Positions 1 to 64,000 of a DNA stretch of 64,000 nt are shown one piece after another (position 1 is the first letter of the stretch; every line of letters starts with the position of its first letter). The DNA lies in contig NC_092672.1 of the NCBI RefSeq assembly GCF_964355755.1, positions 36,700,501 to 36,764,500 of the forward strand, read 5' to 3'. The notes under the pieces were generated by a model. The model did no database searches. It was not told where the DNA came from and was given only the letters and a program-made list of their open reading frames with translations. Both the position numbers and the translations under genes were made by a program. The stretch comes from Antedon mediterranea. Lineage: Eukaryota; Echinodermata; Crinoidea; Comatulida; Antedonidae.

Positions 1-476
1 CTATTATAAGTTCAGACCTCCAAATATACCTAAATTGGTTACAGAGATGACAAATATACCATCATGTATCATCTCTCATTGTGAGATAGTTATGTTTAAT
101 AAATATGCTGCGAGCCCGTAATAATGAATTATCATAAAACCACATGCTTAACCTATTCTAAGCACAGTACGTTCAAATCATCGATTCTTACTCTCTCAAT
201 GTTTACCTACACTGAAACTGGATAGCTTGCGGAATGTTCCCCCTGTCCACGCGCCGTCACGGGTGAATTCAGTACGGTCAATTTCTTGACTGTTATTACA
301 GATGAAGGGATATGTTTTCAGGGCAATTTTACATGCAATGGTGTGTTGATTCATATCACAGAGAGATCCTTGACAAGATAAAAAGTATGTCATTGCACTA
401 ATTGAAGAAGAAATGTTTAATGTTGATGGGGGATGACCCCTTCACGACCCGTATGTTGACATACCGTACGTATAAA

Positions 477-616
477 GCTTGGTTCCAACTTGGAGGCAAC
501 GCGATGACGTCACAAGTAAGTTGAACAAGGATCGGATTCATATCGCGTCGTGATTGGTCAAATTACTTGCGGCGCGCTTACGTACGTTCTTGCGTTAGGT
601 CTAAGTGTGAACCAAA
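477..616. mobile_element. Palindromic MITE family C copy 1
   Basis: AGCTTGGTTCCAACTTGGAG on the left and GTGTGAACCAAAC on the right. Contains TGACGTCA, a full cAMP-response-element palindrome, and the CpG-rich family arms. Confidence 0.65.
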
Positions 617-1424
617 CGAGCGAGTCGTTTGAAAGAGGCGGTGTGACTATGATTCCATTTTAGACGCTTCTAGTAGGTTTTGTTGCAGATTTGACATTTG
701 ATTTTTTTTTTATGATATTGTGTCATCTTTGGAAACTATCCAACTGACAATAGATTCTAAATAGAAACGTTTGCTTGTTTATATAACCAATCTATTTTTA
801 GTTTTAATAATCAACAACACACACCCGTGGCAATATCATATTCCTATGCACACAACATACATATACATAAGAACTGACCTTCGTAACCCAGAAAAGTAGT
901 CTCCGTGTCCCCGTGGAATTGTAGTGTAGCAATTTTGAGCTGGGCAAATGTACGGTTCCTGACTCGCCAATCGATACAAAGAGTAAGTAAATAATTGGTA
1001 AATCAAAACGTATCGGAGATGTAAATATGACAGCGAATCGACAGCTAATTGCCTTCGTCATAATTTAATTCGACTTTCGGCCTAAAATAATATGGTCAAA
1101 TACTGAAACGTTGTTCGACATTATTATACCGGTACATCATCAATAGACGCATTTCAGCCGCGCAATAAATGATTAATGTTAATTTGCATATATTTAAATG
1201 AGCGTTATTGACGTAGAACATCGTTTCCTATTAATACAAAACAAAATACAGTAGTCAATTTTGCTTAAATTCCATATTCCATTTATCAAACGGTTCAAAG
1301 CTGTGTAATTAGTGTTTAATTTAAATTTTAAACAAACCATGCTCTTTCATCTGGTACAATCAAGGTGGCGCTATACACATAGAGAAAGCTACTGTCTGCT
1401 GGATGTACAACGTAGGAACCCTCT

Positions 1425-1606
1425 AAAGCGTGGTTCTCACTATCGACGCAACACAAGGACGTAACGCAACGCAAGTGAATTGACCAATCACAAGCGATGG
1501 CTTATTCGCTTATGATTGCTAACTGTCTATAACTTCTCTTGTCATTGGTTAAAACGCTTGCGTTGCGTTTACGTCCTTGCGCAACGTTCTAGTGGGAACC
1601 AAGCTT
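1425..1606. mobile_element. Palindromic MITE family C copy 2
   Basis: AAAGCGTGGTTCTCACTA on the left and TAGTGGGAACCAAGCTT on the right. The arms carry GTAACGCAACGCAAG and its inverse, with CCAAT-type words (GACCAATCACAAG) facing each other. Strong foldback. Confidence 0.85.
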
Positions 1607-1607
1607 A

Positions 1608-1772
1608 AAGCTCTGTCTACATTATCAAACTAGTTTAACAAACAAAATGTGATGTACCCAAATACGGTAGTGATATGCTTAAATATGATAATGATATGAC
1701 AGCATCATGTCCATATATGGGCACATTATATTTTTTTGTCACATAAAGTTTGATAATGTAGACACAGAGCTT
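1608..1772. mobile_element. MITE family A copy 1
   Basis: Inverted termini AGCTCTGTCTACATTATCAA / TTGATAATGTAGACACAGAGCT, with the family core of TGTGATG(T)GCCC and the ATGGTAGTGATATG-type units. It directly abuts the palindromic MITE at 1425-1606. Confidence 0.85.
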
Positions 1773-1946
1773 TAGAAATGTCAGGTCTTTTTACTCTATA
1801 ATAATCTTTATTGTCTTTCTTTCTTGTTAGTTCTTTTTTTTTCACATACATAAAATCAAACTAAAGACAACAGACCAAAAAAAAAAAGCATTCGCTTATC
1901 GAGTTTTGGCCTTTTAAAATAAATAAAACTTAAACTAGAACGTATA

Positions 1947-2446
1947 TCATTTCTGAGAAAGAAAAATCTGAAGAAAATTAATTACATAAATGAAAATTAA
2001 TAACATGATGAGGTAATCTAGAATAAAATAAATCGTAGGTATAGAATGTGCTCTAAAATCAGAAAACGTAACACAGCGAACCAACATCTTTAAAATAAGT
2101 AGAATTTGGTTTAAGTAACTTAAATGTGTACTTCCCCATACTTCAATACCATAGGTAATTAGTGGTAAAATAAATGATTTATAAATTAACATTAATATAC
2201 TTTGAGGAAGACAATACCTTAACTTATAAAAAATACCTATTTTTGTACGTAATGTTTTACATAAATTGTTGAGATGAGTTTTCCATATAAGATTTTTATC
2301 AAGTGATACTCCAACAAACGACACAGTCTCAGCCTCATTAATTACTTTATCGTTAACAAAAAGTGAGCCTATCTTATTAATAATTTTGCCCTTATTGTGA
2401 AATAAAATATAATTAGTTTTGTTATAGTTGATTTTTAATTTATTTA
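1947..2446 (-). mobile_element. LINE reverse transcriptase fragment (5' truncated)
   Basis: Minus-strand frame reads NKLKINYNKTNYILF, then VSFVGVSLDKNLIWKTHLNN and LIYKSFILPLITYGIEVWG, the conserved block after the catalytic core of Jockey/CR1/I-type LINE reverse transcriptases. The upstream part stops at about 2446, where the Helitron-like element begins, and the 3' part decays after about 1950. Confidence 0.8.
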
Positions 2447-3935
2447 TTAGTTATCCGCATTGAGCGGATAACTCCTTGTAACTGTCCTGTTTCATCATCT
2501 TTTTTTTTTTTTTCTGTATTCTTCTTTCTTTCTGTCATTTTTGTGTCTCGCGTAACTCAAAAACTTGTAAACATAACATTTCATAACTTTGTCAACTTGT
2601 GGGCATTTATGTGAAATTGTGCACCTCCTATTTTGAATGACGTCAGAGTTGCGCAACATGACTTACGCGCGTTTTTACGAATTTCGCGTATTTAACATAG
2701 ATCGAAAACCATATAACAATTTAATATGAAACTTGACAAAAGTTTAAGTTATATCTTGCGCTAACTGACTATGGGGAAAAAATGGCATGTTTCACACGAA
2801 GTTACGCGCGCACGCGCGTTTAAAATTTCAAAATGCGAAAAATCAATTTCTAATCACCTTTCTACGCGTTTCATGTAATTTTAAGCATGTAAAAAATTCC
2901 CAAGCGCGCGCATTTTTTTACGCGCATGGTGCGAACGTACGGGCACGTTGAATTGGATAATTTACGTGCGTTTTTGATGAAAAAGTTTTAAAAATTGTCA
3001 AAATTCGTCAAAATTATGCCTTTTTTTAAACAGTCATAGATTCTAAACAACGAGGTGAACTTTTTTTAAATTTCATATTCTGGAAGTTGATGAGTTGTAG
3101 ATATCGGATCATGAATCAATATGGCTAACCGGACATTTTGACGTCATCGTATGGCCACACGAATGAAAAATATAGGATTTTTGTCTCTTTCGTTATTGCT
3201 CATCATATTCAATGGAGCGCATCACGCCTATCTGTATTCCTTTTTCTCCGAGATTTTAATATTGTCTAGGTCAATCAACTATCTTTCGCATGAGTTAAAA
3301 ATATTTTAATTTTTATGACGCCATCATGCCTAAAAATTATAATTAACAGGGTTATTAATTTCATCTTTACAGTAAATTTTAATCTGTTATAGCTCGTAAG
3401 AATAAAAAGTGATAATTATGATTAAAACGTTTTCTGGAAGCTATTGGACTGTAGACACGAATTAATGTGAACATTTTGCCAATCGGATGTTGTGAAGTCA
3501 TCATATGGCCAGTTGAATAAAAAAAGTCGTATTTTCATATTTTGCGTCATGGTTCATCATATTTAAACGAGCACGTATCCATATTCTACGTATTCAAATT
3601 TCTTCTACACGTTAATATGTTGTTGGTGAGATAATTTCCTTCCGAAATTGCTATCTTAGTGTTTAATTTTAATACCGTCGCCATGTTAAAAATTGGAATA
3701 AACGGTGGGTCCCGTAATTTCACCATTCTACACTGTATGTAATATGTATACAGATTATACTGTATACTATATGACACAAAATAGACAGAATTCAGCACTA
3801 ACAAGATATGATATTCTTCAGTTCAGGTAATAATGCCATAATCTTTTTCTGTGTGCAATATTCCAACGTATGACGTGCACGTGGCGTTTGTCGTGCGGAT
3901 AACTAACTCGTCAAAGTGACGAGTTTCATGTCTAG
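2447..3935 (+). mobile_element. Non-autonomous Helitron2/Helentron-like element
   Basis: TTAGTTATCCGCA at 2447-2459 recurs inverted at 3894-3906. The left copy continues into a perfect hairpin (AGTTATCCGC/GCGGATAACT, 2449-2473). The right copy is followed by an 8-bp hairpin (AACTCGTC/GACGAGTT, 3905-3925) and then CTAG at 3932-3935. A terminal repeat whose partner is set inward, followed by a 3' stem-loop near the end, is the Helitron2/Helentron pattern. Inside, about 130 bp at 3141-3270 is repeated in diverged form at 3493-3626. There is no coding sequence. CpG is higher than in the surroundings. Confidence 0.45.
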
Positions 3936-6870
3936 TTTATTTTAGGATAGAGATTGAGCATTATCAGTCTTAATGTGTATGCCCCTTTGTAGAAAGAGAA
4001 TGTTTTTTATTTTCATAAATATTCTGTTTTTATTCTATTTATCTATGTATCTAGTTGCTCATTTATTATTAATTTTTCTTTTTTATGCTTCTCGTTTATA
4101 TCGGAAAAATGTAAAATGTCACAAAAACCATTTACGTAAACTGTTATTGAGTGTTATTATTTAATGTAAATGGTTTGAATATCATTTACATATTATTCAC
4201 ATATAATAATAACAAAACTGTACTAATTGCGAAATTCAATATTCACAATGTCATTTACGTTCAAGGCCAATGTAACGTAAAACAATGATATTAAAGTTTA
4301 AACCAATCAAACAATTATAAATTGCGTTAAAGCGTGAACACTTGATTGTAACGCGTCATATAAACTGTGTTTGGATTAAACTCTCAAACAAAGGTTAACC
4401 GGCGATGTATAATTAGCTTTTTAATGTCATATATTGTTATTTAAAAACGACGATTCCTCATTAAAAACAATCCTGATAATCAAATTCAAATTATGCTTTG
4501 TCGCTTGGGGTTTGGCGTTATTGGATGTATACAGTGTGACAACTATTCCAGCTGCGTCAACAATGAGAACGTGACAATGACGGAGTAACGCAATGCCGGC
4601 GAACGGAACGCGTTACTGACAAGCACGGTCACATGACGATGACGGATAGTAATACGCAACAAAGAACGCACGTACACGTCACTGGTGATTGACAGGAGAC
4701 AACGCCGACGGGACAATTACGCGACAATGACAGAATACGAACGGTGGATTGCCCAACCGACGACGGTAGGCCGAGACCTGATTCCAAGCATAGCATCACG
4801 TAGATACACAATGTGTAATTAACCGGTAATATACATAGGAATTGATACAGCATCTTTGGAATCTAAAAACAATTTGTTCACTTTGAAGATGCGACATTTG
4901 AAAATGCACCACAAAATGATAATGATGGGTTTCAGTATCATAGCTCCTAAATACAGTGTCATTACCGAATATACATTGCCATCTATATACCATAACGAAT
5001 ATAACATATTTACAGAAAGTTCAAATAACAGCACCTTTTATGCAAAAGTACGAGTAGGCCTAATGATGTTTTTAACGGAAGACTATTTGGTAATAAAATT
5101 ATCTGAATGATTTTACGAGTCTCGTCAAACTATTCAGTTTTATAAATAGTAAAATAGCATTGGATAGAACATACTACAAGGGTGGCTTATTTATAGCATT
5201 TTTTTTACGTTATACGTTTTACCTGAGACATTGTCTCAGGTTATACGTGTCACTGAGTTTGGGGTCTACGCCAGGCGTACGTTATACGTTTTACGTATGT
5301 TTGTCATGACTTGATGTACTTGTGACACCACTAGGTCAACATGTGAACGCGGTTTTTATTTAATACTTTTATTGTAGACTAGATTAACGCTCCCAAACTG
5401 TTCAAATAAGTTCGATCTTATATTGATTAAAAACGGGACACTGTACACAAGTGACAGCTAGAAATTATTGCCGTGCAGTCGTTCCGGTTCATATTATATT
5501 TCTTTTGGCGGTACGTTTTAGAATTCGAATCATTTCAACAGCCGCCGTCTACATAGGCAGTGTTCCGTTGAATCTAGGGCGACGGTCTAGTCCTAGCTGT
5601 AGGCTACACTTTTCGCCGTGTCTGATATTCTAAACAGACGTATAAAGTACATGAGCTTACGCATGACAAGTTTGTCAATATACAGGGACAAGAAATACTT
5701 TAAAAGAGTTCATGGTTTTAGTGTACTTTAATAAAATAGCCGTTATATAGAGACCGCTCGTAGAATGTCGAAGCGAACATACTTATGGAATTATCTGGCC
5801 GAACTCCAGCCGATTCTGGTACAGTATCACGTCTAGCGACGTTCAACATCGTACAGTTATCATGTATACTGATGACAACAGACCCTTACCATAGCACTTC
5901 CAATAATATTAACCTACATGTCAGAAGCGTTTTAGAATAGTTCTGACGCGTATATTCGGGTATGATAACTCGCCGTTTCTTCCATTCAGAAGTCAATTTA
6001 CAGCTCACTATGTCGGTCGGTCGGTCGGTAAACACTAACTTGAGCACGCGACTTCAGTCATCTATATGGCTTTGTTAAAGTTCGATATAATATAGGCCTA
6101 ACAGAATTAATTTAAAAGTTTTTTAAAAAAGAAAATTGATCATATCGACAACATTCTACCATATCGCACTAACTAATTAGGACAGTTCATATTGTACTTT
6201 CACCGAGTTATCTAAAAATATTGTTTACAATGAAATCGCGTCAACATCTATCGAACGCAATTAGATAATTAGGTCGTCGTCTTCTTATCGTCATTATTCC
6301 ACGATTATTCTTCTATTATACAGTATTTATAGATTTAAAACCTAAATTCTTTATTACTGCGCATTATTATTGTAACTTAGTCGACTTTCGGTCTTTATTC
6401 GAATAAAAACAATCAACTCTAAATACAATGTAATGTTATTTTGTCATAATTATAACACAAATGGCAGACGCGCTTTGTAATTAGTATATGCTTTTTAATT
6501 AATAGCTCTTAATAAAATAGTATAAAAGAGTATTGTTCAACAATGCTATTTAAAACAATGACCTATATATGGTTCCTTAAAATACGGCACTACAGAGAAT
6601 TAATAATTCGTTTTGAAAATACATGAATATTACTTGTTAATCTAAACATAAATTCGTAATTGTGTAGAAAAACAACGGGCTTCTTTGTCATGCACACTTC
6701 CGTCCGGTCGTTGTTCTTTTATATAATTATGTAATAATTGGCGAGTCACTTGCTGTTGGATGCGTATGACAAAAAAAACAATTATTCGAAAACTAGAACA
6801 GTAATTTCTTTCTAAAACTTTTCTAATACATTGAGGGCGTCCACACGGGATATTGGGAGTAAATGAAACA
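3936..6870. other. Gene-free stretch with a CpG-richer patch
   Basis: No frame with recognisable protein signal. About 4555-4790 is richer in CpG (ACGACG, GCGACAATGACGG words) than its surroundings and may be an unrecognised repeat. The rest is AT-rich. Confidence 0.6.
5208..5300. repeat. Short palindrome cluster
   Basis: ACCTGAGACATTGTCTCAGG and one more T is a 10-bp perfect inverted repeat at about 5221-5241, set between copies of GTTATACGT(TTTACGT). No gene is near. Confidence 0.5.
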
Positions 6871-6875
6871 GACCT

Positions 6876-7149
6876 AAAGCTTTGTCTAAACTATCAAACT
6901 TTATGTGACCAGGGAAGAATGTAATGTCACTCTTCTCTGATGTGATCATAAATATAGACATACACATGATGTCATATCACTACCATATTTGGACATGTCA
7001 CTAATATATTTTGGCATGTCATTACCATATTTTGACATGTCACTAATATATTTTGGCATGTCACTACCATATTTGGGCATTTCACTACCATATTTGGGCA
7101 CATCACACTTTTTTTTGTAAAATTAGTTTGATAGTGTAGACAGAGCTTT
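6876..7149. mobile_element. MITE family A copy 2 (longest)
   Basis: Termini AAGCTTTGTCTAAACTATCA / TGATAGTGTAGACAGAGCTT. It contains about six 20-22-bp units of the form 'catgtcactaccatatttgg', more than any other copy here. The antisense open frame through it is only this repeat. Confidence 0.85.
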
Positions 7150-8520
7150 GCATTCAATTTAATTATCCTACACTTTCACATTCTCACATGATTTTTTATG
7201 TTCGCGGATCCCTCATTTGTTTTGCGATAGTAATCTCTGCACTGTTATACATTTTTACATTGCTAAAATAATATTTTTGTTATGCTTTCCTCTCTTTTAT
7301 ACACTATATCACATTCAATTCTGAATAGAATTCCTTGTTTAAAAGATTTCCATAAATTAAAATAACTTTTATTTGTAACATCAGCCAGTATCTTTTGTTT
7401 ATAAACCGTGAAAGCAGCAAAGGTATAAAATCAGTAAGAATATTTCTTGTTCCAATTACCAGATTTTGAAAAGACATGTTTATATGATTGGTACCTTTTA
7501 ACATACATGACTTGTGTTGCTGTAATCAATTCTCTATCCATTATCATTATTTACCTAAATTTTCTCTTATAATTTATACATACCATATTCTGTTAATGTA
7601 TTTCTCATTAAAAAACATGTTCTAATACATATTTTCTGCTTATATTATTTTCTTTATACATCATTTAACATAAATTATGTTTAATAATCTATTTATTAAC
7701 TTAGACTATATTTTTCTTTTTTTTAAACACTTTTGTCTTTTTAAATCTCACATGCAAGAAGAATGTTCATAATACACATACAAGCATGATGTTTTTCTTT
7801 TTGTATTTGGGGACCCCAATGGAAATAAGTTTTTTTATAAATCCTCAGTTCATTCAGTTAATATTGTTTTCTTGTACCTTTTTTTTTTCTGTGTCTGTGC
7901 GTAAAATTAAATGAACTGAAATATAATGAAAATGAAATGAATTGTACAGTATATATATACACATACATAAAAGCAGTGTTTTTTTAAACGTCTGAACATT
8001 TATATTCAAACAAAACGGACTGCAAGTTCAGGGTTATACGTTGCCTATCACCTGTGAGTGTATCATGAGAACGGCTCGAGGGAGACATTAACATTTGCAT
8101 TGAAATTAACGTCATCATAATGCACATTAGATGGGGATACGCGTTTCCTTTAACAATGTACACATTAAGCGGGAATCCTTTACCAGCGAGTTTATTTTGA
8201 AATGATTGAATCTAATAAATACGGTGATGATCACAAAACAGATTGTAGGCCTATGGCTGGTCTGGGTATTTTGTTTTTATTGTTACGTAGATGGCCAAAG
8301 GCATGCATGGTCTCTTTATATTAATCGGTTATTTTCTCCACAAAGCATCAATAAGAATCGAGTTAGCGTAATTGAAGAAATAATGTTACAGCTTGATTTC
8401 TGCGTACGTGACCTTTGTATGATAATTCTTCTCTTTATGGCGTCATACACGTAATAGCCTAAAATAGTATGCCTACGTAATATATGATTCGCGCACTAGG
8501 ACGCAACGCAGATGTACAAC
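7150..8520. other. Gene-free AT-rich stretch
   Basis: T-rich sequence without supported genes. A short minus-strand frame at 7304-7504 has no match I recognise. Starts immediately after a MITE A copy. Confidence 0.6.
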
Positions 8521-8524
8521 TCGT

Positions 8525-9628
8525 AAAGCGTGGTTCCCACTAGAAGGACGTACACGTAACGTAACTAGAAAAAAATAAACGTATGGCTTAAAGCAAATAA
8601 GCTGTTACTGAATGTCAGCAAAACTAATTACGTTGTTTTTAGAACTAGCCAAAAGAACTTTGACAAAAACCAGTTTAAAATAAAAATGAATAATGTGTTA
8701 TTACATAGAAAAGAAAATGTGACATTTCTAGGTGTAATTTTAAACGAAAATCTTAACTGGAAACATCACATACAGCTTATTAGGAAAAAATGTCTAGGGC
8801 AATTGGTATACTTTTAAAAGTAAGAGAATTCTTTCCTCATAAAGTCCGTATTAGTCTTTATAACACCTTAGTATTACCTCACCTTCAGTATGGTAACTTA
8901 ATATGGGGAAATACATACAAGAGCACGTTAGAAGTAATACTAAAACTCCAAAAGAGAGCTGTAAAATGCATTACCTTCTCTAAATCCAGACAAGCCTCAG
9001 AGCCACTGTTTAAGAAACTAAAAATATTAAACGTTTATGATATTTACAAAGTAAACGTCATAGGATTTATGGCAAACGTAAAATTCAATGAATTACCACA
9101 TCACATTTTAAATATTTTTAATTACTGTGACAGTATTAGGCCTACTCATAACCTCAGAACAGAAACTGAATTCGAAATTCCCTTCACAAGACTAACTTGC
9201 AGTCAACAGTTTATACACATATATGGACCAAAATTGTGGAAAGAATTCACTTGTAATGGTGGTAATAAACCGGTTATCTTAAAGAAACAAAATAAATGTA
9301 TAAAAAAACAGGTTAAAAAATACTTTTTATCACTATATGCTGATTAACAACACCTTTGTTTATTTAAGTTCTATATACTTGTTCTTATGTAAAAGGGTCC
9401 TACAAAAAAACGAAGCTACAGCTTTTTTATGCAGGATCCCTGTTCTCAGTTGTACTGTAATTATGATGTACTGTAATTGATGACTAAATAAATGTGGAAT
9501 AAATGAAATGAAATGAAATGAAGCGTGTTAAACAAAGACAAGCGACAATCACAAATCCATCGTCTGTGATTGGTCAATTCACTTACGTTGCGTTACGTCC
9601 TTGTGTTGCGTCTCTAGTGGGAACCAAT
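8525..9628. mobile_element. Palindromic MITE family C copy 3, split by a LINE
   Basis: Left piece 8525-8565 (AAAGCGTGGTTCCCACTAG) and right piece 9521-9628 (ending TCTAGTGGGAACCAAT) belong together. The LINE fragment 8580-9523 sits between them. Confidence 0.7.
8580..9523 (+). mobile_element. LINE 3' fragment with one frameshift, inserted in a palindromic MITE
   Basis: WLKANKLLLNVSKTNYVVF (from about 8583) and VTFLGVILNENLNWKHHIQL are read in one frame. After an A-run at about 8785 the frame changes to 8790-9347, with LYNTLVLPHLQYGNLIWGN, LQKRAVKCITFS and a C-terminal YGPKLWKEF block. A stop at about 9345 is followed by about 150 bp and a (GAAAT)n tail at 9504-9523. Fragments of one palindromic MITE lie on both sides (8525-8565 and 9521-9628). 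Confidence 0.85.
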
Positions 9629-9656
9629 CATAACTCTGTGTAGTATTGTATTGCGT

Positions 9657-9772
9657 CTTAAACCCCACTAGGGCGCGCAACGCAAAGACACACACTTAGC
9701 GAAAGTAATTTGATCAATCATTCCATCGGTCTCCTGTGATTGGTTCAATTGCCTTGCGCGTCAGAGTAGCAT
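9657..9772. mobile_element. Palindromic MITE family C copy 4 (partial)
   Basis: CCCCACTAGGGCGCGCAACG, then GATTGGTTCAATTGCCTTGC. Family arms without the outer termini. Confidence 0.5.
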
Positions 9773-10149
9773 TTATTGGCGAAACAAAATACATAAGTAC
9801 GAACTAAAAAACAGTTATAATACTCACACGTCATCATTTTACTTGCAGATTGTCCATATAGGGCCTATATAATTCTCTCTTCTGTCATAATTTGGAGTTT
9901 GAGCACGACAAGTCATCGCAGTGAGTCCTGTATCATCCAACATTCAACATAGGTTTTGTATGAGCTGTGTCACCAGTCATAAACATAGTATAACATTTAT
10001 TACTTTTAGAACAGCAGCTCTATAACATATAGGCTGTTTTATTAATTCGGTATAAACGTACAGTCAACGTAAATAGAATTAATATAGCCATGAATTAACG
10101 AACAAAAATGTGTCCTGTGCCATCTAGCACTCGGATAATAAATGTATGG

Positions 10150-10215
10150 TGACGTCATGATAATGATGATGAAAATGATGATGTTGACGATGATAATGAT
10201 GATGATAATGAAGCA
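10150..10215. repeat. GAT-type microsatellite
   Basis: Interrupted GATGAT/AATGATGAT run starting beside a TGACGTCA word; no coding sense. Other simple repeats: (GTCG)n at 6010-6028, poly(G) at 39737-39748 and at 58610-58628, (GATA)n at 32579-32595, (AAT)n at 55247-55275. Confidence 0.8.
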
Positions 10216-10810
10216 AAAAGTAACAAACCCACATAATATGATGAGAACTTAGGAAGAACTCACGTTTGCTTAGTCCACATAGGAGTACAAATGGGTACCA
10301 ACTTCTCAACTCAAGACATTTTTCTTGTCTTTAGATATTATATATGTTTTTAAATGTTAACCATAACACAATAACATAAATAAAACGAAATAACAAAATA
10401 TGTAGATAATAAATACGTTGCATTTATTATAGACTTGTTTGAGCGTGTTTTACACTGAGTATTAAAAACAAACTATAGTAATAATAATTAAAAGATATAA
10501 CATAAATACGCTGTGTTTTATAATGAGTATTACAACAAAAAATGTTTAATAATAATTTTGATTAAGAGATTGCATGCATTACCAGAAGCAGACAACTTAA
10601 TCTACCACTTTTTGGTATTTAGTATCTACTTAATACAATGTTGTTTCTGATGATGACTAAATAAATATCGTACTTAGAGGTAATAATACCGTATATGATT
10701 AAGCATCAAGACTGGCATTAAATCTTGCTTAAGTTAAGAAGAAGCGCTTAAGGTTTTGTCTTAAGAAATTTTTTGATAAAAATAATTAAATAACAATATT
10801 TGCTTTAAGG

Positions 10811-10893
10811 TAGGTCTGTCTACAATATCAAATTAAAAAAAGATGTGATATGCCCATATATGGACAAAGTTTAATAGTGTAGACAGAGCTTTA
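10811..10893. mobile_element. MITE family A copy 3 (short, internally deleted)
   Basis: GTCTGTCTACAATATCAAAT on the left and AATAGTGTAGACAGAGCTTT on the right, with only about 45 bp between them. Confidence 0.75.
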
Positions 10894-11926
10894 GATTATT
10901 TTGAAATGGTCAACTGCAAGATATTGGACAAGGCTGAGATGATTTTTTTTTTCTAAGCATATTTGATAGATCTGGTTTGAAAGATTTTTACAACGTTGAA
11001 ATGAATCATTTATTTAAAAATGAGTCAACATCAATTGCATCAATCGTTCAAAATCTACAAACCATAAACGAATTATAAAATTTCTTAAGCCAATCTCAAA
11101 TTACGCTACTGCTCGAACGATTGCGATGTCAGAGTTGCAGAGGTGTTTCTACAAAATATGATGCGCCGTCAAATGCTCAACTCCCAGGCAGTAGAAGAAT
11201 GATGGCATTACATTAAGATGGAAAGTTCATTTTTTACATCATCTATAGCCTAGAATATCTTAACCTATACTTGATACCAGCAAATGTCTTCAATCTATAC
11301 GATGTTTATAATGCCTTCAGGGAGTATATAGTATACCTTAAGATCAATTATATAGTAACTTTATAGTTTAAGGCAATGACATATAGAAACCAATATAATA
11401 ATATATTATTATATAAAGTACATAAAATATATATATTATAGATATTATGGCTGTTATTTAAAGGGGAATTAATTCAGTTTTATTTCATTACAAAATATTA
11501 TTCATTCATGAATATATTTGGCATATAGAAACTATACTAGAAGCTGGACTATAAATACTGGATTCTAAAATATCACTTCAAACAATACAGGTTCAGAGGT
11601 GAGTAAGACTTCAGTACTGGTCAGTCTGGTACTGGTCATTGGCTAAAGGCCAAAATATGTTTCAGCTTGTTGAATGTTACTTACATTTCCCCACGTAAAA
11701 CATTTAAAACATAAGGTTTCTGACAAAAACTTAAAGGTACAACAAAACCTACTAACCACCAATTATATAATACCAAGTTACCAGATATTGAGTCAATCTT
11801 GTAAATTAGACCACAGCTGGAATCGGGTCATCTTCTGGAAGAGGGCTGAATTTAGGCCTCTTATACCTGTAGTAAGACATAATAAAATGTACACATTAGT
11901 GAATAATCAGAACACTATTTGACCGT

Positions 11927-12760
11927 ATGAATTCCATTGTCACTATGGATGCAGATCGTAATACAGAAGAGGCCAATATAACATCAGCCCTTTCCAGATG
12001 TGGCTATCCTAAGTGGTCATTCAACCAAGTAAAGAAAAAAATGAAAGAAAACAAAAAAGTAACATTCAAGAAGAAAGAAAACACCATGGAAAGCAAAGGA
12101 TTTGTAGTCGTCCCTTATGTAGCAGGACTTTCGGAGCGAGTTAGTAAAGTGTTTAGGGAGTTTGGCATCAACACAGCTATGAAACCCCACACTTCATTAC
12201 GCCAACTACTTGTCCACCCAAAAGACCAAGTTGACAAATTGAAAGTAAGTGGCTAATTGCATCTACGAAATCTCATGTTCTAATTGTGATCACACCTACA
12301 TTGGAGAAACGGGTCGTTGTTTTGGCACAAGGTTAAAAGAACATAGAAAAGAAACAGAAAAGATAACCCAACAGAGAAAGAACTTCACTCGTCAATCACA
12401 TAGAGAATCAAAACATGAACTGAGCAAATCAGCTATAGCAGATCATGCCGTCAAGTCATATCACATAATAGACTGGACACAACCTAAAATCATCGACAGG
12501 GAACCAGATACAAACAACCGACGCATCAGAGAAGCCATCTGGATCCGCAGACGAGGAAACCAAATCATCAACAGAGACGAGGGCACCCACCAACTCAGTC
12601 ACGTGTATGACCCTGTCATTAAACAGAATAGGCCCTCTAGAGGTCAGTCTGTTTGATGATAGTTCGTCATTATTTCTGAAGAAGCTGTCCGATCAGGACA
12701 GCGAAACTGTCAAGGTTAGTTTTTACTAATTATTGGTTTGGAAAAAAGAATATTTCCAAT
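11927..12760 (+). mobile_element. Penelope-like retroelement relic (RT end plus GIY-YIG endonuclease)
   Basis: Two overlapping open frames encode the C-terminal part of a Penelope-type protein. The first (11927-12256) has the linker block VVVPYVAGLSERVSKVF and TSLRQLLVHPKD found between reverse transcriptase and endonuclease. The second (about 12254-12656) has CIYEISCSNC then TYIGETGRCFGTRLKEHR, the GIY-YIG nuclease, and a C-terminal AIWIRRRGNQIINRDEG block. A frameshift near 12245-12256 separates them, and the reverse transcriptase core is missing, so this copy is 5' truncated and dead. A hammerhead-like motif follows the stop codon. Confidence 0.85.
12676..12715 (+). ncRNA. Hammerhead ribozyme-like motif of the Penelope element
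   Basis: CTGAAGA (12676-12682) fits the CUGANGA core. It is followed by a perfect 7-bp stem GCTGTCC/GGACAGC (12684-12690 with 12696-12702, loop of five), then GAAA (12703-12706) and CTGTC. This is the order core, stem II, GAAA, very short stem III seen in the hammerheads of Penelope-like elements. One extra A before the stem and an almost absent stem III make activity doubtful for this copy. Confidence 0.45.
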
Positions 12761-13215
12761 ATACTTATACCTACAAACCAGATGAACATTTTCAATTACA
12801 CATTAGTGAGTCTATATTCTCCCTGTATATTAGTCCTTGACTTGATTCTAACTTTGGACTTAAGGTGGTGTAAAGGATTTGTGAAAGAAGGGTGAAAGGT
12901 TTGAATATATCTAGAATAGCTGCAGGTGAAGATTTTTCGCGCCGTTTCGTTAGCCAGTTATATTCAAGAGAATGGAATCATTAGGAAACAGTTACCATGC
13001 GGTTTCATATTGTTTACTACTGATGAAAAAATGGGTATTTGGAAACTCAGACTGGGCATGTGCACACCCCAAAGCACGTCTGGGAAAAGAGAGCCTATGA
13101 AAACATCTGCTGACAAATATTGAGATGCATGTAGACGGTAGTTATCGTGAGATGAGCGGCATTTTTTGTAAGAAATGTTTCTTGTTTTATATTATATATA
13201 TATATCGGTATATTT

Positions 13216-13895
13216 TTATTCAAAATTCACATACAAATTACATACATGGCAGCACATGGCTGAATTGCATATGTATTACATTATAAAAACTATTTAAACT
13301 ATAATCACTATCAACAATACATACATATACCTGTCCCTGCCTATCAACCAAGCCCCTTATAAATGGCACAATTATAACAAAAAGTAGAGATGAGAATTAA
13401 AGAGATAACATGGCAGCAGCACGTTCATCTGATCTCTTTTCAGGAAAAAATGACCCTGGCTACAGACTGACTAATACAGTAAACATAGCTCTACTCACAA
13501 ATAGTGCACTATGTGAAACAGCAATCAGTAATATCTAATGTTGTAATGATATTAACATCTGCATGTTATGATACATACTTAATGTTAATACATAGTTAAT
13601 GTGAATGCTATTAATCCTTCAATGATCTATGGACATTTTTATACTTGACATCAGTTAACATTTCATCACATCATTAACGCCTAATGAGGTGTTACGACAT
13701 TCAATAAATCTTATCTTTTTAAAAAGATGCATCAATATTGTATATTGTTTGAAAAAATGGTAAAATGGAGTTTGTATCTTTAATATCTTGAAAAATTACT
13801 CAGATACTAAGTACTCCAATCAGCCTCTGTGTGGGTTTTTTTTTCAAAGCAGAGGGGAAGACCCAGTGGGAGTTTGTCCCTTCTTTTGTTGACAG
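13216..13895 (-). other. Candidate ATP7 terminal exon and 3' UTR
   Basis: On the minus strand an acceptor-like TTTTAG ends at about 13896. The following bases continue the split codon from exon 18 and read FCQQKKGQTPTGSSPLL followed by a stop at about 13844-13846, which would give a short tail ending in a dileucine. An AATAAA lies on the minus strand at about 13216-13221. The polypyrimidine tract is weak and the tail does not clearly match the family's conserved tail, so this is only a candidate. Confidence 0.2.
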
Positions 13896-14318
13896 CTAAA
13901 ATGAATGTATTATCTCTTGATATCTATTTTTGACAGACTATTAATATCATTTTAGTGCTATCCATAAATGCATTATGGTTCTTCAAATCATAATTAGACT
14001 TGCTCCAGTCAAATAATAATAATATTAATAATTCATTTTTATACACTGTAGCGCATAAAAGCAAACTCTCAATGATCTGCACATTATTATTTTGGTCATT
14101 TTTTGGATTGGTCAAAATATATCAAGTAAAAATGACAATTTAAATAACCTGTTTATGCTGTGAAGACTTTATTGTGCCTATCAGCAAAATCTCCTATCAT
14201 AAAACTTTTATATTAAACCAAACGAGCCAACACGGATCACAAGAATCACAAACAAGGAAACTAGTATTTGTTATAACATTAAAAACATATATATAACACA
14301 ATAAAAGTAAGCATCTAC

Positions 14319-15069
14319 TTACAACTTGAGCATCAGAGAAGACATTACGACAGACACAGATGATGTTGCCATGGCAGCCGATGCCATCCAAGGTTGAAGG
14401 AGGACTCCAAATGTAGCTAAAGCACCTGTAATAGAAATAAAAAATGTATTATAAAATTTATACAAATTTATAAGTAATTTGTCCTTACATTTGATATTTT
14501 ACAAAATATTTCCCAATATCAATTTTAAAAAAATGTATTAATTTATATTCAAATATGGTGTATGTAATTTGAATTCTTTGTTTGCGGAATTTTCTATAAA
14601 TGCGACATTTATTTCTATTGAATACATTAAAATGACATATGTTTTACATTGAGCCATCTACAATGTATCCATTAAAACATTGATAAAAAAGTACTGGTAT
14701 TGTTAGTTTTGGGGAATTATATTTTACCTGACTGCGTTTTTTGTACATTTGTACATATACAACTTTTTTTTTTTTTTTAATTTGATGTAGGCCTTTATAT
14801 TATTTCTGCAAATCAGCTATTTAGGCTGCAATAATCATAATGCATGTATTTACCGATTTATATGTTAAATAAATATATCAAAATATATATATATTATATT
14901 AAATAAATGGGTGGGGACATTTTAAAGAGTACACAATAGTATGGAACATACCTGCAGCTATTGGTATTCCAAGTCCATTGAAAATACAAGCAAAGAAGAA
15001 GTTGATGTAAATGCGTCTAACAGTGTGCTTTGATAGGTCAATGGCAGCGGCAACATCCAACAGATTGTT
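14319..15069 (-). CDS. ATP7: ATP7 exons 17-18: last two membrane helices, C-terminal tail unresolved
   Basis: Exon 17 (15069-14952) has [15 protein letters not shown] and NGLGIPIAA. Exon 18 (14425-14323) has [19 protein letters not shown] and ends MLK plus two bases of a split codon at a good GTAAGT donor (14322). Without splicing the frame ends after one more residue at a TAA (14321-14319). Family members carry 60-100 further residues with a trafficking dileucine, so the spliced reading is more likely and a final exon should lie at lower coordinates. I could not identify it with confidence; see the candidate at 13844-13895. Confidence 0.85.
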
Positions 15070-18000
15070 CTGTAACAGTTAAATGTATTCAATTTAAATG
15101 TTTACGATCACTGTACAAAATGATTTATCAATTATAATCACTGAAAAGTGAAAAGTAGAAACCTGCTCATGACATACGTTCCTTATTCTGAGGATATCAC
15201 TATAAAAAAGACCCATTGATACAATAGAACCAATCATTTGTAACAAACTTATTCAGGGCCATGAAACCGCTATTTAAAATGAACAAAGTGCAATATTATG
15301 TTTAACACTAAGGCCAACCTATTCTAGGAATATCACTATCAAAACACATTTATAAAATTACTGAAAAGTGACATATAAAGATATCTTGTATTTTCTCCCG
15401 TAAGAAATTTTACAACAATGTTGGCAGCTGTAATTATCTCTTAATTATCTAATTATAAAAAAAAAATTAAAAAGAAAGATATTATGAAACCCAGAAATGT
15501 AGAAATTAAACATGCTTTAATAGAATGTACTGGAATGTACTATGTTTAATTAATTTTATGTAACATGAGTATAAGTTAGTTAATAAACTTGTAATGTAAC
15601 ATGCGAACTTGACATGAACGAGATAAACATACATTAAGTGCATTCAGATGAGTATACAACATTGTAGTAATATGCCAATTACTTTGAATGTACAGTAAAT
15701 TAACATTTTATGTTAATCACCCAAATTATCAAAGTTAAGAATGAATGAGTGAGCCAAAACATATCATACATAGAGGGCAGTAGACATGCTTTGGCTTAAA
15801 ATTTTAATGGTAACATATTACTTTGCTTTTACTTTAGACCAAAGAACTTATAACACAAGAATCTCCTGTTCGTCCGAAGCGCGTAACAATTTCGAAAGGC
15901 ATTGTGGGATAGAATAGAGCTATGGGTGGCGCCATTGTGAGCCATGGAGTAGGGCGCCTGCATCAAATTAGAAAGTCAAAATCATAGAGGGGATCTGCTA
16001 ATGGTCTAGGGGGGTAGAGTAATTGACTGAGGAGTAGGGCGCCCGCATCAAATTAGAAAGTCAAAATCATAGAGGGGATCTGCTAATACTCTAGGGGGGT
16101 AGAGTAATTGACTTCCTAGTTTGGAGGGGGCGCTGCTCCATGCTGTGAAATGGCGTCGCCCAGTTTGACCTTTTAACCCTGTACTTCCGATACTTTGTTT
16201 TGAATGCAAATTGAAGAACAGGAGATTCTTGTGTTATAAGTTCTTTGTTTAGACACAAATTGTTTGTGACCGAGAAAATAAAACTATTTGTAAAGAAATA
16301 TTTGGACACTTGAATAAAATTATTACCTTAATCAAGACAATGTCGCCAGCGTCCACTGCAACATCCGTGCCCGTTCCTATGGCGATCCCTACGTCAGCCT
16401 GGACCAATGCCGGTGAGTCGTTGACCCCATCACCAACCATAGCAACATGTTTACCTTTCGACTGGATCTCTTTCACTTTATCAACTTTATTATGAGGTAG
16501 CACCTCAGCGAATACTTGGGTGATTCCAACCTTTGAAAAAAAGTAATATTTCAATACAAGGAAACTGTATAACATATTGGCAATTAGGAAAAAAGATAAT
16601 TAAAGCTCTGTCTACACTTTCAAAATGTGATGTGAAAAAATGTGATGTGCCCGTATATGGACAGGATGATGTCATATTACAACTATATTTGGGCATATCA
16701 GTATCATATTTTGGCATATCACTACCATATTTGGGCATATCACTACCATATTTGTACACATCACACTTTTTTTTGTCAAAGTTTGATAGTGTAGACCGAG
16801 CTTAATAGACATGATGTCATATCACTACCATATTTGGTTATATCGCTACCATATTTGGGCACATCATGATAGTGTAGTCAGAGCTTTAGAATTTGTTGAT
16901 GAACCGTTACCTGTTTGGCAATGTTGTCAGCAGTACGTCTGTTGTCACCTGTTAATAGTATGACATCCATTCCCATGTTCTTCAAGATGTGCACTGTATG
17001 TGCTGCTTCTTCCTTGACTGAATCAGCCACACTCAGCATACCGGCAATGACGCCTATAAAAAATGTCAATTTATTAAAGATGTATTGTCCCCCAAAAACA
17101 TAACAAATGAAGATTGATAAAGACTTTGAATAGGTCATTTTGTAGTTTTAATAAAGTTAATAACTTTTGTAAAACAAAAATAATTACTTCACTTATAAAA
17201 AGACAAAAGTAACGATTAATTTTAACCAAAAGCCATTGTCTGACAGATAATTTAGGTTTTTTTTTTTTAAATTACATTTTTTTTCATCTAGTTTTCGGTG
17301 AATAACTATTATGCGACATTAAAACTGCATATTCAATAAAGAAATGGTTAAAACAATTTTTAGGCGGACAATATATCTTTAAAAGCAACAGGTTACAATA
17401 TACAGGGATTCTATGCAAGTTATTAAAGAAAAGGGCATGTAAACACAATTAAAAGAAAGTTTATGTACGAACCATTGACAGCTACCAAGACGGCTGTTTG
17501 ACCTTTGTTCTCATGGTCTGACATGACACTGTTGATGTCATCCGTCACTGTCAGTCTGTTTTGTTTCATCCATTCTCGGTTTCCAATCAATACATCATAG
17601 ATTTTGTTAGCATTATTGTCTGAAAGTAAATTATTCAACTAAAGCTCTGTCCACACTATCAAACTTTATGTGAAAAAAAAAATGTGAGGTGGCCATATCG
17701 ACATGATGATGTCATATCACTACCATATTTAAGCATATCACTACCATATTTAAGCATATCACTACCATATTTGGGCACATCACACTTTTTTTGTCAGACT
17801 CATTTGATAGTGTAGACAGAGCTTTAAGATAAATATACTATATACTAGATAGTTTATAATAGATATATTTATCATTTAATATGTAGAAATACTGGTTTGT
17901 AAGGTGTATTATATAAAATTTAAAAAAACATACCATCTTTAATCTGGCCTTCATCATCGGTTATATCGGCTTCCTCTCTGGCAATGTTAGCGTTATTATC

Positions 18001-21000
18001 ATCTTCGGTTTTTTTGATCATCATTGAACTGATGTTTGTTACTTGGCATTGGAGGCCGTAGCCTGGTTCGGCTTGGAACTTGGAACACTTACCCAACGAT
18101 TCGGTCATCAATATCTAAGGTTAAACAATTAAAACAATATTACTATCATCTATAAATTAATCTCCTTACAAGTACAAACACCAGGGCGTCAATAATTACC
18201 TCTTTGGCATGTTTTACAATAGCAACTCCAATGGGGTGCTCACTGCTTGCTTCAGCTGTCCCTGCTACAGCTATCAACTCATTCAAAGTCACAGAGTCTG
18301 TAAACTTATTAACTTTCCTTACGACAGGAACGCCATGTGTAATGGTACCGGTCTTGTCAAATATCACAGTCTCCAACTAAATGAAAAAATGTAGCGTCAA
18401 AATATTGCATATAAAAATTAATTTAATTTTAAAAACAGTACCAAAAACTCCAAATGAATTTTAATATTTTATAAAATGTTAATAAAAGTCACCTTATGTG
18501 CCATCTCCAGTGGTTCTCCGCCTTTAATCAAAATACCATTTTGAGCACCTACACCGGTTCCAACCATTACAGCTGTAGGGGTGGCCAGTCCAAGAGCACA
18601 TGGGCAGGCAATGGCCATCACAGAAATTGCTACTCGGAATGCAAATTGTAGAATTACTTCGGTTTCATTGATGTCATGTCCTTCGGTCTGACAAAGAAAG
18701 AAATTTAATGCAAGTATTATATTATTTTGATCCATTGCTGGTTCCTCTCCTGGCAATAATTAAAGATATATTTTCCCCCTAAATATTGTTGATGTTGTTG
18801 AATATGCCATTTTATTGTAAAATAATAATTATTCACTTTGACCAAAAAAACTGGATCGGAAAAAAAAAATTATTTTCCTGAAAAAAATGTAAAAAGCAAA
18901 ACATTGTCTGGCAGAAAATAGTTTTTGGTAAAATTTACCGTTTTTTTGTCTTTTTATAAGATAAATCATTATTTTTGTTTCTACAGAAGTGAATAATTAA
19001 AATCAAAGTCCAATGTTACCTTTTCATATGTTGGTATCTTAGTGATATCAACATAGCCAATGATAATCCAGGTGACAAGAGTAATGACACTCAAACAAAC
19101 AATCCCTGGTACGAACACACCTGATATCTTGTCCGCAAACTGTTGAATCGGTGCCTACAAAAATGAAACATGGTGTAAAAAAAGTGGCTGTTTATAGAAT
19201 AGATTAATAAAATAATACATATAAAATAAGTCTCTCTTTCTTCAGCCCATATCATCCCACTGCTGGTAGCAAATCTTGGCCATGCTTTGGTACAGGTCTG
19301 TCTAATAAGCTCATCTCTCCATCTTGAATAAAATAACAATTACCTTTGAAGTCTGTGCATCTTGGACAAGTTTTACAATCTGTGCTAAGGTCGTATCCGT
19401 GCCAACATGGGTCGCTTCTATCAACAGTGTTCCATTTTGATTGATAGATCCACCAATCACAATGTTTCCTAGTGGTTAAACGCATAATAGGTAAATTAAT
19501 AAAATTGTTCTTTTAAATTTTATATTAACTTGCCTTAAAGCTGTATTGTCCCCCTGAAAAAATAATTCTTAAAAAAGTTTGGTTGAATATGCCATTTTGA
19601 TGTCACGTAATAGTTATCCACTTTGACCAAAAACTGGATCAAAAAAAAAATATTTACCTGAAAAAATGCAATTTAAAGAAAAAAATAGTCAAATTGGCTG
19701 CCAGCCAATGGGTTTTTGGTTGAATTTAACTATTTATTTTGTTATTTTATTGGTAAAAACTAATTAATCTTTATTTTTCATGTTTTTGGGGTACAATATA
19801 TCTTTAAGATTCAGAGCATAAGTAACTGAAATCAAACAATACCTGGTTTTTTAACAACCGGCATAGATTCTCCAGTAATCAAAGCTTCATCTGCTGAAGA
19901 AATTCCATCAATGACTTTTCCATCCACTGGCATCTTGGCACCAGGAACTACCTTCAGGATATCATGGGTCTGGACAAGTTCTATGTTGATCTCCTTTTCC
20001 ACAAGAATTTGGTGGTTTTTTCCGAGAGTGACCAGGATTGCCTCGGTTGCTTGCATTGTCATGAGCTTGGATAGAGCATCAGATGTTTTAGCCTGTCAAA
20101 ATAAAGAAACTCTTTTACATATCATAAAATTGAAAGAATGAATATTGTGAAAACCAAAACAGGTGAAATTCAATTTCAACTACAATATATTTACTGCTGT
20201 ACATGTTCTATTCAGGTAAACTAGAGTCCCTCCTTTGAGAAAATTATTCCCATAAAATTAATATTGGCAAATATGTTTTAACACTATGGCCAACTCCTTA
20301 TAAGACTCTCCTATTAAAGAGACACTTTGATCGGTCCTAAAGCTCTGCCTACACTTCAAAATTATGATAATCCAAATCTGGTAGTAATATCCCCAAATAT
20401 GGTAGTGATATGACATCATCATGTCCATATATGGGCACATTTTTTTGTCACATAAAGTTTGATAGTGTAGACAGAGTTATAAGGTGATTGTAAATGTTCA
20501 TCTGGTTTGTAATTACTATTGGTTTGATAAAAATAATTAGTTACACAGAGCTATAAGGTGTCCCCTTAATAGAGGTCTACTATATTGCATATTTGAATCA
20601 TGGAACACTCTTCCGATTAACATCAGGAAATCAAAATCTACAGACTTGTTTAAAGGCATCCGAAATCATATTTATTCCAACAAATTTATGAGTGCCAGCG
20701 GTTCTGGCATTCCTAACATGATATTTTTTTAGAAAGAATTTGGCGCATTAAAAATATGAATTGATTGATTGATTGATGATAAAGCCAATCAAACAATAAA
20801 GAATGACTTGTCTTGTAGTAAAGCAATTTTACCTTTGCAATATGCTCTAACCATCTACCAAGAGAAATAAACACCAATAGCATTGGAGGGGTGTCAAAGA
20901 ACACCATAGGGCTATCGTCCTTCTTCATAATCATGGCCACCGCCACAGCTATGACAGAGTAGGCATAGGCTATGGTAGTCGCAAGCATGATGAGCACGTC

Positions 21001-24000
21001 CATGTTGGCTACACCATGTTTAATGGACTTGTAGGCTTGCACGTAGAAATGACGTCCAGAAACAAACTTTAGAGACAAAAATATTCTATTAATAAAAGTT
21101 TAGTTTATTGTGTGTTAAGATCTGTCAACACTGTCAAACTAATTTGACAAATATGGTAGTGATATGACATCACATCATATTATTTCTGTCACTTAAAGTT
21201 TGATAGTGTAGACAGAGCATTAGATAGGCATCAAAATGGTTTAAAGTTAATTGAGGAAAGGGGCATAATAGCAGTAATCTCTTTTTTTACAAAAACTAAT
21301 TTTTACTTGGCCTTGAAGATTATAGTACACATGCACAATTTTTCCAGTTTTTCTAGGAAAGCCTCAAAGACATCAATCGATGTAACTCAATTACATCAAT
21401 CACCGATTTATTGCCAAAATTTCCCATTACAGATACAGTAATTGATAAATGTTGTATATTGGCAAGTTCCAATAAATACAAAGGTTAAAATAAATAATGC
21501 TTTCATTAATTTAAATTATCGCAACTTCTTGTCTATTTTAATTTATGTACCGCGCATTTAGAGCTTCCTTATATGCACTATGTACGAATGAACTATTATT
21601 ACTGTATTATGTAACAACTTCTTCCTAATTAATACAAATATTAGTGGAGTTGTGGCTTGGTGGTTATGATGCTTGGCTACCACTCCAAGGGTCCTGGGTT
21701 CAAGTCCTGTCACATGTCAGAATTTTTTCTAAGGACCAAATTACTCCACTCCCAAAGACTTGTAATAAGACTTTGTTTATGTAGAGCATCTTGTGTATAT
21801 GTTTGTCTTGTGAACCTCTGAGGGTCCCTAATGATCAGCAATAGCTGGATGGATCACCCTCATTAAATATGGTGTTAAAAAAAAAAAAATTAAAAAAAAA
21901 ATAAAAATTAAAAAAAAATAAATAAATAAAATATAATAGACAATATATACATATATATATATAGATAAATAACCTCTCTTAAATAAAAACATTTACCTGA
22001 ACCATTGTGGCGCAGATGAACAAGAGAAGGTTCTCCAGCGACAAGCCAGGACAAATCATCTTGTGATTCTTAGTAACCATAAAGTAAATCATGATGGCCA
22101 TCACTGGAATGCCAAATATGAGGGAAAACAAAAACGTGTTTCGCCATTTTCGAATCGTCTTTTTATGCTGTAGCGCCACCGCAACTTGGTTTGTGTCCGT
22201 TGATAATTCGCAGTCAAAACCAGCATCCTAAAATTAAGACATTTTATATAAACAATATATTTCTACCACATACAAAAAGAAATTTATATTCATTATTTTA
22301 TGAGAGTAAAAGTCACACAAAGCATAATTTAGTGAGTGGCCGAGCGGCTAAGACAGTGGAACTGTAATTACGTAGCCATAACATCGACAAGGGTTCGAGA
22401 CTCACTCGCTCCATGGTTCTGGTTGAATAGAACAAGTCTCTCGCATAAGGACTATAAACTGTAGCTCCAGTGTACACATCTAACTCATGTGCACTTTAAA
22501 GAACCTAGTACATCTTTCAAGATGAGTAGGGGGTTACCCTGGTGTATTAGTACATCACAGCTACTGGTCATAACTGGGCCCTCTGAGAGACCAGTCTTTG
22601 ACTGAAGGGGCCACCCAGTAAATATTAATAATAATAATTAATAAAATTTAGGGGTTTCCCCTGGTGAATCTAGGGGGCAACACTTGCAAAATATGGGAAA
22701 TTGGGTTAAGGTTAACACTTTTACAATTTTTAGGACCTGCCACTGATAAGGTTTCAAAAGGTTAGGGTAGCTAAAAATGATTTTCAAGCAGTATCCTATA
22801 ATAGTTCTAAGTGAGCATTAAGTTTGGCAGAAGGTCTTAAACTCTTGCGGAAAAAAATTCAGAGAAAAAATAAAAAATAATTAAGTACCTCAATTGCTTC
22901 CATGATTGTCCTTGCTCCGATAATGTTTGAATGATATTTGAAGTGACCTTGGCTCGTTGACAAGGCAACAGAAGCAGAGATGACCCCATCCAGATTCTTT
23001 ACCAATCCTTCAATCGTGGCAACGCAAGAAGCACATGTCATTCCAGATATCTAATCATAATAATACATTTTTTTTTAAATTAAAAATGAAGACAAACTAA
23101 GAATAACAAATATTAAAGCTGACAAGAACCATGACAAAAACATGAAAAAATGAAGATTAATTAAAACAGACCTGAATAGGTTACTTTGTAATTTTAATCA
23201 AGTTAATCACTTCCGTAGAAAAAAAAAAAAAAAAATATTTTCACTTATAAAATGACAAAATAAATGGTTAAATTCAACCAAAAAACCAATTGGCTGGCAT
23301 CCAATTTTACTGTATTTTGCTTTAAATTAAAGTTTTTTTCAGGTAAATACTTTTTTTTTCAAATCTAATTTTTGGTCAAAGTGGATAACTATTAGGTGAC
23401 AATAAAATGGCATATTCAACAGCATAATTTTTAAGAAAATTATTTTTTCAGGGGCCAATATATCTATCTTGATTTGACCAAAAGGACTGATACAAACGGA
23501 TACATACCACAAGATCCAACTTCTCGTCTCCACTGCCAGAATCAACATCCTGGATATCCGCTTCAAAACCCATGTCATCCACCACCTCTTTGATGCTTTC
23601 AGGGGTCATCTCATCTGGATCGTACACCACATCTGCTCTTTCTGCCATCAGAGCCACGATGGCTGAGAAGATACCTGCAATACAATGTTATTAAATGTTA
23701 CTTTTTGTGAAGAATGATCTCATCTCTCATAACATGGACAATTTACACAAACGAGCAGTAATGGTAAGCGAAAAAAACTGTGCAGCTTGTCCCACGTAGA
23801 ATATGTATCTATCCTGAGCAAAAACCGCCATTCTGCTCGCGTTGTATGTAAATGGTAATAAGGAATATTATATTATTATCTATTATTATTACAGATACCG
23901 CTCGTCTGTGTAATTTGGCCTTAAAAAGGACAATTGCTGAGATGTAATTATACTTTATGCTATTAGCATGTTTAAGATGTACTTAGTATACAATTACTTC

Positions 24001-27000
24001 AGATTAGCAAACATCTGACCAATTAACTTAGCTCATTGAAGCAAAGATACTTGGAAGTAATATTGATTATTAATCATGACAGGACATTTTTTTATTTTGT
24101 GGTTGAGAATGCATTTGCTGTAGATACAATAAAACAGAATATAAAAAGACACAATAAAAAGAAAACTATCCGAATGACAATGACATATAGTTTATTATTG
24201 GTAATCCTTGGCCACATTGCCAAAAACATAAAATAAAAATAAATAAAAATAAATAAACAAACAGAATACATAACAATCTACTACAGTATGTACAACAAAC
24301 AGAACACAAGTAGAACATTATTTGTTTTTTAATTAGAAATACCTTTTTGCTTTAAAAGTTGTTTCTCGATGCTGTTCACACAAGAAGCACATGTCATCCC
24401 AGTAACCGTTAAAATACACTTCTTACAATTCTCTTTTGTTGGTAATTTATGCATCTCTATAGCAACAGTGGAACTGTCTTCAACTACATCTGAAATAAAT
24501 TTATATTTCTTAATATTTAAATGTTACTCTTGTTATTAACGTAAATTTTTTGTTTTTTTTTGTAAAAAAGCATCAAAACATGAAGTTTGCTTTATGTGAT
24601 GTCTATTCAATCAATTGATAAATGAGAAGTATGTGGTACAGTAGCTGTTCTAAAAATAAGGTTATTTACTTATTAATATAATCCTTAAAAATATAATTGC
24701 ATTTTAAATTGATTAAAACATTTGTTTAGTTAAAATTAAATTTGATTAAAAACATTAAAACTAATACTTATATTATATACTAGTAGTAACAGAGTGCAGC
24801 TAAAAACAATAAAACAGTTTAGTTTTCTGTGTTCAGTGTCGGTTACAAAAATAAAGTTATTTACTTATTCTAATTGTTAAAATTTAATTGCATTTTAAAT
24901 TGATTAAAAAATTTGTTTCTAATATTCAAAACTAATACTATTACTAGACAAATAACATTGTGCAGCTAAAAACAATAAAAAAAAGTTTAGTTTTCAGTGT
25001 CAATAACAATAGTTATAATTTGTTCAAACTACAATAGTTATAATTAGTTTAAACTACAATAGTTATAATTAGTTCAAACTACAATAGTTATAATTAGTTC
25101 AAACTACAATAGTTATAATTTGTTTAAACTACAATAGTTATAATTTGTTTAAACTACAATAGTTATAATTTGTTTAAACTACAATAGTTATAATTTGTTT
25201 AAACTACAATAGTTATAATTAGTTTAAACTACAATAGTTATAATTTGTTTAAACTACAATAGTTATAATTTGTTCCAACTACAATAGTTATAATTAGTTT
25301 AAACTACAATAGTTATAATTAGTTTAAACTACAATAGTTATAATTTGTTCAAACTACAATAGTTATAATTTGTTCAAACTACAATAGTTATAATTTTTTC
25401 AAACTACAATAGTTATAATTTCTTTAAACTACAATAGTTATAATTTGTTCAAACTACAATAGTTAAAATTTGTTCCTTTTCTGCAATCTTATAATAATGT
25501 GATGTGCTCATATATATCCATGATGATGTCACATCACTACCATATTTGGGTATATCACTACTATATTTGGGTATATCACTACCATATTTGGGCAGTACAT
25601 CACACTTTTTTTTGTCAAACTAGTTTGATAGCGTAGACAGAGCTTTATACAATTCTAATTGTTTCTCGGGGGAATGCACATAACAGGAAGCGAGGGTATT
25701 ATCCCTCTATCACAAAAAGTGTTCACACATTACCTCACGACGACAGCTGTAATAGCTAGATTATACAATCTACTGTTATATATTGAATCTATTTTGCACT
25801 AACTAATTAAATTATACCCATTATAGTTTAAACCAGAAACTATTGTTAAGATAACACAGTATACGATTGCTCAATAGGTATATTAAACATCTCTTATTTT
25901 AAAAAAGCATTTAAATAATTGCGTTTGTTAGCTGAGGAAGGAATCGGTGAAATATTGACGAAAAAGAATGTGAAAACTATGTGAAATCATGTAATTGCTT
26001 TAACTAATCTAGGTGTGAGTGATCAGGAAGGGGAGTGCGGAGGAGCGCTCATTCGACAGCAAAAATAAAATTATAACTGCTTTGAACTATCTATATTTGA
26101 CAGATACTGTAATATGTGAAATGGGTCTATGATCATTTTGTAGTTTGCCTTTTGGGTTTTTCATGCATAATCACAACACATGCAATGGAAACTAACTCTG
26201 ATGTCTCGTCACAAGTTGAGATTTCTCTCTCTCTCTCTCTCGCAAAAACTCATACATTTGTTGAAGTATTTTCAACAACTCTCCAGACTTTCTGGAAAAC
26301 ATTTTTTTGTGTCTGGTTTTTGGAAAGTTTACTGAAAAAAATGGAAACGTGGCAAGTAAGCCGTGTGTTTTAAAAAATGAAATGTAGTAAAGTAAATGTG
26401 TCAAAATCTTTTGGAGTAATGCAAGTAAAGTTGAGGTAAGAGAAGCTATGTAAACAAACTGAAATAAAACATGATAAAACTTTCACTCAAAACACACCAT
26501 GCAAAATCCGAGGTTTATGTTCTAATCTCAAACAATCTCTTTCTGCGTAAATCTTCCTTCACTAACAAAACACCAGTTCACCAGAAATTTTTCAAACGAC
26601 AGTTAAAACTCTGTTAAATTGTTTACTAAACAAGTCACATGACGAGCATTCATGCAAATGACGTTGTACTTACTTAGTGTAAGTTTCTATTATATTTACT
26701 AACAAAAAGCAAAATGATTAGTGAAGTGAATTTAAACGTTGTAAACAATTTTACCACTGTCAAAAGAGCTTGTTAAAAGGAGGTCAAGTTCTGAACTCTG
26801 TTTGCCATTATTCATCTGTCTATCCTTTGCTGAATTGGCATTAAAGAAAGTTGGGAGAAAGTCATGTTAAATATTAATAAGAACATTAAAACACTATTTA
26901 ATTTAAGTTCAAACTCAAATCTATATTTTTTCAAATTATTTAATTTTATATTTTCTAATATTTTTATTTATTTATTTATTATTTATTTTATATTTTTTTG

Positions 27001-28958
27001 TTTGTTTTCATTATTTATTCATTTCATTTATCTTTTTATTTCGGAATATCATGGTGACATAATATTATATCCATAGCAAAAGAGAGAAAAAAAAATCTTA
27101 ATCTAACAGCTCATAGTTTTATTTTTGATAATTTAATTTAATTAAAATATTGATAAATATTTAAAGATTTTGTTAATGATAAAAATAATGAGATTAAAAA
27201 TAATTATTATGATATAATATAAAAATTAAATTAATTATATAACAAATTGATATTGTAAATGGTAAGTTGCCACCCTTACACAATGCTTAATCTAACAACT
27301 TATTCCCATAATTATGTATTCTGTAAATAAATTAATATCTATTATTAAATAAGTTTACTAACCTGGGAGTTTAGCTTCAAATCCTAAGCTGTCAATCGTT
27401 TCTATGATCGTCAAGGCGTCCACTTTATCGGGGTAATAATTAACGACTGCTTGTCCCATCTTTTGAGAGACCGAAATACTCTCAACTCCTGGCATTCTCG
27501 AAATCCTTGCCTCGATTGATTTCACGCAAGAATTATTTGAAATACCGTACACCTAGAAAAGAGAAGTAGATGATACATCCAGTAAAATGATTCAAAATTC
27601 TACAATTTTAAAACCAAATTCTCAGTAAAATGAAATATATGACAAGAACAATTTAATTAATAGGAAATACAGACATGACCTCACTTGTAATGAGATAATG
27701 ATTTGAAGAAATGACTGAAACAATGACTGAAACCTAACATAGTAGAATTACATAACCAAATAATTAATAGAGATAATGTATAGGTAGAGATATGCAATAC
27801 CAATAATAATAATGGTTGTCTTATATAGCGTCTAATACAATGTTTTACAAGCGCTTTACACAAAAAAATTATCCATAAAATATTCAAAAATAAAAAAAAA
27901 AAAAGAAGAAAATCAGAGGAATCATTTACACCGCTCCGTTCTCTAGCACTTTGCAGCTCCCATACAAGAGCTTACCAGAGCAGTATTCACAGGAGCTAGA
28001 GTGGGAAAAGAAGCATTAGTGTTAGCCTAATCCAAACAGTTTATGTTCATTTACAGATGCAGATATCCTTATGTTTAAATTCAGATAAATTAGTTGGTTT
28101 GGCCGTTTTATCACACATTGATGTTTTAATGCAGATTCTTTATAAGATAATCCAATAAAAATCATCTTCCTAAACATCCGATATCTCTTACTAAAAATTA
28201 AAACCATATGGTATTTTGAATTTGGTTACTTAAATTAGTTACACACTTGATTAAAGAAAGTTGAATGAATCAAAATGACATAACAATAGTTAATTAAAAA
28301 AAAAGAAAAAAGCTTCTCAAGAATATTTAAAAAGCACTCTAAATACAACTAAAGCAATTACTCATTTTTTTTAAAATCCAAAATAACTTTAATTTTTTTG
28401 TGGTGATTATTAATACCAATTTCCTTACAATGAACTTCTCAACTTAGTTTTGTATAAACTCAAGTTTGACAAAGTATCTGTATAATTGAAAAATACAAAC
28501 TTGTTCTGTTTTTATAATAAAAATTAAACAATACTAATAGGTCTACTAACCTGTATTTTGACTCGTTCACAAATGACTAAAGACTGCCTATTTGTGTTTG
28601 GCGTTTGTCCATGTCTGGTTGGTGCAGTGTCTAGAAGCATTGCTTTCTCTCCGCTACGTTTGCTAGAACTATCCGAGCACTTATAAAAGCCACTCAGTGT
28701 AGTCTCCTCACCGCAGGTTTTCACCGACCCTTCTGGGATTGTGCGAATTAGTTTCACTTCGTATCCCAGCCCATCGATTGCGTCGGTGATGGCAGGCGCT
28801 GAAGTCATGTCTGAACGGAACCGTACTCTAGTGACCTTGTCTGCTAAGACTGCTCGAACAGACTTAACTCCCAGCAGTTTAGCGACCTCTATCTGTATTG
28901 TCTGCTGACATAATTCACAGTTCATATCCTGAACCTTTATTTCAGCTGTATATTCCAT
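14319..28958 (-). CDS. ATP7: Copper-transporting P-type ATPase (ATP7A/ATP7B-like), 18 coding exons
   Basis: P1B-type ATPase that moves Cu(I) across Golgi/secretory or plasma membranes, loading cuproenzymes and exporting excess copper. I assembled 18 exons on the minus strand, all with GT-AG borders and matching phases, giving about 1,105 residues. Every family hallmark is present: metal-binding CxxC sites at about residues 14-17, 233-236 and 310-313; TGES at 586-589; the CPC ion site at 711-713; DKTG with the phosphorylated Asp at about 755; SEHP at about 793-796; TGDN at about 951; GDGVND at 997-1002. Exons (high to low): 28958-28551, 27552-27363, 24489-24343, 23674-23508, 23050-22889, 22227-21997, 21066-20833, 20092-19843, 19468-19344, 19154-19020, 18687-18493, 18376-18200, 18114-17934, 17619-17473, 17053-16911, 16530-16327, 15069-14952, 14425-14323. 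Vertebrate orthologues have six metal-binding domains and about 1,465-1,500 residues; this one has four and an unresolved tail. A single-copy ATP7 ancestral to vertebrate A and B is likely. Confidence 0.97.
15840..16247. mobile_element. 408-bp TIR element with 7-bp target duplication in ATP7 intron 16
   Basis: A perfect 32-bp inverted repeat starting CAAAGAACTTATAACACAAG lies at 15840-15871 and 16216-16247. It is flanked on both sides by TTTAGAC (15833-15839 and 16248-16254), the target-site duplication. Inside is an 85-bp tandem duplication (15946-16030 and 16031-16114). GC content is above that of the surroundings. The perfect termini suggest recent insertion. Confidence 0.85.
16327..18687 (-). 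CDS. ATP7: ATP7 exons 11-16: CPC site, phosphorylation and nucleotide-binding domains
   Basis: Exon 11 (18687-18493) contains [16 protein letters not shown], the copper-coordinating CPC helix. Exon 12 (18376-18200) contains [10 protein letters not shown] (phosphorylated Asp) and [10 protein letters not shown], in which the His is the residue altered by the common human ATP7B H1069Q mutation. Exon 13 (18114-17934) and exon 14 (17619-17473) form the ATP-binding domain, with GYGLQCQV, an acidic loop and VLIGNREWM. Exon 15 (17053-16911) has [10 protein letters not shown] and exon 16 (16530-16327) has [12 protein letters not shown]. The exon 14 donor is a weak GTTCGT. Introns here hold MITEs at 17075-17382 and 17641-17825. 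Confidence 0.96.
16602..16887. mobile_element. MITE family A copy 4 with an adjoining partial copy, ATP7 intron
   Basis: Full copy 16602-16803 (termini AAGCTCTGTCTACACTTTCA and the inverse) with four internal units. A partial second copy (16804-16887) with its own right terminus follows directly and ends about 24 bp from ATP7 exon 15. Confidence 0.85.
17075..17382. mobile_element. MITE family B copy 1, ATP7 intron
   Basis: Termini AAAGATGTATTGTCCCCC / GGCGGACAATATATCTTT. Begins 22 bp from the acceptor of ATP7 exon 15 (17053). The shared core includes the 'attggctggcagccaat'-type palindrome and 'gaccaaaaactggatc'. Confidence 0.8.
17641..17825. mobile_element. MITE family A copy 5, ATP7 intron
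   Basis: Complete termini and three internal units. It starts 22 bp from the acceptor side of ATP7 exon 14 (17619). Confidence 0.85.
18761..19010. mobile_element. MITE family B copy 2 (partial), ATP7 intron
   Basis: Left terminus AAAGATATATTTTCCCCC and family core; the right terminus is missing. Ends just before ATP7 exon 10. Confidence 0.65.
19020..22227 (-). CDS. ATP7: ATP7 exons 6-10: first membrane helices and actuator domain
   Basis: Exon 6 (22227-21997) encodes the end of the last metal-binding domain and transmembrane segments around [13 protein letters not shown] and [14 protein letters not shown]. Exon 7 (21066-20833) carries [22 protein letters not shown] and [20 protein letters not shown], a close match to vertebrate ATP7 helices. 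Exon 8 (20092-19843) is the actuator domain with LITGESMPV, whose Glu dephosphorylates the enzyme. Exon 9 (19468-19344) and exon 10 (19154-19020) complete the actuator and lead into the next helix ([16 protein letters not shown]). Phases are 0, 0, 1, 0 and 0. The intron between exons 8 and 9 is almost wholly one MITE copy (19536-19807). Confidence 0.95.
19536..19807. mobile_element. MITE family B copy 3, fills ATP7 intron 8
   Basis: AAAGCTGTATTGTCCCCCTG on the left and GGGGTACAATATATCTTTA on the right. It makes up 272 of the 374 bp of the intron. Confidence 0.8.
20339..20480. mobile_element. MITE family A copy 6, ATP7 intron 7
   Basis: AGCTCTGCCTACACTTCAAA on the left and TTTGATAGTGTAGACAGAGT on the right, with two internal units. 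Inverse orientation to copy 5. Confidence 0.8.
20565..20776 (+). mobile_element. LINE 3' fragment with (GATT)n tail in ATP7 intron 7
   Basis: Plus strand reads [20 protein letters not shown] then [11 protein letters not shown], the typical LINE C-terminus, followed by a stop and a GATTGATTGATTGAT tail (20762-20776). Antisense to ATP7. Confidence 0.7.
21117..21222. mobile_element. MITE family A copy 7, ATP7 intron 6
   Basis: Short copy: GATCTGTCAACACTGTCAAA to TTTGATAGTGTAGACAGAGC, with one internal unit. Confidence 0.75.
21645..21935 (+). repeat. Second tRNA-derived SINE family, copy 1 (ATP7 intron 6)
   Basis: TGGCTTGGTGGTTATGATGC (A-box-like) and CTGGGTTCAAGTCC (B box) head a 240-bp body, followed by an A-rich tail (21877-21935). 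Confidence 0.7.
22331..22635 (+). repeat. tRNA-derived SINE, copy 1 (ATP7 intron 5)
   Basis: A tRNA-like head, GAGTGGCCGAGCGGCTAAG (A box) and GGGTTCGAGACTC (B box) as in tRNA-Leu/Ser, is followed by a body ending CCACCCAGTAAATATTAATA. The body matches 40105-40395. Polymerase III promoter elements are recognisable. Confidence 0.85.
22889..28958 (-). CDS. ATP7: ATP7 exons 1-5: four N-terminal heavy-metal-associated domains
   Basis: Cytosolic copper-binding part, residues 1-358. Domain 1 (exon 1) carries MNCELC at residues 13-17. Domain 2 (exon 2, residues 137-199) reads GISNNSC where GMTCxxC is expected, so only the second Cys (about 145) remains although the ferredoxin-like fold sequence continues to GFEAKLP. 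Domain 3 (exons 3-4) has GMTCASC, preceded by an extra CKKC at 221-224. Domain 4 (exon 5) has GMTCASC at 307-313. A low-complexity linker of about 60 residues follows domain 1. The start ATG at 28958 lies five bases after an acceptor (AG at 28965-28964), so at least one 5' non-coding exon is expected upstream. Domains 3 and 4, nearest the membrane, are the ones known to be most important for transport in the family. Confidence 0.95.
23112..23468. mobile_element. MITE family B copy 4, ATP7 intron
   Basis: Family core with right end GGGGCCAATATATCTA; the left end has diverged. Lies between ATP7 exons 4 and 5. Confidence 0.7.
25006..25475. repeat. 25-bp tandem array, ATP7 intron 2
   Basis: About 18.8 copies of ACAATAGTTATAATTTGTTC plus AAACT, differing mainly at two positions. 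Upstream (24645-25000) a 190-bp segment is tandemly duplicated in diverged form. Confidence 0.95.
25488..25647. mobile_element. MITE family A copy 8 (left end missing), ATP7 intron 2
   Basis: Core plus right terminus TTTGATAGCGTAGACAGAGC. The left terminus is replaced by the end of the 25-bp tandem array. Confidence 0.75.
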
Positions 28959-29720
28959 TTTAACTGTAAAAAAAATTAATTTGAAAACCATTTGTTTTGT
29001 TGTCAAATTTATCATTTGTGATATATCATTTATTTCAGGATAAATAAGATCATACCTGGCTCTAGCCAGGCATAAGCTACCATGCCTACTGACTGTAGAT
29101 ACGCATACACCTCAACCCAAAGCATCTACACGGCCCTGGCGCCACCATTGAGACCTACAGTAGCTAGCTAGTCTAGGCTTATACTATAGCTACCGTCCCT
29201 TGCTTCCTTGCTTGGGCCTGAAGCCTACTCTACTACAGACTTATCACGGACTGTAGTGTAGTGTAACTGTAGTATAACCTATTATAATTCCGAGCCTAAA
29301 ATTCATGCTTACCGCCAATAATACCCTGGTACAAGGTTACTACAGTGATGACTAGGAAAAATGATACAGACAACAACAGGCGGTCAGACAATCATTGAAT
29401 CTGTTGTGTGGTTGCCTACCTGATAAAGAGTATGATCTGATTCGATCCAATCCCACTTTCTCTGTCTCTCTCCCAAAAACTGCAGCTTATCTATCTTAAT
29501 CTAGGCCTAGCTCGCCACATAATCGACTTTCATACATTACAAAACCAACATCGTGTTCTCTACACACTAAATATAATAATAAACTACAATTACAAAATCA
29601 CTTACATCTATTTTATCCAACAATCTATAATCAAATTGTTTGGTGTTATTTATTTCAACAAATTTTTTTCAACGCCAACAATTATGCAAATTAATATTTT
29701 GGGTCACGTGAGTGGTCAGC
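28959..29720 (-). promoter_or_regulatory. ATP7 5' untranslated and upstream region
   Basis: The acceptor just before the ATP7 start codon implies an upstream non-coding exon. A strong minus-strand donor (CAG then GTATGA) ends a possible exon at 29056, and another (CAG then GTAGGC) ends one at 29420. About 750 bp upstream of the start codon, 29703-29712 reads GTCACGTGAG, nine of ten bases of the CLEAR/E-box consensus used by the MITF/TFEB family. A CAGCTG E-box and a TGATCGATCA palindrome lie just beyond. The transcription start is not visible. Confidence 0.4.
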
Positions 29721-29854
29721 TGATCGATCAGGTGGTACATCTGGTATAGATTTGGTCACCTGATCACAAGGGAATTCCCTATAGGGTATTACGCAATTAT
29801 TTATTAATAGCAGCTAATACAGTAGGGGTTTGTTGTATAACCAAAGATGGTATG

Positions 29855-30433
29855 ATTGATTGAATTGATTGAATTTATTTGATGCTCAACATTAAAATAA
29901 CAAACAGACAAAAGACAAAATAACGAGCATCAGGAACACCCATTAGGCCGGAAAAACCAGCCCATTTCCAATGGGGTCCAAATTGCACATAACAAACAAG
30001 AGAAAATACAACATTAATAAAACTATAAATATATAAATATACATTAAAATAAAGCCCAGTAAAACAGAAAAATTAAAATGAGAAAAATTGCACGTAATCA
30101 AGACCATTATAGTTATCAAAATTATTCTAAATATAAAATATTGCGTTCAAAATGTTTTTTAATATGAGATTTGAAGGTAGTTAAGTTGGAAATTAATTTT
30201 AAGTTTGATGGAAGAGCGTTCCAGTCTTTGATAGCAGAGAAGAAAAAAGTAGAATGAGACTGTTTATTTCCTTTAAGTAGAGGTAAAACCAGATTAACAT
30301 TACGTTGGCGTGTGTTATGTGTGTGGATTGTGGATGTCCGTGAGAAATGTTCAGATAGATATGGAGCTGCATTGTTATTGACAATAGTAGTAGGCCTATA
30401 TGTGGCGCGTGTCCCGTTTGGTAAGAGGTTCAC
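29855..30433 (-). mobile_element. LINE 3' fragment with TTGA-rich tail
   Basis: The minus-strand frame 30433-30122 has FFFSAIKDWNALPSNLKLIS and LTTFKSHIKKHFERN, the WNxLP C-terminal block of LINE ORF2. A 3' tail of ATTGA-type repeats lies at 29855-29875. It sits in the spacer upstream of ATP7. Confidence 0.75.
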
Positions 30434-30803
30434 GGTGTGCGGTGGTGTTTACAAATACAGTAGTAGGCCTATATGATATACGATCTTTGGCATGGCTCAT
30501 TTATGGAGATGAAGAACATGTTTGTTCAATTGAGTTTGAAGTATTTCACAAAACACATGGGATTATCTCTTAGCACAATGAAATTATTGTTAACTAGGCA
30601 TTATTTAGGAGGCCTACATATCATAAAAGCCGTCTAATAATAAAGTCTATCGGACAAGCAAGTACCATGCACGCATAATAAATAGGCCTTGTGTTATTTT
30701 ATTACATATTAAAAATCCCTTTGAAAAGATAATATTGGAGTAACATGGTGGCGCGTGTCCCGTTTGGTAAGAGGTTCACGGTGTGCGGTGGTGTTTACAA
30801 ATA
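30403..30803. repeat. 55-bp identical direct repeat, 346 bp apart
   Basis: GGCGCGTGTCCCGTTTGGTA and on to ACAAATA at 30403-30457 and again at 30749-30803. The first copy overlaps the 5' end of a LINE fragment (29855-30433). Confidence 0.85.
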
Positions 30804-31186
30804 AATGCCGGTGCCGGTGGTACAGTAGGCATTATAATATATTCACGAGAAATTTGGAGCTAAACGAATTCGTAAAAACACTCTAGTCTGCAATAAATAG
30901 ACATGGCCCATCGAGGACAGCCATAAGCTATTAATTTCCCCTTGAAATAAGAAAAAATCAAAAAATAAAACTTTTCCATCTAAGCAATAATTAAAAATGT
31001 TTATTTCATCAAATCTAATCAGATTGTCAAAAGCTATCGTATGTATTTTTGCTTACTTTTTTTTATAAAGGTAATGGTTTTGTTTATAGCATCCGTGCCA
31101 TAACATCATCATCTTCATTATTAATGAGATTTAAACTTTTGTCCAATAACAGCACGCGGAGCCTCCACTTTGAATGTGTATCTGAC

Positions 31187-32800
31187 GTATAAAAAAACAT
31201 GCAGTCCGCCCTCTATGATAATAATAAACCAATCACAAGATCTTCCAGTAAAAGTGACTAACTTTAATAGTTTTGTGGTTTCCATAACACACAATAGTGG
31301 CTGAAAACGTAGTAAGAAACTCTGATAAATCTATGGTAAGTTAACAAAATTACACTATATAGTATTAATAATTTATCAAAGTAACCCGAGTGTGTTCCCT
31401 TTTGTGTACCCCTAGGCCTATTTCCAAACAACGAACATTCAGTTGATTTTATCATTGTAGGCCTATATAGTATAGTAGCCTTACTATAGTAGTATAGCCT
31501 AATAGTATTGGGCTGATGTTAACCCATATTGAGCAAAGTTCAAGTAGGGCTTTAATAGTTACTGATAGGGCCTATATATGCTAAGCACGTAACTATTAAT
31601 AATTATTACTGTGGTAGTAGGTAGGGCATGATTAAGGGCACAACTAACCCTGGTAAGCAATTATTTTTTTACAACACTACACAGTAAAAAATTCTTGATA
31701 ATAATTAATATAAACAAACAATTATATTAAAAATATATTTATAAATTATAGGCCTAAAAGTCACAAGTTAAAATTCAAGTAGGCCTATAGCATAGAGGAT
31801 TGTTAATGTTGTTTTTGTTCGTAAAAAGTAACTTATTTACAAATTAAGTCATAGTAATACTGCCATGCCTTTTATGATTATTAAATATTCAATACACTGA
31901 ATGTTCACCATTGTGTCCATCAGCTATACACAGTTGATTACCACCAGTAACTATATCCAATTGCTGTTATTGTTACCATTCATAAAATTTAAGTATTGAA
32001 ATGAATCACACAATATATGCATGGCAAGAACACACAAATATTTTTAAATTATTATATTTCTATTGTTCTTTGTAGTTTTACCATTTTTAAAAATAAATCA
32101 ACAACATTTTAAATACATAAAGACAATAATATAGGTTTAATAATGTTCAAAGTTATGGCATGCTATATGAAGGTATGGCACGCTATATTTTAAACTTTGT
32201 TAATGGGACATCCTTCTTTTTTTGCCTTGTGGTTATAAAAGCAAATTTATAATTTCCTGATTTAATTTCTTACGGTTTTAATTGTTGACTTGTGTACAAT
32301 CATGTGAAAATCCACATGATTATTTTATGTTTATTCTGTTTAGCTCCAATACACATAGGAATATCTATATACGAATGAGGGTACGTTTATTGTAAATACA
32401 TAATATAAAAATAACGCTTAAAAAAGAACGACATTTCGACTCCATCATGGGGTCATTATCAAGTCCAATGAATAAAATATAAAACAACAACTATTTAAAT
32501 AACAAAAGACTATATATCTATGTTTATTCTGCTTTGCCCTAGTATATTAAAATCTTAAGCACTGTTTGTTTTAGTGTGCCGATAGATAGATAGATAGAAA
32601 TAGTCTGGACGGATTTTATCTTAGTTAAGAAACAGTGTCCGAATGGGAATGACCTATTATAAATAGGTATAATAAGTGTGTGCTGTCTATAACTGTATAC
32701 AACTACTCCCACATCTAAATTGGTGACATTTTAATATTGACATTTTCTGCATTTTTCTTGTAGGTTCGTCTGATGCGATACTACAGTTTTAACAATAATG
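31187..32800 (+). promoter_or_regulatory. Possible promoter and 5' non-coding exons of the TMEM116-like gene
   Basis: A TATAAA-like word lies at about 31188 and a CCAAT box at about 31228. A possible first exon ends CTATG at about 31334 before a GTAAGT donor. A second short exon-like block, 32764-32800, is bounded by a pyrimidine tract with TAG and by GTAAGT, with no useful reading frame. An acceptor before the coding start (TTCTTAG, about 33870) requires at least one upstream non-coding exon. Sequence signals only. Confidence 0.25.
32425..32475 (-). other. Degenerate Penelope-terminus / hammerhead-like relic
   Basis: On the minus strand the sequence reads TTGATAATGACCCCATGATG, then GAGTCGAAATGTCG. 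A GACCCCA/TGGAGTC stem (one mismatch) is followed by GAAATGTC, the same order as the motif at 12676. No coding relic lies beside it. Confidence 0.3.
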
Positions 32801-33383
32801 GTAAGTTCTAAATTGTATTTGTTAAGTTTCAGAACTATTGTATAAGTTTATTGAATTTGATACAATACCCAGTAGGCCTATGTATGCATGAGTGCCTACA
32901 CAAATATGTTTGTATGACAATAACAACACCTGAATCATGATATTTCATTAATTTGTTCAAAGTTTCTAATGTAAAACATACCTTTAATAGATAAGAGATA
33001 TGTTTGTTTGTTTGTTGTTTGTTTTATTTCTTGCTCATATAAAAATAGCAGAGGTACAGAAATATATATATATATATTATGCCTTAAAAAGTGCACTGAC
33101 TTCCAAAAAAAGTTATAATAAAATGCTACAGGATTCTTTTTTGTTTGTTCAGTAAGCGTACAGAGAAATATTTACTTAAGTTGGACCCACCTATGGAAGT
33201 ACAGTACGCTTAATGACTCCAAAATGCAATTAATATAGCATTTAGCATTAACAACAGGAAGAACGTTAGAGTAGAGTAGCAATTATTACTGAGTTGCAGG
33301 CGGACACACCTAGGGAAGTGGGTTAATAGCTTGCAACATGCTTCAGTGTCATCACCTACAGGCGATGCAAATGAGACACTTAT

Positions 33384-33547
33384 AAAGCTCTGTCTACACT
33401 ATCAAACATTATGTGACAAAAAAAATGTGGTGTGCCCATATATGGACATGATGATGTCATCACTACCATTTTTAAGCATATCACTACCATATTTGGGGCA
33501 CATCACACTTTTTTTTGTCAAAGTTTGATAGTGGTAGACAGAGCCTA
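33384..33547. mobile_element. MITE family A copy 9
   Basis: Termini AAGCTCTGTCTACACTATCA and inverse (one extra base), upstream of the TMEM116-like coding start. Confidence 0.85.
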
Positions 33548-33934
33548 AGTCTTTAACAATTCAATATTATTTAAAATAAGCATCACCACTTCTGAAAATG
33601 TTGAACTTATTTGTAATATATTATGCCTACAGAATCATGAATGCTTCCGACAGTTTTTTTGTATAATTATTTTGTTCATGTGTGCGCGACAAAATGGTTT
33701 TAACTTGATTAGGCAATCATTATACAATTATCATTCGAATAGGATATTAATCAATTAATTGTAGTAATAAGTTTCCTTAATTCTCAATTTTCATTGAATT
33801 TAATTTTAGTTGAATATTCAAACACATTATTGTGTAAATTTTAACAGTTTTTGTTCAAATCTCTTTCTTAGCATTTAAATAATAACTAATAGTTATTGAG
33901 TTCACTTAACATATTGAGTATATTAGCCATCAAA

Positions 33935-36900
33935 ATGGAACCGTACAATCACATCGCATCAAATCTCTCGCATGTTGTACCTGATGTAACGTTCATGGCG
34001 CAAAGATTCCACAACAGGTGTTTAGTTTACGATGAGGAGAATGAAGAATTGGTAAGATCATATTTTGTTATTATGTTAATCAAATTTGCATATTCAACTT
34101 AATGGTATTTGTACTTGACTTAAGTATGTACTAAATTTTATAAGAATATTTCAATTCCAAATCTATTATGCTCTACTGTTTGTGATTTCTATAGTATGTT
34201 TGTTATTTAAATTGTTATGTTGTATATAAATGTATATAAATCTGGTACTTGAGCTTTTCACGTTGATTCACAATCTCGACAATAGCAGCGTAAATAGCTG
34301 AATCATTGTTGTTAGTTTACTGTGTGTCAAATTCTGTCTGCTGTTTACAATAACTTTTTATCTATTTTGTCTGCGAGTATGTGTGGCAGTATGTTGATTG
34401 CATTAATGTGCGCGTATGTGTGGCAGTATGTTGATTGCATTAATGTGCGCGTATGTGTGGCAGTATGTTGATTGCATTAATGTGCGCGTATGTGTGGCAG
34501 TATGTTGATTGCATTAATGTGCGAGTATGTGTGGCAGTATGTTGATTGCATTAATGTGCGCGTATGTGTGGCAGTATGTTGATTGCATTAATGTGCGCGT
34601 ATGTGTGGCAGTATGTTGATTGCATTAATGTGCGCGTATGTGTGGCAGTATGTTGATTGCATTAATGTGCGCGTATGTACTTACAAATTTAAGACATTTA
34701 CCAAAAACGTATACATTCATATTACCATAAACAGTAAAAGGTTGTTTTTTTAACAAAATCAACTCTTTGACAATTGGAAACTTTCCAAAAAACTTAAATT
34801 TCAGTTAAATAAAACAAAAATTAAATTATTGTGTTAAGAAATTAATTTTTTTAGTTGCAATCACGGCCTACTGTATATAGTATGTAACTTTCATATTCCA
34901 ATATTGATTTAAAGCGTTAAGTCGTAAAAATATAACATAGGCAATGGACTTTTGCTTATTCGCTGTATATAAATATGCATGTAAACAAGAGAAATCAATA
35001 GATTCACTCAGATTACCTTTACACAGAGAATCAAAACAAATAGATAATATCAAATAAATTAAGTGAATCAACTTTACTAGTAGGGTTTGTATCACAACCT
35101 GTTGAATACATAGACGTCATGCATTGTTTTAATTGTTGTGCCACTTCCTCTATAGTTTACGAAGGTGTATCTTAGCAAATGCCAATTGGTTGACACTGAC
35201 TTCCTCAGCGCTTACAAGATGATCTTAAGTACGAGCCAGCTACAAAGAATACAATAGATATTCAACTTTATATATTGATTTTCAACAGATTGATACTGTA
35301 CTGTTTTAATTTCCGTTTTTCAGCCAGAAAACAGATGTTGTGTTGTTTTTCTAACTTTATTATGTTGTGTTTCTGAATTCTTTAATTTCTCTACTTTATC
35401 TATATTTACTGTTTTATTTTAACTTATATTCTATACAGGCTTTTCTATGCCTGCTTTTAATATTTCATTATGCAAATGTTATCAAATTTATCATCTAAGG
35501 CCTAAATAAAGTATTATATGTACCATGATAAAGAACAGGTTGCTGGTATAAAATGCCCATTCATTTTTACAATTTTTAAATAACAGTTTTGGTCACTATT
35601 GTTGTTTAATCTACATCCCCCACCTCACCTCACTCCACTCACAACTGTTAAAATGAAAAACTTGTAATAATACTATGTGTTGTAATTGTTCTTGTAGTTG
35701 TTGGCTCTTCGATACATACACATAGTGTTTGCCTCTCTGAGTATCATAGGGGCGAGTTCAACTATCATTTACTCCATAATAAAGGGCGTGGTTACAAGTG
35801 AAGAAGTAAGTACACTACCAGAATCTTAAGTTATGTTCCTTATTTAGTCTCATACAGATATTTTAGTCTGTTTAGAGCATGTTTGCAATAGTATACAAAT
35901 AATGAATGTTTATGAGCGTAATGGTACAAATAATGGCATGCGGTGAATGATAAAAGGTTATATTTCAAAGAGGAGAAGCTCAAACAAAAAATATTTTAAA
36001 CACAAAAAAATGAAAAAAATTACTATTGAACCACTGTTCAATAGTGCGTACTATTGCATGCCATGTGACACACTATCATCCAATCAAATGACAGGAATTT
36101 ATTTAAATGTTATATAATAATTGTATGGTGTTACTGTTATTTTTAAATTCCAAGTGTTTGTTGTCTAAAATAAATTTTTAATAACAAGTTTTATATTGTA
36201 GGTACGGCCTTTATTCCATTTGTCATTAGCTGACTTGGGGTTGGCAATATGCTGGGTTATTGGTGCCGCTGTCTGGAATGATGATAAGGATGACAGCGAA
36301 GGCTGTGTTTATTTACAAGCTATTACAGAAGTAAATATTATCTTATTGTATTTAGTCATCAAAGGCTAGTACTTACTACCACTATACTAAAGCTCTGCCT
36401 ACACCGTCTATCAAACTAGTTTGACAAAAAAAGTGTGATGTGCCCAAATATAGTAGTGGTATGGTCAAATATGGTAGTGATATGACATCATCATGTCCAT
36501 ATATAGGCACATCACATTTTTGTCACATAAAGTTTGATAGTGTAGACAAGGCTTAACATCCTTTCCCATCATTTTTTTTTTTCATTTTGGGGTGGACTTT
36601 TTTGACTATTCAACGGTGATGAACCCTTGCATAGGGGTCAGTTACTGTAATAAATTTAAAACCTTTTAATAATACTTTTATCTATTTAATGAAGATTATT
36701 ATTATAATTTGTTCTTTTCAGGCATTCCATGTATCAACATTTTTCTTGACTGTAAATTACTCTTTGAATGTTTATGTGCGAATAAAAGATAGACAAAATA
36801 GAGCGATGAAGTTATCAACATTAATGGTAAGTTATCAACATTAATGGCAAGTTATCAACATCAATGGTAAGTTATCAACATTAATGGTAAGTTATCAACA

Positions 36901-39900
36901 TTAATGGTAAGTTATCAACATTAATGGTAAGTTATCAACATTAATGGTAAGTTATCAACATTAATGGTAAGTTATCAACATTAATGGTAAGTTATCAACA
37001 TTAATGGTAAGTTATCAACATTCATACTAAGTTATCAACATTAATGGTAAGTTACCAACATTCACACTAAGTTATCAACATTAATGGTAAGTTATCAACA
37101 TTAATGGTAAGTTATCAACATTAATGGTAAGTTATCAACATTCATACTAAGTTATCAACATTAATGGTAAGTTATCAACATTCATACTAAGTTATCAACA
37201 TTAATGGTAAGTTACCAACATTCATACTAAGTTATCAACATTAATGGTAAGTTACCAACATTCATACTAAGTTATCAACATTAATGGTAAGTTATCAACA
37301 TTAATGGTAAGTTATCAACATTAATGGTAAGTTATCAACATTAATGGTAAGTTATCAACATTAATGGTAAGTTACCAACATTCATACTAAGTTATCAACA
37401 TTAATGGTAATTTACCAACATTCATACTAAGTTATCAACATTAATGGTAAGTTATCAACAAATGTCTGTTATTTAAATTAATTTATATTGTTTATTTTTT
37501 ATTTATATCTTATAGTCAAGTATTAAAATGAAGTGGGGGCTACGAATGGTGTATGTGCTTTCATGGTAAGTAGTTTGTTACCAGAAATTAATTTAAAGAT
37601 TGCACTTAAATAATAGTATAGCCACAGGGTACGAAAAGGAAAAGGTGGGATATTACTTGGGTTACATTAATAATATATTTCTGAATTTATGCTAAATTAG
37701 GGGTTATACTTGGTCATAAGGTATAAGGTTGTTTAATTTTTTTCAGGTTTTTTTCATGTTATTTTTTCATGTTGTTTTTTCATGTTGTTTTTTCATTTTT
37801 TTTAACGTTATTTTTCATGTTGTTTTTTCATGTTGGTTTTTCCTGTTTTTTTTCAGGTTGTTACCAATTATAATAATGATTCCTATAGTGTATTACCACG
37901 AGACAGTTGACCTACTTAAATGTTACAGGTAATTTACATTTAGTAACTTTTATTAAAACAATCAACCCTAAAATCATATTTACAAAGGATCCCACAATAT
38001 TTAGCTGTCAATGTTATGTGTAAAGTGGCAATTATCAGATCCAATAATGCATAACATACTTTACATCATGTGAAAAAATTATGTCCTGAACCTAAACTTT
38101 GTACCTACGTCTAAGTATCTAATTTTATTGTGTCCTCTAAAAATACCACTATAGCACCCTCTATGACAAACTATATACCATCTCTGTTGTGTCTTCTCTA
38201 ATAAATATGATATAGCATCCTCTATTTTCAATTCATTTATTTATTTGACCAACAAACCATATTGTAAAATATACAGAGATGAATTGGTCAGAGACTGCTA
38301 AAGAAAACAAGATTACAATAACTACAAGAGTCAGCAGTCTTATGATCTTAACTAAAATAAATTTATAAAATTTCATTTTATGACAAACTACAATATTTCC
38401 ATTTCGTCCTGAATGAATGATATAGCGCCCTCTTTATATGCCAAACTTATCTGTAGTTCTTATTTGTTTTCAAGATGTTTGCTGTTATTCTACAGACCAT
38501 CAGTTCAGTCCGTAAGTTAACAAATATTATAATTTGAGATGATTTTAATTCAGAAAGAAAAGATAAATACAAAAACTTAGCAAAAAAAAAAAAAAATTGT
38601 TTTATTCATTATCTTTCTTGCTTTTGGGTTTAAAGAAGTTATTCGAATTAAATTGATGAATTTAAATTAAAGATGACAACAGTTTCTAATGAATGCCTTG
38701 TTTTCACGTCTGTATAATTATTATTATTTGTAGAGAGATGAGGACTACGACAGCTGGTGGTGGGAGAATTATGGTGCTATTTTCTTTGTAATATCGTTAG
38801 GACTTTCAATGATTATAATAATTGTAAGTATTTTAAATTTCATTTAGATAATAATGGTAAAAGACAAAATGTACTAATAAAAAAAATCATAAGCTCCAGC
38901 TAAAAGTGAATATTTATCTAACCTAAAACCCTTTCAATTTGCCTAGCCCAGTTTACACACACAGGCAGTATACCATACAAAACACAAGTGTTGACGCCCC
39001 ACTGTATAAAATTTATTAAACCCAGAATAAAAAATGCATACTATATAATTAAAAGGTTAACAGTATTAAAAATTAGATTTAACAATCTTAATGAAATTGC
39101 CAAAATGAATAGAAAAGGAATTTTAACACAATTTAATTCTTGTTTAATATATAATATAAATTATATTTGACAATCAATGTAAATTTTATTATCTTTTAAG
39201 GTTTTCTATTTGTTGTCAATAAAAGTTTTCAGAATATTAATAAAACAGAATAGTAAGTATATTTGTTTCTCATATTTGACTCTTAAAACCTTAAAACAAG
39301 CCCATGGGGCTACTTTAGAACTGTTTACATCTTTTACCTAGCTAGTATTTCGAGCTTGAAGTATCAAGTGACCAATCACAAGGCTTACACTTCAAAATTC
39401 TCCAAACCAATACTATTTCTGGGAAATGTAAAATATATATCAACTTAAAAAAAAAAAAAAAAAAAAAAATTATATTTCAATCAACTTATGTACAATATAT
39501 TACTTAAGTGTGAATGAATACATATTTACATCTTCATTTTCTAGGAAATCAGTATATTAAATTAATTAAAAATACTGTTTAAATTAATAATGTTTGTTTT
39601 TAATAAATGTTAGTGTGGACAGATGCGCAACGAGATGCTGTAAGAAGTATGAGAATACGTATAACGTTCTACATCCTTGTCTTTCTTTATTGTTGGATAC
39701 CAGGTAGGTAAATTGAATATTTGGTATTTGTAAGTGGGGGGGGGGGGGAAGTTCGGGGGGAGGTGATGTAGGTGGCAAAATCCAAAGAGGATTAGAGACA
39801 TGAAAATAATGGAAATTATAATAGTGGTTACAAATAATCGGTATTGGTAACAATCATAAATCACCTTTCTAATCTAACGCAAGTAAATAAATGCATCGAT

Positions 39901-42900
39901 TTAGGAAGTAATGCGCACCAAATTATTCATGAATTGAAAACAATTATCTTTTAAAAGCAAGCATGAATTGAAAAAAACCCAAAAAATATTTATTCAAAAT
40001 GAATTTTTATGAAAGAATTACACACAAACTTAATTCTAATTGATTTGAATAATGATGTAAGATTTCAGAAAGGGGCTTACTCCATTTAGAGACCAGCGCG
40101 GGTGAGTGAGTGGCCGAGCGGTTAAGACAGTGGAACCGTAATTACGTAGCCATAACATCGGCAGGGGTTCGAGGCTCACTCACTCCATGGTTCTGGTGGT
40201 AGAACGAGTCTTCTCGGATAAGGACTATAAACCGTAGGTCCAGTGTACACATCTAGCTCGTGTGCACTTTAAAAGAACCTAGTACATCTTTCGAGACGAG
40301 TAGGGGGTTACCCCGGTGTATTAGTACATCACAGCCACTGATCACCAACTGGGACAAGTTTTTGACTGAAGAGGTTACCCTGTATAAATATAAATTTCAA
40401 TCAACCATTATTGGTAGGGTAAGCAAATTGCCGATTCATTTCAACTCTTGACAGTTCAGTGTACTGTATCTATCATGTGAATAATATTAAATTTAGAAAT
40501 TTAATTCCATTAATATTTATGAGAAATGAAGTCAGCAAGTAGGCATGCTAGGTAATAAACCATGTGTCTATACAAAGGAATCATATAATTGATTAAATAT
40601 TGAATCGACAATCATTTTGTGGTTTTTGCAAATTGAGTATTTATTGAAAAAATGCACTTTTAAAATATGATGCGTCATAAACATTAAGTTGTTTCTCAAA
40701 ATACTGACAATTTCTCTAGAATTAATTAATCTGGAATTGACCAAATTGTCACTATACACTTTCACATATTTTTTTTTTTTAACAAGTGTACTATTACTGA
40801 CATTTTGATGAATTTGGCAAATAGTTTTTCTATTTTCTTGTTGTCATAGTCTTCACGTTAAAACCGGATATTGTTGTCAATACAGAGTTGACAAGAAATG
40901 GTAATTGATGTCTATAATGATATATTTAATCCCTCCTATTGTCGTTATGTATCTCAACCCAGAAAGTGTTGAGTGACCTATAAAACATATGAGGTTATAA
41001 TTATTAGATTAATTTAAAGATGTATTGTCCCTGTGAAAAAATTTTTTTTTTAATATGTCATTTAATGTTACATGATCAAAAATTGGATCGGAAAAAAAAT
41101 GATTTACCTGAAAAAATTGTAATTTAAAGGAAAAAATAGTCAAATTGGCTGCCAGCCAATGGGTTTTTGGTTGAATTTAACTGTTTATTTTGTCATTTTA
41201 TAAGTTCAAACATGATTTTTTCAGGTTTTTTTTCTATGGAAGTGATTTAACTTTGGTAAAACTACAAAAAAGGCCTATTCAAAGTCTGATTTCATTTGTC
41301 ATGTTTTTGGGGGACAATACATCTTTAATGGAAGTTGTCACTAACTAATGTAATCAATAACTTTAAATTGCATGAACTAATTACCTCTTTTAAGTATTGC
41401 GTGAGTGCCATTCATTATACAGTATATTAAACCTATACTGTTACTTCCCTTCCTTTTTGATTGGCATTCATTTCTCCATTATTTTAATCTTTCATATTGT
41501 TAATTTTAACCCAATTGTGAAACACTGGGCCTTAAATGACCCAAATATTTATATCACTATGGTGTCGTCATTTTACGTTGCTTAATGGTTTTAATTATCT
41601 AAGAATATCATGTCTGTTAAATTAAGAAACCACTCAGCCTCAATGTATTGAAGTCTCTGATGTGGTTATGCTTAATGTCCCTGATGTGGTTATACTTATA
41701 AATTTCAATAAATCGGTCAAGTGCTGTTGTACTTTGAATCTAAAATACTCATTGTGATTCTAATAATAATTGTTTATACTCCTTTGTATATTTGTTTGTG
41801 GGAGCGAGGTAGATAATAATAATAATAGATAGATTTATATGCGCAAATATATGATGTCTCTGCGCTCGTCAATAAAGAGAAAGAGTGGAAAACAAAATGA
41901 AGAGAACAAAAAGACAAAAACACCAAGCTAGCACCCAAACTGGAGTATGGGGATACACCATAACCGCTAACTGAGGATCAGTAAAGATGTCTTTTTCATG
42001 TGAATGCTTCTCCTCAATTCAATTCAACAAACCTTTATTTCATCAGGAGCCATACAAATAATTCAAAGCATGAAATAAGGACCAGCCTACTATAGAAGTA
42101 AAACTTTTCTCAGTTGGTTTGAAGATAAATCTTTTTGTCTTTGTACTTTTGTGTTATTATTTTAATTGTTATATCTAATTTTGCACCGTGTCCCACAGGG
42201 TGTTGGCTCCACGCATTTCCTCTCTCTCTCCCACCCTCCTTCCCTCCCCCCCTTGTATGTTACTGTAAGTCGAGTAGAAAGTGTTGTTCCCAATGATATC
42301 ACTCTTCCATCATTTCCTCAGCCTGCCGTGTCTATCCTTTCCAATCAGCTGTTTCTAGTAGGATGCGTGTTAGTAATCTGTATTTTATCCATTCTTGCGG
42401 CCTGGCCAAATGAGGCAAGTTGGATTTTATTGATGGCCAGATTAAAAACAACAAAGATATCTCTCGAATTCTGATTGATAAATATAAATTTCGATAATTG
42501 TAAATTGAGATGACGTCTTCAATGTCTGTACATTGGAGTACTGTACATCATATTGAACCACTGACTATCCAATTAGAAGCCTGACGCAAATCTGCTGTGT
42601 CATTAAAACATCAATAAACTTTGTTTGTTTTTTTATTGAATTTCCACACATAAGTGAATATATTTACATTACCAAAGATTAGCTGATAATTGAAAAGAAT
42701 TGATGTGTGCTTGGCGGGCAAATAAGTTTGAAGACTTACACATCTGGTATTTGTAAGTTGTTCTCATAAAATATTTGTTTTTTACTAATGAACTTGTCTA
42801 ATTATGCATATAGCTACATTAAATCACCAGGTTCCCTACACAAGAAATAAGCGTTGGGAATTACTAGTAAGACAGTCAGATGGTGTAAATCAGTAGTACA

Positions 42901-45900
42901 GTACTGTGCAAATGAATGCACTACGGTTCTGATACTTTGGACGTATCAAGTGTGTTATAAAACAGTTGCTATGTTATTATTAGCATACTCACCATAAAAA
43001 CCTCTATTTGCGTTTAGTGTAGGATTGTTGTTCCTAATATAACCTTTTACTACGCTTAAATGCAGTTTGCGGCGTGGATGCATGACAATCTAATTTACTG
43101 CCAGGGTTAATGAAGCTGCCTGTACATCAACAAACATGAATGGAATATACATTTCTTAATACCGACACATTGACGTCGAAGAACAGAATTAAGTTTGATA
43201 CTTTGGATTTTCAGATTAATGTCATAACTCCTTTGTTCGTCATCTGATTCAGTCGAAATTTTACCAAACTGTATTTGTTGAGCCACAAACGGAATTCTAA
43301 ACGATCTGTAACAGCTTTTGGATTCGCAAGAACAGATTTATGTGGTGATGTACTAAAAGTTTGTCCTATGTACATTATCAAACATTTGTAACTGTTAATT
43401 TCTGAAAAGCAACATTACGATGGATGAATCACATTGTAATGTGTCATACATTAATGTTTGGCCTGCTGCAACCATCATAGAATGCGTATATATTACTGTT
43501 TTATCAATACTTGGAATATTTGGAAATGTGTTTGTAATCACCGTCATATTATGCAGCAAATCTTTACACAACCCGCATTACTTTTACGTTTGTTGTTTGT
43601 CCGGCTTTGACCTTTTCACGACCTCTGTCCTTATGCCGATGTTCATCGTTACGCTTCAGGTAGAAATTCCTGCTATGCTGTGTACTATTTTTGCGTACTT
43701 GCGATTGTGGACCGTTGGAATGGTACTCTGTATGTTGTCATCTATGAGTATAAACAGGTTCATGAAAGTATCTCTACATAAAGAGACATACACGAGATAT
43801 ACTACAAAACGCTGGATTACTCTAAACATGTTTTGGGCTGGTTCTCTCACCGGTTCTCTGATTTTGGCACCACTTTGGGGTTTCGGTGAAGCTGGGTTCA
43901 ACGTAGCTTTACATCATTGTACGTTCACATACAACTACGAAGGCTGGTGCTTAGCGATATTGCTGGAGTCTGTCGGTATTAGCATCACCATCACGTGTCT
44001 CTCTATCACAAACTACGTTATTTATAAGACGGTGCGGAACAGTAAACGACGTGTCCAGAACGTATCATCAATCCACATTAAACAGCAACCGCCTTCAAAT
44101 GCGAGTCTGGCTTCTTCTTTTAATGCTAGCACACGACACAAACGCAAAGATGACAATAAAATTACGTACATTCTGCTCGCTATGATATCTACATTCATGG
44201 TCTGCTGGCTACCATTCAGTATCGCGATGTTGTTTAATAAGAACTGCACGATACCCGTACATCTTCTGCAATTTATGGATATTTTGCTGTGGACCAACTC
44301 CGCGATTGATCCGTTTATTTATGCGTGGCTTAACTCGCAATTTTTAAAAGCGGCAAAACGAGTAGTACCGTGCCTCGATAGATAAACAGATAGACTAAAA
44401 TGTTTAGTTTTTGTAAAATAGGTGAAATCAGTAAGGCTGATAAAATAGAAACTTCTATTAAACTGAAGGCTTAAAAAGGAGCCTCTTTTAACCAATTTGG
44501 AAATACTGTATAGTGCATTCATTCAATTGTTTAAAAATGTATTGTCTCCCAAAAACAGGAAAAATCAGACTTTGAATTCATTTGTAGTTTTAATGAAGTT
44601 ACTCACTTAGAGAAAAAAAACAACAAAGGTAATTGATTTCACTTATAAAAAGATAAAATTATCAGTTAAATTAATTTTTTTGGATGTAAATAATTTTTTT
44701 TTACCTAATTTGTTATGGCATATTCAAAAAAGTTATTATGTGATATTAAAATGGCATATTCAAAAAAGGGGGACAGTATATCTTTATTTAAAAAATTTGT
44801 ACTGCTGGAAAAAGATCTAACTGTTTGGTTTAGCTTGTGTTGACTGATCCAGCCGCATCCCAATAAAATATTCTTTATGAGACTTTAAAGGCCAGGTGCG
44901 GGCAAAAAATTTCTATTGATCATACATTCCAATAATTATCGATCTATATTTTCCCCTATGTTTCATAATTTTGGGGATTTTATTTGTGTTACATGAGCTT
45001 GTTGAAAATAAGCACTTTCTTATCAGTTCAAATTACACAGTAAAATCTCTATTCTTTTGTACACAAATTTTGTAAATAGAGAGGAATTTTAAGAAGCTAT
45101 GAAAAATAAACAGTGTGGTAAAAAATGTTATCAGATGACTAAATATAGGTAATATAACTTGAATTTTACATTTCTGGTATTTTTATTCAACTTCAGATTT
45201 TTATTTTTATGCTATAGTAAAAATTATCCACCGTATATCCACCATCTTTTTTCACCTTCTAGGGAGTCACTAGACATGTTATTATATTAGGTTAAACTAC
45301 CTAACTACTGAAAAAAGGTCTTCCTGGTTTTTATGGCAGAATTTTGCCAAATTTTGTATTTGATCATATTAAGGGAAATTCATGTTTTTTCGTCTTGATT
45401 TCTGTTACAAATATTTGATTTATGTACAATTAATCAGATACTATATTTAAAATTCATGCCTGTACCTGAGCTTTAAATTTAATTTAGAAATAACATAAAC
45501 ACACTAACGCAAATTTAACAACATGATAATGGAAAAAATAAAGATGTGTCTGAAAGCGAACAATGTACACAAATTTAATGAAAAACACAGTTTTTTATTC
45601 CAGACAGTCATGTCAACAAATAAAAATAAAAGAATGACTATGCTTCCATAGCAACAAAACAAATTTTGTTTAATCTTAAAAACGTGAAAATCCATTTACG
45701 TTGGTGTTTTTATAGCGATAAATAAGTTAACAATCGTTGTCAATTGATGATGTAATAGGTCTAGCCTTTAATGTTGGCAGGGCAACTGCCTTTCAAACTA
45801 GATTCTGATTGGCTATTGAATTTGCTATTTTTTTGTATCTAATATTTCCCACTGACACACATTGAAACCGTTTAATAACATTCTAATGTAGTAATTTGAA

Positions 45901-48348
45901 TAAGATAGTCATAATCACATTGAACAGAGGCCATTAACAATGGGATTGTAATTTTGTAATTTACTTTTAAAGTAATTTATTTTATTTTAATGTAATCAAT
46001 AATTACCATAGTGACTAAATTACAGCGTAATAAAAATCATTAAATCGAAGTCATCAATATTTTAAAGTATCTTCTTTTGCTTTTAATTAAAATTACGGAT
46101 AAGATGTCGTGAGAAAGAATAATTCCTGCTTGATGATTGAAGGTTCTACTAATGTCTACAAGTCAGTGGGTATTGTATGCAAAGCAAGAACATGCTAATC
46201 CAAGGTTCCAATGTCTGTCTACAAGTCAGTGGGTATTGAACGTTGAGCAAGTACACAAGTGAAATCAAACTTCAAACAACTATGGAGAAAAATTGTTCGT
46301 CGTACGACTTCAGCCTCACAAAAGCAGAGATGGTGATCACTGTAACCTATCTTACTGTTGTAGCTACGATTGGAAGCTGCGCAAACGCTTTTGTCATGGT
46401 CACGATTATTTACGTACGATCGCTGCACAACACTTTTTATTACCTGATGTGGTGTTTATCGCTAGCGGATTTCATAACAACTGGCGTTTGCATGCCGTTT
46501 TTCATAATGACCATGATCGTGGGTGCGTGGCCATCAAACATGGATTACACGGCCTGTCAATTCCTCGCTATGCTACGTTTAGTTTGCACAGGTATATCAG
46601 TCGGGATCCTGTCCATCATCGGGATCAATCGTTACGTCAAAGTTAGTAAGTCACCTCAAGATTACCAGAAATTTTCAAAACCGCAGTCGATGGCACTCAT
46701 TGTTTTAGTGCATGCATTTATAGTCTTCACACCTTTACTCGGTCCATTGTACGGTAACGGTGAAGTTGGTTATAATGAAGCGCTACATCTTTGCACGGCG
46801 TTATACTGCAATCACAAAGCGTGGCGCTACCAAGTTGTTCTCACTGTCGTAAGCATATCGTACACAACATTTGTATTCTTTAGTACAAGTTATCTGATAC
46901 TGAAAACGCTCCGTCAGAGCAACAAACGGGTACAGAATCACAGTATAAGGAACAAAACTCAAAAACCATCGAAAGGCAAAAGTATTTTTCAGCGCTTATT
47001 TTCTTCAAAAGGCGAGTTAAAATCTACCAGAATGTTGTTTTTACTGCTTCTTATGTTTCTTGTTTGTTGGTTACCTTTCGCAGTGACGATTGCATTAGAT
47101 AGTGATTTTACCGTTCCGGTACGCGCTCTCAGAATTACCGACCTGATATTTTGGGCAAATTCTGCAATAAATCCATTTCTTTATGCTACAATGAACAGAA
47201 CATTCATGCAAAATGCAAAACGATTTTTGAAATGTCAATCGCGTAACAACAACAATGCATCTCACATTGAAGCAACGATGTAGCTACTAAGAACTTATGG
47301 CTTAAGTTTAGAGAATAAGACATAAGCATATTGAGATATGTATGTTATGTACATAAATATTATAAATGTTAATTTTGCACATTTCTATGTGAGCAACTAA
47401 CACTATGCGGATTTGACATTATATGAGAAACACAATGTGAACAACAGTATGAACACTGCATTCAATAAATAATGTTTTAGTACTAAAGTGAGCACACTTA
47501 GGTGGACGACGTGTTACACGATTTTATCAAGTTACAAATAATCTCCACATTGTAGAGAACTAACAGTTTGTCACGCTGTAATAGTTTGTTACAGTTTAGT
47601 TACATTAACAATTTCTGTAAACACTCTTGAAGAAGAACATAAAAAATGGAATTGTTATCGGAGTAAATATGTTGGTAAATAATTTCAAATATTCTTACAA
47701 ACGTTCAATTTATGATTTTTACAGCTTTTTGTCTCGGGATAATCGACCTAGCCTCAGAAAAAAAGATTTCAGTGAGCGATTATTCAGTTCTATATATTTT
47801 ACAGGTAAGAAAGTATTTTTATTGTATTTTCTGGAAAGGAAAGTTTGATGACAACAGTTTAAAAGATGTAATATTCAAATTAAAATATTTTTTTTACAGA
47901 TTAATACGAAAAAAATGCATGCATGAAAAGTAATTTCATTACAATTATTGAGCTACTGTAATAGCCTAGTCCTTGTTTCAACATTACAAAATAATCAACT
48001 TTTTTATTAAGTTTAAATTTAATACATCTTTTTTTTAATCAGGGAATTACAGCACCAAGTCAGGGCTTTCTTAATTGCATCGTTTACGGATGGACACGTC
48101 CAACATTTCGTAAGATTGGAAGGCGGGCCAATGCAGGAAATAAGACTCTACTTAGTGCACGAACTTACCGTGTTTATGGTACAGGTGCACAAAAGAAATG
48201 GCCGAAACACTCATCAAAATCTGAAAGTACAACTAGTTTGCAGCCAGAACGAGCAACTTCTCCAAAGGTTCGTTCAGCGAGTATGAGCAGGACAAGTTCT
48301 AGGTGTTCGACGCCCTCGTATTCAGAAACCACGTCTTACGATGAGTGA
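33935..48348 (+). CDS. TMEM116-like seven-transmembrane (GPCR-like) protein, 11 coding exons
   Basis: Eleven exons join in phase to 398 codons plus stop: 33935-34051, 35698-35805, 36202-36330, 36722-36826, 37516-37565, 37857-37928, 38736-38823, 39201-39252, 39614-39703, 47725-47804, 48043-48348. The product has seven hydrophobic segments: TM2 with FHLSLADLGLAICWV; TM3 after a Cys (EGCVYLQA), paired by family analogy with the Cys of LLKCYR before TM5; TM6 FYILVFLYCWIPAFCLG, read across the exon 9/10 junction; and TM7 ending APSQGFLNCIVYGWTR. The last motif and the ADLG/CWIP motifs recall TMEM116 and the cAMP-receptor-like GPCR group. A Ser/Thr-rich tail of about 80 residues follows and suits kinase regulation. 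AATAAA is at 48363. Ligand and function are unknown. Intron 9 (8 kb) holds two other GPCR genes. The gene model is firm, the family name less so. Confidence 0.82.
34373..34679. repeat. 37-bp tandem array, TMEM116-like intron 1
   Basis: Eight copies of GCGCGTATGTGTGGCAGTAT plus GTTGATTGCATTAATGT, nearly identical. Confidence 0.95.
36388..36555. mobile_element. MITE family A copy 10, TMEM116-like intron 3
   Basis: Termini AAGCTCTGCCTACACCGTCT / TTTGATAGTGTAGACAAGGC. Starts about 58 bp after exon 3. Confidence 0.8.
36811..37460 (+). repeat. 20-bp minisatellite built from an exon/5' splice-site junction
   Basis: About 32 units of GTTATCAACATTAATGGTAA. The first unit straddles the end of exon 4 (36826) and its GTAAGT donor, so the unit holds the last 16 coding bases plus the donor. 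About 22 units keep ATG-GTAAGT, one has GCAAGT, and others are variants ending CATACTAA. The array makes up most of intron 4 (36827-37515). Confidence 0.97.
40105..40395 (+). repeat. tRNA-derived SINE, copy 2 (TMEM116-like intron 9)
   Basis: Same family as 22331-22635: TGGCCGAGCGGTTAAG and GGTTCGAGGCTC (40166-40177), then the shared body 'gtgcactttaaa(a)gaacctagtacatc', ending TTACCCTGTATAAATATAAA. Confidence 0.85.
40850..42474 (+). CDS. Possible alternative terminal exons of the TMEM116-like gene
   Basis: After exon 9 (phase 1) a 51-bp block, 40850-40900, has a strong acceptor (pyrimidine-rich tract ending CATAG) and a GTAATT donor, is open, and is phase 1 to phase 1 (FTLKPDIVVNTELTRN). Further on, an open frame ending at TGA 42472-42474 encodes a hydrophobic helix (LFLVGCVLVICILSILAAWP). 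It is preceded by a pyrimidine tract, and a possible AG acceptor at about 42271 would keep phase 1. AATAAA follows at 42613. Joined to exon 9, these would give a shorter isoform with a different TM7 that stops before the nested GPCR genes. They could also be chance open frames. Confidence 0.28.
41014..41327. mobile_element. MITE family B copy 5, TMEM116-like intron 9
   Basis: Complete: TTTAAAGATGTATTGTCCCT to GGGGGACAATACATCTTTAA. Confidence 0.85.
43420..44385 (+). CDS. Intronless rhodopsin-like (class A) orphan GPCR, copy 1
   Basis: 321-residue seven-transmembrane receptor in a single exon. N-glycosylation site NVS at residue 7; TM1 GN at 35-36; TM2 FD at 63-64; disulfide pair Cys88 (TM3) and Cys167 (loop 2); NRF at 112-114 in place of DRY; CWLP at 262-265 in TM6; DPFIY at 297-301 in place of NPxxY. 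The loop-2 pattern (PLWGFGEAGFN then Cys) and the Asn in the DRY position recall the melatonin/Tre1-moody/GPR84-like branch of class A, but I cannot name an orthologue. It lies in intron 9 of the TMEM116-like gene on the same strand, and AATAAA follows at about 44872. The ATG at 43420 is the first in frame and places TM1 correctly. About 1.9 kb downstream is a paralogue with CWLP and the TM7 motif at identical residue numbers. Confidence 0.93.
   Translation: MDESHCNVSYINVWPAATIIECVYITVLSILGIFGNVFVITVILCSKSLHNPHYFYVCCLSGFDLFTTSVLMPMFIVTLQVEIPAMLCTIFAYLRLWTVGMVLCMLSSMSINRFMKVSLHKETYTRYTTKRWITLNMFWAGSLTGSLILAPLWGFGEAGFNVALHHCTFTYNYEGWCLAILLESVGISITITCLSITNYVIYKTVRNSKRRVQNVSSIHIKQQPPSNASLASSFNASTRHKRKDDNKITYILLAMISTFMVCWLPFSIAMLFNKNCTIPVHLLQFMDILLWTNSAIDPFIYAWLNSQFLKAAKRVVPCLDR
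44531..44787. mobile_element. MITE family B copy 6
   Basis: TTAAAAATGTATTGTCTCCC to GGGGGACAGTATATCTTTA, between the first nested GPCR gene and its AATAAA. Confidence 0.8.
44886..45475. mobile_element. Possible old TIR element
   Basis: AAAGGCCAGGTGCGGGCA on the left against the inverse of TGCCTGTACCTGAGCTTT on the right, about 20 bp of diverged inverted repeat. Non-coding interior. Confidence 0.35.
46282..47283 (+). CDS. Intronless rhodopsin-like (class A) orphan GPCR, copy 2
   Basis: 333-residue receptor in one exon. The open frame extends 13 codons upstream to 46243 but lacks an ATG there; the first ATG is at 46282 and gives MEKNCSS with an N-terminal glycosylation site. Motifs: Asn35 in TM1, LAD at 61-63 in TM2, Cys92 in TM3, NRY at 116-118, Cys171 in loop 2 after GNGEVGYNEALHL, basic loop 3, CWLP at 262-265, and NPFLY at 297-301. 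It shares the loop-2 block, the KRVQN motif after TM5 and motif spacing with the receptor at 43420-44385, so they are tandem paralogues; this copy keeps the more standard NRY and NPxxY. Nested on the same strand in intron 9 of the TMEM116-like gene. AATAAA is at 47464. Confidence 0.94.
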   Translation: MEKNCSSYDFSLTKAEMVITVTYLTVVATIGSCANAFVMVTIIYVRSLHNTFYYLMWCLSLADFITTGVCMPFFIMTMIVGAWPSNMDYTACQFLAMLRLVCTGISVGILSIIGINRYVKVSKSPQDYQKFSKPQSMALIVLVHAFIVFTPLLGPLYGNGEVGYNEALHLCTALYCNHKAWRYQVVLTVVSISYTTFVFFSTSYLILKTLRQSNKRVQNHSIRNKTQKPSKGKSIFQRLFSSKGELKSTRMLFLLLLMFLVCWLPFAVTIALDSDFTVPVRALRITDLIFWANSAINPFLYATMNRTFMQNAKRFLKCQSRNNNNASHIEATM

Positions 48349-48368
48349 ACTACAATAGAAATAATAAA

Positions 48369-49200
48369 ATAAATGTACATTTTATAAACAAAACTGAAAC
48401 TGAAGTGAAAGACTCACAAACTTGCAAAAAGAAATCTCAGTTGTAGTTTGTTTCTGGTTTTCAAACTTTTCGGTTACAAAAAATAGTTTTCAAGTTTGAT
48501 GAGAGCTACAGTGTAAAAACATTTGTATTTGAATACCTTTGTTTAAAGTACAGTATTTGTCTTACATATTATACAATATTGCCATCGATGTACATGTTTT
48601 TAGATTTTGTCTAATAGAAAAAAAAAATGAATAATATATTTAATAATATTAATACATTCATGGTTAAATTATAAACCAAGCAAAAAAAAAATGAAAATAG
48701 TGAATTATATAATGAATAATATTAATTATGGTAAAATTATAAAGCAGGGAGTTAAATTAGTTTTAAATTTATGTATGTGCCTTATTTTTACTTTTTTTAT
48801 GTTTGTAAATGAAATATGCACACACAGATAAAAATAATAATATAATTAACTGTAATTAAAAATTAAAGTATAAATTATATAGTAACTATTGTCAGATATA
48901 TGAATTGTAATCAAAGGTGAAGATCTGTGCTGGGGCAGATCCAGGGGGAAGCTACCGTGCGCCTCTCGTGCTACCTGCTGGATCCGCCTCAGAAGACATG
49001 ACCATTCTAGAGAATTAAAAAAAAGAATTTATGACAGCACATAGAAAGTTGCTTAATTTGTATAAATTTACCATCATAAAGTGACGGGAACAACAAGTGG
49101 AACATGCTCCCAACTTGTGCTGTTAAAAAAATAGAAAATAAAATGAAGAAAATATGCTACAATAGTACATAAATTTGCGTAGGTGAAATTAAGTCATATT
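48369..49200. other. Gene-free stretch after the TMEM116-like gene
   Basis: AT-rich except for about 48930-49000, where GCAGATCCAGGGGGAAGC and CTGCTGGATCCGCC form an imperfect inverted pair. Function unknown. Confidence 0.5.
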
Positions 49201-49380
49201 AAGCTTGGTTCCGACTAGAACGTAACGCAAGGACGTAAACGCAATGCAAGTGTTTAACCAATGACAAGCGAAGATATAGACAGTTAGCAATCACAAGCGA
49301 ATAAGCCATCGCTTGTGATTGGTCAATTCACTTGCGTTGCGTTACGTCCTTGCGTTGCGTAGCTAGTGGGAACCACGCTT
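49201..49380. mobile_element. Palindromic MITE family C copy 5
   Basis: AAGCTTGGTTCCGACTAG on the left and CTAGTGGGAACCACGCTTT on the right; inverse orientation to copy 2 and very close to it in sequence. Confidence 0.85.
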
Positions 49381-49941
49381 TAGTAGCAAGTTAAATATCA
49401 TTAAGAATAAACAACAAATTAAATGAATTTCTGCAAATTAATATTTTTTAATTTAGCATGTCAGCAGCCAATGTCATCAGCAATAATAAGTCACAATTTG
49501 AGCTTTGTTAATCCACAGCCAATTAAGGAGATAACATATATGAATGGTTTAGTTATTAGTTATAAAAGTACATGAACAAATAGAAGGGTTAATGACATGA
49601 AATGAAGCCAAATATCATTAGTCCTATCTAGGAGCACATTGGTTTATTTACATTCAAAATATAAATACTTAATTATGGAAAACAAGTGAAGTGATATTAA
49701 GTTGAGCTACTTAGCTTGGTCTTCAATGTACAAGTACCTTATCCACTTGTTGTTTGTCAGTGTTTAATTTCTAATGCTGGGTTGATATATTATTTTGTAT
49801 TTTGTTAATCTGTTACTGTGTTTGCTCATTAAACGGTCTTTCACATTTGAAGTGAGTGTGGAGATTTAAATTTAAAGTGTTGACATTTTAATTTCATACC
49901 AGAACAATCCATAGTCCACATACAGAAGGGAGATGAATCTT

Positions 49942-50092
49942 AAAGCGTGGTTCACATTTGATAAACGCAATGACACAATGAAGGTGAGCTGACCAATCAC
50001 AAGTGACAGGTTGGATGGTCTATCGCGTCACTGGTTAAATTATTTTCAGTGTGGTTACATCCTTGTGTTGCATCCTAGTGGGAACCAAGCTT
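49942..50092. mobile_element. Palindromic MITE family C copy 6
   Basis: AAAGCGTGGTTCACATTTG on the left and CTAGTGGGAACCAAGCTT on the right, more diverged in the arms. Confidence 0.75.
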
Positions 50093-50098
50093 AAGGGC

Positions 50099-50215
50099 TA
50101 GGTACAGATCACACCTTAGGTAAATGGTCACAAACCTAGGTACAGATCACACCTTAGGTAAATGGTCACAAACGTAGGTAGAGATCACACCTTAGGTAAA
50201 TGGTCACAAACATAG
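50099..50215. repeat. 38-bp tandem repeat, three copies
   Basis: Unit AGGTACAGATCACACCTTAG plus GTAAATGGTCACAAACCT. Confidence 0.9.
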
Positions 50216-52320
50216 GCACGCACAGGGGCACAACCCTGTGTGAGGGGTGTTTTTAGATCTAAAACCCCTACTGTGTGATCGTGATACTGGTGATACTTCC
50301 TAACAATTTACTATGACTGCCTCACACTTCTACAAACAAAATCCTCTAATAAAGATTATGTATTCTGTATACAACAGCTGTTTTACAGTACAGTTGTGTT
50401 TGTTAGACTGCTCCTGTACGTGCTATGGTAAATAAATACACCATGCATACACAGCTGATATACAATTCCTACAATTAGTTTTCAATATCAAACCAAAATT
50501 AAATTGTGAACATAAAAATAAAGCATTATTAGAGAGTAGGTAATTGGTTAGTCTTTGTTTAGTTAATGGCAGTTGTTATGGCAACAGGATTTACAGGTTT
50601 CCACTTTAAAATTAAAACTATTTAATTTAAAAAAAAGTTGATTGGATTTGTGTTGTTAAAGAGAGTTTTATCAATCAGGAAAAAGGCCTTGCATAAATGG
50701 AAATTAAATTTCTAGTTCAACGGTTGGTTTAATTTTTTTTGCCTTTAAATTTCTGGATGGACGTTTACATTTTAAGCCTAATATTGTTTGTAACCTGCCT
50801 TAACCTTACTTATTGGCACATTTATTTAATAAAACCCATTACAGATTGGTAGCTATTGATTACCTAAGGAAATTGTATATAAACTAACAATTATCGCTAC
50901 AGCTTTATATACAAGTCGTGATAAAACAAGCACTATCTTCCCTTTAGGGATGATCGCTGGTCGATTTTAAGTACTGAACAAATAAAAAATGTATCAATAA
51001 AATTGCCATTATATACTGCACAAAAAAGAACTGACATTATTGTAATTTATTATCAGAAAACTGAAAATGACATGTTGAACGAACATTGCAGGTTTGTGTG
51101 TTTTAGGTATATTCATTTTGTACAATAGAATATTAAAGATGTATTGTCCCCAAAAAACATGAAAAATGAAGATTAATTAAATAATACTTTGAATAGGTTA
51201 TTTGGTAGTTTAATAAAGTTAATCAGTTCAGTAGAAAAAAATGGAGAAAGTAACAAAATAAATGGTTATATTCAACCAAAAACCCATTGACTGGCAGGCA
51301 ATTTGACTATAATTTATTTAAATTACAGTTTTTTCAGATAAACAATTTTATTTTGGATCCAATTTTCGGTCAAAACTATTATGTGACATTAAAATTAAAA
51401 TTGAAACAATTATTTTTTCAGGGGGACAATACATCTTTACATACACTTACTGTCTTATTAGTTCTTTATATATAAATAGCTTAATTACTACTTTTTTTGC
51501 ATCTTTCATCAATATAGTCACTTTGTGTGTGTAATAAGCAACTTGTTGTGACGTACGATTGTTTTCGAGTCGTGCATGTCAAGTGTACACACAGTTCATA
51601 TTGTCTCCCATCAATGAGATAACTTTTTGTAGACACATCCATATTAGGAAGAGTAACATTAACAACATAGATTAAACAGATTATAAACCTTATACCTTTA
51701 AAAATCTTTGAATGGTTTAATAAATATTTACAAACTCAGTAGCATTCTCGTTCTACTCAAAAGTATTTTTAGAAATAATAATTGTGAAATGTTATAATTT
51801 GATTTTAACAAAAATTTATTTAATTTCTTAACAAAATAAACAGTTAATTTTTGAATTTTTAAATAAAGTTTTTAAATAAATCTTCTAAAATTCAATAGAA
51901 AATTTCTAATTTGATAAATATTTTTTTAAAAACTTTAAATTTATTAATAAATTTGAGAAAAAATGTTTTAATAGAATTTTACAGCATCATAAATGATTAG
52001 TGTGCAATTAAAAATTCCATTTCACTGTGGGTTATTAAATACACTATCGAATAGTGCTCTTGACATAAATATACTATTTGCATATTAATAATCAGCAGCA
52101 GGAATTACAATTATAAATAGAACATGGAATTGACAACAATTATTACACGTATCAAAATAAAAATCTTTGTAGGTCAAGGTAATGCGATATGATATTTAAA
52201 AAATGAATATAAAATAAACAGTTTTAATAAATGTATACTTGGATGAAATTATATGTCAACTCATAGACAATCACAGAAAAATCTTCTTTTAAACACTAGT
52301 ATATATACAAATATACAATA
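50216..52320. other. Gene-free AT-rich stretch
   Basis: Contains MITE B copy 7 (51133-51438). About 51780-52000 is extremely AT-rich (TTTAAATAAA words). No gene seen. Confidence 0.6.
51133..51438. mobile_element. MITE family B copy 7
   Basis: Complete: TTAAAGATGTATTGTCCCCA to GGGGGACAATACATCTTTA, in the gene-free stretch. Confidence 0.85.
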
Positions 52321-52369
52321 AAATATATTGATCATTTCATTTCAAGCAACACTCATACTTCTATCTACT

Positions 52370-52592
52370 TTCATACTCCCTGCCCCTTTGCCCCATACTT
52401 GTTGCTCCCTGCCCCTACCCCTCTGCTCCATATTCTTTGCTCCCTGCCCCTACCCCTCTGCCCCATACTCTTTTCCCTCTGCCCCATACTCTTTTCCCCC
52501 TGCCCCAACCCCTTTCCCCATACTTGTTGCTCCCTGCCCCTACCCTCTGCCCCACAATCTTTGCTCCCTTGCCTACCCCTTTTCCCCTTCCC
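52370..52592. repeat. Pyrimidine-rich minisatellite (G-rich on minus strand)
   Basis: Irregular repeats of TGCTCCCTGCCCCTACCCCT and CTGCCCCATACTC. The complementary strand has many runs of four G, which could form quadruplexes. Open frames through it are low-complexity artefacts. It lies about 1 kb downstream of the PLXDC-like stop codon. Confidence 0.9.
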
Positions 52593-53287
52593 ACTTATAA
52601 AACATGCATGCACTCATCTCTCCTCAAGTTTTGTCCCTCCCTTATCACCACAAAACTAATAATTGTGCAAAGTCTAACCCCAAAACCTGATTATTTGCTT
52701 GATTTACAATATACAAGGCACACTGCAAAGAGGTAAAAAAAAGATTTTGCTATACATATACCCTTTTATATACACACAATATAATAATAATAATAATAAT
52801 ACACTAAACTTTATGGGGAAGAATTTGGCATTTGAAATGTGCAGATTATCACTGGTTTAAAGGTGGGATTAAGTCAACAACTGTGTTAACATAATTTCTC
52901 AGAGAATCTTAATGCTCAACTTAACTGACCTCAACTCACATTTGAGAAAAATGTTAACAAATAGTTGAGTTGAGACGGAACACATTTGTAAACTTTGAAT
53001 TACGGTATGGATAATGATCAGTTCCATAAAATGCTCACACACTGTATATTTTCATTTCAGTTGCTCGAAAACTTTGAGGAATTATTTCCTATTAAATCCC
53101 CCATGCACGAAATAATCAACACTGTACAATTAATACCAGTAAACAGTAAAACCCAAAGAACAGTACATCAACAAGTAAATATCAATTATTGCTATTTTGC
53201 TTACTTAACTACTTTTTAAAAGAGTAATATATTTTAATTTAATTGAAATAATTTAGATTTTCACTGAACTTATTCCATGATGAATTC

Positions 53288-53446
53288 TTAAGCTTTGTCT
53301 ACACTATCAAACTTTATGTTTTTAATGTGATGTGTCCATATATGGACATGATGATGATGTCATATCACTAACATATTTGGGTATATCACTACCATATTTT
53401 GTAAACTTTTTTTGTCAAACTAGTTTGATAGTGTAGACAGAGATTT
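53288..53446. mobile_element. MITE family A copy 11
   Basis: Termini AAGCTTTGTCTACACTATCA / TGATAGTGTAGACAGAGATT, about 95 bp beyond the PLXDC-like stop codon, possibly within the 3' UTR. Confidence 0.8.
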
Positions 53447-53540
53447 AAAAGTGACATATATCCACCTTATAAAAAAGAAAATTATTCAACAAAAGTGCAC
53501 TTTTTAAATGTTTTTTTGGGTCGTTGGGTATTCATAGCAA

Positions 53541-56500
53541 TCAGATGTGATCTATCTCTTCATCAGGATGATGGTACTTGACTCCCACAGATGATTCGCG
53601 TGAACTAAACTTCATATGTCTGATCTGTTAATGTGCAAACAAACAAAATTCATTTAAATAGAAGTAAAAATTTGTTAAAATATTATTCTTATAAAACTAT
53701 CAATATTAGTTTGTTTGTATCTATCTTTACTGTAATGGAGTGTCTATTATCACTACTGTAATATGGAGTGTCTATTCTCACTACTGTAATATGGAGTGTC
53801 TATTCTCACTACTGTAATATGGAGTGTCTATTCTCACTACTGTTATTCATTGGTGACCAATTAAATATATTAAAAAGTCTTCGATTTACGACGACCGAGG
53901 ACCAATGACCAACCTAGATCAGGTCAATCGATCAACCTTCGTCGAGGTGAGGAGCAAAGACACAAGTCCCAATATCTCCACATGCGCACAAAGACCTAAC
54001 ATGACATATGGTCATTGCAAATCGAATACTCTCTATTATTATAAACTGTGTTTAACACCATGTAGGTTGACAAATAAGTCTAACTTTTGTTCATATTTTA
54101 ATGATTGTACAGAGAATTGAACCCAACAAACTGGAGTTGATAAGCAAGCATGTTTATTATAAAGCTAATACTGTAAAGATCAGCAAAGCACTCTGATCTT
54201 TATGAAATAGTACTAATAAATGCTGAAGTATTATTATAAAGATTTAAAAATCATACCTCTATAAGGAGAATACCAGACTTTGACGTTGGGTGTCGGTATG
54301 CGTACACTATCCATGCAGAAAACGCAAATACTAAAGTGAAGAGAATAAAGACTATCGCCCAGATACCGACCGTACGATGACTTGCTTCAGTTGATGACTC
54401 CTGCTTTTTATAATGCGATAAGTCTTGCTTAACAGGACCGCTGACTAGTAATACATGAAAAGAAAATGACAGTTAGGACAACATATTCATCAATCCAATC
54501 CCAGGGCAGTTTACAAACTAGAAATATGATTTTATATTTCTTTTATTTTCCTTCAGAATGTTTTGTATCTGTGAGATAAAGTTTTTACTTGTGAATTTTC
54601 AATTACAGGATTGAATGCCCTAACAACTGGATGTCAGCTGCATATATGTGGTATTGTAACAGGTTATGTATTTTATTGATGGACCAATAAATAGTTAAAT
54701 TGTATGTGTTTTTCTTTTTTATATATATTAACAAACGTTTTCAGCCTTTAAGTGCTGCCGTTTTGTATGTTTTTTATATATACCAAAATAAATAAATAAA
54801 TTTATTAATAAAATAATCAAATAGATAATACATTATTATTTTGTTTAAATATCTCTCTTAATTGATTGATCTTGATTTGAGTTTTGGTTAGTTAAATCCC
54901 AGGTTATTTTTAATAAGCCAGAATTGAATTTGGGAAAAAAAACTTACACTTTTCACAATATTTTCCAACGTATCCTTCAGGGCATGTGCACAGAATATCA
55001 TTTGCAAGTTGTTTACACTTTGCATTGTTGGCGCACAAGTTGTTATTGCAGCTTAAAACTACAAAAAAAGGAGAAATGAAATGTGAGTAAAAAAAATGTT
55101 TAATCCAACTGATACTCTCCTTCAAAGGAGATTCTATTAAGAAATGTCTTTAATATGAATAATATTAATGATAATTGAGGAATTGTCCTAATTCTCAATA
55201 CCATAATATTCATTCACTTTATTCATTTTAACACTAAACAATAAAAATAATAATAATAATAATAATAATAATAATCTGTTCTTATATAGCGCATATAAGC
55301 AGGCACTCAATGCACAATCAAATTTATGTGACAACAAAATGTGATGTGCTCTTATATGGACATGATGATGTCATATCACTACCATATTTGGGTACATTAC
55401 ACTTCTTTTGTCAAACTAGTTTGATAGTGTAGACAGAGCTTTGTAAAGAGGCAAGCTTCTAGGTGAACTTTCAGGCAAGCTGACAGCAATGTAACAAGCT
55501 GTAAAGTCAAAATAGGGGTACAGTCCTATTATAATATATTTAAAGATGTATTGTCCCCCTGAACAATTTTTTTTTCCAATTTTTGTTGTTGAATATGCCA
55601 TTTTAATGTCACATAATAGTTATTGACTTAGACCAAAAATTGGATCGAAAAAAAATTTAAAGCAAAAAATGGTCAAATTGGCTGCCAGCCAATGGATTTT
55701 TTGTTGAATTTAACCATTTTTTATGTTATTTTATAAGTGAAAACATTATTTTTTCCAGTTTTTTTTCTACGGAAGTAATTCACTTGATTAAAACTACAAA
55801 ATAACCTATTCAAAGTCTTATTTAATTAATCTTCATTTTTTATGTTTTTGGGGGACAATACATCTTCAAGTGTGGTATAGTACAGTAAAAGTTAGTGAAT
55901 GCAACATACTGCATTCTGGTGAGGTTGGTATTATATGATCTGGAAGGTTTGAAGACTTTATTCATTTTCATTTACTTGTTTGATAAAAACGTCTGGGACT
56001 TCTAAAGAGTCAATGAAGTAATTCCCAATGTATTATTATTTCAATGGAATATTCTTACTATTATTCATCTTCTTCTTGGTTGGCTTGATAGCCTCTGGTG
56101 TTGACATCTGTTGTAATGATGGGCACTCATGTAATATGTTAATAAAGTTTGTCTGCAAGAATAATAAATAAAACACATTCAAATAATTTTTGTTTTGATT
56201 ATAGGATTTTTAAAAATATTTAGATAGTATTGTTTTTTATAATTTTAACATTTCACACATTTGATGTTCTGTATTTCCAAATGTGTGTATATACTGCTTC
56301 TCCTTTGCCAGGTATCCTAAATTAAAATATTTACTAAAAAGTAAAAAAAAAAAAAAAAAAAAAAAAGTTTCTGTCTACACTATCAAACTTTATATGACAA
56401 AAATGTGATGTGCCCATATATGGAAATGATGTCATATCACTACCAAATTTGGGCATATCACTACAATATTTGGGAACATCACACTTTTTTTTGTCAAACT

Positions 56501-59500
56501 AGTTTGATAGTGTAGACAGAGCTTACAAAATGGTGTTGTACTTCTAAACCCTATTTCCACTTACATCTTTATAACATTTATTACTGTACCATTCTTGCCG
56601 AAAACGGTCAAACCCATTAGAGCATCGTTTCACCGCCTCGCACCACGTACAGCTGAAGTTAATATTAGACTCTGCACATGCCTCACATGTGTCATACATA
56701 TTACAAGCTGTTAAAAATACAATTATTTACAAATCAGATACATAATACACATAGGTTGGCTCGCCAATTGGTTTTGGCAATCAATAGATCTTCTTGCTAT
56801 AAACCTATAAACGCAAGTCGCATCGCAAATGTGTTTTAAATTATTCCCTAATTTGTCACCCACTCTCCCCAGCAAAACATTTTGACATTAGGAGCTTTCC
56901 AATATTTGTCTTTTCTTGCTTTTCCCTCCAGGCACTTGGTAAGGAGGAAGTTGGTTTTAATGTTGTTTATTGTATTTTTGCAAGCCCATGTTTTGGCTGC
57001 CACATCAGAACATTTGCAATGATTTCTTCTTTATTGAGAAGACAGTGTCCAGCAAATGTCAGGACAAGGAAGACAAGCACTCACACACATTGATGTACTA
57101 GAGACAGAAAATGGTATGCAGAGAGATGAACTGGCTGTCACAATGCATGGCAGATAAGAAGTTATGGAGGAATCTAGCCATATATGTTCGGGTATGTCCC
57201 GGACTAAGTAAGGTAAGTAAAATAAGCAAAACAAGGAAGGCCAGCACCCACATACATTGATGTACTAGAGACGGATACTGGTATGCAGAGAGAAGAACTG
57301 GCTGTCACAATGGAAGATAGGAAGTTATGGAGGAATCTAGTCATATAAATGTCCCGGACTAAGTAAGTAATGTATATTTTCCATGCATATTTTGTCAATG
57401 CCTCTTTGGTTTATAAACATAGGTATTTAAAGATATATTGTCCCCCTGAACCAATAATTTTTTTTACATTTTTTATTGAATTTGTCATTTTAATGTCGCA
57501 TAATATTTATTCACTTTGACCAAAAACTGGATAGAAAAAAAATTATGTACCTAAAAAATTTGAAGCAAAAAATACTTAAACCGTTTATTTTCTCTTTTTA
57601 TAAGTGAAATAATTTTTTTTTTTATAGAAGTGATTAACTTTATTAAAACTATAAAATGGCCTATTAAAAGTCAGATTTTATTATTCTTCATTTTTTCATG
57701 TTTTGTTTAAGCATAAAAAGATAAATGTCATACTTTTCTTAGGTGTTAGATGAAATGCTGTCTGTTCTCTAAGTTGCTGCAGACTAAGGTCCACTCTGTG
57801 ATATTCATAGATCGTTCTTTTCTTAAGGAATGAATTGATAGATGTGTCGTTATAATAAGCATCTGTAATACCAACTTTTACAGGATGGCTTTCTGAAGGG
57901 ATCTCAGATCCTGAAACAGCAAGCTGATAAAAAGAAAGAAGATTTATTTATTTCTCAAAAAAAAAAGAGGTAAACAAAAATATATGTGTGTAATGTATGA
58001 GTTAGGGGGTGACTGGCTGTGGTCATGTTACATTTTACAAAGTGAGTTGAGAGTTGTCAATATCAACTACGGTATTTGAAACTTAACCACATAAAACTCC
58101 TAGAAAGTAGGAAGCATTTTGCTATGGCAATTGAAAAAAAAAATAATCTCATAAAGATTGTTTAAATCATTTAAAAAATCTTAAAAATCAGAAAATAACA
58201 TTGTATGCAACGCCACTTAAACCAATGGGCACTTCCACTTCCAAATGGTGGCAGTAGGTACTCTCTAGAAAAAGCCTGTATTGGACATTTTCAAAAAGAG
58301 GGCATCCTTTCTTATATAACAAAACGTAAGGAAACCTAGTCACAGATCTGATGTTCTACAAAGAAGCGAGTCCACTGAATAAAAATGTTTTGCATTCAAA
58401 ACACCAGAGAAGTAAAAACAATTCCTTTTAAACCAACAACCATGTACCATCCAATTTAGTTATAAACTGTTGGATCCCTGGGTACTTACACCTGTTGTGT
58501 CATCTTTGAAATATGTACACATTTAGAAATTCAAAAACTAAAGGTATAATAAGTCGGTACAAATCAATGTTCTATTGATTTGTTCCCTCATGTATTATAA
58601 TCAGTTTGGGGGTGGGGGGGGGGGGGTGTATGTGGCGAGAATAGTATTATTATAATTCATAGTACAAACATCAAAAGGAACATACAATAGGCCTACAATC
58701 ACAGCACAAAACATTTGAAGAGAGCAAAACAATTGAAACAAATTTTTTTTTTCTTATCCTCGGAAGAAATTCTCTACTTCAGGAAATTTAATTTTCCTGT
58801 TCTGGACTACAAGTCAATTATGATTCACAAATTTTGCCTTAGCACTTAAATGTTGTTACAACATCGCATTCATACGCTGATGTGTAATATTTATGGCTTC
58901 TCATCTTGTGGTTAACATTTTAAGTGGATTACGTTAGATAAGTGTATAATGACTGTAGGGAGGCAGGATATAGAATCAATGTATTTCCATTGGGAAATCC
59001 GTAATTAAACAACAGGTAGTTTTTAAGCATACTCTATTAAACCTGGTTCACAAGGATGTTATGTCCAGCAAATGGCAATCTTATATTATTTTTAGATTAA
59101 ATAAAGTTTGGCCTAGTAAATCCCACACATAAATGAGATGGAATCTTCTTTAAATACTACAAATAGTAATTTGAAATCAAATTTTTTTTTCTTCAAATTT
59201 TAACTTGGTGGTTAAACATGCTTTCAAATTCCAAGGTTCAGGGTTCAGTCTTAACCTAGTGCACTCAATAAGCCTCAAATGAGACTTATTTTAAGGACGG
59301 TTTATCCACCATGTAAATGGCAATTTACTTACAGTACTATAGATGTTTATAATATTTTGTTAAAGCTTTTTTCTACACACCAATATAATAATAAATATAA
59401 AGAATAATAATAAATTATATATATAATACAAAGCCAGAATGATATCTGCTTTACAATTTAAGTATGAACTCTTAAAAACTAGGTTTAGCATATGGCGTTT

Positions 59501-62500
59501 TAAGTTATAAAATGATAAAAGCGTGAACAATTATGGTACTTTGGTTACCCAGCTTATGATAACTGTACTATTATCAGTCAATTACTGCTTCAACTTACAT
59601 TGTTAATGGCATTTAAAGTGAGTTATGCTTTAACTGGATGGATTGTACACGAAACTAAAAGATAACCTACCCACTTAATGTGACACTAAAAGATTAGAGG
59701 CAAGATATTGGGGTATAAAATCTTAAGCTCTGTCTACACTATTAAAGTTTATGTGACAAAAAAATGTGATGTGCCCATATATGGACATGATGATGTCATA
59801 TTTAACCATATCACTACCATATTTGAGAAAATCACTTAACATATTTGGACACATCACATTTTTTTGTCAAACAAGTTTGATAGTGTAGACAGAGCTTTAT
59901 AAGCATGAAAACAGTGTATAAAAATCTTACAACAAACTTTTAAATATTTTATGAACTTATACTTGAAAGTGGACTAAAATATGAGGTTGACGATACAATG
60001 TTGTTGGCAGTTTGAACCTAAAGTGGTCATCCCTCAGCAATATTGATATTTAGCATAACAGAGACTTCCAGTACAATGATGAGTGATTCAATCGAGAAAC
60101 TTTACAAGTTATGTTACCCCAGGCTGGCGTGACTCATTGGGTTTGATATCCATGTCAAGTGAATGTTGTAGTTGATGGTGTTAAGTGTGGCTTTCTGTCA
60201 TACTCGGCTAATTTCTGGTTATTTAGTCTGTGGTACTGCAGTAGGATGCGATCTTTTTTCAATTTAGATTTTCAAATATCTCTGCATTAATTTAATAAAA
60301 GTAATACTGTATACCCATGATTTAGCATATAATTACTATGAGTCAATGATCATGTAATAGTCCCAGTAGGCCTGGCTATGACATTAAATTAGGGGGTGGG
60401 GTAATACATGAATTAGGGGGTGGGGTAATACATGAATTGCAATAACAATGGAACTTATCAAACTATTGTGTCCATTTATAGCCAAAATTAGGGGTTGGGT
60501 TATGCAGTATTTGTTAAGCATAATGCTCGGTGATACGGTATATTAATTATAAACTACAGTATAGATGGATTTGACAGATTTTTTATAACAATGTATGTAT
60601 GGCGTTTAATAATATTATCAAACAACAACATACACATTTTTTTTAATGCATTTTTTTGTGACATTGGCAATATATATATAATTCACCCAGATACAAATCA
60701 TTCATTATGTTCATATGGGAGTTGTTCATACATAAATTAAAACAGGTTACATTTACAAATTAACAACATTATTTTTCCTAAATTCACTATGACATAGCAA
60801 CACTATTATCATCATAGCAGTACCATTAATACAGTAAATCCCATTAAAGATTATCAGCTGGTAGTGTCGCAATAAAAAAAACACCCAACTCACAAATTTC
60901 TTAATTTTAGCATAGTTTATGAATCAGAACACTTTACCAGGAAAGGGAATCTAAGTTACGATGGCCCAGGGGAGATGATTATGTGATAAACTGGTGAATG
61001 TATGCTGTGATACCCCAGGGGGAAATGATCATGTGCTCCACTAGTAAATGACTGGACCAATATAAATTACAGTATATTCTTTCAACATTTTTTACTTAAA
61101 TCAGTACTTACTGTAACGTGATCTAACAGGTTAAGAAAGTTTGTGTACCGGTCATCCTATGAAAATGACCTACTGTATGGAAGTTGACCGGGACAGTTTC
61201 CTCAAGAGCCACTATATTTAAATTTGACCTAAGATGACTATTTTTAGCATTTACTTAATGTTAATGTTAGAGGATGCTCACTTATATTGAATCAAATTAT
61301 ATCAATATCAAAGTATATACAAAAATTATTTTAAAATGTTAAAAAATTATAATATGATTACGATAATTGGCCCATTCTGAAGTGTTAACATGGGATGTAC
61401 TCATACTAAGTAAATAAGAAAAGGAAATTGTTCCCACAAGAATAGTTTGAGAGACATAGATCTTGTCATTTTGTAAGTGGGAAGACAATGAAGATATGAT
61501 TTTGAAATATGTGTCATCATACATAATATATCTAAAATGTTTGGACTAAAAAATTAGGTACAATTTATTTGTAACCCAGAAAAACATACCCAGGAAAGTA
61601 AGAAAATTTTTCCTATGGGACCTGTTCCAAAAATCCAAAATAATTCCTAAAAAATTGTTGTTTTTTTTGTTTCAATAATAGGAACATTATTTTAAAATAA
61701 AGCTGACAAACTGTAGGTTGCATGGAAGATACTGATTTGACATTTCAAACAATTAAAATTTTAACGAGTGGAATCCACATCTTCAAACATAAGCCCAGTA
61801 AGTCAAGTCACATTATCACAAGAAGCACAGATCATTCAAACATAAGCTCAGTAAGTCAAGTCACATTATCACATTAACAAAACAGATCATCGCGTTCGTG
61901 ATTAAAACTAGAATATTGGTATAAAAGCACGTGAAAATTTGAGTTTCAAACTTATTAATTTGATGATGATTGATAGGGCCCCTGCAGCTGGCCTGCGGGT
62001 TCAGCTGGAAGGGTTACCCTCTATAAATAAAGTTGAAATAAAAATAAAATAAAAAGATATGATGAAGGGGGATTTAGGGGGAGGGGAAACAGGAAGTGCG
62101 GATCTGCCAGATGAAGTCAATTCTACCCAGAATAGATTTAGATTACTAATAGACAGAGTACATTTGCATGACTAATGATACACCCACAATCAACTGGAAT
62201 ACTATATGTTAATATTGTACATTATAAATTTGATAGTAGGGAGGTTTCGCAACCTTACGAATACGATAACGAAAACGTCATACATTTGTGAAACTTTTGA
62301 GCTGATCCCCATTTCATATTCGTAAAGCGTATTCGTGTTGACGAATATCACCAGTCATATTCGTAACTACAAAACGAGTATAGTTTTTGATCTATTTTGC
62401 ACATTTTGCATTTGAATCAGGAATGATTCATGATTATAATATAATTATAGATTTATTGAAATTAATTTACTAAAGTAATTTACTAAAATGCCAAGTCAAT

Positions 62501-63431
62501 TTTGATAAATAGCAGTTTTTAAAGTCCTCACTCGCTTTGATGTTACGCTAGGCCTAGGAAGCCAAGCACCAAGCAACACGTACCTGCGCTTCGCTCAAAT
62601 TTACCTCAGTCATATTTTGGATGCGCCTCAATATTTCGTTGCCATGCGAAACAGATTTTTTTATGACTTACGAAAACGAATACGTGTGCGTGACGTTTTC
62701 GTTGTCGTATTCGTAAGATTGCGAAACCTCTCTAGTATCATGCCAATACTGTTTTCATACATAATTTGTTGGGAGTTATGTTTATAATTTTGGATTTCTA
62801 GTTTTTGAATATAGGTGTGACTAGAACTCACACCCTTCAGATAACAAGCCTTTGTTTTAATTAATGTATTTTTTTTTTTTTTCTTTTCAACGTAAATTTT
62901 AAAATGCTTTTTTGTTTTCAGTATATGACATTATTGGTATTGTTTTTTAATTTTTTTTACAAGGAAATCAATTTAAAATTAAACTTGCCTTCCTGTAAAC
63001 AAAGATGATTCTTCCATCACTCAGTAACGACACTTGAAATGTAAAATTTCCAACTAAAATAAAAATAAATATGTTTTGGTTTATTTGTCAACAACGTTAT
63101 AAAGTTCAATAACCAGTTATGAAATATTAACATAATAAAGAAAAATTACGTCAGATTAGAAATAAAAATCAAACCATGTGACCTTGCTATAAAAGTACAA
63201 ATATTAATAAAACATTATGATAAAGTGGAGTAGAAAATAGTCACCAATTAATGTTTACAGCCCTTCTGTTGAAACAGACGTTTATTTATTAATAGCTTTA
63301 TACATACATAAATATTATAGGGACTGTAATCTAATGTTACAGAAAAAATTTAACACATCCAGCTTTGACCTACTAACCTCCTGGCCTATCTTTCAGGTGA
63401 ACTTGGTTCCATTCAACTGTAAACCTCGTAC
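53541..63431 (-). CDS. Plexin-domain-containing receptor (PLXDC/TEM7-like), 3' part of gene
   Basis: Single-pass cell-surface receptor; vertebrate PLXDC1/2 are receptors for PEDF. Eight minus-strand exons in phase give the C-terminal 308 residues: 63431-63378, 63053-62989, 57923-57734, 56707-56565, 56152-56059, 55058-54948, 54444-54257, 53624-53541. Extracellular part: FTVEWNQVHL, GNFTFQVSLLSDGRI, HPVKVGITDA and IYEYHRVDL, all hallmark PLXDC segments. Then comes the Cys-rich PSI domain (CEAC, FSCTWC, GFDRFRQEW), an EGF-like module (exon 55058-54948, CNNNLC to CTCPEGYVGKYC), one helix (TVGIWAIVFILFTLVFAF) and a short tail starting YAYRHPTSKSGILLIE and ending EEIDHI. Stop codon at 53543-53541. 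Exon 63053-62989 ends at a GC donor (GCAAGT). The N-terminal half, signal peptide and promoter lie beyond the right edge. I do not recall an EGF module in vertebrate PLXDC proteins. Confidence 0.9.
53731..53845. repeat. 28-bp tandem repeat, four copies
   Basis: Unit ACTGTAATATGGAGTGTCTA plus TTCTCACT, in the last PLXDC-like intron close to the terminal exon. Confidence 0.9.
55318..55442. mobile_element. MITE family A copy 12 (left end missing)
   Basis: Core and right terminus TTTGATAGTGTAGACAGAGC in a PLXDC-like intron; the left end is lost in a simple repeat. Confidence 0.7.
55541..55867. mobile_element. MITE family B copy 8, PLXDC-like intron
   Basis: TAAAGATGTATTGTCCCCCT to GGGGGACAATACATCTTC, with the full core. 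Confidence 0.85.
56366..56524. mobile_element. MITE family A copy 13
   Basis: Left terminus GTTTCTGTCTACACTATCAA after a poly(A) run, right terminus intact. Ends 41 bp from the PSI-domain exon. Confidence 0.85.
57060..57370 (+). mobile_element. LINE ORF2 C-terminus, tandemly duplicated, in PLXDC-like intron
   Basis: Two copies about 171 bp apart. The second reads PAPTYIDVLETDTGMQREEL then AVTMEDRKLWRNLV, the RPxxTYxDxLxxDTG...DRxxWR end of RTE/CR1-type polymerases. The first (57060-57200) is the same block with a frameshift (HIDVLETENGMQRDELAVTM). Both end in a CCCGGACTAAG segment. Opposite strand to the host gene. Confidence 0.65.
57427..57714. mobile_element. MITE family B copy 9 (right end worn), PLXDC-like intron
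   Basis: TTAAAGATATATTGTCCCCC on the left. The core continues to about 57714, 20 bp from the PLXDC-like exon 57734-57923, and lacks a clear right terminus. Confidence 0.7.
59198..59330 (+). repeat. Second tRNA-derived SINE family, degenerate copy
   Basis: ACTTGGTGGTTAAACATGCT and AGGGTTCAGTC match the head at 21645; the body is shortened. Confidence 0.4.
59724..59898. mobile_element. MITE family A copy 14
   Basis: Termini TTAAGCTCTGTCTACACTAT / ATAGTGTAGACAGAGCTTTA in the long PLXDC-like intron; TTA on both sides is a possible target duplication. Confidence 0.85.
60387..60434. repeat. 24-bp tandem duplication
   Basis: AATTAGGGGGTGGGGTAATA plus CATG, twice, identical. Confidence 0.85.
61782..61873. 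repeat. 53-bp tandem duplication
   Basis: TTCAAACATAAGCCCAGTAA and on through CACATTATCACA, present twice with one or two differences. Confidence 0.85.
61977..62060 (+). repeat. SINE/LINE 3' tail fragment
   Basis: GGGTTACCCTCTATAAATAA followed by a TAAAATAAAAATAAAA tail resembles the 3' end of the SINE at 40105. The head is missing. Confidence 0.4.
62239..62732. mobile_element. 494-bp foldback/TIR element with TAGTA duplication in PLXDC-like intron
   Basis: The left end GGGAGGTTTCGCAA and on through ACGATAACGAAAACGTCA matches the inverse of the right end over about 42 bp. The flanks are TAGTA at 62234-62238 and 62733-62737. The subterminal zones repeat the word TATTCGTAA in both directions. 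Non-coding. Confidence 0.8.
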
Positions 63432-63524
63432 CTGTAATGTTAATAAAATTATACATTAAACATTAAACATTATTTGAAATCCATACAAACCAGTGAACAA
63501 GCAGAAAACAGAAAAAGTAACATA

Positions 63525-63732
63525 AAAGCTCTGTCTACACTATCAAACTAGTTTGACAAAAATAGTGAGATGTGCCCATATATGGTAGTGATATGCCCAA
63601 ATATGGTAGTGATGTGCCTACAATATGGTAGAGATATGCCCAAATATGATAGTGACATGACATCATCATGTCCATATATGGGCACATCACATTTTTTTGT
63701 CACATAATGTTTGATAGTGTAGACAGAGCTTA
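63525..63732. mobile_element. MITE family A copy 15
   Basis: Complete copy with four internal units, upstream of the first visible PLXDC-like exon. Confidence 0.85.
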
Positions 63733-64000
63733 ACACATTGCATATACACTCATTTAATCCTGAAATAGTTACATTTAATGCCTTAGACAAGAGAATTCTT
63801 TAATATCTTAAAACTTTAACATCAGCACACACACACTGTGTGGATTTACTAGCTCCACCTACTCTATTTAATACACCTATTAAATGCCATTTTACATTCG
63901 TCCAAATTGCTATTAAAAAACCTTAATATACTTTAGTATAAATACATTGTATTTAAAACATTCATGCTTGGTGGTTTTATAGTAAGCTGAGATCTTTATG

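Follow-up and report, generated by a model that had tools for sequence, protein, structure and literature searches.

A minisatellite at an exon-intron border repeats a 5' splice site in Antedon mediterranea and resembles arrays at other exons of the same genome

Repeats at exon-intron borders have been described before. In amphioxus, minisatellite-like tandem duplications of such borders, called 'mirages', were reported in Adh3 and the globin genes, with units of 10-72 bp in Adh3 and about 150-160 bp, in few copies, in the globins (PMC3087553), and they are also described in TnC (troponin C) and PGBD5 (PMC3902484). According to the former report, mirages show length and somatic instability, regular splicing is apparently undisturbed and no aberrant mRNA is reported. 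In human, a 31-bp VNTR at exon 13/intron 13 of CBS appears in a table alongside lowered activity and elevated homocysteine (PMC1395315); another paper does no more than repeat the CBS reference (PMC5188458). In duplicated human genes, variable tandem repeats located at exon-intron boundaries may alter introns (PMC2812944), and repeats in introns are the subject of an earthworm paper.

Here we describe a minisatellite in a 64,000-nucleotide stretch of the Antedon mediterranea genome, hereafter the window; positions are counted from its first nucleotide and all features lie on the forward (+) strand. The initial annotation had described about 32 repeats of 20 bp running from exon 4 into intron 4 of a gene. 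The array is real and exactly located: Tandem Repeats Finder places it at 36809-37460 with a period of 20, 32.6 copies and 89% matches, and the unit table gives 32 full units of AAGTTATCAACATTAATGGT plus a partial unit of 12 bp. Unit 1 consists of the final 18 bases of exon 4 (36809-36826) followed by GT, so that the copied part of the exon is two bases longer than the 16 originally given. Like the amphioxus mirages, it is thus a tandem repeat across an exon-intron border, starting 18 nt inside the exon, and its units carry a splice signal (22/32); in the mirages, as far as they are described, the flanking exon is intact. Its unit length also lies inside the range of the Adh3 mirages (PMC3087553). 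We therefore consider that the array fits with the known mirage-type border minisatellites. With the human CBS VNTR, each repeat of which may carry a used donor, it shares the position at an exon-intron boundary. That VNTR is tied in the table of PMC1395315 to lower CBS activity in people. The cases of PMC2812944 differ in that they concern recent paralogs and intron gain, whereas the window holds a long array of donors after a fixed exon.

The unit table shows that ATG|GTAAGT is present in 22 of the 32 units. The figure of about 22 donor copies originally given is therefore right as a total, but only 21 of them follow the authentic donor. These 21 lie within 36867-37452, with their GT at 36867, 36887, 36907, 36927, 36947, 36967, 36987, 37007, 37047, 37087, 37107, 37127, 37167, 37207, 37247, 37287, 37307, 37327, 37347, 37367 and 37447. 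Two variant sites add to these: 36847, where the donor is GC, and 37407, where it reads GTAATT. Eight units of a second type, type B (units 11, 13, 17, 19, 21, 23, 29 and 31, within 37009-37428), have lost the GT by the common changes A15C, G18A and G19C and carry no donor. They are confined to units 11-31 (8 of the 21 units there), often alternating with normal units, and units 4-10 are identical to one another. Such a pattern probably reflects ordinary minisatellite turnover. It also bears on the idea that the array is an assembly artefact, or a repeat collapsed or expanded in assembly: the identical units 4-10 leave room for a misjudged copy number and one haplotype is represented, but the interspersed unit variants and the comparable arrays at several other loci of the assembly argue against it, and we consider it extremely improbable. 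A search of the whole genome (354 Mb) for the exact 20-mer gave 21 occurrences, all of them within this array. In the surrounding 2.2-kb region GGTAAGT is found 23 times (the 22 array donors and the donor of exon 5), whereas no more than two were reached in any of 2000 mononucleotide shuffles, which excludes chance as the source of the array donors.

The host gene was modelled with ten exons and 287 open codons, the model ending before the 3' end and the stop codon of the gene. Its product has a Pfam 7tm_1 match over residues 79-274 (E 5.1e-8), and its relatives in the PDB, class A GPCRs, reach E 1.4e-5 at best; we read it from these matches as a 7TM-receptor-like protein, for which TMEM116-like, the name in the initial annotation, is a putative label. 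No paralog was found in the genome, since the eight protein matches at E 0.01 or better are the gene's own exons, and no ortholog was found. Exon 4 (36722-36826, 105 nt, 35 codons) is preceded by an acceptor ending in TTCAG and followed by GTAAGT at 36827-36832; its end was placed by the gene model and the reading frame, and the 7tm_1 match spans the junction with exon 5 (37516-37565), which falls after residue 153. Intron 4 (36827-37515, 689 nt) consists nearly entirely of the array.

The frame test separates the first donor from all others. From donor 36827 alone does the frame run open into both exon 5 and exon 6, and exon 5 is in frame solely from it. On extending exon 4 beyond this donor, TAA is met in frame at 36842-36844 (offset +15), and all 23 later sites of the array (21 GTAAGT, the GC donor and GTAATT) bring in a stop six codons past the 35 of exon 4, at codon 41 if counting begins with that exon. 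This bears out the earlier proposal that the first donor alone keeps the frame and that any later one gives a stop within about six codons.

To see how far the window array stands alone, we scanned the genome for donor motifs standing three in tandem and read the sequence upstream of the first donor in each array. The census comprises 24 arrays, that of the window and 23 other loci (L006-L028); it is a sample among the matches listed, and at least five further arrays lie outside it (C2:9684969 and, on C3, four members of the L027 family). G+C is 0.320 in the window and 0.337 across 93.5 kb of loci, against about 0.41 in Branchiostoma. By reading, six of the 24 arrays start where a coding exon ends on its 3' side, and we therefore rejected the idea that the window array is unique. 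The units of these border arrays measure 20 bp (window), 37 bp (L007), 29 bp (L008), 31 bp (L011), 30 bp (L022, with two extra copies) and 17 bp (L023). Five of the six loci have 13-26 extra intact donors, which sets them apart from the mirages as described. One further array, L027, is a candidate; judging from a second copy of the exon upstream, the exon end more probably lies 6 nt ahead of the first motif of the array. The remaining 17 were assigned to no exon edge, calls that for most were made from upstream frames and acceptors alone; one of them, L006, sits in an intron, shortly 3' of the donor of an exon whose Lipoxygenase match stays below threshold.

We also considered whether donor motifs are enriched in such arrays, which the reversed-motif controls do not support. 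Three tandem GGTAAGT gave 1176 matches in the genome against 710 for the reversed motif, but on contig 1 these correspond to 6 distinct arrays against at least 10 for the control, whose matches were listed up to 39.6 Mb. The longer motifs gave mixed outcomes against their reversed controls (CAGGTAAGT, 38 vs 13; ATGGTAAGT, 234 vs 63; AAGGTAAGT, 86 vs 37; GAGGTAAGT, 24 vs 109; AGGTGAGT, 273 vs 53), and long single arrays dominate among the matches listed. For the other border, a search for three tandem TTTTNCAGG found 24 matches in 11 arrays (32 matches for the reversed control). Ten of these arrays were read at their 3' end, and one of them stops at the start of an exon (L034, DDX54-like, with three acceptors); the eleventh, in L013, was read from the donor side alone. 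The 5'/3' asymmetry of border arrays (6/24 vs 1/10) is a hint, in numbers too small for a comparison.

Four of the six border arrays lie in genes with solved relatives, namely DHX8, TDP2, eIF3L and HUWE1. In DHX8, the two joined exons match at E 6.7e-58 and the alignment runs without a gap over the first-donor junction to the exon past the array; the copied exon tail specifies MQIHLTEPP, the very residues found in the solved DHX8. In TDP2, the two joined exons match at E 3.9e-35, again with no gap at the first-donor junction, and the copied tail encodes conserved residues. In eIF3L, the junction is likewise free of gaps (two joined exons, E 3.4e-10). These gap-free alignments indicate that productive splicing starts from the first donor at all three loci. 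HUWE1 matches by one exon at E 1.2e-20, and its DUF908 match improves from 3.3e-5 to 1.5e-10 once the exon after the array is added. L023 has no Pfam match; its putative exon was called from an open frame and an acceptor, and the peptide looks to us like a coiled coil. In all the border arrays but that of HUWE1, five of six, a later donor would either introduce a stop or shift the frame; both extra donors of HUWE1 would add in-frame residues.

These loci also indicate how the arrays arose. With two mismatches allowed, the exon tail has 29 bases in common with the next unit in DHX8, 25 in TDP2 and 3 in eIF3L. Because the copied tail encodes conserved residues at DHX8 and TDP2, the array there clearly copies a pre-existing exon; at eIF3L the sequence points only weakly in the same direction. 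The initial annotation had proposed duplication across the exon/intron border, and this origin gains support from DHX8 and TDP2 rather than from the window gene, for which the same direction would hold by analogy. An unrelated intronic minisatellite might instead have grown up to and into exon 4 by chance, as minisatellites are common in the window and 17 of the 24 census arrays were assigned to no exon edge by reading, with one further candidate. This is very unlikely, however, since the array opens with the tail of exon 4 itself as unit 1, and the tails at DHX8 and TDP2 carry conserved residues, which makes the exon the source at those two loci.

All 22 GTAAGT donors of the window array share identical nine bases, ATGGTAAGT, so that sequence strength cannot choose the first among them. 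In RNA folding, two stretches of the array are more stable than shuffles (z -3.94 and -3.58) and exon 4 with the first donor is no better than shuffles (z -0.19); a neighbouring unit can serve as pairing partner for the donors, which would not single out donor 1. An order effect may do so. When two consensus 5' splice sites stand in tandem, the first is predominantly used, and 3' sites show no such order effect (Mikl et al., PMC6783452); that paper also states that context can break the first-donor rule and that earlier evidence is conflicting. The reporters resemble the window array in having equal consecutive donors after one exon, but they carry two designed donors in a library, whereas the array is natural and has about 20. 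In addition, exon definition suits the window gene because its exons are 50-129 nt long and the other eight modelled introns are 291-1646 nt long. If the intron rather than the exon were defined, the donor nearest the acceptor (37447) or another late donor would be used and the gene would be largely non-productive. According to the title of Hicks et al. (2010), competing upstream donors enhance proximal splicing; this favours the intron-proximal site and points away from first-donor use in the array. Yet use of donor 37447 would leave an intron of 69 nt, far below the other eight, the message would stop at codon 41, and the conserved proteins at DHX8, TDP2 and eIF3L require the first donor, and thus we regard such a choice as highly improbable. 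The order rule of PMC6783452, the sizes that suit exon definition and the 69-nt intron left otherwise together lead us to expect that the first donor is used in the window gene and that the array is removed whole.

Another reading, raised in the initial annotation, gives the later donors a function. They would bind U1 as decoys or as a buffer, and a copy-number-dependent share of transcripts would pass into decay-prone isoforms with premature stops, so that array length sets the output of the gene. The identity of the 22 donors and the common early stop of all 23 alternative sites are in its favour. The U1 model has at least 42 matches in the genome, in one cluster on C5, and the five U1 genes that were read have ACTTACCTG at the 5' end; their match opens with ATACTTACCTGG, which can pair with GTAAGT. 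The human CBS VNTR, listed with lowered activity and elevated homocysteine (PMC1395315), also fits this reading. On the other hand, the in-frame extra donors of HUWE1 show that a stop trap is no general design, and the amphioxus mirages are reported as harmless to regular splicing (PMC3087553; PMC3902484). The variation of the arrays also speaks against a maintained function. Variant alleles per column were 0.33 in donor columns vs 0.37 in others for five border arrays and 0.20 vs 0.29 for five control arrays, a weak test given that the arrays were chosen by motif and two were covered in part. Donor columns vary less than the rest in L007, L011 and L023, and in the window array they vary slightly more (0.077 vs 0.055 per site). 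Donor columns thus seem neither clearly purged nor clearly maintained, and are without clear maintenance when set against the five control arrays. The higher donor-column variation in the window array could reflect some purging of decoys, which would count against a tolerated passenger. Altogether, a decoy, U1-buffer or length-tuning role is unlikely.

We therefore favour, at a probability of about 72%, that the array is a mirage-type border minisatellite that is tolerated and near-neutral, with the first donor productive. A short tandem duplication over the exon 4/intron 4 border would have carried the last 18 exon bases and the donor into the intron, after which the repeat would have reached 32 units by slippage or unequal exchange; because the coding side could not grow, the array would spread solely into the intron. 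Border duplication is thus the probable birth mechanism in the window gene, by analogy with the other loci. With the exon defined from its upstream acceptor, the first among equal donors would be favoured and the whole array removed as intron, and an occasional later donor would give a premature stop and a non-productive message. The array would then serve no selected purpose and bear, if any, a small cost that depends on its length; it would be nearly neutral. A bolder extension is that 5' border minisatellites are a recurrent genome-wide class in the lineage, tolerated as the first donor wins, that their copy number is a polymorphic rheostat on productive splicing, and that 3' copies are lost or eroded for want of an order rule; this we hold to be rather unlikely.

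Finally, long intact donor arrays beside conserved genes are an addition to the known kind of border repeat. Where some twenty intact donors adjoin a conserved exon, nature itself tests how the spliceosome picks one of several equal 5' splice sites, and in each border array a dose series already exists. If the first donor is chosen at every locus, the first-come rule of the human reporter library would be valid in an evolving genome. If donor use leaks with copy number, such repeats would be a hidden source of expression variation.

The 7TM-receptor-like gene carries a second array (37738-37862), built of a 13-bp unit (TTTTTTCATGTTG), which extends into the acceptor of intron 5. The true intron ends in TTTTCAG/G, and the array copies are without the AG because six of the eight TTTTCA sites carry CAT in place of CAG. 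Elsewhere in the 354-Mb genome of the same organism (G000), a 3' splice site with a repeated 40-bp unit was found upstream of a DDX54-like exon (L034, C1:41235700-41237000), with three acceptors of the form TTTTTCAG/GTCGTGTAG.

Intron 1 of the 7TM-receptor-like gene holds a 37-bp minisatellite (34372-34678; 8.3 copies, 98%). In addition, a 37-nt exon-like stretch (32764-32800), which has the acceptor TTGTAG and the donor ATG/GTAAGT, lies 5' of the modelled start codon and is possibly a 5' untranslated exon of this gene.

At the genome scale, at least 42 matches to U1 snRNA are gathered in a single cluster (C5:15664856-15752909), many of them spaced about 1.7-1.9 kb apart. A 34-bp unit, AGGTGAGT, forms arrays at at least five separate places in C3:20.09-21.65 Mb (L027, L031), and at the candidate locus L027 a small exon-like copy has the array at its end. 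Moreover, a 21-bp sub-repeat, CATATCACTACCATATTTGGG or its complement, is scattered over the window (6973-7100, 16673-16858, 17713-17783, 25533-25592 and 63569-63659) and beyond, including L008, which has a 29-bp donor array at a coding-exon 3' end. This dispersed sub-repeat perhaps belongs to a short mobile element.
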